Virus record (IMG/VR): IMGVR_UViG_3300042905_000668
Coordinates: 1 to 62,867 of that record
Length of the DNA: 62,867 bases
Reading direction: 5' to 3' (one strand)
Origin: a virus
Each line of letters opens with the position of its first letter. Within the stretch, counting starts at the first letter, position 1. The notes beneath the pieces were generated by a model. It ran no database searches, was not told the origin of the DNA, and saw only the letters and a list, made by a program, of their open reading frames with translations. The translations under genes were made by a program, and so were the position numbers. Shown one piece after another: positions 1 to 62,867 of this stretch.

Positions 1-352
1 CGCTTGCACCACCAACAGGGTTGTATCCCCATTGAAAGACCCGACTGCCTTGCTCTGGGTAACCAAACCCATCTTGAGTAGTGCTGTCCGTTAACAGAAT
101 CTGTAAGCCACTTTGACCAGAGACTTGGTAGCTCACATCGGGACGTGGCTCACGCACAGCTTGCGGATCATTAACTGGATACATACCCAGTTGTAACTGT
201 GGCTGATCGGGATCCCAGCATGCGGGGCAAACCTTGACCTTAAACGGCTTAGTCTTCACTGTCTGTGTCTTTAATTCCTTGAGCATGTACCTCTGCGCAC
301 AACGGTCGCATTCAGCAATTGCATGCTTACCGGAAGCAAACCGATTAGGCAT
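1..352 (-). CDS. Zinc-ribbon protein, left copy (3' end cut by window edge)
   Basis: The reading frame starts at ATG 352-350, overlapping the stop of the upstream connector gene (345), and stays open to base 1, so the C-terminus is missing. The N-terminus has a CxxC pair (ECDRC) and a second pair (VCPAC), a typical four-cysteine zinc knuckle. A stretch rich in Pro and Gln (DPDQPQLQLGMYPVND) follows. It is the diverged counterpart of the complete gene at 61953-62381. It sits between virion connector genes, so a small structural or assembly role is likely but unproven. Confidence 0.8.
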   Translation of the reverse strand, partial: MPNRFASGKHAIAECDRCAQRYMLKELKTQTVKTKPFKVKVCPACWDPDQPQLQLGMYPVNDPQAVREPRPDVSYQVSGQSGLQILLTDSTTQDGFGYPEQGSRVFQWGYNPVGGAS

Positions 353-838
353 AGAACAAGTTCCTTGGCACAAACCTCAACGGAGAGGTATCGCGGTCTT
401 CTGACTGGGCCAATTCCCACTGCTGTTCATACTCAGCCTTTAGACCCATTACACGGTTTGGATCAACATCAGGCAACTTCATGCTCAACAGATAGGCCAA
501 TCCTGCCACCATGCAGGGGATAAAACGGAATGGAATGTCTTGGACAGTTACACCCGTACCAGCATCCTGAATACGGCGCATGCGGTAGTACACAAACATG
601 TACTGATCACCGGGGGCGTTAGGCGTAGGCCACACGTTAATAGCAGGTAGGTTCTGCACGGTTATAGCTGCACCAGTAGTATGCGCCGCAGCGGTTGTGC
701 CGTTCTGTCCACGAGCGCAGTTTAACAACTGGTTGTTTACAGGATCTATGTTGGGGTAACTGATGGTCTCATTATCAATCTTGATAAACCCAGCAGTGGT
801 CAAACCATCCACATTAGACAACGTGATTGTGGTGGCTG
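1..838. repeat. Diverged terminal direct repeat, left copy
   Basis: This segment aligns base for base, without gaps, with 62030-62867. A hand count gives about 72 mismatches (about 91% identity), many between about 240 and 480. Both copies hold the end of a connector gene and the start of a zinc-ribbon gene, both read leftward. Exact terminal redundancy would be identical, so this is either closure of a circular assembly through two strain variants or an old tandem duplication. Circular unit length would be about 62,029 bp. Confidence 0.9.
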
Positions 839-1277
839 TAGATGAAATGGTTCCGTTAAGGGTAACCGTAGTGCTGTTCTCTTGACCAGACTGACGGTTG
901 TACCAGACCTGAATTGGTCGACCTTGTGCCAACTTGTTTGGCAGACTCATGTAGGTCGATTCTGAAATACCGCTGATGTTGATGTCGATCTGGTTAGATG
1001 TGGCATTACTCTGGCGTATAACCATGTCTAGAAGATTGATTGTGTCCGTAGGCATGGGGTAGATAGCCTGACCCGTCACCATTGGGATCTGGCCCTGCTC
1101 TACAGTCCAGAAGTTCAGACCCCGGTTTGCCCACTCAATCGTCAGCAGGTTCAACGACCGCCGCGCTGTGCGGAAGTTGTAACCCGTGCGAAGTTCTTGA
1201 CCGCAACGCTCAAACGCCTCTTCAATGAGGTCGTTCATGTCGAGATCAAAAGCTGTGGTTCCGGTGGTCTTAGCCAT
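345..1277 (-). CDS. Head-tail connector-like protein, complete copy (310 aa)
   Basis: This is a probable adaptor between portal and tail. The helical N-terminus (about residues 10-60, with YNFRTARRSLNLL) and the C-terminal half (MFVYYRMRRIQDAG...FRFIPCMVAGLAYLLS) resemble tail accessory factors of the P22 gp4/T7 gp11 type seen in phages with P22-like portals. Between them, about residues 138-205, is an inserted beta-rich module (TTITLSNVDGLTTAGFIKID...CARGQNGTTAAAH) of a kind that recurs in phage tail proteins. It starts with MAKTTG at ATG 1277 and overlaps the gene upstream. A second, diverged copy runs off the right edge of the window. Family assignment is from pattern recognition only. Confidence 0.7.
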   Translation of the reverse strand: MAKTTGTTAFDLDMNDLIEEAFERCGQELRTGYNFRTARRSLNLLTIEWANRGLNFWTVEQGQIPMVTGQAIYPMPTDTINLLDMVIRQSNATSNQIDINISGISESTYMSLPNKLAQGRPIQVWYNRQSGQENSTTVTLNGTISSTATTITLSNVDGLTTAGFIKIDNETISYPNIDPVNNQLLNCARGQNGTTAAAHTTGAAITVQNLPAINVWPTPNAPGDQYMFVYYRMRRIQDAGTGVTVQDIPFRFIPCMVAGLAYLLSMKLPDVDPNRVMGLKAEYEQQWELAQSEDRDTSPLRFVPRNLFYA

Positions 1278-1510
1278 TATCTATACCCTGCGGTTTTCTT
1301 TGCGATTGTTTTGGGTTGGGCTACGAATTGTTTTCCGGCGGCTTTTCCTGCCCGCTTGGCTTTGGTCGTCGCAGCGTACTCAGCAGGGCTGAGACTTTTG
1401 ATCGCAGCACTTGGAAGGTATCTTTCACCAGTGTCAGAAGATTTTTTACCACTTTTGGTTCTCCATTTTTGGTCGCCCCAATCCTTCAATGATTTTTGAG
1501 GAGCTTTCAA
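1277..1510 (-). CDS. Small basic conserved phage protein (77 aa, DUF5872-like)
   Basis: A lysine-rich protein with the run KWRTKSGKKSSDTGERYLP, then EYAATTKAKRAGKAAGKQF and a C-terminal KKTAGYR. This pattern resembles the small DUF5872-type proteins found in phages and bacteria, whose function is unknown. No ATG fits. The frame begins with a TTG at 1510-1508 that overlaps the TGA of the upstream gene (TTGA), which suggests translational coupling. It lies in a cluster of short basic proteins between capsid and connector genes, so a minor virion or DNA-packaging role is plausible. Confidence 0.6.
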   Translation of the reverse strand: MKAPQKSLKDWGDQKWRTKSGKKSSDTGERYLPSAAIKSLSPAEYAATTKAKRAGKAAGKQFVAQPKTIAKKTAGYR

Positions 1511-1782
1511 TCTCGATAACCCCCGCCAGCCGCCTTGTACTTCTTGGCAACAAGCTGTGCTTTACGCGCTGACCACTGACCTGCGCCAGTGCCTTGCGTT
1601 GCTGCGGCTTTTACCTGCGACACAATCCGCTTTCGCAGACTAGGCTTCGTGTAATTACCAGCGGCGTTTACCTTACCACCCTCTTTGAACTGGGTGAAAT
1701 CAGTGTCATCCCGCCGCGCTTTTGTCTTAGCGCCGGGCATTTTTGAGGGGCGGATATCGCCCATACCACGGGATGCCATCAT
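1507..1782 (-). CDS. Small basic protein with KEGGK motif (91 aa)
   Basis: Not a characterised family as far as I can tell. The N-terminal third is polar (GMGDIRPSKMPGAKTKARR), followed by FKEGGKVNAAGNYTKPSLRK, a helical basic stretch, and WSARKAQLVAKKYKAAGGGY at the C-terminus. The GNYTKP...GQWSARKAQ pattern is familiar from unannotated small proteins of environmental phages. The start is one of two adjacent ATGs at 1782/1779; no strong ribosome site is visible. Its KEGGK motif is shared in kind with at least seven other late proteins of this genome. Confidence 0.65.
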   Translation of the reverse strand: MMASRGMGDIRPSKMPGAKTKARRDDTDFTQFKEGGKVNAAGNYTKPSLRKRIVSQVKAAATQGTGAGQWSARKAQLVAKKYKAAGGGYRD

Positions 1783-1785
1783 AAT

Positions 1786-2172
1786 TTAACAGGCGTAACC
1801 GCCGCCTTTCATGGTGATCATAGTACCGCGAGTTTTACCCTTGGTAGCAATACCGTCAGCCCGCTTAGAAGCCGTCATACCGCCTTTTTTCATCTCACGG
1901 GGAGATGGGGGCATCTTCTTACCCTCAGTAAAAATACCAGCATTTTGCTTACGCTCGTAATCAGCAAGTTCTTTGGCTGTAGGGCCACCTTGACCGCCAC
2001 GACCCGCACCGGGTTTAGGGTATTGACCGTATTGTTTTGGGTCAGCGTAACGCATAGCTTTTTGGTCAGGCATATTACTTTCACGCAATTCCGCACTGCC
2101 TTTTTGCACACCTTCAATATCAAATTTATCATCCGGTTTGCCACCAGAAGTGGTATACATGTATTTAGCCAT
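1786..2172 (-). CDS. Small late protein with KRADGIA tag and C-terminal Cys (128 aa)
   Basis: A Gly/Lys-rich protein of unknown function. The N-terminal half is acidic/polar (DKFDIEGVQKGSAELRES); a Gly-Pro-rich middle follows. The C-terminus carries MKKGGMTASKRADGIATKG, ending in GGGYAC. The same SKRADGIA-x2-GKTKG tag occurs in the gene at 2824-3210, and a degenerate form in 2187-2582. A good ribosome site (AGGAG) lies 5-6 bases before ATG 2172. The context is the capsid-to-connector gene cluster, suggesting a minor virion component. Confidence 0.7.
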   Translation of the reverse strand: MAKYMYTTSGGKPDDKFDIEGVQKGSAELRESNMPDQKAMRYADPKQYGQYPKPGAGRGGQGGPTAKELADYERKQNAGIFTEGKKMPPSPREMKKGGMTASKRADGIATKGKTRGTMITMKGGGYAC

Positions 2173-2186
2173 AATAGCTCCTTAGA

Positions 2187-2582
2187 TCAGCAAGTTTTGC
2201 CGCCCTTTTTCATTACACGGGAACCGATGCCACCGGGGACACCAGAACCAGCCATCTTGATCTGCGTACCTTTGGTCTTGCCTTTAACAGCAACACCATC
2301 TTTGCTAGGAGCAGCAGTTTTAACTTTGCCCATAGAGGATGCAGCCATGCCACCTTTATTCATAAAGATAGGCACTTTTTTGCCGTCTTTCATTTTCATG
2401 GGCATGCCACCTTTTTTCATCATTTCTGCTTTCATATCACCACCTTTTGAAAATTTGCGGTTCTTGTCCGCGTTAGAAAATTCTTTGCCCACGGACTGTG
2501 GGACGCCTACTTTCTTAGCAAACGATGGGTTGTTGGCCACCGCCGCCATGAAATTGTGTTGCTTCTTACTCGTGCTTGGCAT
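2187..2582 (-). CDS. Small late protein, KKGGM repeats and C-terminal Cys (131 aa)
   Basis: The N-terminus (KKQHNFMAAVANNPSFAKKV) matches a conserved phage pattern reminiscent of DUF3008-type small proteins; function unknown. It is followed by MMKKGGMPMKMKDG, NKGGMAAS and a degenerate tag SKDGVAVKGKTKGTQIKM, ending KKGGKTC. The start ATG overlaps the TAA of the upstream gene (TAATG). The low-complexity Lys/Met/Gly sequence and the C-terminal Cys are shared with its neighbours, suggesting these proteins act together or are processed alike. Confidence 0.65.
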   Translation of the reverse strand: MPSTSKKQHNFMAAVANNPSFAKKVGVPQSVGKEFSNADKNRKFSKGGDMKAEMMKKGGMPMKMKDGKKVPIFMNKGGMAASSMGKVKTAAPSKDGVAVKGKTKGTQIKMAGSGVPGGIGSRVMKKGGKTC

Positions 2583-2827
2583 TACTTGCCCCCGGCATAC
2601 CAGTTAACAAGCTGAACTAAGCCTGCGCCTACAACGCTACTAGCTCCACCGACTAACATCAAAACCTTCCAGCCACCACGGGCCTCAGACAACGTTTTGT
2701 CGATAGCAGACAGCGTTGCCTGCATAGCCTTCATGTTCTCCAACATCCTGTCCATATCATCTTGCAAATGCTTGATATCAGACGCATGCGTAGCGAGTTC
2801 ACGGGCAGTTTGAATAGCATCGCTCAT
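2582..2827 (-). CDS. Small coiled-coil membrane protein, XhlA/holin-like (81 aa)
   Basis: Residues about 10-50 form a heptad-rich helix (HASDIKHLQDDMDRMLENMK). Residues about 53-76 form one hydrophobic segment (WKVLMLVGGASSVVGAGLV). This layout (coiled coil followed by one C-terminal membrane helix) is that of XhlA-like phage membrane proteins, which help holins. It is far from the holin-endolysin pair at 50.5-51.4 kb, so it may instead be a virion-associated membrane protein. The start ATG overlaps the TGA of the upstream gene (ATGA). The topology is clear; the role is inferred. Confidence 0.6.
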   Translation of the reverse strand: MSDAIQTARELATHASDIKHLQDDMDRMLENMKAMQATLSAIDKTLSEARGGWKVLMLVGGASSVVGAGLVQLVNWYAGGK

Positions 2828-3210
2828 ACCATTCGACCTTTTGTCTTACCACGCTGGGCAATGCCATCGGCACGTTTAGAAGCAGTCATACCGCCTTTAG
2901 CAAGTTTGCCCCGTGTTTCACGTTTGTATTGGTCTGCAAGTTCACTTATTTTTTGACGCTCGGCAGCAATGTTCTTCTTTGCCATTGGTCGTAAATTTTC
3001 GCCGTCTTCAACTTCAGCGGCGGCGTAATCCCGCATAGTATTTTCCATTGGCTCTGCGCCTTCCGCAAGACGTGCGGCACGAGAGGCGGCTGGTAACTTA
3101 CTTTTTATTGCAGGAAATCTACCACCTACGGCTTCTGTTGGAACCCGTATGTACTTCCCCAATTTTTCTTCGGCGGTTTCACCACCATCAGCAAATTTAA
3201 GTTTTTTCAT
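2824..3210 (-). CDS. Small late protein with KRADGIA tag (128 aa)
   Basis: Unknown function. The N-terminus is MKKLKFADGGETAEEKLGKY; the middle is charged and helical, and the C-terminus is LAKGGMTASKRADGIAQRGK followed by TKGRMV. The last 24 residues are nearly the same as the end of the protein at 1786-2172, so two otherwise different proteins carry one C-terminal tag. It has the AKGGM/ADGGE motif seen across the late region. It ends with a 4-base overlap onto the coiled-coil membrane protein. Confidence 0.65.
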   Translation of the reverse strand: MKKLKFADGGETAEEKLGKYIRVPTEAVGGRFPAIKSKLPAASRAARLAEGAEPMENTMRDYAAAEVEDGENLRPMAKKNIAAERQKISELADQYKRETRGKLAKGGMTASKRADGIAQRGKTKGRMV

Positions 3211-3211
3211 A

Positions 3212-3457
3212 TCAGCAATTCCAAGCCCGTAGGCTCTTATTGATCCGTGAATCCGGATCGTTGGCGGTCTTGGCCGAAGTCAGCTTCTTTTTCATGCCGC
3301 TCATCCTCGCACAGAAAGAGTCTCGCCGGGAGCCGCCTTCTGGCTGGGGACGTTTCAAGTTCATGCCTTGCGCTTTCGCAGAGGCTCGGCCTTTGGCGTT
3401 CAAGCCGCCCTCGGGATTCTTGCCTTCTTTCCTCTGCCATGCTGGACTCTTAGCCAT
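3212..3457 (-). CDS. Small conserved phage protein, DUF6321-like (81 aa)
   Basis: The sequence AWQRKEGKNPEGGLNAKGRA, then NLKRPQPEGGSRRDSFCARM and TANDPDSRINKSLRAWNC, is a compact and strongly conserved phage pattern that I associate with DUF6321 (function unknown). The protein is very basic and ends in Cys, like two of its neighbours. The ATG at 3457 slightly overlaps the gene upstream. A role in capsid maturation or as a head protein fits its place just after the capsid genes, but nothing in the sequence proves it. Confidence 0.65.
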   Translation of the reverse strand: MAKSPAWQRKEGKNPEGGLNAKGRASAKAQGMNLKRPQPEGGSRRDSFCARMSGMKKKLTSAKTANDPDSRINKSLRAWNC

Positions 3458-3932
3458 AATAAATCGTTGCCGTTACAGAATTACCAAGGCCAACGTAAAC
3501 ACCGTTGGGACAATAAATACCTTCACCGGGAATCCTGATTGGCAAGCCTACCGTGCTGAATGTGTCCAATTCCAACAACAAAGTTGTGTACATAGTCACG
3601 TTGCCGGATGTACTAGCGGTTGTAGAAGTTACAGTAAACACGTTTGCATTTGTTACCGTTACTGCAAATACTGCGTCTCTTGATGTGCCGGTTGTAAAAT
3701 CCAAAAAAACACGTTGACCGTTGACCAGCCCATGTCCAGTAATGGTCACGGTAATTGTGGTTGTTGTTTGGCTGTATGTGCCTGATTTGCTCACTGTAGG
3801 ATCGGCAACAGCCATATTACGTATTGAAGATGTGCCAGAAGTTACAGTAATGCCTTTTAACCGTGTAGCGTAACTTACCGCCGTGCCCGAAGCACTTTGA
3901 TGGATTGCTTTAACGTCATACTGCATTGTCAT
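3450..3932 (-). CDS. Beta-rich virion protein, paralog B (160 aa)
   Basis: Begins MTMQYDVKAIHQSASG and ends IPGEGIYCPNGVYVGLGNSV...YYG. It is a tandem paralog of the next gene (3943-4431): same N-terminus (MTMQYDV), same central TVTITGHG and FTVT strands, same C-terminal PGEG...GIYVGL block. Threonine-rich alternating strands indicate an all-beta fold. Two copies behind the major capsid protein suggest head decoration, spike or tail-collar proteins. No catalytic motif is seen. Confidence 0.7.
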   Translation of the reverse strand: MTMQYDVKAIHQSASGTAVSYATRLKGITVTSGTSSIRNMAVADPTVSKSGTYSQTTTTITVTITGHGLVNGQRVFLDFTTGTSRDAVFAVTVTNANVFTVTSTTASTSGNVTMYTTLLLELDTFSTVGLPIRIPGEGIYCPNGVYVGLGNSVTATIYYG

Positions 3933-3942
3933 GGCTTACCCC

Positions 3943-4431
3943 TTATCCATAAAAAATGGTTGAGGTTACGACACTTGCTGCGGGTAATCCCACATAAATA
4001 CCATCTAAAGCCAAAACACCTTCGCCCGGAATGAACGTATAGAACGAAGTGGCAGTTGAGCAATCAATCTCAACCAAAATTTGGTTGTACACAGTCACAT
4101 CACCAGAGGTGGTTAACGTCCCTGTTGTCACCGTAAAAGTATTTTGTGTTACCGCTGTTACCACATACATATTGCTAACGCCATCACCATCAGCAAACTG
4201 TAGCCACACACGTGAACCCACAGCAACACCATGACCTGCAATAGTCACTGTACAAACTGTAGTCCCGGGGATGTCATACGTACCAGACTGGGCCACATTA
4301 TTGGCAAAAGCTATGTTGTATGTAGTAGACGTTGTAGGAGAGAGCACAACGCCCTTCAAACGGGTGCGATAAGGCACGGCTACGCCCGAAACGGTATTGT
4401 GATACGACTCTACGTCATATTGCATCGTCAT
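3943..4431 (-). CDS. Beta-rich virion protein, paralog A (162 aa)
   Basis: Paralog of 3450-3932. The start is placed at ATG 4431 (MTMQYDV), because the paralog begins exactly there and CGGAG lies 9-10 bases upstream. An in-frame ATG at 4449 would add six residues. The sequence is Thr/Val-rich with a repeated strand pattern (VCTVTIAGHGVAVGSRVWLQ) and a conserved end (FIPGEGVLALDGIYVGL). It is probably an exposed structural protein; the pair may have arisen by tandem duplication. Confidence 0.7.
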   Translation of the reverse strand: MTMQYDVESYHNTVSGVAVPYRTRLKGVVLSPTTSTTYNIAFANNVAQSGTYDIPGTTVCTVTIAGHGVAVGSRVWLQFADGDGVSNMYVVTAVTQNTFTVTTGTLTTSGDVTVYNQILVEIDCSTATSFYTFIPGEGVLALDGIYVGLPAASVVTSTIFYG

Positions 4432-4579
4432 TTTGTTGCTCCGGTGCATCTAATCTGTTTATGAGCATCTTGTACGCTTGGATTGTGGCTTGAGCCTGAG
4501 TCAAAAAGGTTTGGGCCTTATGTGCTTCAGTCTCAAGTTCACTAATCTCAGACTCCAAGAATTCCTTGGTGATCTGCAT
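4415..4579 (-). CDS. Small coiled-coil protein (54 aa)
   Basis: A short frame starting at ATG 4579-4577, overlapping the TAA of the upstream gene, and ending with TGA at 4415-4417. It encodes MQITKEFLESEISELETE... followed by KAQTFLTQAQATIQAY, an amphipathic helix with heptad spacing. It overlaps the start of the next gene by 17 bases, a packing typical of true phage ORFs. Function unknown; small coiled-coil proteins here often assist head or tail assembly. Confidence 0.6.
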   Translation of the reverse strand: MQITKEFLESEISELETEAHKAQTFLTQAQATIQAYKMLINRLDAPEQQNDDAI

Positions 4580-5181
4580 TATGCAAAGGTCGAGTACGCA
4601 GGAACGTAGTACACAGTGCCGCCAATCATCACTTTGATTGCTTTGGCTACAGTAGTAACGCTGGTTGCTGTAGGCGCAATCGTAGCAGCAGGGGCTGTTT
4701 CAATGTTCATCAACAAAGGAATCTCACCAGTGTTTGTGCCGCTGTCAGACACGCGAATGAACGAAGCAGTTGCAGGCAAAGTTGCATTAACTGTGTAGGC
4801 GGTGTCCAGTTGAATAACAGACAAAGTACCGCCGGGAGTAGCGTCAGACCCGCCTAAAGTAGCGCGGATTGCATTAGCTGCGCCGGAGATGGTTGCTGAT
4901 GCGCCGTCAACACTTAAAGAAATGTGTGCACCGTTGATTGTGCCGCCTGTTGCAGCAGCAGTGCCCGTTACAACGGAGAAAGCACGTAGCGTCTCGCCTG
5001 AACCTGTAGAGGTAAAGGTAAGTTTATTGTAGCTTAGACGTGTATCGCCAGTAGCGGCGGATGTTGTAGCAAATGCAGCGTTAATGTTTTCTGCTGTAGT
5101 TACTGCAAGAGGAGAAGCAGAAGTGCCCGTTTCAAAGCCGTTGTTAGATACGACTGGGCCGGAGAACGTGGTGGTTGCCAT
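4579..5181 (-). CDS. Thr/Ala-rich beta structural protein (200 aa)
   Basis: No known motif. The sequence starts MATTTFSGPVVSNNGFETG and is dominated by Ala, Thr, Ser and Gly in alternating strands, ending KVMIGGTVYYVPAYSTFA. This is typical of virion surface or decoration proteins. It lies immediately downstream of the capsid gene in transcription order, beyond a terminator and a leader hairpin (5206-5248), so its expression may be set separately. Ribosome site AAGGA lies upstream of ATG 5181. Confidence 0.65.
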   Translation of the reverse strand: MATTTFSGPVVSNNGFETGTSASPLAVTTAENINAAFATTSAATGDTRLSYNKLTFTSTGSGETLRAFSVVTGTAAATGGTINGAHISLSVDGASATISGAANAIRATLGGSDATPGGTLSVIQLDTAYTVNATLPATASFIRVSDSGTNTGEIPLLMNIETAPAATIAPTATSVTTVAKAIKVMIGGTVYYVPAYSTFA

Positions 5182-5205
5182 GATGTGTCCTTACATACAA
5201 GTGAA

Positions 5206-5248
5206 GTGCATTAGTCTGTATGTCGTCAGCCGGGACTGTCTAATGCAC
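5206..5248 (-). promoter_or_regulatory. Leader stem-loop before the post-capsid gene
   Basis: Perfect 9-base arms GTGCATTAG (5206-5214) and CTAATGCAC (5240-5248) enclose 25 bases. On the leftward transcript this sits between the capsid terminator and the start of the 200-aa gene at 5181. It may be an RNA processing or stability hairpin, or a protein-binding site. Confidence 0.5.
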
Positions 5249-5280
5249 CGGATAACCCCGGGTTGAAAGCAATATACAAC

Positions 5281-5307
5281 AAAAGAAAAGGGGGCACAAG
5301 CCCCCTT
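5281..5307 (-). terminator. Rho-independent terminator after the major capsid gene
   Basis: On the leftward transcript, an 8-bp stem (core GGGGGC/GCCCCC at 5290-5295 and 5300-5305, loop of 4) is followed by TTTCTTTT. It lies 24 bases past the capsid stop. A second hairpin (5313-5320 with 5325-5332, loop of 4) overlaps the capsid stop codon. Read-through must occur for the downstream late genes unless a further promoter lies in 5182-5280. Confidence 0.75.
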
Positions 5308-5330
5308 CTCCAAATATTTCCTAAGAAATA

Positions 5331-6239
5331 TTAAGCACCGGCAGAACCGAACATGCCCAATGGGTCAGACCAGCCGAAGCTGTAACGCTCACGAGACTTG
5401 TAACGAACGTTACCTGTATCGAAGTCGCCGTCCATTGACTGAGCCAAAGGCGAACGCACAAAGTGCTTCATACCGTTAGGCACGTCTGTGCACAAGAACC
5501 AAGCGTTGGTATCAGTCAAGAAGTGGTTAATGGTATATCCACCGGGGATAGAGCCATTGTTCTTCAATGCGTTGATATCATTGTCAGCAGTAGCCACACG
5601 CAATTCAGTCTCAAGCAAGCGAGTTGCCGTAAACTGGAGTGCAGGTGGAACCACCAATTTGCTAGGTTTAGCGGCGATCAACAGGCCACGCTCGTCTGTC
5701 CACAAGCTAATCTGAATAACAGCGTTTTCCAACGATGTTTCGTTCAAGTCAGCAGGGGTAGATGGGATGTTACTGTTAGTACCACCAGACACCAAGGGGT
5801 GTGCTGCACTGAACAATGCAACACCGTCACCACCAGCGTAAGCATTGCTGAAGCCGTTATTCAAAACAGCGGCAGCTTTAACTTGCTTGGTGTAAGCCAT
5901 AGCGCGGGCCAAAGCCTTCGTGTAACGAGCAGACAGTGAGTCATACAAGTTATCTTCGATAGCCTCTTCAGTCAAGCTGAAGCCCAAAGCGATGGTTTCG
6001 TGGTTGTATCGGGCAGTCCATGCTTCTTGCGCATTGTCATAAGCAATGGCAGAACCCTCGTTTTTAACGGGGGCAGCAGAGAAACCAGACAGTTTTGTCT
6101 CTTCTTCAAAAGAACGCTCAGAGGTTTCAGTTTCATAAATTTCTTTATGCTCTTCACCATATTTTGCGTACTCCAAACCGAACAAAGCGTTCAGGCCGGG
6201 GAGAAGTTCTTTAAGTAGTTGTGCGCGTGAAATAGCCAT
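5331..6239 (-). CDS. Major capsid protein (Mu gpT-like, HK97 fold)
   Basis: 302 residues, the usual size for this family. It builds the icosahedral head. The stretch FSAAPVKNEGSAIAYDNAQE, followed by ARYNHETIALGFSLTEEAIE, is characteristic of Mu-like major head subunit gpT proteins. The C-terminal half (ISLWTDERGLLIAAKPSKLV, FLTDTNAWFLCTDVPNG, RYSFGWSDP) also fits the family. No N-terminal delta-domain longer than about 40 residues is present, so a separate scaffold (7557-8519) is expected to guide assembly. It starts at ATG 6239 after an AAGGAGC ribosome site and is followed by its own terminator. Confidence 0.9.
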   Translation of the reverse strand: MAISRAQLLKELLPGLNALFGLEYAKYGEEHKEIYETETSERSFEEETKLSGFSAAPVKNEGSAIAYDNAQEAWTARYNHETIALGFSLTEEAIEDNLYDSLSARYTKALARAMAYTKQVKAAAVLNNGFSNAYAGGDGVALFSAAHPLVSGGTNSNIPSTPADLNETSLENAVIQISLWTDERGLLIAAKPSKLVVPPALQFTATRLLETELRVATADNDINALKNNGSIPGGYTINHFLTDTNAWFLCTDVPNGMKHFVRSPLAQSMDGDFDTGNVRYKSRERYSFGWSDPLGMFGSAGA

Positions 6240-6250
6240 GATTTAGCTCC

Positions 6251-7087
6251 TTAGACGGCTGTGCCAGTGTAATAGGAATGTGTGCCAAAGTTTAATTTGA
6301 CAAGCATTTCTGGATACTGGGTGAAAAGAATAGTAGAAGCGGCTGGAATAGCCGTAATACCGCCGGGAACTGCAATCGCAGAATTGATGGTCACTGTTGT
6401 TGCACCAGCAGCCGCAGCCGCAGATACGTACGAACCAGATTGAATGTACTGACCATTAGCAGCAAGGTAGCCAACTTCTGTACCCACCACCAACGCGCTA
6501 GGTAAACCAGAGCCAGTCAATGTAATGGTAGTAGAAGAAGATGAACCAGTTGCGCTAGTTTGAATGGCAGTTTCTTCAACCAAACCAACTGCACGTAGAG
6601 CAAAATCAACACTTGTGCTTGATGAGCCATACAGAGCGGCAACAGCAGAATTACCTGTGTTGACGTTACCTGCATTTTGAATCAAACCAAAGTTTTGACC
6701 TAACAGAGCAGTAGAAGCAGAAGCAATGACCGTTGTAGCGGAACACATTACTACTTTAAACACTGTGTCAGGATCATCACAGACGATAGCTCTACCAGTA
6801 GCAGTAGTACCAGCGGGCCAATACTGAGCAAATTGCGTTTGCTTAGTTGTAGGGTTTACATATTCACAACCCAAGAACACACCAACCAAACCGTTGCCAG
6901 TAGAGTCAGTAGTGTCAGTGTTTTTAACAATAGAACCACGAACAATATTGACCAAATCACCGTAAAAGATGTTTGACGCAAAACCATACTGGATCGAGTA
7001 AATGCGGGTAGAACCAGCAAATACCTGACCACCGATCAGGTTGATCGGCTTTAGGCCGTAGGGGGCCGAGACGACGGGATAAGCCAT
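6251..7087 (-). CDS. Capsid-associated beta-rich protein (278 aa)
   Basis: It begins MAYPVVSAPYGLKPINLIGG, a start often seen in proteins encoded directly upstream of gpT-type capsid genes. The middle has a long Gly/Ala/Ser/Thr-rich region (SAAAAAGATTVTINSAIAV). No catalytic motif. The spacing to the capsid gene is 11 bases, so the two are co-expressed. A head decoration or stabilising protein is the most likely role, inferred from position and composition. Confidence 0.65.
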   Translation of the reverse strand: MAYPVVSAPYGLKPINLIGGQVFAGSTRIYSIQYGFASNIFYGDLVNIVRGSIVKNTDTTDSTGNGLVGVFLGCEYVNPTTKQTQFAQYWPAGTTATGRAIVCDDPDTVFKVVMCSATTVIASASTALLGQNFGLIQNAGNVNTGNSAVAALYGSSSTSVDFALRAVGLVEETAIQTSATGSSSSTTITLTGSGLPSALVVGTEVGYLAANGQYIQSGSYVSAAAAAGATTVTINSAIAVPGGITAIPAASTILFTQYPEMLVKLNFGTHSYYTGTAV

Positions 7088-7105
7088 TTAAGACTCCTTA
7101 AAAAT

Positions 7106-7564
7106 TTAAGTACCTTTGCCAAAGCTGGACGAGGACTTACGCTCTTGGAAGAGCGGCATCCGCGCATCACTTTGACGCATGAAACTATTGTCCACAGCAT
7201 CTGTCTGAGATTGAGTGACTTTGGCGAAATGGGCATTTCGCTGGTCTACAAAATCAGTAGGTGTCTTGCAAAGCAATAATCCACCAACCTCAATGTTGTC
7301 TTTAAAACGACTATTGGGATCGGCTAACAGTCTAAATTTGGGTTGTTCTTCGACGGGAACTGGCTCCCAACCTTCTCGGAGTTTGGCCGATAAGTTACGT
7401 GGGTCAGCATTGTTCATCGTAGAAACACGAATCCAGCGATAGTTGTATCCGGGCTGTTTGTCTGGCTCGGGCAACAGTTCAGGTTGCGCCCACTGCTTGG
7501 GACGTTCCTGTACCGCACGTGTTGTCAACTCGCGTGTGAGTTTGTTGTCTTTAATATCAGCCAT
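7106..7564 (-). CDS. Conserved head-region protein (152 aa)
   Basis: Start set at ATG 7564 (MADIKDN), with GGAGG about 8 bases upstream; an upstream in-frame ATG at 7582 lacks this. It overlaps the scaffold gene by 8 bases. A central YNYRWIRVSTMNNADPRNLS, then AKLREGWEPVP and GGLLLCKTPTDFVDQRNAHF, give a pattern seen in conserved proteins next to capsid genes of environmental phages. The C-terminus is polar and Ser-rich. Function unknown; structural or assembly role by context. Confidence 0.65.
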   Translation of the reverse strand: MADIKDNKLTRELTTRAVQERPKQWAQPELLPEPDKQPGYNYRWIRVSTMNNADPRNLSAKLREGWEPVPVEEQPKFRLLADPNSRFKDNIEVGGLLLCKTPTDFVDQRNAHFAKVTQSQTDAVDNSFMRQSDARMPLFQERKSSSSFGKGT

Positions 7565-8519
7565 TACGGGCCTCCAATTCAAGTTGTGCCTTCACATATT
7601 GCTCTGGCGTTAAACCCAGTTTTCGGGCTAGGTTTACTTGGCTTTGCTTTAGCTTAACCTTATGAGGGGCCGTGCTACGAACTGCCGGGGCGACTACAGT
7701 ACCGGGTCTTGTCCGGGTCTGCTGTCTATTGTCTTCTTGGCTTTCAAATTTCTCTGAAAACCGTTTGCGCATTGTATTGTCCAATTCGCGGTAATACTCA
7801 TCAGAACCAACCTCTACACCATTGTCTCTCAGGTCTTCGTGTAAACCTAGAGCAAAGGCCGTCATACTCCGATCCTGTCCAAACCAGCTATTGCGCTTTT
7901 GCCACGCTACTGCTTTATTGTCCGGTTCAGGTATGTTCGGTGCAGGTTGATACTGCACTTGTTGCTGTTGTACCTGAAATTCTTCCTCTTGTAAAGAGGG
8001 CATACGAAAGTTTTTTACCTGTATGGCTTTCAGGTTGGCCATCTGCAATGCTTGATTGGCCTCCATCATCTTGTCGGAGTCACCTGCCTCATATGCTTCT
8101 TTATAAGCACGTTGAGCAATCTTCAACTCCATATCAGCATTACTCTGAATGGTAGAGACGTACTCTTTTTCACCATTGGTAAGAATGCCTTTGATGCGCT
8201 TATTCTCTTCAAGCAGGCGTTGTGCTAAACCGACAGCTTCTTGCTGTTCGCGCAGGGCAGACTCTTTCTCACGGCGTTCGTCATGCCAAACCTTGCGCAT
8301 TTGCTTGAGTTTGGTTTTTACGTTGTCGTCGTACTGGTCTAGCTCATCCTTCTCTAGTTCTTCAACCAGAGGTTTGGGTAGAGGCTGTCGGCCACGGTCT
8401 TCAGCCGGGGCGTCGTCTTCAATCTCGATTTCAATTTCAGGTTCCGCGTTTTGTGCGGGTTTACCCTTACTTTCAACTTCGTCTGGAAACTTGAATTCTG
8501 TGTCGTCGTCTAAAGGCAT
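7557..8519 (-). CDS. Probable capsid scaffolding protein (320 aa)
   Basis: A strongly acidic N-terminus (residues about 20-60, with EIEIEIEDDAPAED) is followed by a long charged coiled coil (about residues 65-180, e.g. EESALREQQEAVGLAQRLLE-type heptads). A Gln-rich linker comes next, and the C-terminus is basic (HKVKLKQSQVNLARKLGLTP). This acidic/coiled/basic order, and the position between portal and capsid, fit a scaffold whose basic tail binds the capsid protein. No protease motif is visible. The paired acidic repeat EIEIE also appears at the portal N-terminus. Confidence 0.7.
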   Translation of the reverse strand: MPLDDDTEFKFPDEVESKGKPAQNAEPEIEIEIEDDAPAEDRGRQPLPKPLVEELEKDELDQYDDNVKTKLKQMRKVWHDERREKESALREQQEAVGLAQRLLEENKRIKGILTNGEKEYVSTIQSNADMELKIAQRAYKEAYEAGDSDKMMEANQALQMANLKAIQVKNFRMPSLQEEEFQVQQQQVQYQPAPNIPEPDNKAVAWQKRNSWFGQDRSMTAFALGLHEDLRDNGVEVGSDEYYRELDNTMRKRFSEKFESQEDNRQQTRTRPGTVVAPAVRSTAPHKVKLKQSQVNLARKLGLTPEQYVKAQLELEARNG

Positions 8520-8531
8520 TTTGTGCTCCTT

Positions 8532-8960
8532 TTATTTACGTTTGATACCACGGGGATCGTCTACGACGGCCTCGACAGTATCGTCATTGATGATGCGGAA
8601 CTCACGGCCATGTATGACCAAGCGAGAACCTGAGTGTGGACGCACGAGGACAAAATCCCCGGGTTTACACCACGGCCCAGTAGGGAACTTAGATGGGTCT
8701 TGATAGCAGTCTGGCCCCATATCAACAACAAATAAGACCGTTGTGAGGGTCTCCTCGTTGCGCATGGTTTCATCAGCTTTGATAATACCAATCTCACTGT
8801 CCTCAAACTCTTTCTCTGCCTCTGGAATTGCACAAAGGATTCGGTAGCCAGATGGCCTTGGTAATTGCTTACCTTTTTCCTCCATTGATGATTGCCAGTT
8901 ATAGGTTCCCACGACTTGTGGGTTATTGGCGTCTGTAGCCAATAGGATGGAACTAGTCAT
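8532..8960 (-). CDS. GroES-like co-chaperonin (142 aa)
   Basis: The C-terminal two-thirds follow the Cpn10 pattern: PSGYRILCAIPEAE (first strand), the mobile-loop region around residues 50-70, VVDMGPDCYQDP, then KPGDFVLVRPHSGSRLVIHG and EFRIINDDTVEAVVDDP. This matches the GroES roof and C-terminal strands. The protein has a 30-residue N-terminal extension. Phage co-chaperonins such as T4 gp31 replace GroES so that GroEL can fold the capsid protein, and the gene sits in the head cluster. No phage GroEL is present, so a host GroEL is the expected partner. Confidence 0.85.
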   Translation of the reverse strand: MTSSILLATDANNPQVVGTYNWQSSMEEKGKQLPRPSGYRILCAIPEAEKEFEDSEIGIIKADETMRNEETLTTVLFVVDMGPDCYQDPSKFPTGPWCKPGDFVLVRPHSGSRLVIHGREFRIINDDTVEAVVDDPRGIKRK

Positions 8961-9144
8961 CCGAAGTCTCCAATCGTTGTTTCAGGTCTAGGGTGTATCC
9001 CCGCATGATGAGCAGACCACGAATCTCACCACACAGTTTCTTGTAATCCTCAAAGGACTCGGCCTTGCCCTCGGCCAAGTAGTCCTTGAGTTGGTCAATC
9101 TTCTCATCCGCTTGTTGGATGAGAACTTCAAATGCGTTCATCAT
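8953..9144 (-). CDS. Small helical protein next to the portal gene (63 aa)
   Basis: An all-helical, charged protein (FEVLIQQADEKIDQLKDYLA, then KLCGEIRGLLIMRGYTLDLK). It overlaps both the portal stop and the start of the co-chaperonin gene. Similar short proteins follow portal genes in many podoviruses. Function unknown. Confidence 0.65.
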   Translation of the reverse strand: MMNAFEVLIQQADEKIDQLKDYLAEGKAESFEDYKKLCGEIRGLLIMRGYTLDLKQRLETSDD

Positions 9145-11666
9145 TCACCTTTAGGTTGTCTTTGTCTCATTTGGATACGCTCCTGCATTGCCCGCAGTTG
9201 CTCTTCTGCACTCTTGTTAGAAAGTTGTTTGAGAACATCAACACTCATGTCCATCATGTGGCGCTGCTTGTCTTCTTGCATCTGCGCGGCCATCTTCACT
9301 GCGTCCATCTTGATGCGTTTGTCATCAGTGGCTTGCTGTGTCTGGATGCGGTCACGCTCGACTTGCAACTGCGCTGCTTTGATGGCGTTGTCGGCTTGGT
9401 CTTTAGCAGCTTTACGCTGGTTCTCTTGCGCCTTGAGTTGCAACTCTTGCATTTGCATTTGCACGATGGGGTCTTGCGCTTGTTGTTGCGCTTGGGCCTG
9501 CTGTGCTTCCTGCTGATTCTTCTGGAGCAACTGCTGCGCGGCTTGCGCCAACATCGGAGACAGACGTGCTTCCACTTCTGGAGACATCTGAACTTCTTCA
9601 CCAGACTCATCTATCTGTGGTGGCAACTGCATACCAAGCGTCTGCTCAATCTGCTTGCGATACTCAAAGCCCAAGTGCTCGTTGATGTGAGCCATCATGG
9701 CTTGCTGCATCTGCTGCGCCATCGGGTTCTGTTGCAAGAGTGCCTGAATCTTGGGGTCTTGCATCGCTGACATGTGCACAACAATGTGAGCCTGATGATC
9801 TTGCGACAGGAACGCTTTGACCGGCTTGCCTTTGAGCACGTTCTGGTTCTCTGACACTGGGTCAGTCGGCTTCTGGTCATCGTCCATCGGCACGAGCTTG
9901 TTACCATCTTTGATACCCAACACTTCTAACATCTGACGATGCAGGAGTGGCAAGTTGTAGAGTTGCGGTGCACCTTGAGCAAGCTGGAGAACAGCTTGAT
10001 ACTGCACAATCTTCTGCGCCATTGTTGACGCATTAGGATCACTGACTGGTATGACATCCACATCGTCGTAGTCAGACTTCTTGGCTTTGCGACTGCCTTC
10101 GCTTGGCTGGTAGTCGTAGTCGTCTGGTGTGTACTCAGCAATGATGTGCTTCAAGAGACCCAACTCTTGCTTCATCGAGTAGTGAACACGTGCCTGAATG
10201 GCAGACATGTTCTTCAACGTACGTTCAAGAATTGCAAGGGTAGTACCCACAGGCGCTTGCGCACTCATGTCACTCAGTGTCAAGTCCGCTGTGTTAGCAA
10301 AACGTCTGCCTTCTTCAACGATCTGACCAAGCAAGGCCATCAGTGTCTGGCTAGGCTCTTTGTACGGCAGGGGCAATAAGTTGTCTTTCAGTGTGCCGCT
10401 TGCCACATCCGCATCGCGCCATTCACCCGGAGCAATCGGTGTGTCGTCTCCCTTGACACGCATGCCGCGAGTCTTGAAGCCGCCGGGCAGGTTACTTAAA
10501 GTACCAGCATCGACAAGCTGACGAATAAGAGAAGTGCCTGACTTAGCAAAAGCCCCAATGAGGTGAATGAGGCCAAAGCAGTAAAAACCAAATCCCGGAA
10601 CGTAACCATAATGGACAAAGTGTTGTCGTTTTGTGTAGGTCTCATCATCTGGCTCCCAGTTACGGCGAATGGCCAGCACGTTGCTGGTTCCCTTTTCAAT
10701 AGTGACAACGTACGGCAGTGCGATGCCAGTCTTCTCACCCTTCTTGTCTTTGTGCTCATAGCCTTCTAAGTCAAGGTCTACGTTCATCTCCAAGAGTTTG
10801 AAGCGATCATCGGCAGTGGCTCTAAAGCCCATCTTCTCTGCGATCTTCTTCTCAACTTCGTCGAGCACGTTGTCAGGTGTGCCTAAGTCCACGTCCATGT
10901 AGAACCCTGCAACCTGCAACTTGCGCAACTCATTCTCGGTCTTACGCATCACATGAGTAATACGTGGAGAAGACTCTAAGTTAGACGCGCCGTAAGGCAC
11001 AACGATGTCTTCCGCAGGAACAAAGAACGACACCTGACGATCAAGCGATGGGTCAAAGTACACCTTCTTGAACGCGTTACCAGACAGACCCAAGCCCCAC
11101 AACATGCGCTCATGCTCTGGCCTGTATTCTTTCATCACATCAGTTAACTGATAGTTCATATCGTCTGCTACGCGCTGTGCAGACTCTTTCTTAGCAGGTG
11201 TTTCTTTGCCAATGATCTGGGTCTTGACTGGCCCAGCGGCAGGAAACGTTGCCATCATTGTCTCTGACTGAAACTTCACCAGAGCTTCAGATAACATGGG
11301 GTGGAACACACCACACGCACCTTCCCAAGGTTCTGTGCGTTCTTCAATCTTCATGCCCAACAACTCTAGGCCATCAACGTAAGTCTGCATCCAATCTTTG
11401 CGACTGGCCACGTCTTCGTCATAGTCACTGATCAATTCTTCAGCGAGACTTTGCAAAACATCTTCGCCAATGAACTCAGCCAAGTTGGCATTAAAGTCAT
11501 GTTCTGAATCTTTGTCAGGCTCGATCTCAATCTCCATATCACCCATGCCAATGGTTACGGACTCAGGGTCTTCGATCTCAATCTCAATTTGAGGAGATGA
11601 TTGATCCATCGCGGCCAGTTCTTCCAAGCCTTGTGGCGCTGCATATAGTGACTTCTCAATAGCCAT
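9141..11666 (-). CDS. Portal protein (P22-like, 841 aa)
   Basis: Forms the ring at one capsid vertex through which DNA is packaged and ejected. Characteristic blocks are WEGACGVFHPMLSEALVKFQ, YRPEHERMLWGLGLSGNAFK with KVYFDPSLDRQVSFFVPAED, and ITHVMRKTENELRKL; these match P22-type portals in phages of this kind. The N-terminus has an acidic EIEIE patch. The last 150 residues are Gln/Ala/Lys-rich and helical (QEAQQAQAQQQAQ), like the portal barrel or coiled-coil crown. It lies 10 bases after the terminase gene, as usual. Confidence 0.9.
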   Translation of the reverse strand: MAIEKSLYAAPQGLEELAAMDQSSPQIEIEIEDPESVTIGMGDMEIEIEPDKDSEHDFNANLAEFIGEDVLQSLAEELISDYDEDVASRKDWMQTYVDGLELLGMKIEERTEPWEGACGVFHPMLSEALVKFQSETMMATFPAAGPVKTQIIGKETPAKKESAQRVADDMNYQLTDVMKEYRPEHERMLWGLGLSGNAFKKVYFDPSLDRQVSFFVPAEDIVVPYGASNLESSPRITHVMRKTENELRKLQVAGFYMDVDLGTPDNVLDEVEKKIAEKMGFRATADDRFKLLEMNVDLDLEGYEHKDKKGEKTGIALPYVVTIEKGTSNVLAIRRNWEPDDETYTKRQHFVHYGYVPGFGFYCFGLIHLIGAFAKSGTSLIRQLVDAGTLSNLPGGFKTRGMRVKGDDTPIAPGEWRDADVASGTLKDNLLPLPYKEPSQTLMALLGQIVEEGRRFANTADLTLSDMSAQAPVGTTLAILERTLKNMSAIQARVHYSMKQELGLLKHIIAEYTPDDYDYQPSEGSRKAKKSDYDDVDVIPVSDPNASTMAQKIVQYQAVLQLAQGAPQLYNLPLLHRQMLEVLGIKDGNKLVPMDDDQKPTDPVSENQNVLKGKPVKAFLSQDHQAHIVVHMSAMQDPKIQALLQQNPMAQQMQQAMMAHINEHLGFEYRKQIEQTLGMQLPPQIDESGEEVQMSPEVEARLSPMLAQAAQQLLQKNQQEAQQAQAQQQAQDPIVQMQMQELQLKAQENQRKAAKDQADNAIKAAQLQVERDRIQTQQATDDKRIKMDAVKMAAQMQEDKQRHMMDMSVDVLKQLSNKSAEEQLRAMQERIQMRQRQPKGE

Positions 11667-11675
11667 GTTTCATCC

Positions 11676-13235
11676 TTAGTAGTACGGTTCTTTCCTGCGG
11701 AAAGACTTCGGTTCATCTTCCTCATCAGACGCCAATTGAATAAAGCCACCGCGCCTGTAACGCAGTAATGCCTGAGTCATTGAGTCCACCAAGTCATCAT
11801 GTTCACCTGACGGGAACGATGCGACCTCTTCAACCAATTCTTCTGCCCAGTGCGTATTAGGCACCCAAACGTGGCCGGATGCAAACATATCAGCCACCGC
11901 ATTTAGCCGCGCAATTTTATCGTTACCTTTGCTTGGTGTGAACTCCTGCACCGGGATTCCCATCGCCCGCAGTTCAAAAATCAGGGGAGATCCCGCCGCC
12001 TTGGCCTCAACAATCAGTGAGTCCACTTCCCATTCTTTGTATTCTTCAAACGCCCGCTGTTTGAGTTCTGGAAACTCCATGCGTTTCTTGAACGCATTGA
12101 GCAATATGATATTTGCCCGGTTTACACCCAGATCATCGTCTTGATAGAACACACCCCATGTCGTGCATGCTGAATAGTCAGCCCGTTCTGTCTTTAAGAA
12201 CGCCGTATCCCACGACTGAATGATGAATTCACAGCTTGGGGGGCTGTCATGCTCCCAAATCTTCCACCATTCCCGCTTTACGATGGCAGACACGTCCGAT
12301 GTGGGCGACTGCATGTACTGCGCTTGCCATTTGGCGTTGGGAAGTTCTTCTTTGAGGGCTGACAACTCCTTAAGTGACCAAAACTCAGGCCATAAGGGTT
12401 TACCCGAAGGCAAAATAGCCGGAAACTCAATCACTTCCCACTCTTCGCCCGACCTTTGGGCCGCAGCTTTGATCACTTGACCCGTTAAGTCTCGTTTAGA
12501 CCACCTAGTCATCACCATCACGATAGAGCCACCCGGCTGGAGACGTTGACGAGGGCCAGATGTGTACCACTCATACGTCTTATCGTAGATTTCTGGGTTG
12601 GACTGGGCCATCGCGGCCTCTTGCTCCGAGTGCGGGTCGTCAATAATCAGAATATCCGCACCTTTACCGGTCACAGCACCGCCAATACCGATAGCAAAGT
12701 ACTCTCCGCCAAAGTTTGTTGCCCATCGACCCGCCGCTTTAGAGTCAGACTGCAAGTCTAGGGCCGGAAATATCCGCTTATAGTTAGCAGAGTCCACCAA
12801 GTTACGGACTTTTCGGCCAAAACCCACCGCCAACTCGGCAGTGTGGCTGGTCTGGATGATCTTTTTACCCGGAAACTTGCCAAAAAACCACGCTGGTAGC
12901 AGGTAACTGGCAAATTCTGACTTGGTATGTCGTGGCGGCATGTTAATGATGAGTCTTTTGCACTCACCCCGAGCCACCCGCTCAAATGCTCGGGCCATTT
13001 TCTCGTGATGCCGACCGTGGATAAAGTTAGGCCACATCTCCCTGATGAACACCATGAAGTCATCAGACGCAAGGGTACGCAACTTGCGGGTATTTAGCTC
13101 ATCCAGAATTTCTGCAATGGCTTCTTGCTCGTCTTTGGGGAATTTCTTGAGCAGCATCTGCTGCTGACCATACGGCAAGGTCTGGAGTTTCTCCAGCACC
13201 AATTCAAGTTTCGTCTTTTCGGCAACTTCAGTCAT
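11676..13235 (-). CDS. Terminase large subunit (519 aa)
   Basis: The DNA-packaging motor. The N-terminal ATPase has a variant Walker A (PPRHTKS, residues about 100-106), the following ASYLLPAWFFGKFPGKKIIQ block, and Walker B ADILIIDD (about 193-200) with a downstream MVMTRWSKRDLTG coupling region. The C-terminal RNase H-like nuclease begins with IIQSWDTAFLKT, continues with SLIVEAKAAGSP and ends with HDDLVDSMTQALL, supplying the acidic residues. Length and order are normal for the family. The start overlaps the upstream gene by 8 bases. Confidence 0.95.
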   Translation of the reverse strand: MTEVAEKTKLELVLEKLQTLPYGQQQMLLKKFPKDEQEAIAEILDELNTRKLRTLASDDFMVFIREMWPNFIHGRHHEKMARAFERVARGECKRLIINMPPRHTKSEFASYLLPAWFFGKFPGKKIIQTSHTAELAVGFGRKVRNLVDSANYKRIFPALDLQSDSKAAGRWATNFGGEYFAIGIGGAVTGKGADILIIDDPHSEQEAAMAQSNPEIYDKTYEWYTSGPRQRLQPGGSIVMVMTRWSKRDLTGQVIKAAAQRSGEEWEVIEFPAILPSGKPLWPEFWSLKELSALKEELPNAKWQAQYMQSPTSDVSAIVKREWWKIWEHDSPPSCEFIIQSWDTAFLKTERADYSACTTWGVFYQDDDLGVNRANIILLNAFKKRMEFPELKQRAFEEYKEWEVDSLIVEAKAAGSPLIFELRAMGIPVQEFTPSKGNDKIARLNAVADMFASGHVWVPNTHWAEELVEEVASFPSGEHDDLVDSMTQALLRYRRGGFIQLASDEEDEPKSFRRKEPYY

Positions 13236-13848
13236 CGGTCTCGTCCAACTCTTTGCCGGTCATACCAAGTTCTTCATCCAGATCAATCACTTGCACCGCA
13301 GGTGCGCCGTTCAAGTACTTCTCTTCTGTTGGTTGTAGTTGCTTGGCTTCTACATCAATGATGCCGTCCATATAAGAAGACAGCTTGGTCGCCAGTTCAG
13401 CCTGTAACTCTTCAGTGGTGCGGTGCGTGACGTTGATCTCCATGCGTTCTACAAACGCACCTACATCACTCATCTTACCAAGAAGTTCTAACGCCTTTAA
13501 CTGGGTGGACTCTTTGTCCGAACCTGTCAGCATGAGAAGCCGCATCTTCACGTAGTTTCTAACCTGCGCCGCATTACGCACGACCTCAACGTCGTACTCA
13601 TTCAACATGGCCTTCAATAAAACAGCGGCTGCTGTAGTAAGTTCTTTGCCCGCAGTCGGAGACTCAAAGAATTGAGCGTGAGCTTCTTTCTTGTCTGCCG
13701 TTGTGATAGCGGGTACTTGCATTCCGTTAGCCGTCAGAAATTCGACGGTGTTGAATGCAGCTTGCGCTCGTGCATGCAAGTCTTTGGCCTCCTCGGTAGT
13801 TAGCGAGAAAGGCAGGGGGACATCTAGTTCTGGTGTAACAAGAATCAT
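13228..13848 (-). CDS. Probable terminase small subunit (206 aa)
   Basis: First gene of the leftward block and directly upstream (8-base overlap) of the large terminase, the usual place of the DNA-recognition subunit. The protein is mostly helical (KALELLGKMSDVGAFVERME, TEELQAELATKLSSYMDG) with an acidic C-terminus. I see no clear HTH, so the call rests on position, size and secondary structure. The start is ATG 13848; the ribosome site is weak, with a GGAG lying about 22 bases upstream. Confidence 0.6.
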   Translation of the reverse strand: MILVTPELDVPLPFSLTTEEAKDLHARAQAAFNTVEFLTANGMQVPAITTADKKEAHAQFFESPTAGKELTTAAAVLLKAMLNEYDVEVVRNAAQVRNYVKMRLLMLTGSDKESTQLKALELLGKMSDVGAFVERMEINVTHRTTEELQAELATKLSSYMDGIIDVEAKQLQPTEEKYLNGAPAVQVIDLDEELGMTGKELDETDD

Positions 13849-13941
13849 GGGTAGCGGTTTGTGGCTCCAATTTGTGCGGAGTGTACACGCTTTTAAAAAA
13901 ATAATATAGGGGGGTGGGGTTTGTGATTAAAAAAGGTGACG

Positions 13942-13967
13942 GGGGGTGTTCCCCCAAAATGGGGGAA
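13942..13967 (-). promoter_or_regulatory. Two mutually exclusive hairpins in the late leader
   Basis: GGGGG (13942-13946) can pair with CCCCC (13951-13955) across TGTT. Alternatively TTCCCCC (13949-13955) pairs with GGGGGAA (13961-13967) across AAAAT. Both use the same C-run. On the leftward strand a T6 tract follows after seven bases. The arrangement resembles an attenuator ahead of the terminase gene, though the spacing to the T-run is not canonical. Confidence 0.4.
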
Positions 13968-14000
13968 GTATGCAGAGTAAAAGTTGCGTAGGGGGTACCC

Positions 14001-14022
14001 TACAAGATGTTGTGGTGTTGTC
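14001..14022. repeat. 22-base direct repeat, copy 1
   Basis: CTACAAGATGTTGTGGTGTTGT recurs at 14080-14101 with two changes; its first 13 bases also recur at 15086-15098. Copy 1 ends in the palindrome TTGTCATGACAA. Candidate binding site in the divergent region. Confidence 0.6.
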
Positions 14023-14079
14023 ATGACAAGCGTACGTTGGCCCGGGTTTGAAAACTATACCGGTAAATGCCGGACACTC

Positions 14080-14101
14080 TATAAGATGTTGTAGTGTTGT
14101 A
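14080..14101. repeat. 22-base direct repeat, copy 2
   Basis: Differs from the copy at 14001-14022 at two positions (C to T, G to A). The two copies start 79 bases apart. A short third copy (13 bases) is at 15086-15098, in the other noncoding region. Confidence 0.6.
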
Positions 14102-14232
14102 ACTGAAAATTTGGTGGCCACCGGATCGTTTCTTCGCACGGTTTAGATTGGCGGCTGTGATCTTTTGAGTAAAACACAGTGTATATACGCGCCACAGACA
14201 AGCCGCCCAATCTAGGGGGTGCCCCCTCCCAA

Positions 14233-14249
14233 TTTCCCACAGTGGGAAA
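14233..14249. promoter_or_regulatory. TTTCCCAC-A-GTGGGAAA palindrome, copy 1
   Basis: A perfect 17-base palindrome with a single central A. It belongs to a family of six copies between 14.2 and 17.4 kb (others at 15116, 15223, 15705, 16436 and 17369). It lies about 130 bases upstream of the first rightward gene. Confidence 0.75.
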
Positions 14250-14380
14250 ATCAATGCCCCGCCCTTGTAAATTTAGCCCTATCCCGTGCAAGCTATAACG
14301 TTTTATGGTGTAATACATTCATGGATCGAGAAGGTGCACTCGATACATACTCTTATTAACTTGCACTGATGAAAGTCTAT

Positions 14381-14890
14381 ATGACAAAACTCTCTTACGC
14401 GGCACAAGCCGCATCCGTTGCCACTGACTTAGTGGAAGCCAAAAAACACGATGATGCATCCGCATCATGCCGTGAAAGCGCAAATAAGCGCATTGCCGTC
14501 CTACACAAGGATAAGGTTGTTGTAGGACGCTACAGCAAAGACGGCACCGGATGCTCTACGGCAACGTCATTCGTTGATACGTTGACACAAGCCGGTTGGG
14601 CTAAAAAGACGGCTCAAAACTATTTGAGTCTTTTCAGGGAAGCCGTGAAAACCGGTAAGCCGGTGACTGACTGGGGCGGCACGAAAGCCGGAGGACGGCA
14701 AGCCGCCGCCGGTGCAAAGGGCGCGAAGGGCAAAAAAGAGTTTGCCGATAAGTTGGCAACATGTTTTCGTGATGCTGAATTCGAAGGGTTTTTAAATGAC
14801 CTCGAAGCATCTTTTCAAGATGATGAAATTGAAACCCTGATGGATGGTGTTAAATCCTACCTCGAAGCATCCGGCGTCAAGATCGACTGA
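14381..14890 (+). CDS. First rightward gene, unknown protein (169 aa)
   Basis: Not recognised. The start is set at ATG 14381 because it is preceded by GAAAG at the same spacing as several other early genes here; an in-frame ATG at 14369 has no ribosome site. The N-terminal part (residues about 1-90) is helical with SFVDTLTQAGWAKKTAQNYL, possibly an HTH-like unit. The middle is Gly/Ala/Lys-rich and flexible (KAGGRQAAAGAKGAKGKK). The C-terminus is acidic and helical. Gene position and its own strong terminator suggest an early, abundant DNA-binding or regulatory protein; this is inference. Confidence 0.6.
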   Translation: MTKLSYAAQAASVATDLVEAKKHDDASASCRESANKRIAVLHKDKVVVGRYSKDGTGCSTATSFVDTLTQAGWAKKTAQNYLSLFREAVKTGKPVTDWGGTKAGGRQAAAGAKGAKGKKEFADKLATCFRDAEFEGFLNDLEASFQDDEIETLMDGVKSYLEASGVKID

Positions 14891-14900
14891 TGCAACCCCA

Positions 14901-14934
14901 AAACCCCTGACCGAAAGGTTGGGGGTTTTTTTTT
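14901..14934 (+). terminator. Strong rho-independent terminator after the first early gene
   Basis: A 12-bp stem (14901-14912 with 14917-14928, including two G-T pairs) closed by a GAAA loop and continuing into a T9 run. It ends transcription of the gene at 14381-14890 and isolates it from the operon that starts downstream. Confidence 0.9.
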
Positions 14935-14976
14935 CGCCCAAAATTCCCCAATGAATACTTTTCCATTACCCTCATG

Positions 14977-14994
14977 CTTTTCCACGTGGAAAAG
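14977..14994. promoter_or_regulatory. CTTTTCCACGTGGAAAAG palindrome
   Basis: A perfect 18-base even palindrome centred on CACGTG. It precedes the first 26-base direct repeat by four bases, just as the palindrome at 15116-15138 precedes the second. It resembles both the TTTCCCAC-N-GTGGGAAA family and the parS core, but is identical to neither. Confidence 0.65.
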
Positions 14995-14998
14995 TTTT

Positions 14999-15024
14999 GA
15001 TAACTGTTCCCTCGATGCGGGCCG
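14999..15024. repeat. 26-base direct repeat, copy 1
   Basis: Begins GATAACTGTTCCCTCGAT and ends GCGGGCCG. It is identical to 15153-15178. Each copy lies downstream of a palindrome (4 and 14 bases away) and is followed by an acgc-containing stretch. Candidate origin iteron or regulator site. Confidence 0.7.
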
Positions 15025-15115
15025 TAAGACGCGCAATCTAATCATCCTACAAACAAGTTGCCACGTGTTTTATTTTTCAATCACACTACAAGATGTTGGC
15101 TGTGTGTTTTCTATC

Positions 15116-15138
15116 CTATTTCCCACAGTGGGAAATAG
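15116..15138. promoter_or_regulatory. TTTCCCAC-A-GTGGGAAA palindrome, extended copy 2
   Basis: The longest member: 11 bases either side of a central A (CTATTTCCCAC, then GTGGGAAATAG), all paired. It lies 14 bases before the second 26-base direct repeat. Confidence 0.8.
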
Positions 15139-15152
15139 TAACAACTTATACC

Positions 15153-15178
15153 GATAACTGTTCCCTCGATGCGGGCCG
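15153..15178. repeat. 26-base direct repeat, copy 2
   Basis: Identical to 14999-15024; the copies start 154 bases apart. No ORF spans them, so conservation points to a DNA- or RNA-level role. Confidence 0.7.
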
Positions 15179-15222
15179 CATTGACGCATACTGCGTTATG
15201 CCTCTTCCCACTGGTTGGAACG

Positions 15223-15241
15223 TTTTCCCACTGTGGGAAAA
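15223..15241. promoter_or_regulatory. TTTTCCCAC-T-GTGGGAAAA palindrome, copy 3
   Basis: A perfect 19-base palindrome with central T. It is nested inside a wider inverted repeat, TACTGCGTT (15189-15197) with AACGCAGTA (15255-15263), and lies just before the 33-base inverted repeat. Confidence 0.8.
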
Positions 15242-15270
15242 GTAAAGATGGTACAACGCAGTACTGCATA

Positions 15271-15598
15271 GCGTTTTATTCAATTATGCAAGAAAGTTCT
15301 GTGGCAACAGAATAATATAAACCTCAATCAAATCAAGCACTTGCAGTGGGTTTTCCCCCTATTATTCTATTATTCTCTAAAAATATATATATGAAGAGAC
15401 AATTTCAAAAACTACCAACTCTCCCCCATTTTTCTTTCTCTCACGTGATCTCTCACGCTCTTTCTCTTGTTTCTCTCTTATCTCGCAAATCAACAGAATA
15501 TTAGAACATTACCCCAAAACTCCCCCGCAACCCGCATCAGTACTGGCTTTGCTTTATTCCACGCTCACAGAACTTTGTTGCTTAATTGAATAAAACGC
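15271..15598. repeat. 328-bp noncoding element bounded by 33-base inverted repeats
   Basis: The left arm 15271-15303 (GCGTTTTATTCAATTATGCA...) and the right arm 15566-15598 are reverse complements at 31 of 33 positions. Similarity fades gradually further in. The tetranucleotide CATA directly flanks both outer ends (15267-15270 and 15599-15602), as a target-site duplication would. The interior has no ORF and includes the AT-rich tract CTAAAAATATATATATG. It is either a MITE-like insertion or a large cruciform/hairpin at an origin; a four-base direct repeat alone could be chance. Confidence 0.7.
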
Positions 15599-15632
15599 CA
15601 TACAGCAAGCACATATAACACACAGTAACAGC

Positions 15633-15661
15633 TTGACAACGGAGACTCTTTGTGTTAAAGT
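15633..15661 (+). promoter_or_regulatory. Sigma-70-like promoter for the early operon
   Basis: TTGACA (15633-15638), a 17-base spacer, then TAAAGT (15656-15661, 4 of 6 matches). It lies about 85 bases before the gene at 15746, with a palindrome (15705-15721) between promoter and gene. Confidence 0.65.
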
Positions 15662-15704
15662 AGAGGCTCAACACGTGAAAACATGTTGTAACGAAGTAGG
15701 GCAA

Positions 15705-15721
15705 TTTCCCACGGTGGGAAA
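15705..15721. promoter_or_regulatory. TTTCCCAC-G-GTGGGAAA palindrome, copy 4
   Basis: A 17-base palindrome with central G, placed in the leader of the gene at 15746, 24 bases before its start codon and about 44 bases after the promoter -10 box. A roadblock operator or an mRNA leader hairpin are both possible. Confidence 0.75.
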
Positions 15722-15745
15722 ACCCAATTAACCAAAGGAATCATC

Positions 15746-16102
15746 ATGACGAAAGCAAGAGTAAGTAACCGTGAAACACGTGACTACATCAAGAACCTGA
15801 AAGAGTTCAAGGCCAACAACATTTGGTCTGAGTGGTTGCGTGACGAGAACACCGACACCAACGATGCCCGTTACGTGGTCTATTCATACGACCGCCACTG
15901 GCCACTGTTTATCTACGAGGTCAAGACCGACATGTGGTTTGAGAACGCCAGTAAGTACAGCGTCACCACATCCAAGCACAAGACGCAAAGTCACCCACAT
16001 ACTGCCACGACCATGCTACACGTAGACGACATGATCAAAGTCAAGAACAATGGCGTAGTTGGCATGATCACACCCTTAACTTGGAGAGAGGTAACAGTAT
16101 GA
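15746..16102 (+). CDS. Early protein of unknown function (118 aa)
   Basis: A basic protein with a recognisable conserved phage pattern around ARYVVYSYDRHWPLFIYEVK, followed by a His/Thr-rich loop (SKHKTQSHPHTATTML) and a short C-terminal strand region. I do not know the family's function. It is the first gene after the 15633 promoter; ribosome site AAAGGA lies upstream of ATG 15746. It overlaps the next gene by four bases (ATGA). Confidence 0.7.
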   Translation: MTKARVSNRETRDYIKNLKEFKANNIWSEWLRDENTDTNDARYVVYSYDRHWPLFIYEVKTDMWFENASKYSVTTSKHKTQSHPHTATTMLHVDDMIKVKNNGVVGMITPLTWREVTV

Positions 16103-16272
16103 AATACCGAGGAACATTAGTTGTGTCTTACACCCAACAAATAGAAGTTGATGCCGAGACGCAAGCCGAAGCTGAAGACTTGATGCGAGAAGCATTTGAC
16201 CCAACACGTTGCTACAACACCGCCGAGTGCCAAGCATACGATGTAGAAGAAATTAAAGGGGAAGCAAAATGA
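16099..16272 (+). CDS. Small early protein (57 aa)
   Basis: Starts at ATG 16099 (MKYRGTLVVSY), preceded by GAGAGG, and overlaps the stop of the upstream gene. The pattern TQQIEVDAETQAEAEDLMRE with a beta start suggests a small alpha/beta fold of the type seen in DpnD/PcfM-like short phage proteins. Function unknown. Confidence 0.6.
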   Translation: MKYRGTLVVSYTQQIEVDAETQAEAEDLMREAFDPTRCYNTAECQAYDVEEIKGEAK

Positions 16273-16358
16273 CACGTGGAGAAAAGTTTGAGCGGGTAGT
16301 GTTCTTACTCTGCGTCATCGTACTGCTACTTGATCTCTTGTACTGGAGACCGGATTGA
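16269..16358 (+). CDS. Mini membrane protein (29 aa)
   Basis: A frame from ATG 16269 to TGA 16358, overlapping the upstream stop (ATGA). It encodes MTRGEKFERV followed by one hydrophobic helix (VFLLCVIVLLLDLLYW). Coupling and clear topology favour a real small membrane peptide, but the length makes it uncertain. Confidence 0.5.
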   Translation: MTRGEKFERVVFLLCVIVLLLDLLYWRPD

Positions 16359-16369
16359 TCGGCCACTAT

Positions 16370-16398
16370 TTGACACTCACCTGTCAACCTGTTATAGT
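16370..16398 (+). promoter_or_regulatory. Near-consensus sigma-70 promoter for the MoxR/VWA module
   Basis: TTGACA (16370-16375), a 17-base spacer and TATAGT (16393-16398): six of six and five of six consensus bases at ideal spacing. Transcription would begin near 16405, about 30 bases before the palindrome at 16436 and about 70 bases before the gene at 16478. This is the best host-type promoter seen in the window. Confidence 0.85.
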
Positions 16399-16435
16399 TA
16401 AGTCTGTGTTAGTTAAATGTGTAAGCAGATGTAAC

Positions 16436-16450
16436 TTCCCACTGTGGGAA
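16436..16450. promoter_or_regulatory. TTCCCAC-T-GTGGGAA palindrome, copy 5
   Basis: A 15-base palindrome in the leader between the strong promoter (16370) and the start of the first module gene (16478). Confidence 0.75.
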
Positions 16451-16477
16451 AACATCAACAACTGAAAGGTAATCATC

Positions 16478-17368
16478 ATGAGTAATTTTGCAATCGACTT
16501 GGGCAACTTCAGTGTGTCCAAACTTTCAAGCTCTGCGCTTATCGTCAACCTGTCCTTGTCTGTATGGACTGGCCGCAAACTGGACAAGCGTGTGTCCGAA
16601 GAGGTGGATCAACAGAACAGCACGAAGACCCGTGCCGGTAACTACCACAAGAATCTTTTGGCAGGGTCAAGCAAGCTGACCGAGATCACCAAGATCGCCA
16701 ATGCCATACGTGGTTGGATGTATGGTGTGACGCAACCATGGGGTGACAACGGTGACCGCATCTTGAACATGGCCTACTTCATGGAGTTCAAGGATCGACT
16801 GACTGACTACGAGTCTCAGTTCTCAACTGCTGTCAACAACTTTCTCAGTGACTACGACACACTGGTTGCGGCGGCGGCTTTCCAACTCGGTGACCTGTTC
16901 AACCGTGAGGACTACCCCACACGTGAGACCATCGAGGCCAAGTTCGGGTTCCGGTACAGCATGATCCCACTGCCACAAGCGGGTGACTTTCGTGTAGACA
17001 TCGGTGAGGATGGACTCAAGCAACTGCAATCACAGTACGAGGCTGTCTTACAGCAACGTGTTACTGGTGCTATGACCGAGGCATGGGAGCGTCTGCATGA
17101 CTGCCTGTCACGTATGTCAGAACGTCTTGAGGATAGCGATGATGGCAAGCGTAAGATTTTCCGTGACTCTCTTGTCGAGAACGCCATCGAGATTTGTGGC
17201 CTGTTGAAATCATTCAACATCACCAACGACACACGTATGGATGAGATGCGTAAGCAACTCGAAGATGCTATGCGTGGCGTAGATGCCGAGGCACTGCGTG
17301 ACAGCGACTCACTGCGTGAGCAGACCAAGCGCAAGGTCGATTCAATCTTGTCGAAGTTCGACATCTAA
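16478..17368 (+). CDS. DUF3150-like protein of a MoxR/VWA module (296 aa)
   Basis: Helical protein with no catalytic motif. Blocks GRKLDKRVSEEVDQQ, AGNYHKNLLAGSSKLTEI, VTQPWGDNGDRILNMAYFME and LGDLFNREDYPTRE match my recollection of DUF3150-type proteins encoded next to CobS/MoxR-like ATPases in phages. The C-terminal third is coiled (RMDEMRKQLEDAMRGVDAEA). It is the first gene after a near-consensus promoter and a palindrome, and precedes the AAA+ and VWA genes by short gaps. Probable role: a subunit or adaptor of that complex. Family name moderately sure, function unknown. Confidence 0.6.
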   Translation: MSNFAIDLGNFSVSKLSSSALIVNLSLSVWTGRKLDKRVSEEVDQQNSTKTRAGNYHKNLLAGSSKLTEITKIANAIRGWMYGVTQPWGDNGDRILNMAYFMEFKDRLTDYESQFSTAVNNFLSDYDTLVAAAAFQLGDLFNREDYPTRETIEAKFGFRYSMIPLPQAGDFRVDIGEDGLKQLQSQYEAVLQQRVTGAMTEAWERLHDCLSRMSERLEDSDDGKRKIFRDSLVENAIEICGLLKSFNITNDTRMDEMRKQLEDAMRGVDAEALRDSDSLREQTKRKVDSILSKFDI

Positions 17369-17383
17369 TTCCCACAGTGGGAA
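17369..17383. promoter_or_regulatory. TTCCCAC-A-GTGGGAA palindrome, copy 6
   Basis: A 15-base palindrome overlapping the end of the stop codon region of the first module gene and lying 35 bases before the AAA+ gene. Its place between two co-transcribed genes argues for an RNA-level function as well as a DNA-binding one. Confidence 0.75.
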
Positions 17384-17418
17384 AATACAACCAACCCTTA
17401 ACCAACCGAAAGTAAACC

Positions 17419-18495
17419 ATGTACAACTCAATCACTCTCAAACAATGTGCTGACCTTATCGCCGCCGTGGGCGACAAACAAACTGTCCTAGTGCAGGGCG
17501 AGATGGGCATCGGCAAGTCTGCCATCCTCAAGATGCTCAAGTCATATCCTCAATTCAAGGACGCGTTCTTTTGCTACGTGGACATCACTACCAAAGATGT
17601 TGGTGACTTCCTTATTCCCAAGATACGTGACATTGACGGTGTAGAAGTATGTTCATTCATACCCAACGAAGAGTTCGGGTTCCACTTCAAAGGCCGCAAG
17701 GTTGTGATGATGCTTGACGAGATCGGCAAGGCACGTGGTGGTGTGATGAACGCATGCTTGCGTCTGATGAACGAGCGGTCACTGGGTGTGAATGTGCTAG
17801 ACGGTGTTGTGTTTGGTACAACTAACTTGTCTGTCGAGGGACTAGGTGACAACGTGCCGCCACATGCTCTCAATAGGGTGACTCGTGTACGTGTCAAGAA
17901 GTCTGACGCACCGACATGGATCGAGGACTATGCGATTCCCATGGGTATCAACCCTGTCATCATCGGCACTGTTGCTGAGTACCCCGAGATGTTTGCTACG
18001 TTCGAGGACTACGAGAAGCCCGAGCAGAATGTTTACATCAGTGATCCCCGTACTGTGCGTGGTGCTGTTGTGACACACCGTTCTATGGAGCGTGCCGCCT
18101 ATGTGTATGAGCACACTCGTATCTTGGGTGATGCTGTGATGTGTCACGCACTGGCTGGTACCGTGGGTGAAGCGGCTATGCACAACATCTTGACGATGGA
18201 CAAGATGGACTCACAACTTACACCGTGGGATGAGTTGATCAAGTCACCCGAGACTGCGACTGTGCCTACGTCTGCCGCCGCTACATGTATGTTGGTAGCC
18301 AAGGCTGTGCATCGTATTGAGAACAGCAACATCGTTGCATGGATGAAGTTCTTGAACCGCATCCCCAAAGAAGCGCAAGGTTTGTTTGCACGTAGTGTCA
18401 TGTCAGACAAGTGCCCCAAGCGTGACGTTGCCGCACGTAACACCGAGTTTGCTTTATGGGCGGCGGCTAACAACTTCATGTTCGCCAAGAAGTAA
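17419..18495 (+). CDS. MoxR/CobS-type AAA+ ATPase (358 aa)
   Basis: An ATP-driven remodelling enzyme. Visible motifs: Walker A GEMGIGKS (residues 27-34), Walker B VVMMLDEIGKA (95-105), sensor 1 GTTN (133-136), and LNRVTRV (151-157) near the arginine-finger region. The region RGGVMNACLRLMNERSLG is typical of MoxR-like proteins. MoxR ATPases work with VWA-domain partners as chaperone or chelatase-like machines, and the next gene encodes such a partner. GAAAG serves as ribosome site before ATG 17419. Substrate unknown. Confidence 0.85.
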   Translation: MYNSITLKQCADLIAAVGDKQTVLVQGEMGIGKSAILKMLKSYPQFKDAFFCYVDITTKDVGDFLIPKIRDIDGVEVCSFIPNEEFGFHFKGRKVVMMLDEIGKARGGVMNACLRLMNERSLGVNVLDGVVFGTTNLSVEGLGDNVPPHALNRVTRVRVKKSDAPTWIEDYAIPMGINPVIIGTVAEYPEMFATFEDYEKPEQNVYISDPRTVRGAVVTHRSMERAAYVYEHTRILGDAVMCHALAGTVGEAAMHNILTMDKMDSQLTPWDELIKSPETATVPTSAAATCMLVAKAVHRIENSNIVAWMKFLNRIPKEAQGLFARSVMSDKCPKRDVAARNTEFALWAAANNFMFAKK

Positions 18496-18525
18496 TCAGC
18501 TTCATATCATATTAAGGAGAGAGCT

Positions 18526-19710
18526 ATGTCATTCCTCACACAACTCAACACGTTGACACCAACGCAACGTATCCAACGAGCACACGTAGAGCTTATGGGT
18601 CATCCTGACACGATGGAGTATGCGTCTGTCATCATGGTCGGTAAGTACGAAGTGCGTGACGATGTGCCCACTGCATGCACCAACGGCATCGACTGTAAGT
18701 ACGGTAGCAAGTTCATCAAGGACATGCCTGACTCTGACTTACGTGGCTTGATCATGCACGAGAACCTACACAAGGTATTCCAACACATGTTCTTGTGGCA
18801 ACATCTCTACAAGGAAGATGGACGCACGGCTAACATGGCATGCGACTACGTGATCAACATCATCATTGACGATATCCGTGTACGTACTGGTGGGTTTGTC
18901 ACACTGCCCAAGGGTGGGTTGCTTGACCGCAAGTACGAGGGTATGGATTCGCAGACTGTGTACAACATGTTGCGGGAAGAGGGTGACGGTGGTGGATCTG
19001 GTGGTGGTGAAGGTGACGGCTTTGACGATCACGATTGGGAATCGGGTGAGGCCATGTCACAAGAAGATATCGAGCAGATCGGCAAGGACATCAACCAAGC
19101 TATTCGTCAGGGTCAACTGATGGCGGGTAAGTTGGGTGGCAATCAGTCACGTGCATTGGGTTCGCTCATCGAGCCAAAGGTTGACTGGCGTGAACAGTTA
19201 CGTGAGTTCGTTTCATCTACTGCTGTAGGCAAGGACATCTCTACGTGGCAACGTGTTAACCGTAGGTGGTTGCAACATGATACGTACATGCCCTCTACTA
19301 TCACTGAGAATGTTGGTCGCATCGTGGTTGCCATTGATACATCCGGTTCTATTGGTACTGCTGAGTTGTCCAAGTTCTTGTCTGAGGTGCAAGGTATCTG
19401 CGTCAACACCAAGCCTGAGAAGGTTGATCTGTTGTATTGGGACACCGACGTCGCAGCTCATGAAGTGTACACACAGGAACAACTTGATAAGCTCACATCA
19501 TCTACTAAGCCCGCCGGTGGTGGTGGCACTGACGTGGCATGTGTGTCCAAGTATCTCAAGGACAATCAGATTCGTCCTGAGTGTGTAATTGTCTTGACTG
19601 ACGGTTACATCTACGGTGATTGGGGTACATGGAATGCCCCCGTGCTGTGGACTATCGTAGGTGGTAACAAAGTTGTACCCCCCATGGGCACGACCATCCA
19701 TCTCGACTGA
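18526..19710 (+). CDS. DUF2201-like metallopeptidase + VWA protein (394 aa)
   Basis: The N-terminal domain has a zinc HExxH motif, HENLH (residues 78-82), in the setting RGLIMHENLHKVFQH. A Gly/Asp-rich linker (about 152-172) follows. The C-terminal VWA-like domain has the MIDAS DTSGS (271-275), then GGGGTD (331-336) and VIVLTDGY. This order is that of VWA-like DUF2201 proteins, which pair with MoxR ATPases, as in CobT/CobS or ViaA/RavA-like couples. AAGGAGAGAG precedes ATG 18526. It likely forms a complex with the preceding ATPase; the target is unknown. Confidence 0.85.
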   Translation: MSFLTQLNTLTPTQRIQRAHVELMGHPDTMEYASVIMVGKYEVRDDVPTACTNGIDCKYGSKFIKDMPDSDLRGLIMHENLHKVFQHMFLWQHLYKEDGRTANMACDYVINIIIDDIRVRTGGFVTLPKGGLLDRKYEGMDSQTVYNMLREEGDGGGSGGGEGDGFDDHDWESGEAMSQEDIEQIGKDINQAIRQGQLMAGKLGGNQSRALGSLIEPKVDWREQLREFVSSTAVGKDISTWQRVNRRWLQHDTYMPSTITENVGRIVVAIDTSGSIGTAELSKFLSEVQGICVNTKPEKVDLLYWDTDVAAHEVYTQEQLDKLTSSTKPAGGGGTDVACVSKYLKDNQIRPECVIVLTDGYIYGDWGTWNAPVLWTIVGGNKVVPPMGTTIHLD

Positions 19711-19716
19711 CGTATG

Positions 19717-19734
19717 GGTCTCTCTATAGAGACC
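19717..19734 (+). promoter_or_regulatory. Intergenic hairpin after the VWA gene
   Basis: GGTCTCT (19717-19723) pairs with AGAGACC (19728-19734) across CTAT. No T-run follows, so it is not a classical terminator. It could protect or delimit the module's mRNA. Confidence 0.5.
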
Positions 19735-19771
19735 TGTTCCCTCCCCCTCCTAACCTAACTGAAAGTAAATC

Positions 19772-20668
19772 ATGAAAACTACACGCGAAAACTTTGTTGG
19801 TAACATTGACTTTGATCGTTTCCAACGTAACGCAGAGAAGGCACGTGAGCTTGGCCACGAGCACTGGATCGGTGACATACCAGTGCGCAAAGAAATGGTG
19901 GCGTTCTTCAAAGCATTCAAAGACAAACGCTACAACATCGTGCCGTGCATTGACGATAACACCAAAACCATTTGGAAGCGTAGCGATGACGGTGAGTCTA
20001 TTGCCGTACCCGTATACAACACATTGGGTATCACGTTCCCTGATGCGACTGACTTCAGGTCAGGCAAGCTACACATCATGGGTGATGCCGAGGTGCAGTA
20101 CTGTGTAGAGTCAAAGAAGATTGAGAATGAGAAGTATGCTTGCCACAGTGATGGCTACAACATTCGTCAGTCCAAAGATGTTAAAAAGGCACTGAAGGTT
20201 GCGATGACTTATCTCAAGCCGCTTACATACGATGACATCTTGGACAGATGCCGTGACCCACTGCACCGAGGTATCGAGCACTTGCGTTCACCCGCCCGTG
20301 AGAAGTTACACGACAACCTGAGCATTCAACGTGGTGACGTAGCACAAGAAGTTGCTCACATGATTGCATCGGGGTATGTACCAAGTACAAAAGCATTTAA
20401 AGATGCGTTAGACTTGCTAGTCAAAGACGGTGCAGAGCTTAAACGTATGCAGGACTACAAACCCCGTGCATGCTTTGTGTGGGTCAAGCCTAACAGTTTG
20501 TCCTACAAGTTCACCGATGAAATGCAAGTGACAGAGTGCACTAGCATGGATGATGTGCCTGAGTTCGTTCGTAATAAGTTAGCCGTGTTGCAGATCGCAA
20601 AGAACGGGGACGCTATTGCGGATGTTGGCGTCCGTGTGTCAGACATTACTTATTGGGTATTCGCATGA
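19772..20668 (+). CDS. Unknown early protein (298 aa)
   Basis: Not recognised. A mixed alpha/beta protein with the conserved-looking blocks HWIGDIPVRKEMVAFFKAFK and DDILDRCRDPLHRGIEHLRS. Its last 45 residues (DDVPEFVRNKLAVLQIAKNG, then VRVSDITYWVF) are related to the end of the next protein (EDVEPWIMETISMLRIAETN...KVSDTLYYIL), so the two share a C-terminal domain. GAAAG precedes ATG 19772. It follows the MoxR/VWA genes by 61 bases and may be their accessory protein. Confidence 0.6.
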   Translation: MKTTRENFVGNIDFDRFQRNAEKARELGHEHWIGDIPVRKEMVAFFKAFKDKRYNIVPCIDDNTKTIWKRSDDGESIAVPVYNTLGITFPDATDFRSGKLHIMGDAEVQYCVESKKIENEKYACHSDGYNIRQSKDVKKALKVAMTYLKPLTYDDILDRCRDPLHRGIEHLRSPAREKLHDNLSIQRGDVAQEVAHMIASGYVPSTKAFKDALDLLVKDGAELKRMQDYKPRACFVWVKPNSLSYKFTDEMQVTECTSMDDVPEFVRNKLAVLQIAKNGDAIADVGVRVSDITYWVFA

Positions 20669-21030
20669 GTCAAGATGACCTAATGAAACTACGTGTACAG
20701 GCGGCACTTGATGAGGTGCAAGTTAAGTTTGAGGCACAGAAAAATTTACGTGAATGGACATGGATGATGCAAAAGGGAGAGCTAAGTACAAACGATGTTA
20801 TCCGTGTGGAAGTGAATGATAATGGGACAGTTAACTTGTATGACTTCACGTTACCGAGCAAAGGAGGAATGAAACGTTTAGACATGCCACAAGAAGATGT
20901 AGAGCCGTGGATCATGGAGACAATATCCATGCTCCGTATTGCAGAAACAAACGATCTGATACCTGAGTTGGGTTTCAAAGTATCGGACACGTTGTATTAC
21001 ATATTAAACAGAGAAGGAGAGATGAGATGA
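20665..21030 (+). CDS. Unknown early protein sharing the C-terminal domain of its neighbour (121 aa)
   Basis: Starts at ATG 20665 (MSQDDLMKLR), overlapping the upstream TGA by four bases. The N-terminal half is helical, then a beta region (VIRVEVNDNGTVNLYDFTLP). The C-terminal 40 residues resemble those of the 298-aa protein upstream, suggesting a domain duplication. Function unknown. Confidence 0.6.
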   Translation: MSQDDLMKLRVQAALDEVQVKFEAQKNLREWTWMMQKGELSTNDVIRVEVNDNGTVNLYDFTLPSKGGMKRLDMPQEDVEPWIMETISMLRIAETNDLIPELGFKVSDTLYYILNREGEMR

Positions 21031-21203
21031 CACCCGAAGAAATTGAAGCACGATATGGTAAAGACTCATTAGATATGATCTATGACGTACTGTTACAAAA
21101 CCCAGTACATGAGTTAGCCGATTGGATTCTGACTTTTTATTCAGATGAAGAAATTGGTAAGTGGATTAACGAATTAAAAGCAGATCAAGAGGAGACAGAA
21201 TGA
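21027..21203 (+). CDS. Small acidic helical protein (58 aa)
   Basis: Frame from ATG 21027 to TGA 21203, with ATGA overlaps at both ends and a GGAGAGATGAG ribosome site. It encodes MTPEEIEARYGKDSLDMIYD followed by an ADWILTFYSDEEIGKW helix. Function unknown, but the tight coupling argues for a real gene. Confidence 0.6.
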   Translation: MTPEEIEARYGKDSLDMIYDVLLQNPVHELADWILTFYSDEEIGKWINELKADQEETE

Positions 21204-21406
21204 AAGACGTATACAGAACAAGTACAGGGATTGAGATTGGTTGCATGTACAAAAAACCTATGCACCAACTTAACCATGACGAGGAAGAAATTCAACGGGC
21301 ATTGCTAGGGATACGAGGCCCAGATCACATGTCAATGACACTGTACATAATCTTTTTAGTTGCGCTGTTCACAACGCTGGTACTAACCGTTGGGAGTGGA
21401 CGATGA
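21200..21406 (+). CDS. Small protein with one C-terminal membrane helix (68 aa)
   Basis: The N-terminus is polar (RTSTGIEIGCMYKKPMHQL); residues about 45-65 form a hydrophobic segment (MTLYIIFLVALFTTLVLTVG). Coupled by ATGA on both sides. A tail-anchored inner-membrane peptide expressed early; role unknown. Confidence 0.6.
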   Translation: MKDVYRTSTGIEIGCMYKKPMHQLNHDEEEIQRALLGIRGPDHMSMTLYIIFLVALFTTLVLTVGSGR

Positions 21407-21609
21407 ATGATCATGAGAGCAACTTATACGATTTGTATGCGGGGTTCGCCATGATGGCGATGCTGAATAAAGCACCCAAGTCAACCAAGCCCGAAGAGAT
21501 TGCAAGCGTTGCACATGAGCAAGCCAGTGCCATGCTCAAAGAGCGTAGCAACTTACGCAAAGTACAAGAGGGCGGTATTGCTGACATCATTAACAAGTGG
21601 GAGGGTTGA
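21403..21609 (+). CDS. Small conserved phage protein (68 aa)
   Basis: The pattern YAGFAMMAMLNK followed by IASVAHEQASAMLKERSNLR resembles a family of short phage proteins; the gene at 23251-23469 (YFAAKAMQSY...AYAQADAMLIYRE) is a relative. Both have a paired helical layout. Function unknown. Confidence 0.6.
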   Translation: MNDHESNLYDLYAGFAMMAMLNKAPKSTKPEEIASVAHEQASAMLKERSNLRKVQEGGIADIINKWEG

Positions 21610-21612
21610 AGT

Positions 21613-21813
21613 ATGCCAAGACCTAAACCGCCAATGCCACTGATAGGACGCCAAGTGCGTATGTCAGATTTAGATTGGTTGATATTTCAAGACATGGGAG
21701 GTGCTGATTGGTTACGCAAATACTTAAAGGCCAAGGCAAGACTGCCCATGAAACATTACGAAGCACAACTGAAAGGAGAGAAGAATGACACCGGAAAAGA
21801 AAGTCAAAACTAA
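21613..21813 (+). CDS. Small basic protein (66 aa)
   Basis: MPRPKPPMPLIGRQVRMSDL followed by DMGGADWLRKYLKAK, a pattern common in short phage ORFs of unknown role. The end overlaps the start of the nuclease gene by 29 bases. Confidence 0.6.
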   Translation: MPRPKPPMPLIGRQVRMSDLDWLIFQDMGGADWLRKYLKAKARLPMKHYEAQLKGEKNDTGKESQN

Positions 21814-22180
21814 AGTGGTTGCCATACTCAAAGAGTTTGGGGCGTACTACTTCTACCCCGTCACCGGAGGTTACGGTGCATCGGGCGTACCCGACATAGT
21901 TGGGTGCTACAAGGGTAAGTTCTTTGCGATTGAATGCAAAGCAGGGAAGGGTAAGACAACTGCGCTTCAAGAGAAGAACATTGCTCAGATCATTGCACAG
22001 GGTGGCGCGGCTATCGTGGTCAATGAGGACAACATTGATGACGTGCGCAACTTACTGGTGTGTATGAATAGCGTTGAGTTTGAAAGGGCGTGGCTTGAAA
22101 CCACAGTGCAAGACACCACAAAAGAACTTATAGAAGCACGTAGATTAACAAACGAAGTAATAGCAAGGAGTAGCAAATGA
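21785..22180 (+). CDS. VRR-NUC nuclease (131 aa)
   Basis: A PD-(D/E)XK nuclease of the VRR-NUC type. Visible catalytic residues: D37 in SGVPDIVG, E50 and K52 in AIECK, and Q62 in TALQEKN. The small size is typical of phage stand-alone VRR-NUC proteins, which are thought to cut branched DNA (Holliday junction-like) during replication or recombination. ATG 21785 is preceded by AAAGGAGAG. The C-terminal 50 residues form an extra helical tail. Confidence 0.85.
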   Translation: MTPEKKVKTKVVAILKEFGAYYFYPVTGGYGASGVPDIVGCYKGKFFAIECKAGKGKTTALQEKNIAQIIAQGGAAIVVNEDNIDDVRNLLVCMNSVEFERAWLETTVQDTTKELIEARRLTNEVIARSSK

Positions 22181-22374
22181 ACATAGATGAGAACAGCATA
22201 GATGAGAACAGATTATTGATTGCATTGAAACGTCTCGCTGAGTCTGCGGATGGGTACATAGACGATGGCTCTTGGTGTGATGCGTTAACACAAGACATTG
22301 CAGATGCACATAAATTGATAGACCAAATGCTCGAAGCGAGGAACTTTAAAAAATCAAAAGGAGTAACCAAATGA
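22177..22374 (+). CDS. Small acidic helical protein (65 aa)
   Basis: The N-terminus contains a duplicated unit (NIDENSIDENR), reflecting a DNA repeat of CATAGATGAGAACAG. The rest is helical (LIALKRLAESADGYIDDG). Coupled to its neighbours by four-base overlaps. Function unknown. Confidence 0.55.
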   Translation: MNIDENSIDENRLLIALKRLAESADGYIDDGSWCDALTQDIADAHKLIDQMLEARNFKKSKGVTK

Positions 22375-22955
22375 ACACCGTGATGGAAGAGAAGATCAAG
22401 CAAGCATTTCAAGAGTGGAAACAAACCGAAGTAAAGGAACAGATCGTGGAAACAAATAGCAGAAACAAACAACTGTCCAACACGTTGTTGGATATGATTT
22501 CAAAGAACCCCGGGATAACTGGTAAAGAGTTACGTGCATACATTGCACAGGCAATGCCAACCGTACCCGTAACGTATGTGCCTGCAATCCTCAAAGGTTT
22601 TTATGACAAGAACTTTGTGAATCGCATCGAGGTAGCCCCTGATGGTAACAAGGGCAGGACAACATTTTCCTACACAGCAGTGCCAGTAGCAGTACGTGCG
22701 AACATGCCCAAGCGTGAGAAGGTCAAGGCATATACAAAGAAGAAGGTTAAGGTAGCCAAGGTTAAAGAAGACAAAGGCATCACAGGTTTGGTACCCGCAG
22801 AACGTACAGAGCGCGTGGTGACCCGCCCACTGGCTGTTGGTGCAACAACTTTGCACATCACTATCTCTACATCACTCGGCGCTTACTCTATGCAGTTAGA
22901 CGAGGCCAAGTTTATCTACACACAACTCAATCAAATCTTTGGGGGTGTGCGATGA
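22371..22955 (+). CDS. Winged-helix-like early protein (194 aa)
   Basis: Residues about 30-85 (LSNTLLDMISKNPGITGKEL, then YVPAILKGFYDKNFVNRIEV) look like a winged helix with a predicted recognition helix and wing. A Lys/Val-rich basic linker follows (KREKVKAYTKKKVKVAKVK), then a C-terminal beta-helix unit (LGAYSMQLDEAKFIYTQLNQ). A DNA-binding regulator or nucleoid-like protein is plausible; no family assigned. Confidence 0.55.
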   Translation: MNTVMEEKIKQAFQEWKQTEVKEQIVETNSRNKQLSNTLLDMISKNPGITGKELRAYIAQAMPTVPVTYVPAILKGFYDKNFVNRIEVAPDGNKGRTTFSYTAVPVAVRANMPKREKVKAYTKKKVKVAKVKEDKGITGLVPAERTERVVTRPLAVGATTLHITISTSLGAYSMQLDEAKFIYTQLNQIFGGVR

Positions 22956-23242
22956 GCAAGGTTAAAGGTTTATCGGAGCAATTAAGAGAACGTATGGACG
23001 AGCAACTAACTGATCACACACCCCGTATGTTTGGAGAAGTGTTTGCGGATGGACAATTCCGTGGGCACTACAAGGTAGATGACGTGCCAAGACATGCCAT
23101 GGTGATAGGTGACTATCTAATATGGGTGTTGGATGACCCTGAAGAGATTGGCATGGGGTTCCGTCCCACAGGCGAGATGGGTATCTTTAAGACGGCTGAC
23201 TTTGAGCCGTACTTGAAGGCATTTTTTGGTTTGAACTTTTAA
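22952..23242 (+). CDS. Unknown early protein (96 aa)
   Basis: A small acidic protein (TPRMFGEVFADGQFRGHYKV, DYLIWVLDDPEEIGMGFRPT). No motif recognised. Overlaps the upstream gene by four bases; AAGGAGAGAG of the next gene follows directly. Confidence 0.55.
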   Translation: MSKVKGLSEQLRERMDEQLTDHTPRMFGEVFADGQFRGHYKVDDVPRHAMVIGDYLIWVLDDPEEIGMGFRPTGEMGIFKTADFEPYLKAFFGLNF

Positions 23243-23250
23243 GGAGAGAG

Positions 23251-23469
23251 ATGATGAACAACAGTATTAAAGACCAAGCGTTTCCCGATGAAAATAACTA
23301 CGGCGTTAGCATACGCGATTACTTTGCGGCCAAGGCTATGCAGTCTTACATAAGTGACAAAGAGTTTGTGGATGCTTGCGTATTTATGGAAAAAGATGTC
23401 AAGGAAGAGATAGCCCGAGTTGCTTATGCACAAGCGGATGCAATGCTCATATACCGAGAAGAACCATGA
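23251..23469 (+). CDS. Small conserved phage protein (72 aa)
   Basis: Contains YGVSIRDYFAAKAMQSYISD and ARVAYAQADAMLIYREE, a pattern frequent in short phage and prophage ORFs; related to 21403-21609. Start is one of two adjacent ATGs (23251/23254) after AAGGAGAGAG. It overlaps the DNA polymerase start by four bases. Function unknown. Confidence 0.65.
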   Translation: MMNNSIKDQAFPDENNYGVSIRDYFAAKAMQSYISDKEFVDACVFMEKDVKEEIARVAYAQADAMLIYREEP

Positions 23470-25286
23470 AGCTCATAACACTGGACTTTGAGACGTACTA
23501 CACCACTAAGGACTTGGGATTCAAAACCCAAACGACTGAAGAATATGTACGTGACCCACGGTTTGAGGTGATCGGGGTGGCGGTCAAGGTTAACGATGAG
23601 CCTACACAATGGTGTAGTGATTCGTTGGATGAGATCGACCTTTGGTTACATCAATTCGATTGGGACAACAGCATGGTGGTTGCACACAATGCAATGTTCG
23701 ACATGGCGATATTGAACTGGCACTTTGATATCAGACCAAAAGCTATTGCAGATACCTTGAGCATGGCACGTGCTATCAACGGCATCGAGGTGGGCAACAG
23801 TCTCAAGAAGTTGGCACTGCATTATCAACTAGGCGTGAAGGGTGAGGAAGTGTTACAGGCCGTTAACCTGCGGCGGCGTGACTTCTTAGAGCAACAGCTT
23901 GCAGAGTATGGGGCGTACTGTAGAAATGACGTCGACCTGACCTACGATTTGTTCCTGACCCTGCTACCTATGTTTCAGAAGGTTGAGTTGAAGCTGATCG
24001 ACCTGACGATCCGTATGTTCACAGAGCCACAGCTCCGCCTAGATGAGTCTCTCTTACAACAACATCTTATAGATGTGAAGTTACGCAAGCAGCTCCTGCT
24101 CGATGAATGTGGTGCCAACATCGAAGACCTGATGTCCAACCAAAAGTTTGCCGAAGTCTTGCGTGGGTTAGGCGTTGAGCCGCCCATGAAGATCAGTCTG
24201 ACTACGGGTAAGGAAGCGTTGGCCTTGGCTAAGTCTGACGAGGGGTTCAAGGCGTTGGCCGAGCACCCTGATGAGCGCGTACAGACACTTGTTGCGGCAC
24301 GATTGGGTAACAAGACTACGTTGGAAGAGACACGTACCGAGCGTCTCATCGGGATTGCGGGAAGGGGAAAGATACCTGTTCCCCTCTCTTACTACGCCGC
24401 ACACACCGGACGGTGGGGTGGTTCAGATAAGATCAATTTCCAAAACTTTCCCTCACGTGGTGATAACGCAGGAAAGCTCAAGAAGGCCATCCTTGCACCC
24501 GAGGGTCACGTGATCATTGACTGCGATTCTGCGCAGATCGAGGCGCGGGTACTTGCATGGTTCGCACAGCAAGATGATTTAGTGGAGGCATTTAAAAATG
24601 GCGAGGACGTATACAAGATCATGGCATCGGCTATCTACCGCAAGGAAAGAGAAGAGGTCACCCCGTCTGAAAGATTTGTTGGCAAAACCACCATTCTTGG
24701 AGCGGGTTATGGCATGGGCAGTGCGAAGTTCCAAACGCAACTCAAGACTTTCGGCGTGTCGGTCAGTGCAGAGGAGTCTGCAAGGATTATCTCTACCTAC
24801 CGTGGTACCTATCCTAGTATCCCCACCCTATGGAAGTCCGGTTCCACGGCGATTGATGCTATGAGTAAGAAGCGTACCGCTACGTGGGGTAATGGGTGTA
24901 TCAGCATAAGTGCAGAGGGAATCCTCATGCCCAACGGGTTGTATCAAAGATACCCAAATTTACGAAAAGTACGAGACAAAGACGGAAAAGACCAGTATAT
25001 TTATGATTCACGCAAAGGCGCGGTGAAGCTGTACGGCGGCAAGTTAACAGAGAACATTTGTCAGGGCTTGGCACGTTGCATCATTGGCGAACAGCTAATC
25101 AAGATCAGCAGGAAGTATCGTGTGGTACTCACTGTTCATGATGCCGTAGCGTGTGTGGCACCAAAAGAAGAAGCACAGGAAGCTATGGCGTATGTGATGG
25201 AGTGCATGCGATTTGTACCATCATGGGCACAGGGCATTCCATTGAACTGCGAGGCAGGGATTGGAGAGAGTTATGGAGACTGCTAG
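23466..25286 (+). CDS. polA: Family A DNA polymerase with 3'-5' exonuclease (606 aa)
   Basis: Replicates phage DNA. Exonuclease motifs: DFETYY (D7, E9), HNAMFDMAIL, and the YCRNDVDLTYD Exo III block. Polymerase motif A DSAQIEAR (D354, E359), motif B RFVGKTTILGAGYG (R403, K407, Y415), motif C TVHDAV (H558, D559). The residue matching E. coli Pol I Phe762 is Leu411. There is no 5'-3' exonuclease domain, as usual for phage enzymes. Start at ATG 23466 (MKLITLDF) overlaps the upstream stop; longer in-frame extensions lack support. Confidence 0.95.
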   Translation: MKLITLDFETYYTTKDLGFKTQTTEEYVRDPRFEVIGVAVKVNDEPTQWCSDSLDEIDLWLHQFDWDNSMVVAHNAMFDMAILNWHFDIRPKAIADTLSMARAINGIEVGNSLKKLALHYQLGVKGEEVLQAVNLRRRDFLEQQLAEYGAYCRNDVDLTYDLFLTLLPMFQKVELKLIDLTIRMFTEPQLRLDESLLQQHLIDVKLRKQLLLDECGANIEDLMSNQKFAEVLRGLGVEPPMKISLTTGKEALALAKSDEGFKALAEHPDERVQTLVAARLGNKTTLEETRTERLIGIAGRGKIPVPLSYYAAHTGRWGGSDKINFQNFPSRGDNAGKLKKAILAPEGHVIIDCDSAQIEARVLAWFAQQDDLVEAFKNGEDVYKIMASAIYRKEREEVTPSERFVGKTTILGAGYGMGSAKFQTQLKTFGVSVSAEESARIISTYRGTYPSIPTLWKSGSTAIDAMSKKRTATWGNGCISISAEGILMPNGLYQRYPNLRKVRDKDGKDQYIYDSRKGAVKLYGGKLTENICQGLARCIIGEQLIKISRKYRVVLTVHDAVACVAPKEEAQEAMAYVMECMRFVPSWAQGIPLNCEAGIGESYGDC

Positions 25287-26082
25287 AAGACAACACGGTA
25301 GCACGTACAAAGGGCACACCGTACCCTACGGTACTTTTGTGGGTGCAAGTGATGAATTAAAAAAAGTGTATTACACGCATGGTTATCTGCGCGATGAAGA
25401 TTTACCTGAGTTGCCATGCCTACCCACTGATGACAGAGAGTATGTTGACCCCGTAGAAGAGTTGCACAAGAAAGAGATGATTAGAGTTGTTGAGGAGGTG
25501 TTGGACACACTAACCCCAAGATCAAAGAAGGTGCTGTGTTTACGGTATGGGATTGGTTTGACACACGACTACACACTAGAAGAAGTTGGCACTAGGTTTG
25601 ATGTAACACGTGAGCGCATTCGGCAGATCGAAGCCAAGGCACTACGTCACATGAAGCACCCACAACGTTCGGATGTACTTAGGCAGTTGATCGGGTACTA
25701 CGTATCGACAGCAGAGAAGAAAGCGGAAGAAGAATCTGCTAGAACAAGATGGCAAAAGGAACGAGCAGAAGCCGAGGAGCAGAGAAAAGCACGAGCACAA
25801 GCAAAGATAGACCGTGACCATGCCATATTTAAGCAAAGGCGAGAAGTAGAAGAGAGAATGTACAAGGCTGATCGTGAGCTACGTAAGAAGTGGGATGAGC
25901 TAAAACCAATGGTCTCTGATGTTGAATGGGTAGAACATTTGAAGACAGCAAACCCTGATATGTATCAAGAGTTAAAGTATTTGGTTGGAGATATTTGGGG
26001 TACTAACGCAAAAATTGTTTGGGAAATGTACGCAGAAAAGGAGAAAAGATATGAACGAAGAAGACTATCAAGCGGTACGTAA
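25273..26082 (+). CDS. Sigma-70 region 4-only protein with coiled-coil tail (269 aa)
   Basis: Residues about 66-140 are an almost textbook RpoD region 4: LDTLTPRSKKVLCLRYGIGL, TLEEVGTRFDVTRERIRQIE, AKALRHMKHPQRSDVLRQ. This domain binds the -35 element and the RNA polymerase beta flap. Regions 1-3 are absent. Residues about 145-240 are a long charged helix (EEESARTRWQKERAEAEEQR). Start at ATG 25273 after GGAGAGAG, overlapping the polymerase gene by 14 bases. It could redirect host RNA polymerase to other promoters, act as a co-activator, or compete with host sigma; which is unknown. Confidence 0.8.
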   Translation: METARRQHGSTYKGHTVPYGTFVGASDELKKVYYTHGYLRDEDLPELPCLPTDDREYVDPVEELHKKEMIRVVEEVLDTLTPRSKKVLCLRYGIGLTHDYTLEEVGTRFDVTRERIRQIEAKALRHMKHPQRSDVLRQLIGYYVSTAEKKAEEESARTRWQKERAEAEEQRKARAQAKIDRDHAIFKQRREVEERMYKADRELRKKWDELKPMVSDVEWVEHLKTANPDMYQELKYLVGDIWGTNAKIVWEMYAEKEKRYERRRLSSGT

Positions 26083-26227
26083 AGTGTTGCTTGACACACT
26101 GGAACAAATGAACAACACACGCAACGACGCTATAGAAGAAGTTGCCAAAGAGATTGAGAAGATGACTGTGTTTGGTAAAGACACGATTGACAGTTTTACT
26201 GTAGTTATTAGGGGGATGAAGCGATGA
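26051..26227 (+). CDS. Small helical protein (58 aa)
   Basis: Starts at ATG 26051 (MNEEDYQAVRK) after AAAAGGAGAAAAG; longer upstream frames lack a ribosome site. It is a charged helix pair with VLLDTLEQMNNTRNDAIEEV. It overlaps the end of the sigma-like gene by 32 bases. Function unknown. Confidence 0.55.
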   Translation: MNEEDYQAVRKVLLDTLEQMNNTRNDAIEEVAKEIEKMTVFGKDTIDSFTVVIRGMKR

Positions 26228-26466
26228 TCAAATACGACCACTACGATGATGCAATCATTGGCCCTGCGCTTATATGGCGCGACCAACAACGTGTTGGTGT
26301 GTTGGTATATGACGCTGAAAAGATCAGGGAGATTCTGATGCGCGATGGTATGGATGCCGAGGAAGCCCGTGAGTTTATTGAGTTTAATATCGAAGGCGGT
26401 TACTTAGGTATTGATACCCCTGTACTGGTGTGGCCTCAAGATGAATGGGATGGTGAGTATGACTAA
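26224..26466 (+). CDS. Small acidic conserved protein (80 aa)
   Basis: Contains DDAIIGPALIWRDQQRVGVL, then EAREFIEFNIEGGYLGIDTP, a pattern I recognise from short phage ORFs without known function. Mixed alpha/beta. ATGA coupling with the upstream gene. Confidence 0.6.
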   Translation: MIKYDHYDDAIIGPALIWRDQQRVGVLVYDAEKIREILMRDGMDAEEAREFIEFNIEGGYLGIDTPVLVWPQDEWDGEYD

Positions 26467-26707
26467 AGATGAAGTAATAGCCCTTGCCGAGAAGTGCAAG
26501 CTGGCTGTGCTTATACACAGTCAATGGACGGCAGAGATTAAAGAGTTCACTGTTGTGGACTATGTTGTTGAGGGTGATCTTGGAAACCTGATGCAGTTTG
26601 CCGACCTAGTAGCCAATGCCGAGCGTGAGGCGATTCTTGCGGTCATTGGGGATAACCAATGCGAGTGCAGATGCTCAGAGGTTGTTAGAGATAGAGGTAA
26701 AGTATGA
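26459..26707 (+). CDS. Small cysteine-ended protein (82 aa)
   Basis: Start at ATG 26459 (MTKDEVIALAEKC), within eight bases of the upstream stop. The C-terminal end NQCECRCSEVVRDRG carries a CxCxC cluster that could bind metal. Function unknown; it directly precedes the RecB-like nuclease with a four-base overlap. Confidence 0.55.
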   Translation: MTKDEVIALAEKCKLAVLIHSQWTAEIKEFTVVDYVVEGDLGNLMQFADLVANAEREAILAVIGDNQCECRCSEVVRDRGKV

Positions 26708-27387
26708 AAAAAGCACCCGCATGGAGTTACTCAAGCATCACGTTGTTTGATCAGTGCCCAAAGAAGTATTACCACATGCGTGTGGTGAAAGATATCAAAG
26801 AGCCTGAGAGTGAAGCGATGCTGTATGGCACTGCGGTACACACCGCCGCCGAAGAGTACGTGCGGGATGGCAAACCGATCCCCGAGCAATACAAGTACAT
26901 GGAACCCATGCTTGAGAAGCTGATGAAGATTGACGGTGAAAAGATTTGTGAGTTGAAGATGGGCATCAAGAAGGTGGACGGTAAGTTCGCACCTTGTGGC
27001 TTCTTTGACAAAGATGTTTGGTATAGAGGCATAGCCGATCTGCTGATCATCGACAGTAAAAAGAAAGAAGCCCGAGTCATTGACTACAAGACGGGCAAGA
27101 GCAGTCGCTACGCAGACCCAAAACAACTGGCACTGATGGCGGCATGTGTGTTTGTGCATTACCCTGAGATTGAGTTCGTTCGGGCAGGGTTATTGTTTGT
27201 AGTCTGCAAGGACTTTATACCCGTGGATTTTCCCATCCACAACAAGTTTGATATCTTTGCCAAGCTAGATGATGTACTTGTTTCACGTGAAACAGCGTAT
27301 GAAACTGGGGTGTTCAACCCGAAGAAAAACTTCACTTGCAAAGCATGGTGTCCTGTATCAGAATGTAGCCATAACGGAAGGAATTGA
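26704..27387 (+). CDS. RecB/Cas4-like PD-(D/E)XK exonuclease (227 aa)
   Basis: Nuclease motifs: H46 in YGTAVHTAAEE, E83, D112 in GIADLLIID, D127 and K129 in VIDYKTGK, and Q141 in KQLALMAA. One Cys near the N-terminus (C18 in DQCPKKY) and three near the C-terminus (C212, C216, C221 in TCKAWCPVSEC) give the four-Cys layout of iron-sulfur nucleases such as Cas4 and AddB. It is likely a DNA-end processing enzyme for recombination or replication. Codons 192-197 contain a perfect parS-type palindrome. Confidence 0.85.
   Translation: MKKAPAWSYSSITLFDQCPKKYYHMRVVKDIKEPESEAMLYGTAVHTAAEEYVRDGKPIPEQYKYMEPMLEKLMKIDGEKICELKMGIKKVDGKFAPCGFFDKDVWYRGIADLLIIDSKKKEARVIDYKTGKSSRYADPKQLALMAACVFVHYPEIEFVRAGLLFVVCKDFIPVDFPIHNKFDIFAKLDDVLVSRETAYETGVFNPKKNFTCKAWCPVSECSHNGRN
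27279..27294. promoter_or_regulatory. parS: Perfect parS-type (ParB-binding) site
   Basis: TGTTTCACGTGAAACA is the 16-base consensus of the bacterial chromosomal parS site bound by ParB/Spo0J. It lies inside the nuclease gene and encodes Leu-Val-Ser-Arg-Glu-Thr, residues that could be written with many other codons. A chance match in 63 kb is very unlikely (about one in tens of thousands). No ParB or ParA gene is visible in the window, so a host ParB is the likely binder. Confidence 0.75.
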
Positions 27388-27388
27388 C

Positions 27389-27709
27389 ATGCCCTATAAG
27401 AACCCCGCTGACCGTAACGTCAAGCGCGAATACGAATTAGAGAAGCAACGAGCCGGTGCACACGAAGCGCGAATGGAGCGACAACGTGCACGGCGTAAGC
27501 TAGACAAAGAAGGTAAAGATGCCAACGGTAACGGCAAGGCTGACATGCGTGAAGGCAAAGATGTTGCCCACACAAAAGCCCTGTCCAAGGGTGGCAGTAA
27601 CAAGAACGGTGTGCGTATTGAGAGCGCATCGGCCAACAGATCATTCAAGCGCGGGTCGAACCACAAGGTGGTGTCCGAGACAAGTGCAAGAGAGCGCAAG
27701 AAGAAATAG
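27389..27709 (+). CDS. Basic HNH-like phage protein (106 aa)
   Basis: Start at ATG 27389 (MPYKNPADRNVKREYELEKQ) after GGAAGGAATTGAC. A charged helix is followed by DVAHTKALSKGGSNKNGVRI and SASANRSFKRGSNHKV, which look like the His and Asn core of a minimal HNH/ββα-metal fold. The usual zinc cysteines are missing, so activity is doubtful; it may bind DNA only. It is the last gene before a 226-base noncoding gap. Confidence 0.55.
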   Translation: MPYKNPADRNVKREYELEKQRAGAHEARMERQRARRKLDKEGKDANGNGKADMREGKDVAHTKALSKGGSNKNGVRIESASANRSFKRGSNHKVVSETSARERKKK

Positions 27710-27935
27710 TTTCGGAAGTAGTCTGCGAGGTAAGGTACGAGTGGTAGCAGACGGGGGTGGGTTTGAGATTGACCCTAGATAACCGTATCAGTCAACGATG
27801 TTTTAAACTTTCGACAGTGAGTTGACCGTCTTGGACACGCAGACGTAAAAGCGAAGTGGGATCGGGTGGAAGCCCCGAACTTATAAAAAGAACCTGACGC
27901 ACACCGTGTTCAGGACGTTAGTCATTGGAGATCAG
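27710..27935 (+). ncRNA. Candidate structured RNA or leader in the early operon
   Basis: A 226-base gap in an operon where most genes touch. Short perfect stems tile it: 27721-27726 with 27747-27752; 27769-27773 with 27791-27795, competing with 27791-27796 with 27821-27826; 27827-27831 with 27841-27845; 27862-27866 with 27874-27878; and 27893-27897 with 27910-27914. No T-run or tRNA features were found. The competing stems could form a switch ahead of the genes at 27936 and 28099. Stems of five or six bases can occur by chance, so this is tentative. Confidence 0.4.
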
Positions 27936-28115
27936 ATGAGAAAAATTTCAGAGCGAGAGATGAGAGTGACGATTGGCATTATGCGTTCGATGGCAAATTG
28001 CAAGCCCATAAGCCCGTTTCACTTGCAAGCGTCAAAAGATATGGAGCGCATGCTAGAAGAATTATTAGAGTTGCGTAAGCAAACAAAGGAGAAGAAGAGT
28101 GCAGATCATAGATAA
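27936..28115 (+). CDS. Small helical protein before the helicase (59 aa)
   Basis: Start at ATG 27936 (MRKISEREMRVTIGIM) with GGAG upstream. Contains HLQASKDMERMLEELLELRK, an amphipathic helix. It overlaps the helicase start by 17 bases, so the two are probably coupled. Function unknown. Confidence 0.6.
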   Translation: MRKISEREMRVTIGIMRSMANCKPISPFHLQASKDMERMLEELLELRKQTKEKKSADHR

Positions 28116-29649
28116 CCGTGCGTTACTGCTGAAGGTACGCAATCCCGACAGAATCACTACGGTGATTCCAAAGAGCAAAGTTGTGTCAGATGATGGGGAG
28201 ATAGCAGAAGTCTTGGTGAATTGGGATTTGGAGGAGTCGATTGTCTTGAAGAACCTCAAGATCAAAGATGTACCCTCGCCCATCAATGCTTCATACAACT
28301 GGCCCGGGCTGTATAAACCTTTCGCACACCAAAAAGTTACAGCGTCTTTCTTGACGATGCACCGGCGCTCGTTCTGTTTTAACGAACAGGGTACAGGCAA
28401 GACTGGCTCAGTGATTTGGGCATCGGACTACCTACTATCAAAACGCATCATCAAGCGGGTACTGGTGATCTGCCCACTGTCTATCATGGAGTCGGCATGG
28501 CGTAATGACTTGTTTAAGTTCGCTATGCACCGCAAGGTGGACACTGCCTACGGCAAGCCCGAGAAGCGCAAAGAGATCATCGCAGGGGATGCTGAGTACG
28601 TCATCATCAACTATGACGGGGTGGAGATTGTTGCCACTGACATCATCAAGGGCGGCTTTGACCTCATCGTGATTGACGAGGCTAACGCCTATAAAAATCC
28701 CTCTACAAAACGTTGGAAGGTGTTAAACAATCTGCTGAAGCCACACACATGGCTGTGGATGCTGACGGGTACACCCGCCTCACAGTCGCCACTGGATGCC
28801 TACGGGATTGCCAAGCTAGTAAACCCCGAGGGTATCCCACGCTTCTATGGTGGGTTCCGCGATCAGGTCATGCACAAGATCACGCAGTTCAAGTGGGTTC
28901 CCAAGTTAGAGTCAGAGCAAGTTGTTCATAAGGCACTACAACCCGCCATACGTTTTACCAAAGAGCAGTGCTTGGACTTACCTGAGATGACTTACGTAAC
29001 GCGAGACGTACCTCTTACTGCCCAACAAGAGAAGTACTACGAGCTACTACGCAAGCGTCTTATCGTACAAGCGGCTGGTGAGGAGATCACTACAGTCAAC
29101 GCCGCTGCGAATTTAAACAAACTCCTACAATTATCTGGTGGTGCGGTGTACTCAGATACAGGAGAAGTTATCCATTTCGATGCAAGCAACAGACTTGCAG
29201 TTTTACGTGAGGTGATCGAAGAGTCTAGCCATAAGGTGTTAGTGTTTGTGCCATACAGACACGCCATCGAGGTGGTTGCAGATGACCTACGTAAGCACGG
29301 GTACCCGACAGCCGTCATTCATGGCGGTGTGTCGGTGGGGAAACGATCAGAAATCTTTGAGCGTTTCCAAACAAAGGATGACCTACAAGTACTGGTCATC
29401 CAACCACAAGCGGCCTCGCACGGGGTAACTCTGCATGCCGCCAACACCATCGTCTACTGGAGTCCAGTAATGTCGGTCGAGACCTATCTCCAAGCCAATG
29501 CGCGTGTTCACCGAGCGGGGCAAAAGAATCCCTCAGTGGTGGTGCACTTGCAAGGCAGTGGGGTAGAACGCCGGATGTACAAGATGCTAGAGAACAAGGT
29601 AGACATTCACAATCGCATGATCGACTTATACGGGGAAATACTTAGATGA
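28099..29649 (+). CDS. SNF2-like superfamily 2 DNA helicase (516 aa)
   Basis: An ATP-dependent DNA translocase. Motif I GTGKT (98-102) in FNEQGTGKTGSVIWA; motif Ia VLVICPLSIM; motif II DEAN (193-196, instead of the usual DEAH/DEAQ); motif III LTGTPASQSP; motif V/VI region QPQAASHGVTLHAANTIVYW and QANARVHRAGQ. This is the SNF2/Rad54-like layout often found in phage replication clusters. Start is GTG 28099 after AAAGGAG. It may serve replication or recombination, since no other DnaB-type helicase is present. Confidence 0.9.
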   Translation: MQIIDNRALLLKVRNPDRITTVIPKSKVVSDDGEIAEVLVNWDLEESIVLKNLKIKDVPSPINASYNWPGLYKPFAHQKVTASFLTMHRRSFCFNEQGTGKTGSVIWASDYLLSKRIIKRVLVICPLSIMESAWRNDLFKFAMHRKVDTAYGKPEKRKEIIAGDAEYVIINYDGVEIVATDIIKGGFDLIVIDEANAYKNPSTKRWKVLNNLLKPHTWLWMLTGTPASQSPLDAYGIAKLVNPEGIPRFYGGFRDQVMHKITQFKWVPKLESEQVVHKALQPAIRFTKEQCLDLPEMTYVTRDVPLTAQQEKYYELLRKRLIVQAAGEEITTVNAAANLNKLLQLSGGAVYSDTGEVIHFDASNRLAVLREVIEESSHKVLVFVPYRHAIEVVADDLRKHGYPTAVIHGGVSVGKRSEIFERFQTKDDLQVLVIQPQAASHGVTLHAANTIVYWSPVMSVETYLQANARVHRAGQKNPSVVVHLQGSGVERRMYKMLENKVDIHNRMIDLYGEILR

Positions 29650-29656
29650 AATATTC

Positions 29657-29683
29657 TTGACATTGTAAAGTTTATGTTATTAT
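29657..29683 (+). promoter_or_regulatory. Possible internal sigma-70 promoter
   Basis: TTGACA (29657-29662), a 15-base spacer and TATTAT (29678-29683) in the 62-base gap after the helicase gene. The boxes are good, the spacing is short. It would drive the group from 29712 to 34949. Confidence 0.45.
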
Positions 29684-29711
29684 CCATACACAAAACAAAA
29701 AGGAGAGAGCT

Positions 29712-30119
29712 ATGACCGAGACAATATCGGTTGATAAACTCGTCGCCGTCTACATCAAGATGCGCGACAAACGTGCCGAACTTTTACGTTCATACGAAGA
29801 AGCTGACAGCACGGTAAAGACACAGATGGAAGTTGTGGAGACCAAGCTATTGGACATCTGCAAGGAGATCGGTGTTGATCGTCTTGGTAGCACTCACGGT
29901 ACGGTAATGCGTACGGTGAAGACCCGCTATTGGACAAGTGACTGGGAATCAATGCACAAGTTCATCTTGGAAAAGAAGATGCCCGAACTGCTTGAACGCC
30001 GTATCAGTCAGACAACCATGAAACAACTGTTGGAAGAGAACCCCGAGCTTATGCCTATGGGTTTGAACACTGACAGCAAGTACAGCGTAACTATAAGGAG
30101 AACCACAAGTGGAACTTGA
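29712..30119 (+). CDS. Conserved phage protein (135 aa)
   Basis: The N-terminal half is a coiled coil (VAVYIKMRDKRAELLRSYEE). The block STHGTVMRTVKTRYWTSDWE and MPELLERRISQTTMKQLLEE follow a pattern I recognise from unannotated phage proteins near ssDNA-binding genes. AAGGAGAGAG precedes ATG 29712. Role unknown; probably replication-linked by context. Confidence 0.65.
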   Translation: MTETISVDKLVAVYIKMRDKRAELLRSYEEADSTVKTQMEVVETKLLDICKEIGVDRLGSTHGTVMRTVKTRYWTSDWESMHKFILEKKMPELLERRISQTTMKQLLEENPELMPMGLNTDSKYSVTIRRTTSGT

Positions 30120-30300
30120 ACAATCATTGACCGTGCCCGAAGTGGCAAAGATGTTGCGGATGTCACGTCAGACAATCTACAACATGGTCAAGGCGGGGGA
30201 CATCCCCCATTTTAGAGTAGGCAACAAAGTGCGTTTCAATCGCGCAGACCTTGATGCCTTAATGCAAACCAAACCTGTAACAACTGGAGAAACCAAATGA
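30109..30300 (+). CDS. Excisionase-type HTH DNA-binding protein (63 aa)
   Basis: A MerR/HTH_17-like helix-turn-helix: LTVPEVAKMLRMSRQTIYNM, then KAGDIPHFRVGNKVRFNRAD. Start is GTG 30109 with AAGGAG upstream, overlapping the upstream gene by 11 bases. The fold is shared by excisionases and small regulators. No integrase is present in the window, so a regulatory role is more likely than excision. It is a candidate reader of the palindromes at 14.2-17.4 kb, untested. Confidence 0.8.
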   Translation: MELEQSLTVPEVAKMLRMSRQTIYNMVKAGDIPHFRVGNKVRFNRADLDALMQTKPVTTGETK

Positions 30301-31187
30301 GCGAAATGACACTATTTTCTAAGGGCGGCAACACACTACCCGCCCACCTGAAGAACCTACAATTAGACGCAACCACAAAAGCCTTGATGGGTGGCAGTGG
30401 TAACGGCGGCGGTAAGCGTATCTCCATTCGCGGCAACGTGTTCCGCATGATGGTTGATGGCAAAGAAATTGCACAGAACGAAGACCGTGCAATGAACATT
30501 ATTATTGCGGCGGCTAACGCCAACGTATCGAGAACATTTTATGCAGGAACTTATCAAGAAGGCCAAGCCATGGCACCCACATGTTGGTCAAACGATGGTG
30601 TCACACCCGACATCAAGTCTGAGCAACCACAAGCAAGCAAGTGTGCTTCATGCCAACAAAACATCAAAGGCTCCGGCCAAGGTGATTCCCGCGCATGCCG
30701 ATTTAGTCAACGCCTTGCCGTCCTCTTGGAGAACGATATTCGTGGAGACATTTATCAACTGACTCTCCCCGCGCAATCAATCTTTGGTGCGGCTGAGAAT
30801 GGCAAGATGCCTTTGCAGTCATACGCAAAGTTTTTGGGCAGTCATGGTTTGCCAGTAACCGCAGTCGTTACCGAGATGCGTTTTGATACTGCAAGCGCAA
30901 CACCACGCCTGACGTTCAAGGCAGTGCGTCCTTTGAACGAAGAAGAATTGGCAATGACCCAAGACAAGGGTCAGTCTACCGAAGCCAAACTTGCTATCGC
31001 CGCAACTGCCGCGCAGATGGATGGTGCTACTAAAGCGGAATTCATACGTCCCGCCGCAGTCGAAGCTCCCAAAGCGGAACCCAAGGTAGAGGCTGAAGCT
31101 GTTGAAACAGCAGAGCCAACTAAACGCGCTAAGAAAGCCGCACCAAAAGATGTGGCTGACATCTTGGACGATTGGGCTGAAGAGTAA
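30297..31187 (+). CDS. Probable single-stranded DNA-binding protein (296 aa)
   Basis: Core block GKRISIRGNVFRMMVDGKEI, then NVSRTFYAGTYQEGQAMAP and a cysteine set (C in PTCWSND, KCASCQQN, RACRFSQ) that may hold zinc. It continues VYQLTLPAQS-like and VTAVVTEMRFDT strands. The C-terminal 70 residues are Ala/Pro/Lys-rich and end in an acidic tail DILDDWAEE, as in SSB-type proteins that recruit partners. It lies between the helicase and the primase-helicase. The family is familiar from phage replication modules; the ssDNA-binding role is inferred. Confidence 0.6.
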   Translation: MSEMTLFSKGGNTLPAHLKNLQLDATTKALMGGSGNGGGKRISIRGNVFRMMVDGKEIAQNEDRAMNIIIAAANANVSRTFYAGTYQEGQAMAPTCWSNDGVTPDIKSEQPQASKCASCQQNIKGSGQGDSRACRFSQRLAVLLENDIRGDIYQLTLPAQSIFGAAENGKMPLQSYAKFLGSHGLPVTAVVTEMRFDTASATPRLTFKAVRPLNEEELAMTQDKGQSTEAKLAIAATAAQMDGATKAEFIRPAAVEAPKAEPKVEAEAVETAEPTKRAKKAAPKDVADILDDWAEE

Positions 31188-31269
31188 TTGGTTTCGGGGG
31201 GAACGCTGTGCAAAGGCTTTTTGAGCTTGCAGACGAGCAGTTAGTACCCCCACCTCAAAGGAGAGCATC

Positions 31270-31632
31270 ATGGACATACTAGAACTTGCGGCAGAACACG
31301 AAGAGTTGTTTAGCAAAGAGTTTATGAAGTGGTTACCTGACAACTTGCATGTATGGGAAGCGTTTTGTGACCAAACATTTAAGATCAGAAAAACTGGTTT
31401 TAAACATTACTCTGCACGTACCATCGTGCACTACTTGCGACATCACTCTGCAATCACTGAAGCTAGTGGACAGTGGAAGATTAACAATAACTACAGTCCG
31501 TACCTTGCACGATTATTTGATAAGAGATTTCCAAACCTTGCGGGGCTTTGGGAATACCGAGAAACAAAACGTGCCAAGTTAGACCACACACCACTATTTA
31601 ACAACTATGAACAACAGAGGCTATTCCCGTAA
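31270..31632 (+). CDS. Conserved phage protein (120 aa)
   Basis: Helical protein with NLHVWEAFCDQTFKIRKTGF, HYSARTIVHYLRHHSA and a terminal YSPYLARLFDKRFPN. This pattern recurs in small phage proteins encoded near replication genes; function unknown. CAAAGGAGAG precedes ATG 31270. It overlaps the next gene by 26 bases. Confidence 0.65.
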   Translation: MDILELAAEHEELFSKEFMKWLPDNLHVWEAFCDQTFKIRKTGFKHYSARTIVHYLRHHSAITEASGQWKINNNYSPYLARLFDKRFPNLAGLWEYRETKRAKLDHTPLFNNYEQQRLFP

Positions 31633-31855
31633 ATTTGTTGATGCGAACAATAAGGCAGACCCATTTCATGTGGGTGTGCAACTTGGACGTATTTGCATAC
31701 AACGTGACATTCCAGTACAGGATGTAGCCGAACACTTAGACGTATCACGTCAGGCCATTTACATGTGGTTCTTGGGGAAAGCACTGCCACACCCGAGCAA
31801 ACGCAAAGTATTATGGGAACTGCTTGACCGCCTAACGGCCAACGCCGTAACTTGA
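31607..31855 (+). CDS. XRE-like HTH protein (82 aa)
   Basis: Residues about 22-58 (VQLGRICIQRDIPVQDVAEH, LDVSRQAIYMWFLGKALP) form a helix-turn-helix of the XRE/Cro type. It is small enough to be a dimeric Cro-like repressor. Together with the excisionase-type protein it is one of two clear HTH candidates for binding the palindromes of the early region. Confidence 0.7.
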   Translation: MNNRGYSRKFVDANNKADPFHVGVQLGRICIQRDIPVQDVAEHLDVSRQAIYMWFLGKALPHPSKRKVLWELLDRLTANAVT

Positions 31856-31918
31856 TCCCGCGCCCATGGTCTATCGCCAGTAGACCGGAAGGCTTATCTG
31901 TCTGTAAAAGAGAAAACA

Positions 31919-34762
31919 ATGACAACACGGAACCCCTTTCTCACATCTGTACTTGCCTCTGAAGGTTTGTACTGTGTGGTTGGATTGAAGAAGGGTGCGC
32001 CGAGGCAGACTTTTGTAGAAACGATTGATGAGATTGATGGAGTCGTAGATGGACTTATCTCGCAGGGTTTTGACGCATACTTTGGATGCGCTAAATATCT
32101 TTTGGAAGATGAAGGTCGCACAGCAAAGAACGCAAAATGGTTTAAGGCTTTTTGGCTTGACCTAGATTGCGGTGAAAACAAACCATACGACACGCAAGCA
32201 TCCGCATTGGATGCACTCAGAATATTTGTTAAAGCAACAGGGTTACCTCGACCCACTATCATTAACTCAGGACGTGGCATACACGTTTACTGGACGCTGA
32301 AGGAGACCATCGGTTACAACGATTGGAAACCAACAGCCGAAGCACTGAAGAAATTCTGTGCCTCATACAATCTGCTTGCTGACCCTGCGGTCACGGCAGA
32401 TGCCGCACGAATACTGCGTATACCCGAGACGTTGAACTTCAAGGACAACCCGCCAAAGCCTGTATCTGTAATGGTCGAGTCGCAGCCGGTAGAGTTCACA
32501 CGGTTCAAGACGTTGATAGGTGTAGAAGAGGAAGACGATGAACCGAAAGGTTTGTTTGGTTCTGACGCACCACCACGCCGCCCAATAGATGCAACGACCC
32601 GCGCATTGATGGGTAACAGTGTGTCCCGTTTTGGGACTATCATGCGCAAGAGTGTCGAGGGTGAGGGGTGCGCACAACTACTGCGTATCTATAAAGAGCA
32701 AGAGACCGTTGAGGAGCCGCTATGGAGAGCGGGTCTGTCTATCGCCATTAACTGCGAAGACGGTGAGAAAGCGATCCACAAGATCAGCAATCAGCACCCT
32801 GAGTACGACCCGCAAGAGACGTTCAACAAAGCACACGCATTATTGGAGAAGCCATACAAGTGCGCTACGTTCTCAAGCATTAACTCTGCACCCTGCAACG
32901 ACTGCCCACACAAGGGCAAGATTACTTCACCGATTCAGATTGGTTCACGCATTGCCGAAGCCAAGGCAGAAGACAACATCGTTGTCATGCGCAACGCCAT
33001 ACTGGAAGAGGAAGTCACGGTTGAAATACCTGACTACCCATACCCATACTTTCGTGGCAAGAACGGCGGTGTGTACAAGCGGGGTTGGGGTAAAGATGAG
33101 AAGGGTGAAGATGAAAAGGACGAGTTGATCTACGAGTACGACTTCTATGTCGTGAAGCGGTTGACTGATCCTGATACAGGAGAATCTTTGTGGATGCGCT
33201 TGCACATGCCCAAGGATGGAATCCGTGAATTCTCCGCGCCACTATCAAGCGTTTTATCTAAGGACAAGTTGCGGGAAGTCTTGGCATACCAAGGCGTCAC
33301 TGCATACAACAAGAGATTGGATTTACTTATGGGCTACATCACCAAGTGGGTGCAAGAACTTCAGCACCTGACAGAAGCAGAAAAGGCACGTCAACAATTT
33401 GGTTGGCATGAAGACGATACCAAGTTTGTTATTGGTAATCGTGAGGTCACGGCATCGGGCGTGAACTACAGCCCGTCATCTAATGCCACTGCGGAGATTG
33501 CAAGCTACTACACCAAGAAAGGTACAGTTGCCGAGTGGAAGAAAGTTGCCAACATCTACGCCGCCGCAGGGAATGAAGTACGTGCGTTCACACTTTTTGC
33601 AGGATTTGGTTCAGCGTTATTTAAGTTCACAAAACTTAATGGCTCCATCATTCACCTGACAAACAATGGCTCCGGTGTAGGTAAGACAACAATTCAGCTT
33701 GCGGTCAACAGCATTTGGGGTAGACCCCTTGAACCCTTGATGAACCAAGAGGATAAGTACTTGGCACGTATGCACCGTATCGCAGTGCTTGGCAATATAC
33801 CCCCTACCATTGATGAGTTGACCAACATGGGGGATGAGGAAGTCAGTGCGATGGCGTACGCTATTACGCACGGTCGGGGTCGCAACCGTATGCAGTCACA
33901 GTCTAATGCTGAACGTAGTAATTCACTGCGCTGGAATTCGATTGCGATTACATCAGGCAACAAGAGTTTGTACGATCAGTTGTATAACCTCAAAGACTTT
34001 CCGGAGGGCGAACTGATGCGGGTACTGGAGTTTGCAGTTGCCAAGAACGACACCCTGAGTAAGGCCGAGTCTGACTTGATGTTCAACCCCATGTACGAGA
34101 ACTACGGTGTAGCCGGAGAAATCTTTATACGTTATGTGATTGCCAACCTACCGGAAGTTCAACGTCTATTGAATGCGATTCAACGCAAGTTTGATAAGGC
34201 CGCAGGGTTTACACAACGTGAACGCTTTTGGTCTGCGACAGCGGCATGTGCTCTGACATCCGGCATCATTGCTAAGAAGTTAGGCTTGCATGATATTGAT
34301 GTATCCGCAGTCTACAAATGGGCAGTGGAAACTCTAAGCAGTATGCGCATTGAAGTCCGCGCTGACAGCATGACACCACTGAGCCGCATCGGTATGTTCT
34401 TGAACGAGAAGAACAACAACATGTTGATCGTGAAGAGCACGGTTGATAAGCGGTCGGGTTTGTTTGAATCACCAATACGGGAACCCCGTGGGGAGTTGAT
34501 GACCCGCTACGAGCCGGATACCAAACTGTTGTTTATCTCCACTAAGGCACTGCGTGAGTGGTGTAGCGAGAACCAAATATCCTATAAGATGGTGTGCGCT
34601 GATCTACAGAAGGCCAAGATCATCAAAGGTATTATTAAGAAGAGCATGTCTAAAGGTTCTGATATGACCACACCCTCGGTGTTTGCACTGATGATTGACT
34701 GCGCTGTTGCTACTGACCTTGATCCGGAAGTAGAAACTATTACCCATGACGATAACGGCTGA
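31919..34762 (+). CDS. AEP primase-DUF927 helicase fusion (947 aa)
   Basis: The N-terminal AEP/RepB-like primase has D81 and D83 in FWLDLDCGEN and a later NSGRGIHVYW with H122. A Cys-rich stretch (APCNDCPHKG) may be a zinc knuckle. The C-terminal half is a DUF927-type helicase with Walker A GSGVGKTT (K589) and PPTIDELTNMGDEEV as Walker B/sensor region. The fusion can both prime and unwind DNA, so with PolA it forms a near-minimal replisome. ATG 31919 follows an AAAAGAGAAAAC leader. The length is typical for such fusions. Confidence 0.85.
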   Translation: MTTRNPFLTSVLASEGLYCVVGLKKGAPRQTFVETIDEIDGVVDGLISQGFDAYFGCAKYLLEDEGRTAKNAKWFKAFWLDLDCGENKPYDTQASALDALRIFVKATGLPRPTIINSGRGIHVYWTLKETIGYNDWKPTAEALKKFCASYNLLADPAVTADAARILRIPETLNFKDNPPKPVSVMVESQPVEFTRFKTLIGVEEEDDEPKGLFGSDAPPRRPIDATTRALMGNSVSRFGTIMRKSVEGEGCAQLLRIYKEQETVEEPLWRAGLSIAINCEDGEKAIHKISNQHPEYDPQETFNKAHALLEKPYKCATFSSINSAPCNDCPHKGKITSPIQIGSRIAEAKAEDNIVVMRNAILEEEVTVEIPDYPYPYFRGKNGGVYKRGWGKDEKGEDEKDELIYEYDFYVVKRLTDPDTGESLWMRLHMPKDGIREFSAPLSSVLSKDKLREVLAYQGVTAYNKRLDLLMGYITKWVQELQHLTEAEKARQQFGWHEDDTKFVIGNREVTASGVNYSPSSNATAEIASYYTKKGTVAEWKKVANIYAAAGNEVRAFTLFAGFGSALFKFTKLNGSIIHLTNNGSGVGKTTIQLAVNSIWGRPLEPLMNQEDKYLARMHRIAVLGNIPPTIDELTNMGDEEVSAMAYAITHGRGRNRMQSQSNAERSNSLRWNSIAITSGNKSLYDQLYNLKDFPEGELMRVLEFAVAKNDTLSKAESDLMFNPMYENYGVAGEIFIRYVIANLPEVQRLLNAIQRKFDKAAGFTQRERFWSATAACALTSGIIAKKLGLHDIDVSAVYKWAVETLSSMRIEVRADSMTPLSRIGMFLNEKNNNMLIVKSTVDKRSGLFESPIREPRGELMTRYEPDTKLLFISTKALREWCSENQISYKMVCADLQKAKIIKGIIKKSMSKGSDMTTPSVFALMIDCAVATDLDPEVETITHDDNG

Positions 34763-34949
34763 TACTGTACCAGTTGCTATAGAATGGCATAAGTTTGTAG
34801 TGGGTAGCTCCTTCTACATCCCTTGCCTAGACCGGCAAGATGTTGCCACCCAAGTTGCCGCCTCTGCCAAAGAGCGCGGCATGAAAGTTAAATTCCGTTT
34901 TGTTTTGGAAAGAGGCACCCAAGGAGTGAGATTCTGGCGAATCACTTAA
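34746..34949 (+). CDS. Small basic protein at the end of the early block (67 aa)
   Basis: Overlaps the primase-helicase end by 17 bases. Contains EWHKFVVGSSFYIPCLDRQD, then AASAKERGMKVKFRFVLE, a conserved-looking alpha/beta pattern. Last rightward gene before the terminator. Function unknown. Confidence 0.65.
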   Translation: MTITADTVPVAIEWHKFVVGSSFYIPCLDRQDVATQVAASAKERGMKVKFRFVLERGTQGVRFWRIT

Positions 34950-35010
34950 CAATGTGCTAGAGTTCGCCCTAGCAACTTGTTACTCTCTCCTTTGGTTGCT
35001 ATCTCCTTGA

Positions 35011-35037
35011 GCCCCGACTTCGGTCGGGGTCTTTTTT
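35011..35037 (+). terminator. Rho-independent terminator of the rightward block
   Basis: CCCCGAC (35012-35018), TTCG loop, GTCGGGG (35023-35029), with one more G-T pair and a T6 run (35032-35037). It lies between the converging blocks; its T-run touches the stop codon of the leftward 2010-aa gene. Confidence 0.9.
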
Positions 35038-38000
35038 ATTCACCGTATGCTTCTGCGGCGGCTTGCTTCAAGTAGGGAGCCAGTTTACGGTCGAGCGTTA
35101 CACCTTGGTACATTTCGTTTGAGATACGCTCACGTGCCTTCACCGACTGAGTAATTGTCTTTTCACTGATGCCCAGTTCAGGGTACTTAGCACCAAGCTC
35201 AAACAACTTCTCACGTGCATCCATCATCCCGTCGGCGTCGCCCTCTCGCATAGCCGCATAGTACTTCTTCAGTGCGTTTTTTTCGATGGACTTGATGGCC
35301 TTACCCTTCTCGGTCATGTACGCATTTTCTTCGTACTGCTTCATCAAGTCAGCAGGGGCAAACCCAAGCACTTGCATAGCGGCGTTGTAGCCGTTTACAT
35401 CTCCAACCGTATCACCACGCAGAGTGTTAGCGCCTTCGGTTGCATAACGGCCACTCTTCAAGATGTTACGCAGTGCAATAGGTAGTATGGCCTCAATGCC
35501 GCGCTCGTACTGGCCTTCAGCAATTAAGTCTTTACCACGCAAAATACTGTCCACAATAGAGTACGGCGCACCAAGCAAGCTCTCCATGAACTGGGATAAC
35601 TCACTTGCATCTGCTTTGCTACCCTTTTGCTCACGCCACAACAAGTCAGTCCAACCCACACGGTCGGCAATGCTCAAGTTGGTAAGGTAGTTGACTGGGC
35701 CTTTGTAGAAGAAGTCACCAAGGAAGCTACGCATGACAGTATCAAAATCATCGTCATCATCCTCTTGGAACATGTTGTAAGCGGCTTCTGCAACCCAGTA
35801 CAAGGGTAAACCTTTTGCACCCGCAAACAGCGCAGACATTCCATACACACCTGCAAGTTGCCTACGAGCCGCTTTGATTGCTTCAAGCTGTTCACCTGTT
35901 GCACCTTTGACGGGGAGTGAACGCATCATGGTGTCAAACAACATGTAGTACATGCTGAATGCAAAACGCTTAAACACCATCAAAACTTTTCCTATGTCAC
36001 TCTGACCGAGGCTGGGGCCAGATAGCGTACTACCTGCACCGTGCGAATACTCCACCATTGCAAGAGCTTTATCAATCGCCTTGGTTTCTTTTTCTGCGGG
36101 GGTCAAACGCTTTTCTTCCGCAGTCATTTTGGCAGGGTTATTAAGCCGCGTTTTTTCCAAGTCATAAGCGGCAACGGCTGTGATCTCACGGTTCATGCGC
36201 TCGGCATGATGGAACATAAAAGAACCTACCAACGTAGTGACACGTACAAGTTTGTTTGTGCTGCCGTACCCTGATGAATCGTTGTTCTCAGAACTTAACG
36301 CACTCCGTGCAGTAGACGTAGCCAGCAGACCACGGTCTTTCATAGCCCCAATGAGTCCTGCATATTGAGGAGCCTTGCCATTGTTGACCAAGTTCTCAAT
36401 AGAAGTCATGGCCTTCTGGTCACTAGACTCACCTGTCAACTCAGCAACTTTGCGTGTGAACCCACTGCTCATGTAGAGCTTACGGGCGTTGTTTAGTGCC
36501 ACACCTGCATCTTTGAACCCATACTCACCACCAAGTTGCGGGTAGACAATCAGAGGAGTTTGCAGTGTGTTGATTACTGCGGAAGAGATGTTACCTGCAA
36601 GGTTGTAGTAGAACGCACCGGAGCTTGCATACTGGGAGAATGCAGTTAACGTAGGGTTCATTGCAAAATCGCGGCGACCATCAAACTCTTTAAGAAGTTC
36701 ACCACCGTAGGTATTAACATCGCCCCGTGAGGAATCAACAGTTTCCTTCATGTCTTTTACAATGCGTTGCAATTCGGGGCCATACTGCATACGGGCCAAC
36801 TGACGTGCAGTGTTACTGCTCACACGGTCAAACACATAGGCGGCGTTATCAATATAGCCACCAATACCAGTACGCTTTTGACGGCTCTTCAGAATGCTGG
36901 CTTCAGGCATAGCCTTGACAACAAGTTGTATCAAGTCATCAATCGCTTTATCCCCGGCTTGATTGTCCTTCATGATCTTCATGATGTCGGCCAACATAGT
37001 GCCAGACGGTACATTGTCTGAAGTCAGTTGATCTGCACGGGAATAAACGTCAATTTTTGTAGCACCTTTGGCCTCAAGCTGTCTACGCGCAAAGTCACGT
37101 TCAGCTTCGGATTCAAAAGATTCTTTTTTAGTGTCACCGTTCATGTCGTACTGCAACCAGAACGGGCCTTCGCGGAACAGCGGCGCATAGTGGTCAACAC
37201 GCACGGTGCTTAACTCAAACAGAATCTTTTGATAGGCAGATGCGGCTTGCGACTTGTTACCCACCGTAGCCTCGATGTTGCGCTCCAACGATTTCAAGAA
37301 CTCCCCATCAAGAGTTTTGTAGGTGGCAAATAGATCGTGGTATAACTTCTTGCCATCCGGTGTAAGTTTGTTAAACCGTGCGTTGAGTTGTTTCCACTCG
37401 GCTTCTTTCTCAGGACTGCCTTTGTACTTGTCCAACTTCGCTTCAGGGTTTACGTCCACACGAGTGGAGTCGTTTACCAAAGTAGACCACGCCTGATACT
37501 CAGGGGTTTGTCGAAATTCGGCCAAGCGGTTATGTAATGGGTACATGGCTTCAAGAAGTTTCTCTTGATAACCGGCCATCTCTTCAACAGTAGCGGCAAA
37601 ACGTTTAGCTGAATCACCTAGATATTTGCTACCAGCCTCACCCAAGGCAGATAAGTTTAGTGCCTTGTACATCAACTGACGGCCAGTCGTACCAATTGTT
37701 TCTGCGGCTTTCCAAAACCCAACAGCGTTCTCACTGTTCATGATGGGTTGCTTGCGGATGGTGGCACCCATCTTTGTGAACATCTCTTGCACAACATTAG
37801 GGTTGCTCAGAGATTGCGCATACATAGTTTCACCTGTGCGTGTCTCAGGTGGAGGGCTAATGATGTCGTTCAGCATGCGGTCAATCGCATCTAACGCAGT
37901 CTCGGTCTTAGGGGGCAAGCGGAGCAACTGACGCATGGCATTAACCAAACGCTCCCAACCAGTGAGCTTCTCACCAGTAGGTTTGAATTCTTTTAAGCGG

Positions 38001-41000
38001 TTGCGAAACGCATCATTACTCCACGCTTCCGCAGCGAACTCTTGTATATCTTGCGCACCATAAGTTCCTTCAGTGCCTTTCTTCATTTGATCGAAGAGGG
38101 TTGTGACCTGACGAGTGACAGGATGCGATGGGTTGTCCAAAGTGTGGGACATGGTGGCATGTGAAGACTCATGCAGAATCTCATACTCAGTAGCACCATC
38201 ACGCAGATACACTGTGTTGGTCTTTGGATCGTACATGGACTTCTCAGCGCCATATACTAAGTTGACGTTACCAACTTGTTTAGACAAAGACTCTGCAAAA
38301 AGTTCTGCTGTCTTAGATGAACCGCTATCCGCCAGCCCTTGTAAAGCACCTACCAAGTTATTGTTGGCAAGCTGTTGGAGCACCACCGGGTGAGCCTGTG
38401 TATGTAATGCGGCAAGGTCTGCATCAGCAAGCAAGCCATTGAGGTCGGTGTCAGCGTTATCATCTAAATCACCAAAGTACACATCACCAATGATCTTTTG
38501 CATTGACGCACGTTTGGGAGCTTGGTTTTCTTTTTTGATTTGCTCTTTAGTGGCTTTGCGAATGTCTTGTTGCTTCTGCTGTTTTGCACGTGTCTTGATA
38601 GACCCCTTTTCTCCCTTTTCTTCTTTCGTGTACTGAGCAATCTTTTGATCCATAAAAGCTACAGCTTCAGGAGACAAGTTAGCACGTGCCCATGCTTCGG
38701 CATTTTTGGTGTGAATACCACCTTGGCCTTTAAAGAATGTGGCTTCTGCTTCAGTACCAAATGTTGGTTCTGGGCCTAGTGGGCTTTTCTCAAAGGCTTT
38801 CATCTTTGAGTTGCGATAGGCAGTTGGCGCAAGCACCAAATCATTTGCAATTGCGTCAAGCGCAAGTTCAGGGACTACCTTGCCAAAATAAGCGCGGGCA
38901 TCTTTGGCGACTTGATCTAACTTAGACATTGCCACACCAAGTTTTTGTTGGATGATTGGCAGTTCTGAAGATAAGTCAGGGCGATCTAAGATGCCTCGTG
39001 GGGTAGTTGTTGCCGTTTGTCTTTGCGCTTCTGCTTGCTGGGTTTGAGTGGTCGTAGTGCCATCGGTTGCGGTTCCTTCAGTTAATGTAGTGGGCTGTTG
39101 TCCTTCTCGTCCAGTAGCGTCTCTAACATCCGGCTGAGTAGAAACATCTCCACCTCCGACAGTTGTTTCATCGGTTGTGGTATCTTCAATACTAGCGGGT
39201 TCGCTAACCACGCTAGTGCTTCCTCCACTTGGGGCGGCGTCAGGTCTTGTAACATCAGGTACTCCAAATGCAAATTGGCGGGTTTGTTCTTGCTGTCCTT
39301 GCTTGGTAGCAGAGATGTCTTCTACTTGCATCTCCTGTCTAGCCGCATCAATTTCCGCGCCATATCCATCAGCGTATAACTTGTCGAGGATTCCGGTATA
39401 CACATCGTCGTTGATATTGACCATGTTTTTGGGGCTTTCAATTACTTGAACAAAACGGCGAATGCCATTGCGGTTAGTAAGATCAAGTCCTTTTAACTTA
39501 GGAGTCAAGAGAGAGTTAGGTGGAATACGCAGTCCACGTAACAAGTTAGGCGTTACTGTGGTTTCTTGGGTGATAGCTTTCTCTACACGCTTTTCCTCAA
39601 GCGCGGGTTTAAACATACCGCCAGTGCCGGGAGTTGGTGTTTCTTCAGCAAATGCTGACCCTGCCTGTTTATTACGCATGCCTTCGTTGTATTCGGTTTC
39701 GGCTTGTGTAAGTTCTTGATTAGCTTTAGCGGTTGCTTTTGCTTCTGCATCCGCATCTTCTGCTTTACGAGCGGCTATGGCGGCATCTAACTCACCATAG
39801 ATACGATCATACGCACCGGGATTTTGTTCTTTGATTGCCTCTGCACGTTGTTGCAGTGCGGCAAGTGATACTGCGCCAACATCTTCTGGTACGTTTTTGA
39901 ATGCAGAGGTTAAGTCTGCTTCACGTTGTTTACGTGCGGCCTCAATGGCAATGTCATACTCAGCTTGTTTCTCTGGCGTAAGAGTACCGGCTTTAGCCTC
40001 GGCATCCATTTGCGCTTTGAGTGCTTCTTCGGCTTCTTTGGTATCTTTAAATTCTTTGCGGGCAGTCAAGCCTTGGCTTGCACCACCAACAGTACCAAAC
40101 GCACCGCCACCGATTGCGCCCTTAACAAACGATTCTTTGAACCGCTGAATGTTCTCAGGGCCAAACATATCTTTAGTACTACCTGCAACTTGTTCTGCGG
40201 CGGCATTGATAGACTCTTGTGCTGCCTCAGTCAAACCTTCAGACCCTGCGGTCTTGGCGGCTTCTTTGCCAATGTACTTCCACACCTTTGGTGCGGCACC
40301 AGATTCTTTGGCCATCTTCTCGATAACCTTCATCTTGCCGTAACCACCAAGTTCACCCAACAATTTGCCGGGGACAATAGCGTCCAATACAGAAGACAAG
40401 CCACCAGCAAGCGCGGCAATACCCGGCTCCATCTTGTCAGTTTCTTGATAGATGCTTTCAAATACTTCGGGTGCGTTCTGTGCAAATGAGCCAAGGTACA
40501 CACCACCATACATTGCGCGTTTACCTGCTACTTCACCAGCCTTTTTAGCGGCAGTCTCTGCGGCGGCACGGCCAGCCATGGATAGTGGGCCAGCTTCCAA
40601 AGCGGCACCCATAGCACCACGAGCGGCAATCCTACTACCCACTGCCCCAGCGCCTATACCGGGGATCATTGCAGTCAGTGCAGTAGGGCCAAGTTCACCT
40701 AGAGTTTCAGCAATAAACTGTGCGCCCTCATACGGGCTTTCAACTTCAGTGTATGATTTGAACTGCGTAGGGTACTTGGCTTGTAACGCTTGGCGTGAGG
40801 CATCGGCTTCAGCCATCTGACGTTGTGCGTACTCATCAAAGCCAAGCGCAGATGCACCCATAGCGGGGAGCGTGTCCCCCAAAGCGATACCTGTTTCCCC
40901 CATGCCACGCATGAAGCCCTCTTTCAAGAGGGTGCCAATCCCTACATCTCGCTTTGGAATCTTAAAGTCATATTGCTTGGCAAGAAGACCAACCTGCTTA

Positions 41001-41068
41001 TTTAATTCCTCGGTAGAGATATTGTCATCAAACCGTACGGGGCCAATCTTAGGCAGGGTAATGATCAT
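35036..41068 (-). CDS. Giant internal virion/ejection protein with metallopeptidase motif (2010 aa)
   Basis: A polyvalent protein of the type ejected into the host with the DNA (T7 gp16-like in position and size). The N-terminus has hydrophobic Gly/Ala-rich helices (LGDTLPAMGASALG; AAETAAKKAGEVAGKRAMYG). Central linkers are Thr/Gln-rich. Residues 966-970 are HESSH (HExxH) in EYEILHESSHATMSH, with DIQEFAAEAWSND downstream, a zincin protease signature. The C-terminal half holds LPD38-like helical blocks (YYNLAGNISSAVINTLQTPL, KRFAFSMYYMLFDTMMR, DDDDDFDTVMRSFL). No transglycosylase motif was seen. It ends the late block. Confidence 0.75.
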   Translation of the reverse strand: MIITLPKIGPVRFDDNISTEELNKQVGLLAKQYDFKIPKRDVGIGTLLKEGFMRGMGETGIALGDTLPAMGASALGFDEYAQRQMAEADASRQALQAKYPTQFKSYTEVESPYEGAQFIAETLGELGPTALTAMIPGIGAGAVGSRIAARGAMGAALEAGPLSMAGRAAAETAAKKAGEVAGKRAMYGGVYLGSFAQNAPEVFESIYQETDKMEPGIAALAGGLSSVLDAIVPGKLLGELGGYGKMKVIEKMAKESGAAPKVWKYIGKEAAKTAGSEGLTEAAQESINAAAEQVAGSTKDMFGPENIQRFKESFVKGAIGGGAFGTVGGASQGLTARKEFKDTKEAEEALKAQMDAEAKAGTLTPEKQAEYDIAIEAARKQREADLTSAFKNVPEDVGAVSLAALQQRAEAIKEQNPGAYDRIYGELDAAIAARKAEDADAEAKATAKANQELTQAETEYNEGMRNKQAGSAFAEETPTPGTGGMFKPALEEKRVEKAITQETTVTPNLLRGLRIPPNSLLTPKLKGLDLTNRNGIRRFVQVIESPKNMVNINDDVYTGILDKLYADGYGAEIDAARQEMQVEDISATKQGQQEQTRQFAFGVPDVTRPDAAPSGGSTSVVSEPASIEDTTTDETTVGGGDVSTQPDVRDATGREGQQPTTLTEGTATDGTTTTQTQQAEAQRQTATTTPRGILDRPDLSSELPIIQQKLGVAMSKLDQVAKDARAYFGKVVPELALDAIANDLVLAPTAYRNSKMKAFEKSPLGPEPTFGTEAEATFFKGQGGIHTKNAEAWARANLSPEAVAFMDQKIAQYTKEEKGEKGSIKTRAKQQKQQDIRKATKEQIKKENQAPKRASMQKIIGDVYFGDLDDNADTDLNGLLADADLAALHTQAHPVVLQQLANNNLVGALQGLADSGSSKTAELFAESLSKQVGNVNLVYGAEKSMYDPKTNTVYLRDGATEYEILHESSHATMSHTLDNPSHPVTRQVTTLFDQMKKGTEGTYGAQDIQEFAAEAWSNDAFRNRLKEFKPTGEKLTGWERLVNAMRQLLRLPPKTETALDAIDRMLNDIISPPPETRTGETMYAQSLSNPNVVQEMFTKMGATIRKQPIMNSENAVGFWKAAETIGTTGRQLMYKALNLSALGEAGSKYLGDSAKRFAATVEEMAGYQEKLLEAMYPLHNRLAEFRQTPEYQAWSTLVNDSTRVDVNPEAKLDKYKGSPEKEAEWKQLNARFNKLTPDGKKLYHDLFATYKTLDGEFLKSLERNIEATVGNKSQAASAYQKILFELSTVRVDHYAPLFREGPFWLQYDMNGDTKKESFESEAERDFARRQLEAKGATKIDVYSRADQLTSDNVPSGTMLADIMKIMKDNQAGDKAIDDLIQLVVKAMPEASILKSRQKRTGIGGYIDNAAYVFDRVSSNTARQLARMQYGPELQRIVKDMKETVDSSRGDVNTYGGELLKEFDGRRDFAMNPTLTAFSQYASSGAFYYNLAGNISSAVINTLQTPLIVYPQLGGEYGFKDAGVALNNARKLYMSSGFTRKVAELTGESSDQKAMTSIENLVNNGKAPQYAGLIGAMKDRGLLATSTARSALSSENNDSSGYGSTNKLVRVTTLVGSFMFHHAERMNREITAVAAYDLEKTRLNNPAKMTAEEKRLTPAEKETKAIDKALAMVEYSHGAGSTLSGPSLGQSDIGKVLMVFKRFAFSMYYMLFDTMMRSLPVKGATGEQLEAIKAARRQLAGVYGMSALFAGAKGLPLYWVAEAAYNMFQEDDDDDFDTVMRSFLGDFFYKGPVNYLTNLSIADRVGWTDLLWREQKGSKADASELSQFMESLLGAPYSIVDSILRGKDLIAEGQYERGIEAILPIALRNILKSGRYATEGANTLRGDTVGDVNGYNAAMQVLGFAPADLMKQYEENAYMTEKGKAIKSIEKNALKKYYAAMREGDADGMMDAREKLFELGAKYPELGISEKTITQSVKARERISNEMYQGVTLDRKLAPYLKQAAAEAYGE

Positions 41069-41071
41069 GGG

Positions 41072-42799
41072 TTATTCCGTTGCTTTGTACAAGTCGTTAA
41101 ACGAAGGAATACTAGCACCACCGCCTTGACCAGCAAGCAATGAAGGCATTGCATTCGCGCTGTATTTCATCCATTCCTGTTGCATAAACCGTTGAGCTTC
41201 AATTGGGGCCATTTTTTTGGCTTGCGCTTGCGCTTGTTGGAATTGTGGGCTGGTCTGGAAAGCGGTATAGGCTTTCTGTTCCGCTGTAGCAAGAGTTGCC
41301 GCCGCACGTTTATCCCCCGCCGCAATTTGATCTTTAAGGATACCAAGCCTTTCACGACCAAGCTGCAACTGCGCGTTAGCGGTTGCTGCACTTTGATTAA
41401 GTTGATCTTTTCTAAGCCCTAACTCACTCAAACCTAATATACCCGACTGCGCCAAACTAGCTTTTTGGAAATTGCCTTGTTGTTCAATTTGTTGGCGTTG
41501 TATAGCTTGATTATTACCAGCAGAAGCGGCGTTTAAATTTAAGCTAGTGTACTTATACAAGTTATCAGCGGCACGTTCTCCAGCCGCTTGAGCGGCTTGA
41601 TAGTTACCTTTTTTGGCGGCAACCTTCTGTTGCTCAAGGTTATCACGATAATCTTCTAACTTATCTTTAGCGGCACGATTTGCGGCTTCGCCACGAATAA
41701 GGTCTTCAATACCCTGACTGCCTTCGTTACCCAAAGCACCTGCAAGGGTACGCTCTTTACTACCGGCAATACGTAGACCCGTTTTAATACCGGTCAAAGC
41801 GCGACTAATTGCATTTTCTCTTTCAAGGCCAGCTTCCCGTTTACCAAGACGTTCTTCACGGGCTTCAAAACCGGGCCTGTCCATTTCTTCCAACTTTGTC
41901 TGCGTAAGCTCAACAGCGGTTTTTGCGTCCCTTTTTGCGTCTTCTGGTAACTTTTTGGTAAGTGCATCAAGGTTGGTTAATACGGGAGCGGCGGCCTCTT
42001 TCATTGTGGGCAACGTAGGCATCTTGAAATTACCAGCACCGGGGATTGCGGGGGCAACGGGAGCCACAGGAGCGGCGGGGGCTGGAGGTTGTGCTTGTCC
42101 CTCAAACATTGAACGGCGAGTAGCCGTCGCTGGGTCGTATGGCATAGCCGCAGGAGTAGCTGTAGGTGCTACAGCAGGAGGCATGGGGAGCCCCATAGAT
42201 TGACCCATTGCTCCAACAGGGCCACCAGTTATTGAACGTTCAGCATTGGATAAAGCATCTTGTGCTTCTTTAGCGGCGGCCTCTGCGGCGATGTACCCTT
42301 GGGGGTCTTGTTGGCGTTGGCGCAAACCATAGGTGCGTAACTTAGCCATTGCTTCTTCAACGCGTTTTCTTTCGCTTTCGCCTGTATACCCAGTGTTCTG
42401 ATAACGCTCAACCTTACCGCCATCTTCAAACGCAATAATGCCACCACCGGCGTAGGACTCGGGCAAGTTAGATTGTAGAGCTTCAACACCCTGAGACTGA
42501 TCTGCTTGAGCGGCTTGTGCCATCACCTGTTGGGCAATCGGAACACCGCCCTGTTGTGGTTGTTGCATGCCAGCACCGGCAATGTTTTGCGCCATCTTGG
42601 CTTTGACTTCTGACAACTTTTTGGTAAGTTCTTGAATGAGGGGGATTCCCACATACGATTTAATTGAACCGCTTTGAACACCCGCAATAAGACTTCTCTG
42701 TATGGCTTGAATTTCGTCTGGGCGGTTTGCACGTTTAGCCATTGCCGCCATAGAAGCGGCGCGGCGTGACATATCATCTTGTAGGCTATTGAGGCTCAT
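41072..42799 (-). CDS. Internal virion-type coiled-coil protein (575 aa)
   Basis: Long Gln/Ala/Lys coiled coils (QQKVAAKKGNYQAAQAAGER; NAQLQLGRERLGILKDQIAA) and a Pro/Ala-rich middle (PAPAAPVAPVAPAIPGAG). The segment ESYAGGGIIAFEDGGKVERY has the GGI/GGK motif shared by other late proteins. Its place between the 809-aa and 2010-aa proteins fits the second of a set of ejection proteins. No enzyme motif. Confidence 0.65.
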   Translation of the reverse strand: MSLNSLQDDMSRRAASMAAMAKRANRPDEIQAIQRSLIAGVQSGSIKSYVGIPLIQELTKKLSEVKAKMAQNIAGAGMQQPQQGGVPIAQQVMAQAAQADQSQGVEALQSNLPESYAGGGIIAFEDGGKVERYQNTGYTGESERKRVEEAMAKLRTYGLRQRQQDPQGYIAAEAAAKEAQDALSNAERSITGGPVGAMGQSMGLPMPPAVAPTATPAAMPYDPATATRRSMFEGQAQPPAPAAPVAPVAPAIPGAGNFKMPTLPTMKEAAAPVLTNLDALTKKLPEDAKRDAKTAVELTQTKLEEMDRPGFEAREERLGKREAGLERENAISRALTGIKTGLRIAGSKERTLAGALGNEGSQGIEDLIRGEAANRAAKDKLEDYRDNLEQQKVAAKKGNYQAAQAAGERAADNLYKYTSLNLNAASAGNNQAIQRQQIEQQGNFQKASLAQSGILGLSELGLRKDQLNQSAATANAQLQLGRERLGILKDQIAAGDKRAAATLATAEQKAYTAFQTSPQFQQAQAQAKKMAPIEAQRFMQQEWMKYSANAMPSLLAGQGGGASIPSFNDLYKATE

Positions 42800-42808
42800 A
42801 ATTTAACC

Positions 42809-45238
42809 TTATCGTGGAGTCAAAGCGTTGTTTAACGCCAAAGCACTAACACCGGCTGTACCAAAACCCGCTAATTGATTACCCAATGTAGGCTGTGCTT
42901 GATATTGAGTTGTAGTCTGGCCGGGAACGGCATAACCACGCAACAAAGCGTTGTATTGATTGAACGCAGTCATAGGCGCTTCTTGCGCTTGCGCGTAGTT
43001 TTGGATCGCTTGGTTGATAATCTGCTGTTGCTGACTTTGTTGCTGTCCACCAATCTGATTCTGCAAACCAAGAATGCCTGTCTGTGCAGCAAGTTGCTGT
43101 GTGCCAAGTTGACCAAGCTGCCCGGCAGCCTGATTAGCTAACCCGTAACCAGCTTGTTGTGCGCCAACACCTTGTAGACCTGCTTGTGCACCTTGCATAC
43201 CTTGAGCAGTACCTTGTAGACCAACACCTGCACCTTGCAAACCAAGCTGACCTGCGTTGATAGCTTGGCCAACACCTTGAAGACCCATACCGGCACCTTG
43301 CATAGCTTGCGCAGTACCTGCCAGTCCTGTATTGGCTCCTTGTTGAGCAAGTTGACCTGCGGCAATTGCACGGTCTGCGGCAGAAAGGCCAATCTGTGAC
43401 CCTTGCATACCTTGTGCCGTACCGGCCAATTGACGATCCACACCGGATAAACCAACTTGCGCACCTTGCATAGCCGCTTGCGCACCCTGCATACCTTGGG
43501 CTGTGCCAGCCAGTTGAGCGTTGACACCTTGCAAGCCCATACCAGCACCTTGAATGCCAGTTTGGAACGCTTGATTTGCGGCGTTGACACCAGACAGACC
43601 TGCTTGCGCACCCTGCATACCTTGGGCTGTACCTTGAAGTCCTGTCTGCGCGGCTTGAAGACCCATACCTGCGCCTTGCATGCCAAGGCCATATAAAGAC
43701 CCAGCTTGACCAAGACCTGCAAGACCCGCTTGTTGACCGGCCATAGCTTGACCAATACCAGACAAACCAAGTTGACCACCTTGTAAGGCAGTACCTAGAC
43801 CGGATTGCGCACCACCCAAACCTTGAAGACCAAGATTGGAGCCATACTGCATAGCCTGAATGGCTTTGTCGTAAGCGGTTTGCTGGCCTTGGGCGCGAAT
43901 GGCGTCCATCTGTGAAGCCAAAGCACGGTTAGCTTCAGCATTTTCAATAGCCTGACGTGACCCACCAAACGCACCCGCACGAGCGGCGGCAGACTTACGG
44001 CCTTGAGCGGCAATATCAGCTTGGCGTTGAGCGGCTTGAATTTGAACATCAGTCACAGCAGACTGATATGGGTTCATGTACTGCTGAATAGCGTATGGGC
44101 TTGTCATTTGACGAGCGTAATCTTGCCCTGCGGCGGCTTGTTGGGCCGCATAGTTACGTGCTTGCCCTGTAATATCTTGCCCTAACGCTTCTGCACGAAG
44201 ACCCATCCGACCAATGTCGGCGGCAGACTGTCCATACATTTGCGCTTGGGGAGCCATTGCGGCGGCTTGTGCGCCATAACCTGAACCCATTGCACCATAA
44301 CGATTAGCGGCTTCAAGGGCAAGTTGCTGACCAATCTGACCAGAGCCAAACCCAGCTTGACCGTAACCTAACGCTTGATTGGACAAGCCAGCGGCTTGTT
44401 GGCCATAACCCGCACCCATACCACCATAGTATTGACCGCCCTGAATACCTAATTGTTGGCCAAGCAAACCTGATTGCTGACCTTGCAGACCAGCTTGAGC
44501 GCCCATCTCACCAAACCGTGCGCCACCTTGAATGCCAATGTCTTGACCCATGAGGCCAGACTGCATGCCTTGAGCGCCAGCTTGTTGCGCCATACCAGTA
44601 GCCATATTTGCACGAGCTAAAGCGTCTTGTGCAGCAAAAGCTCCAATACCTTCACCACGGCTACCAGCCTGCGCACCTTGCGCACCGTAACCATAGGCTT
44701 GGTTTTGAGCCATGGCCGCGTTTCGGGCAGCGTTTTGCGCGGCTTGTTGGCCCAACATTTGGCCCATCTGACCAGATTGGAACCCTGCTTGACCGTAACC
44801 TGCGCCTTGAGCGGCAGTGTTTATACCCCCTTGAGCCGCCATGTTTGCCAAGCCTGTAGCTTGATTGTATTGGCCGGGCACCATCAAATTGGCCGCGTTG
44901 TACTGCACCTGCTGTTGCAGGGGGCTAAAGCCCGCTACGTATTTAGAGGGGTCGGTACTGTAAGGTGTAAACGGACGGGTGCCTGTAATTTCATCTGATA
45001 CCGCGCCTGTTGTTGGGTCAGTTACTTGCCTAGTTTGGAACAAGTTTTTACCTGCGCCCATGAGCACGTTTTCAACTTGGGGGCGCAACCAGTCAGGCAC
45101 ATTGGATTGCGTAACCGTAGTGCTTGTTGGGCCTCCACCGCCGCCACCGCCATAAATAATGCGACCACCTTCTTTACGGGTTACGGATTCGCCAAGGGGT
45201 TCACCCATAGCATAAAGTTCTCGGCGGGAATAGCTCAT
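42809..45238 (-). CDS. Gln/Gly/Ala repeat virion protein (809 aa)
   Basis: After an N-terminal part (MSYSRRELYAMGEP; TRKEGGRIIYGGGGGGG; NVPDWLRPQVENVLMGAGKN), most of the protein consists of degenerate short repeats such as AGLQGTAQGMQGAQAGL and GYGQAGFGSGQIGQQLA. A less repetitive helical patch near the middle (QIQAAQRQADIAAQGRKSAA) breaks the array. It is probably an elongated internal virion, tail or ejection protein. The repeated DNA (about 43.1-43.8 kb) is prone to recombination and length change. Overlaps the GNAT-like gene. Confidence 0.65.
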   Translation of the reverse strand: MSYSRRELYAMGEPLGESVTRKEGGRIIYGGGGGGGPTSTTVTQSNVPDWLRPQVENVLMGAGKNLFQTRQVTDPTTGAVSDEITGTRPFTPYSTDPSKYVAGFSPLQQQVQYNAANLMVPGQYNQATGLANMAAQGGINTAAQGAGYGQAGFQSGQMGQMLGQQAAQNAARNAAMAQNQAYGYGAQGAQAGSRGEGIGAFAAQDALARANMATGMAQQAGAQGMQSGLMGQDIGIQGGARFGEMGAQAGLQGQQSGLLGQQLGIQGGQYYGGMGAGYGQQAAGLSNQALGYGQAGFGSGQIGQQLALEAANRYGAMGSGYGAQAAAMAPQAQMYGQSAADIGRMGLRAEALGQDITGQARNYAAQQAAAGQDYARQMTSPYAIQQYMNPYQSAVTDVQIQAAQRQADIAAQGRKSAAARAGAFGGSRQAIENAEANRALASQMDAIRAQGQQTAYDKAIQAMQYGSNLGLQGLGGAQSGLGTALQGGQLGLSGIGQAMAGQQAGLAGLGQAGSLYGLGMQGAGMGLQAAQTGLQGTAQGMQGAQAGLSGVNAANQAFQTGIQGAGMGLQGVNAQLAGTAQGMQGAQAAMQGAQVGLSGVDRQLAGTAQGMQGSQIGLSAADRAIAAGQLAQQGANTGLAGTAQAMQGAGMGLQGVGQAINAGQLGLQGAGVGLQGTAQGMQGAQAGLQGVGAQQAGYGLANQAAGQLGQLGTQQLAAQTGILGLQNQIGGQQQSQQQQIINQAIQNYAQAQEAPMTAFNQYNALLRGYAVPGQTTTQYQAQPTLGNQLAGFGTAGVSALALNNALTPR

Positions 45239-45666
45239 ATTAGTACCTCAACTAAGGTGTTGCGCGGTTCAAAGTTGTAACGTTTCCACAAGCGCACAAT
45301 GGCTTCACGGCCACTACCTTGTATTTTCGTTGCCCCATGCGATTTAAGCAACTCTTTTAATTGCTCAAAAGTAGCTTGGTTAGAAATCAATTTACCGCCA
45401 ATGCAAGTAACAAACGCTACCCTATGAAGCGGGTAGTTTATAAAGGACACAGTGCAAGCACCATGGATTTGTTTCTCTTCGTCAATAGCAACTAACAGAA
45501 GCCACTGCCCAGAAGTTACATATTGTTGTACGTGGTCGATGTTGTAACAATACGCCCAGTCAGGAAAATCATGACCTTTGTTTAATGCGTCTTCAATGTA
45601 CGGTTTTACCGTAGGCCATATTTGGTGGATATAGCTTACATCTACAGAACGGATTGTTAGGTTCAT
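45235..45666 (-). CDS. GNAT acetyltransferase-like protein, T7 gp13-like position (143 aa)
   Basis: GNAT-like fold: VDVSYIHQIWPTVKPYIEDA, WLLLVAIDEEKQIHGACTVS (strand 4 region), VAFVTCIGGKLISNQATFEQ, then KSHGATKIQGSGREAIVRLW and KRYNFEPRNTLVEV. The acetyl-CoA loop is degenerate, so catalysis is unsure. In T7, the internal virion protein gp13 resembles acetyltransferases and is encoded in the same place, just before the large internal proteins. It overlaps both neighbours by four bases. Confidence 0.75.
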   Translation of the reverse strand: MNLTIRSVDVSYIHQIWPTVKPYIEDALNKGHDFPDWAYCYNIDHVQQYVTSGQWLLLVAIDEEKQIHGACTVSFINYPLHRVAFVTCIGGKLISNQATFEQLKELLKSHGATKIQGSGREAIVRLWKRYNFEPRNTLVEVLI

Positions 45667-46805
45667 TCGACATCATCCATCAAAGATGCAATACCGCCTT
45701 CAGCACGGCGCATCACGTTAGGGGTGCCACGGAGACCAGCAGACCTACCCACAATAGGAGATGTTGGGCCAGACGATGTACGTTGTGGCACAGGCTGTGG
45801 CGCGGGTTGTGCAGGGGCAAAGTACCCAGAATTGTCATACCCACTACCGTAACCCCCATAAGAGGATTGGTAGCTTGGTTGGTAGCTTGACTGATAGCTA
45901 GGTTGTTGAAAGCTAAATGGAGATTGCATCTGGGGTTGGTAGCTTGGTTGTTGAAAGCTAAATGGGGATTGCATTTGCATCTGTGGTTGATAGCTTTGTT
46001 GTTGAAAGCTAAATGGGGACTGTGCTTGAGTACGGAACAAACCATCAGGATAGCCACCGCCGGAGCCACCACCAAACCCACCACCAAAGCCACCACCAAA
46101 GCCACCACCAAACCCAGAACTATTGGTGTAAGGGTTAAATGGCTGTTGTGTCTGCGGCATAGACATCTGAGGGCCGTAGTTGTTATAACCACCAAACGAT
46201 TGAATATCCGTGCGGTTAATACCACTATCTCGCATGAAATCTAAAGTATTACTTATATTTGAGTTTGGATTTTGTTGAAAGTAATTACCAATTGTGTTGT
46301 TAATGTTGCCACGAGACATGCCGGAGTTAAAAGCTGGCGATTGCACGGGCTGTGTGCCATATGTGCTTGTATCAAACTGCGTAGCAGGCCGAGCGTAGTT
46401 TTGGTATGACGTGTTGTAGATGGGCTGAAAAAATTGATCAGAACCCGCCATGGGTCTGCCAGTAGGTGAAGTCATACCAGCGTTCTGCACCATTCCACTC
46501 CAGTTAGAGTCAGACGGTTTGCCATACATTTGGCTTGCGGAATCTTTAATTTGATTACTGGTAAACCCTTGGTTTAACAATTCGTTGTATGCAGTGCCGG
46601 ATTTTTCCCAAGGAATACCTTTCATAGCACTTAGAGTGTCATACCCTTGTTGGGTATTGACAGCCATATTAGCGTACGGAGGGGGAGGAGGAGCGATTAC
46701 AGCAGGTGTCGCAACTTCTGCGGAACCACCGCCTCCACCTCCACCGCCGCCAAAGCAACGACGTACACCGTTATAGTAGCCATTAAATTTGTTTGGAATG
46801 ATCAT
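45663..46805 (-). CDS. Low-complexity Gly/Gln/Ser-rich virion protein (380 aa)
   Basis: The N-terminus is MIIPNKFNGYYNGVRRC followed by nine Gly. The middle contains helical segments, then a Gly-Phe stretch (GGGFGGGFGGGFGGG) and tandem SPFSFQQPSYQPQMQ units (three, 45900-46020), Ser/Tyr/Gln-rich like phase-separating sequences. It ends RRAEGGIASLMDDVE with the AEGGI motif. A virion or ejection-linked role is inferred from context. Confidence 0.6.
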   Translation of the reverse strand: MIIPNKFNGYYNGVRRCFGGGGGGGGGSAEVATPAVIAPPPPPYANMAVNTQQGYDTLSAMKGIPWEKSGTAYNELLNQGFTSNQIKDSASQMYGKPSDSNWSGMVQNAGMTSPTGRPMAGSDQFFQPIYNTSYQNYARPATQFDTSTYGTQPVQSPAFNSGMSRGNINNTIGNYFQQNPNSNISNTLDFMRDSGINRTDIQSFGGYNNYGPQMSMPQTQQPFNPYTNSSGFGGGFGGGFGGGFGGGSGGGYPDGLFRTQAQSPFSFQQQSYQPQMQMQSPFSFQQPSYQPQMQSPFSFQQPSYQSSYQPSYQSSYGGYGSGYDNSGYFAPAQPAPQPVPQRTSSGPTSPIVGRSAGLRGTPNVMRRAEGGIASLMDDVE

Positions 46806-46814
46806 GGCTGTTCC

Positions 46815-47861
46815 TTATGCGTATGTGGGCATGTACTTGCGCGGATCAATCTCTTTACCCTGAGACTTACGACCTGTGCGGGCTTTACGCACTTTGTCCA
46901 TCATGGCGTAGAGTTGTTTAGCGCCTGCATCAGAGGAGCCGTTACCAAGGTGGGAGACCACATCAGCGGGGACTACAAACTCTTCAGTGGCTAAACGAGC
47001 GGGGCGCTTACCTCCGATGCTTGCAGGGATGCTGTCAGACATACCATCACCCGGGCCTTTGAGCATGCGGCCACCACGTGCGTAATCAGAGTAACTACCT
47101 AGATTAGAGATACCACCAGCGGCCATATTAGAAGAATACATAGGCTCTTCGCCAACCATACGGTCATAACCACCTGCGGTTAGATCAGTGATACCACCCT
47201 CTGCGTAAGGAGTAACGCCACGATAGTCCGAACTAAGACGAAAACGTTTTAGAGGGCCGTTATATTCTTCAGGTTCAAAGGGGTCGGGTCTTGCGCCAAT
47301 AGCACCGGCTAAACCAGCGGAGGCGGCAGTAAAAGGATTAGCCTTTAATGAAGCCATTGGGTCACTGGCAAACTTAGCCATACCCTCACCAAAGGTTGGA
47401 GCGGGTGGAGGGGGAACCACTGAAGGTGCGGTAGGTAAAAACGGAGAAGTAGAAGCGGCGGGTAGGCCAGAGATACCTGCATTTGCCGACAATGGAAACG
47501 CCTGATTCATTGCCGCATTAACACCAGAGGTGGTGTTTGCCAACTGGCTTGCTTGCGCAAAACTTTGACCCGCTGGAATTGGTGTAAACCCAGTAGTAGC
47601 AACTGGGTTAGCTAACATATTTGATACAGGCAAAGCATTAGACATTGCCGCATTTGTAGCCGCCTCAGTACCCGCAGTAGCCAAAGCCGCTTCTGTACCA
47701 GCAGCCGCACTACCGCCCAAAGCACCACCGATACCAGCACCGGCACCACCGGTCAAGCCTCCAAGAAGAGCACCTTTAAGAGGATCGCCACCAGTCAAAG
47801 CGGCAGAGCCACCACCCATTGCCGCGCCAAGCAGCATTGCTTCACCAACTCCAGTACCCAT
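46815..47861 (-). CDS. Ala/Gly-rich virion protein with conserved C-terminal domain (348 aa)
   Basis: The N-terminal 170 residues are hydrophobic and Gly/Ala-rich (LLGAAMGGGSAALTGG; GLTGGAGAGIGGALGG), suggesting membrane activity. The C-terminus has YAEGGITDLTAGGYDRM, MAAGGISNLG, YARGGRMLKGPGDGMSDSIP and EEFVVPADVVSHLGNGSSD, then AKQLYAMMDKVRKARTGRK. This last domain is a widespread, uncharacterised phage module. Probably an internal virion protein that meets the host membrane during DNA entry; inference. Confidence 0.65.
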   Translation of the reverse strand: MGTGVGEAMLLGAAMGGGSAALTGGDPLKGALLGGLTGGAGAGIGGALGGSAAAGTEAALATAGTEAATNAAMSNALPVSNMLANPVATTGFTPIPAGQSFAQASQLANTTSGVNAAMNQAFPLSANAGISGLPAASTSPFLPTAPSVVPPPPAPTFGEGMAKFASDPMASLKANPFTAASAGLAGAIGARPDPFEPEEYNGPLKRFRLSSDYRGVTPYAEGGITDLTAGGYDRMVGEEPMYSSNMAAGGISNLGSYSDYARGGRMLKGPGDGMSDSIPASIGGKRPARLATEEFVVPADVVSHLGNGSSDAGAKQLYAMMDKVRKARTGRKSQGKEIDPRKYMPTYA

Positions 47862-47895
47862 GATAGGCTCCTCTATGTTTTGTCATATTCTAGTA

Positions 47896-48342
47896 CTAAG
47901 GGGTCATTGTGCCAACTGCCCCAGCCCCAGAAATACCGGTTAATTCAATTGTTTTTGTAACACCAATTGTTCCTACCGTTCCAACCCCAGAAATACCCGT
48001 TAACCCAAATATTTCTGCAAAGCTAACCGATCCAACTGCGCCAGAAGCAGAAACTCCAACTACACTGCCCGGCACTTTGATACGCAAGACATTGGTTCCC
48101 TCATGCAAGGTTCCACCTTCGGTATCTCTGTAAACGTCACCTAGCCGCAAATTAACATAATCTGCATCGGTTGGTAATGTACGTAAGTCAAGATTCAAAC
48201 TTGCTAAATTAAGTTGTTGTACCGTGTTAATGTTATTAAAAAATAACCGAATTACATTACTCAAAGCATTCATGTACGCAACATCGTACTGAGCCGGTGC
48301 TTGTGGTATGTTTGGTGAAGATCGGTTCTGAAGCATGGACAT
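47896..48342 (-). CDS. Virion protein ending in LTGV-type repeats (148 aa)
   Basis: The N-terminal half is helical (YMNALSNVIRLFFNNINTVQ). The C-terminus carries three repeats of the form VGVSASGAVGSV / LTGISGVGTVGTI / LTGISGAGAVGTM. The same repeat occurs ten times in the tail protein at 58868-59593, 11 kb away, implying shared origin or interaction. Encoded next to the hub-like protein. Confidence 0.65.
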   Translation of the reverse strand: MSMLQNRSSPNIPQAPAQYDVAYMNALSNVIRLFFNNINTVQQLNLASLNLDLRTLPTDADYVNLRLGDVYRDTEGGTLHEGTNVLRIKVPGSVVGVSASGAVGSVSFAEIFGLTGISGVGTVGTIGVTKTIELTGISGAGAVGTMTP

Positions 48343-48345
48343 AGG

Positions 48346-50469
48346 TTATCTCCTACCGTCCGCTTTAATGTCTAATCTAGGCGCACCTAATTGCCATGTT
48401 GTACCAAGTTGGGTAGATGCGATTTTAAATATCATCTGGCGACCACGAGCACGGGTGTAAATAATCCCAGTGTATTCTTCTGTAATGTTGTAGGTAGAAC
48501 CTTTAGTAACAGTACCATTAGCCGCAGTGCCAGTGCCGGAACCAGAGCTTTGCAGAGGGTATAAAGTCATAGTCACCGCAGGGGCTGGAATTCCCGAGCC
48601 TGATGTGCCCGCCGTACTAGATGAACCTGTAAATGTTAAGTCGGGTACTACACGCCACACATAACCAAAATTATGACCATCACCAATGTCAAATTCTGAC
48701 GAAGAAATATAAGCCTCAATAGGCGTAATGTTGCCAAGATCGTAAGCATCAACACCGTCTTCGTGTTGAACCAATTCGTAGTTGTAAGTAGCCGCAACAG
48801 GTAAAGGTAACAGACCTGAATCAAGCCATGCAGTACGGCCCAAGTTACCGTAATACCAAACGTTTTCTATGTAGTTGTACACTACATAACGGTCATTTTC
48901 CAAACTGTCTGCGGAACAATAGAACCACCAGATTTCGTTAAAACCTTCGTTTGTACCGGCGTAGACTTGTTCTGTTTGAAGTGTATTAAAGTCACTAAAA
49001 ATATAGCGGCGTAAGTCGCAATTTAAAGTTTGTACACGGCCATCGTATTTGTAAAACTTATCAATACCCATCCAATACACCGCGCCTGATGCAATGACAG
49101 CGGCATTAGGGCCAATGATAGATACGTTATCTGCAATAAGTTGTGCTGTCCACACAAAAGGCGGGCCTACGTACTGAAATGAATACAGCGAAGAATCTGT
49201 AAACACCACAATCTCTTGGCGAGACTGCACAGCGGTAACAATTTGGGAGCCGTGGGATAGTTGCAAACTACCTGCTTGATTTGTAGCCTGTGGAGTCCAT
49301 GTGTATGGGTCATCTGAATCAGACCAACGAATTAACATTGGGTTTAGTACGCTACTACCATAATCGTTTGTACCAAATATAACCACAAAACGGCTGGCAT
49401 CAGATACAAGAAGATAGTTTTGATAAATAGGCGTATCGTCATCGCCTGCATCAGCCAGATCAATACCGCGTTGAGATATACGCTGGATGCCAGACTGACC
49501 ACCAGAAGTTGTAATTGGAGAGCCAGCAATACTGGTAGATACATTGAATGTACCACCCGTGGAGTTCACTACAAAATACACTTGCCCAACAGTTAGTCCT
49601 GTAGGTAATGCGCCTGTAGAAGTAAATGAAATAGTTGTACCATCAGGGAACGAAAACCCAGCGGGCAGAGTAATTTGCCCCGGTGCGGCAATACTGATTG
49701 TGATTTGAATAGGTGAGTAACCTACGTTGGCACTCCAATAGTAGATGCCTTGACCGCGAGGGCCATAGATTAAATCTTCACCAAAGTTTTGCTGACTCCA
49801 CAGTTGCAAAGCCGTAGATGTAGTTTGCCCATTACCCCATGTACCTGCACCCCAAGGGCCAGCACCCCAACCAACCAACGGCACCTGATATGCGGGGCCA
49901 GTATTTACTTCGTATTGCGTTACGACCGTACCACCACCGGGGGAGCCAGAAGCATCTGTGGCATTTGCAGTAGCCGATACTGTAATGGTGTAGTTGTCAT
50001 CGTCAACAAACGTAATTTGAAAAGCGCCTGTTAGCACTGCGGCAGTGATGTTGCCACCAAGCCCTACGATACCCGCACCACTATAAATAACCGTATCACC
50101 ATCGGTACATCCATGGTCTACATCAGAAACCGCTATGACGGCTGAACCATTAGTTGCCGTAAATGGGTTTGTTAATGTAACCGTTGTACGTATTGGCGTA
50201 ATATCATAATAGTCACTACCTTTAAGAATATAAAAATATAAGTTAGTGCCAACACCAACTAAACTTTCACCCGTAAGCGTAATCCAGTTCCACAGAGAAC
50301 GGCATACGCCTTCAAAAGTACTACCAGCAAATGGAGTCCAACCACCAATCTTCTCAGGGTTGCCTTGACGAAAACGAATCTTGTCGCCCTCATACCAACC
50401 GCCCTCGGTGGTATAGCGTGTGTTTTCCCGGTTAACCCCCGGCTTAAACAGAAATTTTTGTAATGGCAT
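48346..50469 (-). CDS. Tail hub/tubular-like protein (707 aa)
   Basis: Begins MPLQKFLFKPGVNRENTRYT, with EGGWYEGDKIRFRQGNPEKI and GGWTPFAGSTFEGVCRSLWN following: a start pattern common in large tail proteins of podovirus-like environmental phages. The rest is beta-rich with repeating blocks (WSQQNFGEDLIYGPRGQGIY; SQIVTAVQSRQEIVVFTDSS), consistent with a beta-propeller like T7 gp12/P22 gp10. It carries inserted beta modules (about residues 90-180 and 255-320). Likely forms the tail below the connector. Confidence 0.7.
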   Translation of the reverse strand: MPLQKFLFKPGVNRENTRYTTEGGWYEGDKIRFRQGNPEKIGGWTPFAGSTFEGVCRSLWNWITLTGESLVGVGTNLYFYILKGSDYYDITPIRTTVTLTNPFTATNGSAVIAVSDVDHGCTDGDTVIYSGAGIVGLGGNITAAVLTGAFQITFVDDDNYTITVSATANATDASGSPGGGTVVTQYEVNTGPAYQVPLVGWGAGPWGAGTWGNGQTTSTALQLWSQQNFGEDLIYGPRGQGIYYWSANVGYSPIQITISIAAPGQITLPAGFSFPDGTTISFTSTGALPTGLTVGQVYFVVNSTGGTFNVSTSIAGSPITTSGGQSGIQRISQRGIDLADAGDDDTPIYQNYLLVSDASRFVVIFGTNDYGSSVLNPMLIRWSDSDDPYTWTPQATNQAGSLQLSHGSQIVTAVQSRQEIVVFTDSSLYSFQYVGPPFVWTAQLIADNVSIIGPNAAVIASGAVYWMGIDKFYKYDGRVQTLNCDLRRYIFSDFNTLQTEQVYAGTNEGFNEIWWFYCSADSLENDRYVVYNYIENVWYYGNLGRTAWLDSGLLPLPVAATYNYELVQHEDGVDAYDLGNITPIEAYISSSEFDIGDGHNFGYVWRVVPDLTFTGSSSTAGTSGSGIPAPAVTMTLYPLQSSGSGTGTAANGTVTKGSTYNITEEYTGIIYTRARGRQMIFKIASTQLGTTWQLGAPRLDIKADGRR

Positions 50470-50478
50470 GGGCTACCT

Positions 50479-50916
50479 TTATTTACTGGCAACGCCTTTG
50501 GTCTTCTCAAAAGAACGCATACCGGCAATGCCCAAGATGCCTGATAATATCACCCAAAGCTGGTCTGCGTCTAGTACCGGAGGGGGATCCATACCCACTG
50601 GAACCCAACCCATAGCCTGCAAATATTTCCAGCACCACTGGAATAGTGGGTAGAGTAGAAACTGATACCCCATAGCTGCTACGCCGATCCAACCGATGGC
50701 GGGACGCCAGCCACTGACAAACACGCTACTGGAAGCGGCTTCAATTTTGTTGACCTCGATCTGGGCTAGGTCTGTAGCTTGGTCTATGCGCTTCTCTTCA
50801 AGATCGAGCTTACGTTGCTCAATCTCCATCTCCATCTTTTCTTTGTCAGTGGTGATTAGATCGCCCGCAACCTTGCCAACAGCTTCAATAATTGATCCAA
50901 CAGCAAGCAGGCTCAT
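50479..50916 (-). CDS. Holin, 3-TM type (145 aa)
   Basis: Starts at ATG 50916 (MSLLAVGSIIEAVGKVAGDL) after GAAAGG, overlapping the endolysin stop by four bases. A charged helix (MEMEIEQRKLDLEEKRID) is followed by SGWRPAIGWIGVAAMGYQFL, a typical Holin_3TM block, and a C-terminal hydrophobic segment (LWVILSGILGIAGMRSFE). It makes the inner-membrane lesion that releases or activates the endolysin. Confidence 0.85.
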   Translation of the reverse strand: MSLLAVGSIIEAVGKVAGDLITTDKEKMEMEIEQRKLDLEEKRIDQATDLAQIEVNKIEAASSSVFVSGWRPAIGWIGVAAMGYQFLLYPLFQWCWKYLQAMGWVPVGMDPPPVLDADQLWVILSGILGIAGMRSFEKTKGVASK

Positions 50917-51428
50917 TTCAAACCTTTCAGTGTGCGGTTTAGCCAGCCCTTGAGGAACTTTACTTGCACGGGGTTCTTGTTGCAAATCTCAACGTAACGG
51001 GCAATCTTTGCCAAGGCATAGGACTCTTTAAACCGCTGGCCGTCTGAAATCTGGTTGAGCTTCTCAATGGTTTTAGCACCAATACCACCATCTGGCGTAG
51101 CACCTACCACGAGTTGCGCCAGCTTTACAGCCATGCCCATACCAGCATTGACGCCAAAGTTGAAGATGGTGTTGGCTACGTCTTGATTTGAAATCTCGTT
51201 ACCGCGCATCTTGTCCCAAAATTCAATCCGGTAGAACTCGCGCACCATAGGAGTCAGGGAGCCACCAAACTCCTTCTTATCCACAAGCGCCCAGCCGGGC
51301 CACTGAGGGTTTTTATTACGTGCTATGCCAGCATAGGTCATACCCCCGGTGTCGCCGGGTACTTCGTGGAGGACGTAGCCGCCCTCGTCTTGCATCATTA
51401 ACTCAAAGGCTGGTTCAAACTGCGCCAT
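50913..51428 (-). CDS. Endolysin, GH108-type muramidase (171 aa)
   Basis: Catalytic Glu15 in QDEGGYVLHE, followed by VPGDTGGMTYAGIARNKNP, the GH108 signature. The C-terminal half (NFGVNAGMGMAVKLAQLVVG, DGGIGAKTIEKLNQ) is the peptidoglycan-binding PG_binding_3-type domain. It cleaves peptidoglycan at lysis. No signal peptide is visible, so it needs the adjacent holin. Confidence 0.9.
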   Translation of the reverse strand: MAQFEPAFELMMQDEGGYVLHEVPGDTGGMTYAGIARNKNPQWPGWALVDKKEFGGSLTPMVREFYRIEFWDKMRGNEISNQDVANTIFNFGVNAGMGMAVKLAQLVVGATPDGGIGAKTIEKLNQISDGQRFKESYALAKIARYVEICNKNPVQVKFLKGWLNRTLKGLK

Positions 51429-51432
51429 TTCT

Positions 51433-51888
51433 TTACCCCTTCAAGTCAAAACTAAGATTGGGATGGCGGGGATACTGCACAACACGCTCACCTTCAGGGC
51501 ATTTGTATTTGATGGTCGCAAGCAAGGTGGCTTTGCCGGGGGCAATCTTTTCTTTTCTTACCATCGTGAGTTGGTATGTGAACGTGTCAATTTCTGGCCC
51601 CGCTGGGCCGCTGAACTTGCTTGCAGTAGTGGTTGCTTCATGCACCATACCTGCCGCATCACGGATGCTTGGCGTAAAACTTTCAACAGAACAGTCGTCC
51701 CGCTTTTTGATCCGAGCAACCGTCACATTAATGGGCTTACCCGCCTCGGCCACAATTTTAAAATGCTCTGGAGTCCATTCAATGATGGCTCGGTCAAAAA
51801 AGCCAAACTTATCGGCAAGCGTGTAACTACCCCCTAGTGCGGCAACACTAGCGGCAACGGCTCCGATGGCTTTGGTAAGGTCAACCAT
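51433..51888 (-). CDS. Lysis-region membrane-anchored protein (151 aa)
   Basis: Start at ATG 51888 (MVDLTKAIGAVAASVAALGG) with GGAG about six bases upstream. One N-terminal hydrophobic helix (residues 5-25) is followed by a beta-rich exported-looking domain (INVTVARIKKRDDCSVESFT). It may be a spanin-like or periplasmic lysis helper, but it lacks a lipobox and a clear coiled coil. It overlaps the mini membrane ORF. Confidence 0.55.
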   Translation of the reverse strand: MVDLTKAIGAVAASVAALGGSYTLADKFGFFDRAIIEWTPEHFKIVAEAGKPINVTVARIKKRDDCSVESFTPSIRDAAGMVHEATTTASKFSGPAGPEIDTFTYQLTMVRKEKIAPGKATLLATIKYKCPEGERVVQYPRHPNLSFDLKG

Positions 51889-51982
51889 ATAAACTCCAAC
51901 TCCATGCAATCATGTACGTGCCAAAGATCACGAAGGCCACAATAAGGGCCGCCGCAATGAATGCTTCAGCCCAGTCCCACAT
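51881..51982 (-). CDS. Mini membrane protein in the lysis cluster (33 aa)
   Basis: Frame from ATG 51982 to TGA 51881: MWDWAEAF, then IAAALIVAFVIFGTYMI and a Trp-rich end AWSWSLYG. A single membrane helix next to holin and endolysin genes suggests a lysis regulator. It begins three bases after the upstream stop and overlaps the downstream gene by eight. No good ribosome site is seen, so coupling is assumed. Confidence 0.5.
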   Translation of the reverse strand: MWDWAEAFIAAALIVAFVIFGTYMIAWSWSLYG

Positions 51983-51984
51983 GA

Positions 51985-52326
51985 TCAGGCGTTCAGTGCA
52001 TCCAAACGACCCCATGCCCAATCGGTAGCGGCAGAGGGATCAAACGGAATAGTGGCTGTAGGATCGCCGGGGTTTGCTGGGTCAGGTAATGTCCAACCTG
52101 CGCCCACTGTTGTCAAATACGCCAACAGGTCAGCTTTAGTTGCGATAGCTTCAGCGTCACCAATGTCATCGGTTTCAGAGATGCCAACCATAACCATGTC
52201 ACGGGGGCTAGGGGTGCTAGGGTCAGCAACCACGTACACACCGCCAACGCCTTCAGCGTGTAGGCAGAGGAATGTAGGGACTGTGCCGTCAGCGGCTAAA
52301 CGATACTTCATCATGCGATGTGCCAT
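51985..52326 (-). CDS. Conserved phage protein (113 aa)
   Basis: Not recognised. Alpha/beta protein with RLAADGTVPTFLCLHAEGVG and DIGDAEAIATKADLLAYLTT, then a Pro/Asp-rich stretch. It lies between the glycosyltransferase and lysis genes. AAGGAGC ribosome site upstream of ATG 52326. Confidence 0.55.
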   Translation of the reverse strand: MAHRMMKYRLAADGTVPTFLCLHAEGVGGVYVVADPSTPSPRDMVMVGISETDDIGDAEAIATKADLLAYLTTVGAGWTLPDPANPGDPTATIPFDPSAATDWAWGRLDALNA

Positions 52327-52328
52327 TT

Positions 52329-53039
52329 TTATGCTCCTTGGGCGTACTGCCCGCTAAAAAGATATGCGCCAAAATGTCCAAGTTCGCACCAAGGTGCAGC
52401 CCAGACAGTTCCACCATGCTCACGGTACAAGTGGCAGAAGTTGTAGTCCTCAGACAGAAGTTCGTGGTCGTAGTTCTGTACCTTAAAGTAGTCGTACACC
52501 TTCTCGCCTTTGGGGATAGTTACACCCCCGTTGTCATACCAGCCCACATGAGGCTGTAGTTTCTCAAAAACATCGCGGCGGATCAACATAAACCCTGTGC
52601 CGATATGCTTGACCTGAAACGGCAAGTCTGGGCTAATCATCTCGTGACCATCCAGCTTGTTTAAATTAAAAATGCCCGTGAGGGCAGCTAAGTTAGGATG
52701 GTTCAGAACAGCGCCCTGACGCACTCTGTCCCAGTTGATCCCCTTCATGGGGACTGGGCCACCCACAATACCTTTGTCAGCTTTAATCATTCGGGCAATG
52801 TCGTTTGCCACAAACTTCTGGTCAGCGTCAATAAAGATCAGGTGGGTTGCATCCTGCATCTGCATAAAGTGGTGCGCTATGGTATTCCTGCCACGTTGCA
52901 CCAAACTTTCATTGCCAAGGAATACGCAGGTCAGTTTGATGTTGTTCATCAAGCAGGCTTCCTTGAGCGCCAGCAGGGACTGCACGTATTCCGAGCAGCA
53001 CTGGCCACCATACATTGGAGTTCCAACAACGAGGTGCAT
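52329..53039 (-). CDS. GT-A-type glycosyltransferase (236 aa)
   Basis: The N-terminal Rossmann-like strand MHLVVGTPMYGGQ, the metal-binding DAD (71-73) in HLIFIDADQKF, GIVGGPVPMKG, HIGTGFMLIRRDVFEKL and the acceptor-side SEDYNFCHLYREHGG with WAAPWCELGHFG give the small GT-A fold seen in viruses and bacteria. It could modify a virion protein or a host envelope sugar; substrate unknown. It overlaps the upstream gene (TAATG) and follows the adhesin genes. Confidence 0.8.
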   Translation of the reverse strand: MHLVVGTPMYGGQCCSEYVQSLLALKEACLMNNIKLTCVFLGNESLVQRGRNTIAHHFMQMQDATHLIFIDADQKFVANDIARMIKADKGIVGGPVPMKGINWDRVRQGAVLNHPNLAALTGIFNLNKLDGHEMISPDLPFQVKHIGTGFMLIRRDVFEKLQPHVGWYDNGGVTIPKGEKVYDYFKVQNYDHELLSEDYNFCHLYREHGGTVWAAPWCELGHFGAYLFSGQYAQGA

Positions 53040-53884
53040 TACGCGGCCTTCTGCTCTGGGTTAGGAGCCATCTCTAGCGCAGGAGAGTTGGTCAAAGACG
53101 AACGGTCAAATACGGAGAAGCCACGGCGGGCAGCAAAGGTAGCAGGGTCTTTGGCCCACTTTGCTGCGCAGGCTTCCAGCCAACGCACGGTCATTTCGTG
53201 TGTAGGAGCAGTACCGCTGGAGATCAGTTGGTTCTCCATGTTCAAGTATGCAAACACTTCAGCCTGCGCTTGAGCGGCGTTAATGCCCAAGTCAAACAAG
53301 TAGATCATGTTGCCTTCATCAATCGTGCCATTGCGTGAACGCGCCGCATTGAGGGCCTGCTTCATGCAGGTCATGATGTGGTACTTGGACTCTTCCTGCT
53401 CGTAGTCTTCTTCGGTGATCTCGTTCTTGCCAACAGCTTCTAGCAATTGCTTGTGCTGATTCACCATGAAGTTCATTTTGCGCAATGCACCATTGACATG
53501 GTTCTGCGTTCCTTCGAGGTGGCTGTTGAGTTCCAAAATCTCAATCTCAAGCAGTTCACGGTCAAGCGGATCGGTCGAGGCTTCCAGATCACGCTCTTTC
53601 TTTTTTAACTCGTTTTGCTTTTTACGCAGGCCGATGTAGGCTTCTTGCAAGGCAGACTTGGTTCTGTCAATCTCGGCAAGGGTGTGCTTAATAGAACGGA
53701 TCGGGGTGATGGCTGTTACGTCCAGCGTCACCGACATGAATTGGCTATGAGACTTGTGGAAGTTGCTGGTGTCGCGTGTGACAGCAGGCATCCGGTCTTG
53801 GATGTTTTTCAACATCAAGTTGTACTCTGGTTTTGTTACGACCAGCGCAGTGTTCATGTTGCCAAGAATCAGTTCATTGCTCAA
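53039..53884 (-). CDS. Coiled-coil late protein (281 aa, TTG start)
   Basis: A TTG at 53884 with AGGAG six bases upstream gives a start that avoids overlap with the adhesin gene; an earlier TTG (53947) would overlap it by 35 bases. Long coiled coils (KSALQEAYIGLRKKQNELKK; LLEIEILELNSHLEGTQNHV) and a C-terminal helical domain (NMIYLFDLGINAAQAQAEVF). It could be a tail-fibre chaperone or structural rod; unknown. Confidence 0.6.
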   Translation of the reverse strand: MSNELILGNMNTALVVTKPEYNLMLKNIQDRMPAVTRDTSNFHKSHSQFMSVTLDVTAITPIRSIKHTLAEIDRTKSALQEAYIGLRKKQNELKKKERDLEASTDPLDRELLEIEILELNSHLEGTQNHVNGALRKMNFMVNQHKQLLEAVGKNEITEEDYEQEESKYHIMTCMKQALNAARSRNGTIDEGNMIYLFDLGINAAQAQAEVFAYLNMENQLISSGTAPTHEMTVRWLEACAAKWAKDPATFAARRGFSVFDRSSLTNSPALEMAPNPEQKAA

Positions 53885-53912
53885 AGGGTTCTCCTGTTTG
53901 TGGGGGATTCCA

Positions 53913-54923
53913 TCATAAACCACCGTGGCAGTTGGAACAAGCTCCAACTATATTGTTTGCGTCTACTGCGGTTAATGTTAAGTCACCAAAATCTGTAGCA
54001 TTGCCTGTAGTGGCAATAGTTATGTAATCCATCACATTAGAATTAGAACCAGTAGTTCCTCCGCCAAAGACTCCTCTAGTTGGAGACGAGCAGCCTGCAA
54101 GTCCATAACGTGCAACTGTTAAATCACCAAAATCTGTGGCATTACCAGCAGACGCAATTGTTACGTAATCAATAATGTTTGAATACCCACCACCAAAACC
54201 TCCAGCAAAAACACCTCTTGTATTTGATGAACAAGAAGCAGGCTGATATCTTGCAAGGGTTAAATCACCAAAATCCGTTGCGTTGCCCGTGGATGCAATA
54301 GTAACGTACTGAATTACATTAGTTGCGGCAGCGGCATTTTCTCCACCGCCGATTATTCCTCGGGTTGTAGAAGCGCAGCCCGTTGAATTGTCTAAGACAG
54401 TAGTTAAATCTCCAAAGTCTGTAGTGTTTCCTGTTGATGCAATAGTGACATATTGAATGACGTTGACGCGCCCAATACTTTCACTACCCCCAGCCCAAAT
54501 GCCTCTTGTCTCATTTGAAAGAGCAGCTAATCGCTCTATCCTTGCTAATGTATTTCCAAAAACTACAGAGTTTCCTAATGTTGCAATGGTGACATAAGCT
54601 ATAGAAGTTGGAGTATCGTAATCGGTTCCAAAAAGTCCTCTTGTTGAAGACGCGCATCCAGCATTCTGGGGCATGCTAGGCTGAAGATTTCCAAAATCTA
54701 TTGAATTACCTGTAGATTGAATAGATATGTAGGTAATATCATCTGACTTGCCAAACAATCCTCGCTGAAAAGTATTCCCAGCAATCGGCCACAGCCCTTG
54801 CTGAATCCAAAATGTTGCTTGATCCAATGTCCAGACACCGGGAGCCGCGCCGTCTTGAAACGGGCCAGCAGGAGCAACGGGTACGGGTCTGATGATCCCT
54901 GCGTTCCATGAAGAGATTGCCAT
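53913..54923 (-). CDS. Six-repeat propeller-type adhesin C (336 aa)
   Basis: A short N-terminal adaptor (GVWTLDQATFWIQQGLWPIA) is followed by six repeats of about 45-50 residues with the core YVTIASTGNATDFGDL, then CSS-x-TRGVFGGG. The ends are closed by GACSNCHGGL. The repeat is kelch/propeller-like and occurs six times in each of three tandem genes. These proteins probably bind host surface structures. GGAGGTCTATAAAA ribosome site. Confidence 0.7.
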   Translation of the reverse strand: MAISSWNAGIIRPVPVAPAGPFQDGAAPGVWTLDQATFWIQQGLWPIAGNTFQRGLFGKSDDITYISIQSTGNSIDFGNLQPSMPQNAGCASSTRGLFGTDYDTPTSIAYVTIATLGNSVVFGNTLARIERLAALSNETRGIWAGGSESIGRVNVIQYVTIASTGNTTDFGDLTTVLDNSTGCASTTRGIIGGGENAAAATNVIQYVTIASTGNATDFGDLTLARYQPASCSSNTRGVFAGGFGGGYSNIIDYVTIASAGNATDFGDLTVARYGLAGCSSPTRGVFGGGTTGSNSNVMDYITIATTGNATDFGDLTLTAVDANNIVGACSNCHGGL

Positions 54924-54925
54924 TT

Positions 54926-55870
54926 TTATAGACCTCCGTGGGCGTTAGAACAAGCGCCGAGTTGCCCTCTAGCCACCGTCAAGTCGCCAAAGTCTGTAGC
55001 GTTTCCAGTGGTTGCAATTGTGACGTATTGAATTACGTTTGTTGGGCCGCTACCGCCACCGACTAATCCGCGAGTATCGGAAGAACACCCAGCGGCATCC
55101 GAAGTAGACGAAACTAAATCACCAAAATCAGTTGCGTTGCCTGTAGACGCAATAGTAACGTAATCAATTACATTACTTTCACCGCCCAAAAACAAACCCC
55201 GTGTGCTAGAAGAACACGCTGATAAACGCGTTCGTGCGGTCGTTAAATTACCAAACGTGGTTGTGTTTCCTGTTGACGCAATTGTGATGTAAGTGATTGA
55301 ACTTGTTGTTACGTCTGAAACATCTTTACCACCACCAAAAAGACCTCTTGTTGGGGACGAACATCCAGCAAGCGCGTAAATTCCAGTTGTTAGATCACCA
55401 AAGTCTGTAGCGTTTCCCACCGACGCAATGGTTACATACGAAATAACGTTTGAAGGCCCGGCCTCACTGCCCGCAAAAATACCTCGTGTGCTAGAAGAAC
55501 ACGCCGCTAAACGGCTTTGCGCTAGAGTTAAATCTCCAAAATCTGTGGAATTGCTTGCACTAGCAAACGTAATGTACTCAATAATATTTATGGCTGTACT
55601 ACCACTGTTTATACCGCCACCAAACAACCCTCTGCTGGCTGATCCGCATCCGGCTAATTTTGCTCTGGTAGCTGTCAAGTCGCCAAAATCGGTGGCATTT
55701 CCTGTTGTGGCAATATTGACATAATCAATCGTGTTGTAAAAAGTACCGCCAGCATCGTCATAACCTCCAGCAAACGCCCCGTATGCTGGAGGGCCGGGCG
55801 GGTTCCATAGTCCACCCCCTTTAGCTTGGTACTGCGCAGTGAGTGTCCATACACCTGAATAACTTGGCAT
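54926..55870 (-). CDS. Six-repeat propeller-type adhesin B (314 aa)
   Basis: N-terminus MPSYSGVWTLTAQYQAKGGG, then six repeats with cores such as YVNIATTGNATDFGDL, YITFASASNSTDFGDL and YITIASTGNTTTFGNL, ending GACSNAHGGL. It is the middle copy of a tandem family. GGAGGTATATAA ribosome site. Identical repeat segments between the three genes make domain exchange likely. Confidence 0.7.
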   Translation of the reverse strand: MPSYSGVWTLTAQYQAKGGGLWNPPGPPAYGAFAGGYDDAGGTFYNTIDYVNIATTGNATDFGDLTATRAKLAGCGSASRGLFGGGINSGSTAINIIEYITFASASNSTDFGDLTLAQSRLAACSSSTRGIFAGSEAGPSNVISYVTIASVGNATDFGDLTTGIYALAGCSSPTRGLFGGGKDVSDVTTSSITYITIASTGNTTTFGNLTTARTRLSACSSSTRGLFLGGESNVIDYVTIASTGNATDFGDLVSSTSDAAGCSSDTRGLVGGGSGPTNVIQYVTIATTGNATDFGDLTVARGQLGACSNAHGGL

Positions 55871-57076
55871 TTATATACCTCCGTGGGCGTTGGATGTAGC
55901 AGAAACCAAGGACGCAGCAAAAATTAAATCACCAAAATCTGTGGCGTTGCCTGTTGAGGCAATTGTTATGTAATTTAAAACATTTGTATTTGCACTATCT
56001 AAACCTATTCCAAAAACACCTCTTACAGAAGAACTGCAACCACACCCCTGTTGACTGCCCTGCGTTAAATCCCCAAAGTCTGTCGTATTGCCTGTATTTG
56101 CGATGGTTATGTACTCGATGACGTTGCTATACGTGGCGGCAGCAGTATCTCCTCCGGCAAATACACCCCTAGTTGCAGAAGATATGCCTGAAAAATTATA
56201 AGTCCCAGTACCTAAACTTCCAAAACTTGTAGAATTTCCAGTAGATGCTATTGTGACGTACTGCATTCCAATTTGACGAGTACCACCATAATCAGTTCCA
56301 CCAGCAGAAACCGCTCTTGTTGATGAAGCACAAGCCGCCGATTGGTATTTAATTAAACTTAAATCACCAAAGTCAGTTGAGTTTCCAATGCTTGCAATCG
56401 TGATGTATTGGATTACATTAACAATAGCACTACCCGCGTTTCCATTAGTGCCGCCAAACATTATTCCACGAGTGCTGTTAGAGCAACCTGCCAAATACCC
56501 GGTTGGAAATAAAGCATCGCCAAAGTCAGTTGCATTACCTGCGGATGCAATGGTAACGTATTGGATTACGTTGTTTTCATAAACGGCATTGGCAAAACAA
56601 ATTGCCCTTGTAGCATCAGCGCAAGCACCGGCTCCATAACAAATAAGATCTAAATCACCAAAATCCGTAGCGTTTCCGGTAGTTGAAATCGTAATATATT
56701 GAATTGTGTTGTATGTACTAGCGCCACTACCACCAAAAAATATACCCCTTGGAGCCGCAGGTGTCACACTATTACTTGCCGCACTGAATGCGCTAGGCCC
56801 ATAAGAATTGATGGCCCATACAGCAAACGTGTAAGCCGTGCCGTTGGTAAGCCCCGTGACGCTGATTGGCGAAGAAGCCGCCGTTGCAGTGATGTTATCG
56901 GGGGTTGAACGAGCGCCGTACCCAGTGATAGCCGAGCCACCCACATTGGCAGGTGCAGTAAAAGTTACAGACGCAGAAGCATCACCACCCGTAGCCGTCC
57001 CGATGGTCGGCGCATTAGGGTTGTTCAGCGGATCATAAAAGGCTGAGATAAACCCAGCAGGAGGACGTAGTGGCAT
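55871..57076 (-). CDS. FN3 + six-repeat propeller-type adhesin A (401 aa)
   Basis: Start set at ATG 57076 (MPLRPPAGFISAF) after GGGGGG. An N-terminal fibronectin type III domain (about residues 20-105: SVTFTAPANVGGSAITGY, VTGLTNGTAYTFAVWAINSY) precedes six propeller-type repeats (YITISTTGNATDFGDL and variants), with a C-terminal SATSNAHGGI. FN3 domains are common in phage tail proteins and bind carbohydrate or spacing partners. Largest of the three tandem adhesins. Confidence 0.7.
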   Translation of the reverse strand: MPLRPPAGFISAFYDPLNNPNAPTIGTATGGDASASVTFTAPANVGGSAITGYGARSTPDNITATAASSPISVTGLTNGTAYTFAVWAINSYGPSAFSAASNSVTPAAPRGIFFGGSGASTYNTIQYITISTTGNATDFGDLDLICYGAGACADATRAICFANAVYENNVIQYVTIASAGNATDFGDALFPTGYLAGCSNSTRGIMFGGTNGNAGSAIVNVIQYITIASIGNSTDFGDLSLIKYQSAACASSTRAVSAGGTDYGGTRQIGMQYVTIASTGNSTSFGSLGTGTYNFSGISSATRGVFAGGDTAAATYSNVIEYITIANTGNTTDFGDLTQGSQQGCGCSSSVRGVFGIGLDSANTNVLNYITIASTGNATDFGDLIFAASLVSATSNAHGGI

Positions 57077-57087
57077 GATGCCCCCCT

Positions 57088-57474
57088 TTATGCGTTGATC
57101 TCTTCCCACGAGCAAGTAACAACCAGATCGTTGGCTACACTTGCCGTAGCACCAATAGACTTGTCTTCCAGCAGGTAGAACGATGTGGTCTTGTCGGTCA
57201 CGATCAGTGTGGCGTCAGCAGGCACAGAAATGGTAGAAACAATCGCTGTTCCTGTGCCGCCAAGATCGTCTTGAGAAAAGATTTTGATCGTAATATCTGC
57301 CGCAACAGAGCCATCTACGTTGGCTACAACAATCGAGTTGATCTTATAGACCTTGCCGCTAGAGGCTGCGTTATTAACCAGTGCAGTTGCAAACGGGTCG
57401 TTTGTAGATGAAATTAAATTTGTAGACGTATTACCGTAAATGGCGGCTACGTTTACTATGTTGGGATTTGCCAT
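57088..57474 (-). CDS. Beta-rich tail-associated protein (128 aa)
   Basis: MANPNIVNVAAIYGNTSTNL, then YKINSIVVANVDGSVAADIT and strands to the end (VVTCSWEEINA). This pattern recurs in small proteins encoded among tail-fibre genes of environmental phages. Probably a tail or fibre-base component; no motif. Confidence 0.65.
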   Translation of the reverse strand: MANPNIVNVAAIYGNTSTNLISSTNDPFATALVNNAASSGKVYKINSIVVANVDGSVAADITIKIFSQDDLGGTGTAIVSTISVPADATLIVTDKTTSFYLLEDKSIGATASVANDLVVTCSWEEINA

Positions 57475-57484
57475 GAGAACTCCT

Positions 57485-58405
57485 TCAGATAGAGAATACT
57501 AAATCAAAAGCGATAGATTGACCAGCGGTGATACCACCACCGCCAGACGAGGGAGAAGAAACCCACGAGGTTCCGGTTGAAGTTAGTACATTACCCGCAG
57601 TTCCGGGGGCGATAAAGCTAAGGTTGGGGGTTGTTCCACCGGTAGACGATATAGGAAGTGACGCCGTAACCGCTGTAATTGTTCCACCAGAACCCGTAGC
57701 GGCAATTGTTTGATTTGGCCAAGTACCTGAAATAGATACGCCAGACCCCGCCACTAACGCAGGGGTTGCAGTGGCCGTTCCACCGTTAGCAATAGGCAAA
57801 ATACCCGTTACCCCTGTAGTTAAGGGAAGGCCAGTGGCGTTTGTAAGCGTTGCAGATTGCGGCGTACCTAGAATAGGAGTAACAAGTGTTGGCGAATTAG
57901 ACAACACAACATTAGTGCTACCCGTTGAAGTAGTTACCCCTGTACCACCATTAGCAACAGGCAATATACCCGTGACTTCTGAAGTTAAATCAATCACGCT
58001 AGATGCAATCTGAACAAAATCAGACCCATTCCAAGCTACTAACGCTTTTTCACCATTCGGAATAGTTACGCCAGTAGTGGGGCCGGAGCCTACCAATTTG
58101 ACTGCGTATCCACCTGATGTAGCATTGATAATAATGTATGTTTTAGATTGCGCTGGGGCTGTAATGGTTTTAATACTGGTACGTGCACCAGTGCACAAGA
58201 GAATGGCTTCACGCGCTTGATTTGCTGCGCCGTTGGTAGTGCTCAACGTGACGTTAGCATCTGTACTGAGAGTTGTTGTACCGGCAATAGCAGAGTCAAT
58301 TAAATCAGTAATCGCTGTATTAACTACAGTGCCCCATGTACCAGACAAATCTCCTGTTGTGGGAAGCGCCAGACCAAGGAGCGGTGAGAAATTAGTTACT
58401 GCCAT
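57485..58405 (-). CDS. Tail fibre-like protein (306 aa)
   Basis: Starts MAVTNFSPLLGLALPTTGDL, with SGTWGTVVNTAITDLIDSAI, a common start of tail-fibre proteins in freshwater and marine phages. Two near-identical units VTGILPVANGGTGVTTSTG / VTGILPIANGGTATATP are typical of fibre stems. Gly/Ser/Thr-rich C-terminus. Trimeric fibre stem or adaptor likely. Confidence 0.75.
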   Translation of the reverse strand: MAVTNFSPLLGLALPTTGDLSGTWGTVVNTAITDLIDSAIAGTTTLSTDANVTLSTTNGAANQAREAILLCTGARTSIKTITAPAQSKTYIIINATSGGYAVKLVGSGPTTGVTIPNGEKALVAWNGSDFVQIASSVIDLTSEVTGILPVANGGTGVTTSTGSTNVVLSNSPTLVTPILGTPQSATLTNATGLPLTTGVTGILPIANGGTATATPALVAGSGVSISGTWPNQTIAATGSGGTITAVTASLPISSTGGTTPNLSFIAPGTAGNVLTSTGTSWVSSPSSGGGGITAGQSIAFDLVFSI

Positions 58406-58414
58406 TTTTTATCC

Positions 58415-58858
58415 TTATAGTCCATTTAGGATGCTTATTGCCTGTACATACGATTTTGATGCCGCAGTGCTTGTCTGGAATGTAGGAGCTACACCCGTAC
58501 CATTAGAAGTTAACAACTGCCCTGATGTACCCACATTAGTAGAAGCCACAGCATATCCTGCTGGGTACGTTACAAATACGTCTTTTGTTCCAGCAGAAAA
58601 TGTTAATGCAGTGGGTTGTGTTCCCGCGCTATTGGCTAAAACTGTAGTACGAGCAAGAAGGGTTCCAGCGGATGTATACGTGCCAATACCAACTTCCCAC
58701 TCGCTCCCGGTTTGCGCAGCAATTGTGTAATAAGTTGTATTACCATTACCTACAACGGCAAAAGATTGAAACCCTGTAGCTGCGCCAGCAAGCGTGACCG
58801 TTCCCGTACCAGCCGTGGTAGTGGTTTCTTTAACGCGATCTGCTAATACAAGTGCCAT
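58415..58858 (-). CDS. Tail/fibre-base protein (147 aa)
   Basis: MALVLADRVKETTTTAGTGT, VTLAGAATGFQSFAVVGNGN, WEVGIGTYTSAGTLLARTTV and GQLLTSNGTG are conserved among small phage tail proteins that precede fibre genes. Beta-rich. It lies ten bases upstream of the fibre-like gene. Confidence 0.7.
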   Translation of the reverse strand: MALVLADRVKETTTTAGTGTVTLAGAATGFQSFAVVGNGNTTYYTIAAQTGSEWEVGIGTYTSAGTLLARTTVLANSAGTQPTALTFSAGTKDVFVTYPAGYAVASTNVGTSGQLLTSNGTGVAPTFQTSTAASKSYVQAISILNGL

Positions 58859-58867
58859 AGTATTTCC

Positions 58868-59593
58868 TTACACCGTCATTTCAACATTTTGCCAGTTTGG
58901 AGTTTGATTGTCATCTATTGTCGTCCAATAAAAATAATTCATTGTACCAACCTGACCTCTAGCTTGTACTCCGGTTATTGCAACCGTCCGACTTGACCCC
59001 ACTGAGCCTACACTACCTGTAGCTACAACACCGTCTTCGGTTGGGTTGTTTGTTTCAGTAACATCACCAACTGCACCAGAAGCTAAGACACCAGTCAGCG
59101 CAATTTCACGATCTGCAAGAGTTACTGTACCAACACTACCAATCGCTACAAGTCCAGTAGGTGTCGGGCTAAAAGAAATAGTCCCTGCCGCTCCAGAGGC
59201 CGCGACACCAGTCAGCGCAATACTTCTTTCCGCAACTGTTACCGTGCCAACTGCCCCTGTAGCTTCAGTTCCCTGAAGCCCTGCATCAATACCAAAAACA
59301 CCAATTGATCCAACTTCACCAGAAGCACTAACTCCTGTAAGCGCAATGACTCGTTCTGCGACTGCAACTGTACCAACCACTCCAATAGCTTCAACGCCGG
59401 TTAACTCATACGTTACTAAGTCTGTAACTGTACCTACCGCGCCTTCTGCGCCAACCCCTGTTAGTGCTTCTTCACGTGTATAAACAACTGTCCCTACCGC
59501 GCCAGATGCCTGAACGCCGGTAAGGTCAACAATAATCGTCTGCCCCGCAAGCGAGGCGAACGGCGCTTCAGCAAAGGCGGAGATTCCAAACAT
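58868..59593 (-). CDS. LTGV-repeat tail protein (241 aa)
   Basis: After a short N-terminus (MFGISAFAEAPFASLAG), ten repeats of 20-25 residues follow, each with a core like LTGVQASGAVGTV or LTGVLASGAVGDV and a variable linker. The C-terminus is YFYWTTIDDNQTPNWQNV. Regular repeats suggest a beta-solenoid-like spike. A related three-repeat block ends the protein at 47896-48342. Confidence 0.7.
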   Translation of the reverse strand: MFGISAFAEAPFASLAGQTIIVDLTGVQASGAVGTVVYTREEALTGVGAEGAVGTVTDLVTYELTGVEAIGVVGTVAVAERVIALTGVSASGEVGSIGVFGIDAGLQGTEATGAVGTVTVAERSIALTGVAASGAAGTISFSPTPTGLVAIGSVGTVTLADREIALTGVLASGAVGDVTETNNPTEDGVVATGSVGSVGSSRTVAITGVQARGQVGTMNYFYWTTIDDNQTPNWQNVEMTV

Positions 59594-59625
59594 GGCTACT
59601 CCGGCGGGTTACCCCGCCAGTCCTA

Positions 59626-60135
59626 TTAGGTTGTAGCCAAACGAATCAAAGCAGTCGAAGTCGTGTTCGATGGCATTGTCAAAGTAAACGTGCCAGCAGT
59701 GATTGTTTGTGAACCAAACGTATGGATACTTACAGCAGGATATGCGCCGCCAGTGCCTTGCGTAGAGTTGTAAATCATCACAGCGTCAAACGCCGTGGCA
59801 AGCGTCACGGTTGTGTAGGTGATGCTGGCAGAGGGAGTCCAAAAAGCCACACCGGCAGTAGCCGATGAATTGGTAGCCGTAGGAGGGTTTGCATTGGTAA
59901 TAGCCACGCCACCCGGCGTGTAGCCCGTACCAGAAACTTCGCCTGCCATAGCAGTAGCACCAATTGTGCCGGTGTAGTCAGAAGACGAAGCGTTGAATGT
60001 GCCACTTGCCAGCAACAAAGCACCGTAATACGTGTCTGCGCCAGTACCAGCGCGAACAACACCTACGCCAAAATTGTGTGTACCTGTCATGAGCTTGCCC
60101 ATGAATCCCGTGACCATTGATTGTGTATTTGCCAT
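59626..60135 (-). CDS. Beta-rich tail protein, paralog (169 aa)
   Basis: Its C-terminus (FTLTMPSNTTSTALIRLATT) matches that of the neighbour at 60349-60771 (FTVTMPADTSTAALIRLV), so the two share a domain. N-terminus MANTQSMVTGFMGKLMTGTH. Gly/Thr/Ser-rich strands. Probably a receptor-binding or tail-decoration component. Confidence 0.65.
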   Translation of the reverse strand: MANTQSMVTGFMGKLMTGTHNFGVGVVRAGTGADTYYGALLLASGTFNASSSDYTGTIGATAMAGEVSGTGYTPGGVAITNANPPTATNSSATAGVAFWTPSASITYTTVTLATAFDAVMIYNSTQGTGGAYPAVSIHTFGSQTITAGTFTLTMPSNTTSTALIRLATT

Positions 60136-60145
60136 GTTAGGCTCC

Positions 60146-60340
60146 TTAAGTAAAAGACGCTGCTTCCGCAGAAAACGTCACAGCTTTTTTCAATTGAACA
60201 TGGGCAGAACGATGCACAAGTTCTCCATCTAACCAATACTCCACCCAAGTGGTGTACTCGTTGTCATTATCTACGAAGCCTTCTTTTTTCTCAAGAAGAG
60301 AATCGTCCATTTCGCCTTTGGTGGTTGTGACCAATGCCAT
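60146..60340 (-). CDS. Small conserved tail-region protein (64 aa)
   Basis: MALVTTTKGEMDDSLLEKKE, then TTWVEYWLDGELVHRSAHVQ. The acidic N-terminus and conserved WVEYWLDGELVHRS are typical of short phage proteins between structural genes. Function unknown. Confidence 0.65.
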   Translation of the reverse strand: MALVTTTKGEMDDSLLEKKEGFVDNDNEYTTWVEYWLDGELVHRSAHVQLKKAVTFSAEAASFT

Positions 60341-60348
60341 ATTTTCTC

Positions 60349-60771
60349 CTATACAAGTCTAATGAGTGCAGCCGTGCTGGTGTCAGCAGGCATCGTTACG
60401 GTGAAAGTTTGTGTCGATGTTATGTTATTTCCAAAGTCCAGAACACAGACAGCCGCGCCAGTAGTCACGTCATAAATTAACGCCCCACGAGCAGTGATTG
60501 CACCAGCCCACGCTGGGCTGGAAAAATTAACATAAATAGTGCTACTGTTTGAACCAAGCGCGGTATTAACCGTTGCCGTGACTACTTGACCACCAGCCAC
60601 GTAGTTACCACCAGAAGTCTCGCCATCTGATGTATACGCCGCAGTCAGTTGATTCAATGTAGCTGAGTTGGTATACAACGCCAAACGAAACGTATCTGTT
60701 GCAAATCTCAACGTACCGTTAATCAAGCCTGTGCGCAACGTATTGCAGGAGTAGTTACCTGTGAAAGCCAT
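60349..60771 (-). CDS. Beta-rich tail protein, paralog (140 aa)
   Basis: Contains FRLALYTNSATLNQLTAAYT, GGNYVAGGQVVTATVNTALG and a C-terminus shared with the 169-aa neighbour. Similar short beta proteins are common next to connector genes in environmental phages. Start overlaps the upstream stop. Confidence 0.65.
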   Translation of the reverse strand: MAFTGNYSCNTLRTGLINGTLRFATDTFRLALYTNSATLNQLTAAYTSDGETSGGNYVAGGQVVTATVNTALGSNSSTIYVNFSSPAWAGAITARGALIYDVTTGAAVCVLDFGNNITSTQTFTVTMPADTSTAALIRLV

Positions 60772-61469
60772 CAGGTCACCGCCTGTCTATATTGACCAGA
60801 ACGATAAGCATCCTGACGCTCCATACCATCACCCAAACGTTTGGCTTGAGCCAAGGCTTCTTTGTATTTACCGTCGTACAAGGCAAGCATGTCTGTCTCG
60901 CCCTTCATAAAGGTATAAGCCTCAACCAGTGAACCATACAAGAGCACCGTGTCAAAGTTATCACCAAGCCATGACGTACCCGCAGTCGTGATTGACTCAG
61001 GGTAGTAATAGAAATGAAGCTCTGCCGTATAAGTAGTATCAGGAGTTGGGCCAAGAATAAACGTTAGTTCAGTTGTAATTGCGCTACCCACAATTGCAGG
61101 GCCAAACAATGCGTAGTACTTTGGAATCCCAGTATCTGTCGTAGGATTAGGGTACGACTGGCGAATGAAGTTTACGTCTTTGTTTAACAAGTATTCGTAG
61201 TTACCAGACGCATCTATCACTGCCAAAGAGTATGTAGCAAGATAATCGTTTGGAGCTTGAAGATATTTGTTGCCTGACTGGATATTACCCGTCATGTTTT
61301 TGCGCAAAAACGGAAACTGCACCGTGTTATAGATGCGTAATTCAGCTTGCTCAATAAACCTGTTAATCTGTTCGGTAGTTGTCTCTATCCCGCCACTGGC
61401 AAGAGTAAAGTCCGGAAAATTATTTTCCGTATACGACTGAATAGTATCAAACAGTTGGGTGTAATTCAT
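60771..61469 (-). CDS. Tail adaptor/connector, T7 gp11-like (232 aa)
   Basis: Blocks TTEQINRFIEQAELRIYNTV, QFPFLRKNMTGNIQSGNKYL, HFYYYPESITTAGTSWLGDN and YGSLVEAYTFMKGETDMLAL fit the tail-tubular/adaptor proteins that sit under the portal. The length is normal. This is a second adaptor gene in addition to the duplicated one at the window ends. Confidence 0.75.
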   Translation of the reverse strand: MNYTQLFDTIQSYTENNFPDFTLASGGIETTTEQINRFIEQAELRIYNTVQFPFLRKNMTGNIQSGNKYLQAPNDYLATYSLAVIDASGNYEYLLNKDVNFIRQSYPNPTTDTGIPKYYALFGPAIVGSAITTELTFILGPTPDTTYTAELHFYYYPESITTAGTSWLGDNFDTVLLYGSLVEAYTFMKGETDMLALYDGKYKEALAQAKRLGDGMERQDAYRSGQYRQAVT

Positions 61470-61470
61470 A

Positions 61471-61737
61471 TCAAGCCATTGGGCCTCGCGCCATTACGCC
61501 TTTGGTAGCTGCGCCAGTACCACGGATTTTTATACCAGAAGTCTTTGGCTCTTTGTATGGGTCACGACTGATGTTACCAACAGACATGTTTACATCATTA
61601 GCGGTCAAACGGTTACCACCGTTATAGCCACTGTTCTTGATGTCCACACCAGCTTCACCATTCATATTGTGGGGCGGAGCATAGACGCTGGCATCGCCAA
61701 CTTCTTTACCCATCATCTTTTTGCTAAACGTGGCCAT
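61471..61737 (-). CDS. Small late protein with Gly-rich C-terminal tag (88 aa)
   Basis: Start at ATG 61737 (MATFSKKMMGKEVGDASVYA). Contains NGEAGVDIKNSGYNGGNRLT and ends KTSGIKIRGTGAATKGVMAR-GPMA, a widespread C-terminal pattern in phage genomes. The tag's layout (SGI-x-IRG-x-G-x2-TKG) resembles the KRADGIA-x2-GKTKG tag at 1786 and 2824. Function unknown. Confidence 0.65.
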   Translation of the reverse strand: MATFSKKMMGKEVGDASVYAPPHNMNGEAGVDIKNSGYNGGNRLTANDVNMSVGNISRDPYKEPKTSGIKIRGTGAATKGVMARGPMA

Positions 61738-61738
61738 A

Positions 61739-61942
61739 TCAAGCTCCCTTTTTATAAGTGAATGAAGACTTCTTTTGATTAGCCACTTTGGCCAAACCAC
61801 GACCCAGAGCTTTCATCTGAGCATTTGTCTTGCCACCTTTGGCAAGTTTTGTCATAGGCTGACCGGGATGTAGCTTTTTCTCGTGCTTGTGCACGGCTCC
61901 AGCCACCATCTTCTTGTCTTGTTTCAAATCTGCTTTGTCCAT
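61739..61942 (-). CDS. Small basic late protein with LAKGGK motif (67 aa)
   Basis: Start at ATG 61942 (MDKADLKQDKKMVAGAVHKH) after AAGGAG; a longer frame from 61981 lacks this. It continues KKLHPGQPMTKLAKGGKTNA and ends in a Lys-rich helix. A conserved short phage protein of unknown role, with the AKGGK motif of the late region. Confidence 0.65.
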   Translation of the reverse strand: MDKADLKQDKKMVAGAVHKHEKKLHPGQPMTKLAKGGKTNAQMKALGRGLAKVANQKKSSFTYKKGA

Positions 61943-61952
61943 TTCAGGCTCC

Positions 61953-62381
61953 TTATGTAACTGTAACCGTAACTGTACCAAGTTCTATCGCTAACACCAA
62001 GTTATTTGGCGTTAAAAGTGTATCAAACCCACTTGCACCACCAACAGGGTTGTACCCCCACTGAAACACCCGACTGCCTTGCTCTGGATAGCCAAACCCA
62101 TCTTGAGTGGTGCTATCCGTTAACAGAATCTGTAAGCCACTTTGACCAGAGACTTGATAGCTCACATCAGGACGCGGCTCACGCACAGCTTGCGGATCAT
62201 TGACTGGATACATACCCAGTTGCAACTGCGGCTGATCGGGATCCCAGCATGCGGGGCACACCTTGATATTAAATGGCTTGGTCTTGACAATCTGTGTCTT
62301 TAATTCCTTGAGCTTATACCTCTGCGAACATCTGTCGCATTCAGCAATTGCATGTTTGCCTGATGCAAATTTACTAGGCAT
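61953..62381 (-). CDS. Zinc-ribbon protein, right (complete) copy (142 aa)
   Basis: Start at ATG 62381 (MPSKFASGKHAIAECDRCSQ), with AAGGAA about ten bases upstream. The first CxxC is at ECDRC, the second at VCPACWD. The C-terminal half is beta-rich (GFGYPEQGSRVFQWGYNPVG). Counterpart of the truncated gene at 1-352. Probably a small structural protein held together by zinc. Confidence 0.75.
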   Translation of the reverse strand: MPSKFASGKHAIAECDRCSQRYKLKELKTQIVKTKPFNIKVCPACWDPDQPQLQLGMYPVNDPQAVREPRPDVSYQVSGQSGLQILLTDSTTQDGFGYPEQGSRVFQWGYNPVGGASGFDTLLTPNNLVLAIELGTVTVTVT

Positions 62382-62867
62382 AGAACGTATTCCTTGGCAC
62401 AAACCTCAACGGAGAGGTATCGCGGTCTTCTGCTTCAGCCAAAAGCCATTGCTGTTCATACTCAGCCTTTAGCGCCATCACACGATTGGGATCCATATCT
62501 GGCAACTTCATACTCAACAGATAAGCCAATCCTGCCACCATGCAGGGGATAAAACGGAACGGAATATCCTGCACGTTTACACCTGTGCCAGCGTCCTGAA
62601 TACGGCGCATGCGGTAGTACACAAACATGTACTGATCTCCGGGGGCGTTAGGTGTAGGCCACACATTGATAGCAGGTAGGTTCTGCACGGTTATAGCTGC
62701 ACCAGTAGTATGCGCCGCAGCGGTTGTGCCATTCTGTCCACGAGCGCAGTTTAACAACTGGTTGTTTACAGGGTCTATGTTGGGGTAACTGATGGTCTCA
62801 TTATCAATCTTGATAAACCCAGCAGTGGTCAAACCGTCCACATTAGACAACGTGATTGTGGTGGCTG
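62030..62867. repeat. Diverged terminal direct repeat, right copy
   Basis: Colinear with 1-838 at about 91% identity, no gaps. Identity is highest (about 98%) over the last 200 bases and lowest around 62310-62500. The window ends inside this repeat. Confidence 0.9.
62374..62867 (-). CDS. Head-tail connector-like protein, right copy (5' end cut by window edge)
   Basis: The frame is open to the right edge; the visible part starts within the inserted beta module (TTITLSNVDGLTTAGFIKID) and runs to the same C-terminus as the complete copy (PLRFVPRNTFYA against PLRFVPRNLFYA). Differences cluster in the C-terminal 40 residues (QQWLLAEAEDRD against QQWELAQSEDRD). Most third-position changes suggest that both versions are functional. 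Confidence 0.75.
   Translation of the reverse strand, partial: ATTITLSNVDGLTTAGFIKIDNETISYPNIDPVNNQLLNCARGQNGTTAAAHTTGAAITVQNLPAINVWPTPNAPGDQYMFVYYRMRRIQDAGTGVNVQDIPFRFIPCMVAGLAYLLSMKLPDMDPNRVMALKAEYEQQWLLAEAEDRDTSPLRFVPRNTFYA

Follow-up and report, generated by a model that had tools for sequence, protein, structure and literature searches.

A probable initiator-dependent replication origin, of a kind described for phage-inducible islands, in a group of uncultured phages

In the origins of phage-inducible islands (SaPIs and Gram-negative PICIs; the PICI/SaPI type), two sets of iterons flank an AT-rich region, and replication uses an initiator helicase of the type represented by SaPI Rep and Cch; the SaPI origin lies directly 3' of the rep gene. 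The carboxy-terminal domain of SaPI Rep recognises the origin iterons, and Cch, which carries DUF927, is related to the Rep of SaPIBov1 (PMC7581432). The putative origin of SCCmec resembles the locus described here: it is intergenic and conserved, has direct as well as inverted repeats, and is accompanied by the homologous helicase Cch. The SCCmec origin was, however, assayed with Cch2, which belongs to another helicase family than our DUF927 helicase, and deletion of the inverted repeats was without effect on Cch2 binding (PMC7581432). Other likenesses are found in the phage lambda origin, where initiator repeats also adjoin an AT-rich stretch, and in the R6K gamma and pSC101 origins, which likewise combine iterons, an AT-rich region and IHF (PMC5043065). 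In lambda, the repeats are located within the O gene and the initiator leads to loading of the host DnaB, while in R6K gamma and pSC101 the iterons are mostly direct and DnaA is also used.

The window, i.e. the whole stretch of DNA analysed here, is a viral record of 62,867 bases. It contains an inverted repeat with two 40-nt arms, at 15264–15303 (plus strand) and 15566–15605 (minus strand), which are 36/40 complementary (90%) and 262 nt apart; the 33-nt arms that the first-pass annotation reported for a 328-bp element are real and contained in them. Of inverted repeats that match at 31 or more of 33 positions and span no more than 600 bp, the window has a single one, and 20 dinucleotide shuffles have none. 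The interior had been described as gene-free, which holds: the sole open reading frame of at least 50 amino acids between the arms (52 residues, 15346–15504) is unconvincing as a gene. The left neighbour of the element is a gene for 173 amino acids (14369–14890) with a terminator-like site behind it, at 14900. The element is close to the divergence point between the structural genes, which read leftward, and the early genes, which read rightward. A promoter-like TTGACA-17-TAAAGT sequence (15633–15661, plus strand), conserved in the alignment, reads into the early gene block; its -35 region, CTTGACAAC, is almost self-complementary and is CTTGACAAG in many relatives. In the opposite direction, a TTGTCA with a TATATG 16 bp on could initiate transcription at the right arm, although this pair is weak and its conservation among relatives incomplete. 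A perfect 26-bp direct repeat, GATAACTGTTCCCTCGATGCGGGCCG, is present at 14999–15024 and 15153–15178, with the similar ACCTGTATCCTCGAAGTTGGCCGTA in relatives. At the ends of the window, positions 345–1277 and 62374–62850 code for near-identical stretches of one protein, with few residues different, reflecting either a gene duplication or an imperfect end overlap.

The element contains short, AT-rich iterons, TTATTC or GAATAA depending on their direction. The left arm contains one of these (TTATTC, 15276–15281) and is followed by a second in the opposite direction (GAATAA, 15310–15315, minus strand), whose relative position is the same in 18 of the 19 representative elements. A perfect match to the IHF consensus WATCAAnnnnTTR (PMC10380432), with sequence AATCAAGCACTTG (15331–15343, plus strand), is located between the left arm and the tandem iterons. 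The tandem iterons TATTATTC TATTATTC (15360–15375, plus strand) are better conserved than any other part of the element and are adjoined by the AT run TAAAAATATATATATG (15378–15393), the AT-rich tract that had been noted before and presumably the DNA unwinding element. A variable, pyrimidine-rich spacer (15394–15495) separates the two iteron sets. The right set starts with a second tandem, GAATATTA plus the degenerate GAACATTA (15496–15511, minus strand), and continues with a TTATTC (15554–15559, plus strand) and the GAATAA inside the right arm (15588–15593). The iteron order, > (arm), <, >> beside the AT run, spacer, <<, >, < (arm), is near-fixed among relatives and constitutes a mirror image around the AT run. 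Over 19 elements, TTATTC/GAATAA was observed 112 times where 10 were expected, an enrichment of about 11-fold; with one-base variants included, each element contains 3 to 12 (usually 7 to 9) compared with about one in shuffles. Conservation across relatives is strictest in TATTATTCTATTATTC, a sequence with an AT run after it. A perfect IHF match occupies this position in 25 of the 35 elements, the N positions differing among relatives while the fixed positions are mostly kept, and several lineages have a second copy of the consensus at the right side; a perfect site is absent from L015–L018, L096 and L103. No DnaA box was recognised in the element by eye.

Relatives were gathered by searching with two proteins, with a single word from the arms and with the core pattern, and more than 30 distinct related viral contigs have the element at the same locus. 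It is present once per record in all 20 records searched, points the same way with respect to its neighbours in all loci that were oriented by their genes, and the distance between shared arm anchors is 320–323 bp. Relatives with around 55% helicase identity (G021–G023), as well as G028 and G029, were left out, as their contigs apparently do not include the diverging region. Similar elements are retained in far more diverged relatives; in one (L079, genome G007) the core DNA is 90% identical over 83 nt, while the protein from the adjacent 173-residue gene is only 49% identical. No DNA similarity to known phages was found, a search of bacterial genomes with the core pattern gave only three, unrelated, stretches, and other contigs sharing one 16-nt arm word do not contain the element. 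The arms by themselves are no universal marker of the element, since a strict scan for long inverted repeats gave no result in three genomes (G010, G011 and G004). In L100 (G012, 30686–30864), the CCCTATTATTCTATTATTC core flanks the spacer left and right, the two copies forming a nearly perfect inverted pair, and the flanking AATCAAGnACTT repeat is in direct orientation. In L007, L015 and L020, the right arm is of another type (AGAATAA...) and is joined to a left arm like that of the window, which looks like recombination inside the element.

The minimum of the cumulative GC skew is 131–1642 bp from the core in ten out of ten genomes, together with the diverging gene blocks, and the 300 bp of lowest GC content in the genome coincide with the element, in two of them by a narrow margin. 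In the window, this minimum is 0.373 at 15200, compared with 0.377 elsewhere. The GC skew is consistent with an origin but is no proof of one, since both the direction of the genes and the C-richness of the element confound it.

The presumed initiator is a DUF927 helicase of 947 amino acids, encoded on the plus strand at 31919–34762, with a primase-like amino-terminus and a winged-helix-like carboxy-terminus. The DUF927 domain is identified with an E-value of 1.5e-29 and a score of 104 bits (Pfam cut-off 22.6), and the helicase matches SCCmec Cch in a profile comparison (2e-7) and also the SaPIBov1 protein (5e-6). The full-length model was set aside (pLDDT 51); the model of the carboxy-terminal domain has a pLDDT of 72, and its top two folds in the PDB are those of SCCmec Cch and the SaPIBov1 replication initiator, a weak match with E-values of 0.05 and 0.07 and probabilities of 0.92–0.94.

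Two other phages with related helicases can be compared. The helicase of the cultured Pseudomonas phage Rollin (L148, OR577172) is 31.6% identical to ours, and the first 1000 bp of its genome have the lowest GC content, nested inverted repeats, one of the phage's two IHF consensus sites and eight TATGCAA iterons, compared with a mean of 0.2 in shuffled sequences. Their order is >>> in 22-bp steps, the IHF site, <<< in 9-bp steps abutting an AT run, and then > <; the Rollin region and our element are alike in design, with a different iteron sequence. The GC skew of Rollin does not make a clean turn at the putative origin and has its minimum at 3290. Four palindromes, AAAAGGTAGyAAsTTrCTACCTTTT, surround the putative origin within positions 1–497, placed like the TTCCCAC palindromes of the window. 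In Rhizobium phage RHph_TM3_14A (60.9 kb), with a helicase 24% identical, both IHF sites and the AT minimum are located in a 770-bp non-coding gap at the corresponding place, about 2.2 kb after the GC-skew minimum at 17113. Long-range complementarity in this phage is weak (score 34, against a mean of 25 and a maximum of 38 for shuffled sequences), and no clear iteron was detected above shuffles.

The replication origin that the first-pass annotation put forward as an alternative is supported by the position of the element, the GC skew and the AT minimum, the arrangement of the iterons, the IHF site, the homology of the initiator and the parallel with Rollin. On this sequence evidence, the element is probably the replication origin of the phage, dependent on its initiator and comparable with the origins known from phage-inducible islands. 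Like the PICI/SaPI origins, it has two iteron sets, here in mirror layout, flanking an AT-rich region (the run at 15378–15393), and the genome encodes a presumed initiator helicase akin to SaPI Rep and Cch, the carboxy-terminal fold match being top-ranked though weak. It differs in belonging to a full-size phage genome and in its short mirror-image iterons, long covarying arms and IHF consensus. The element, at 15.4 kb, is 16 kb away from the helicase gene (31.9–34.8 kb) rather than directly downstream of it, and for this reason we describe it as working like a PICI/SaPI-type origin, not as a member of that class. Points against an origin are this distance, the weak carboxy-terminal fold match, the shortness and AT-richness of the iterons, the elements without a perfect IHF site and, in Rollin, the lack of a clean turn of the GC skew. 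From anatomy and homology we infer a mechanism in which the DUF927 helicase would bind, via its carboxy-terminal winged helix, the mirror-image TTATTC/GAATAA iterons flanking the AT run. Host IHF would bend the DNA at 15331, which would bring both iteron sets close to each other. The AT run would melt, and two oppositely facing helicase rings could then be loaded, with forks leaving both ways. Such bidirectional forks would mean that both gene blocks are transcribed in the direction of the fork. The arms would most likely be extra initiator sites whose symmetry is maintained.

This symmetry is evident from the comparison of 24 arm pairs across 18 paired elements, in which 85% of the cells are Watson–Crick. 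At least two Watson–Crick types occur in 16 of the 24 pairs; slid controls drop to about one third. Cognate arms pair with −34 kcal/mol on average and swapped arms with −22 kcal/mol, a difference to which relatedness may contribute. For the giant hairpin or cruciform that had been proposed, the evidence is divided: complementarity is kept by compensatory change in most lineages but largely lost in L007, L015, L020, L099 and L100, where the iterons are kept. An extruded hairpin, or a folded single strand, recognised as a structure and still at an origin, would explain the compensatory changes and the far better pairing of cognate arms. We nevertheless regard such a functional form as unlikely, because five representatives have lost most of the pairing in elements that are otherwise intact, because a 262-nt loop makes a poor cruciform, and because template-switch correction of quasi-palindromes could produce the same pattern without selection. 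It is similarly unlikely that the origin, in this lineage of phages with a DUF927 helicase, acts via DNA secondary structure, with hairpins formed on melting that position the two helicase rings and arms that are more than extra binding sites.

A control or partition region, in which a regulator or a segregation protein uses the arms and the palindromes close by as its sites and there is no origin, is improbable. The exact palindrome TTCCCACnGTGGGAA is present six times (14234, 15120, 15225, 15706, 16436 and 17369) and not elsewhere in the window, where 0.25 copies are expected; this confinement to 14234–17383, around the element, and the promoter after the element speak for such a region. In relatives, however, the palindrome is replaced by TTTCATACcGTATGAAA, TTTCGTACtGTACGAAA or CTTCATATcATATGAAG, as a rule a single kind in a given genome, while the core iterons stay constant, and the AT run, skew minimum and initiator homology are left unexplained. 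The palindromes look like an operator with a specificity that differs from phage to phage.

Comparably improbable is a structured non-coding RNA, some 330 nt long, transcribed from one strand, with the arms as terminal stem. The single-sequence fold is strong on both strands (z −7.5), the arms covary and the weak leftward TTGTCA/TATATG pair is located just beyond the right arm. Covariation is limited to the arms and does not run through the whole element, and a common fold calculated with RNAalifold over 359 columns has a consensus energy of only −4.7 (plus strand) or −1.8 kcal/mol (minus strand). Rfam contains no family matching the element, and L098 and L099 have a reading frame beginning directly after the right arm. 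Arm mismatches in 432 cells comprise 7 G-T on the plus strand, 13 A-C and 45 others, without a clear wobble preference; together with the near-absence of a common fold, this makes the pairing look like DNA-level symmetry, not RNA.

The inverted terminal repeats, the gene-free interior and the CATA at both ends (15267–15270 and 15599–15602) had suggested a MITE or other recent transposable insertion, a reading that can practically be discarded: relatives have the element at one locus, in one orientation, as a single copy and with near-constant length, no empty site, target-site duplication or second copy was seen among those compared, and the right-hand CATA, being confined to the window's genome (0 of 10 relatives with alignable arms, which have TTCC, TTTC, TTAC, TACA or similar there), is not a target-site duplication. 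A shared position in distant relatives is the very finding that the first-pass annotation had named as refuting a recent insertion. An invertible switch, with a recombinase flipping the interior between the inverted arms, is just as remote, as the interior has a single orientation in all gene-oriented loci.

If the element is indeed the origin, an origin would be assigned to a group of uncultured phages, and a design that the PICI literature calls peculiar to the islands would extend to whole phages, which bears on the source of the islands' replication module. The covariation of the arms, together with the lineages without pairing, would offer a direct way of testing what inverted repeats do at such origins.
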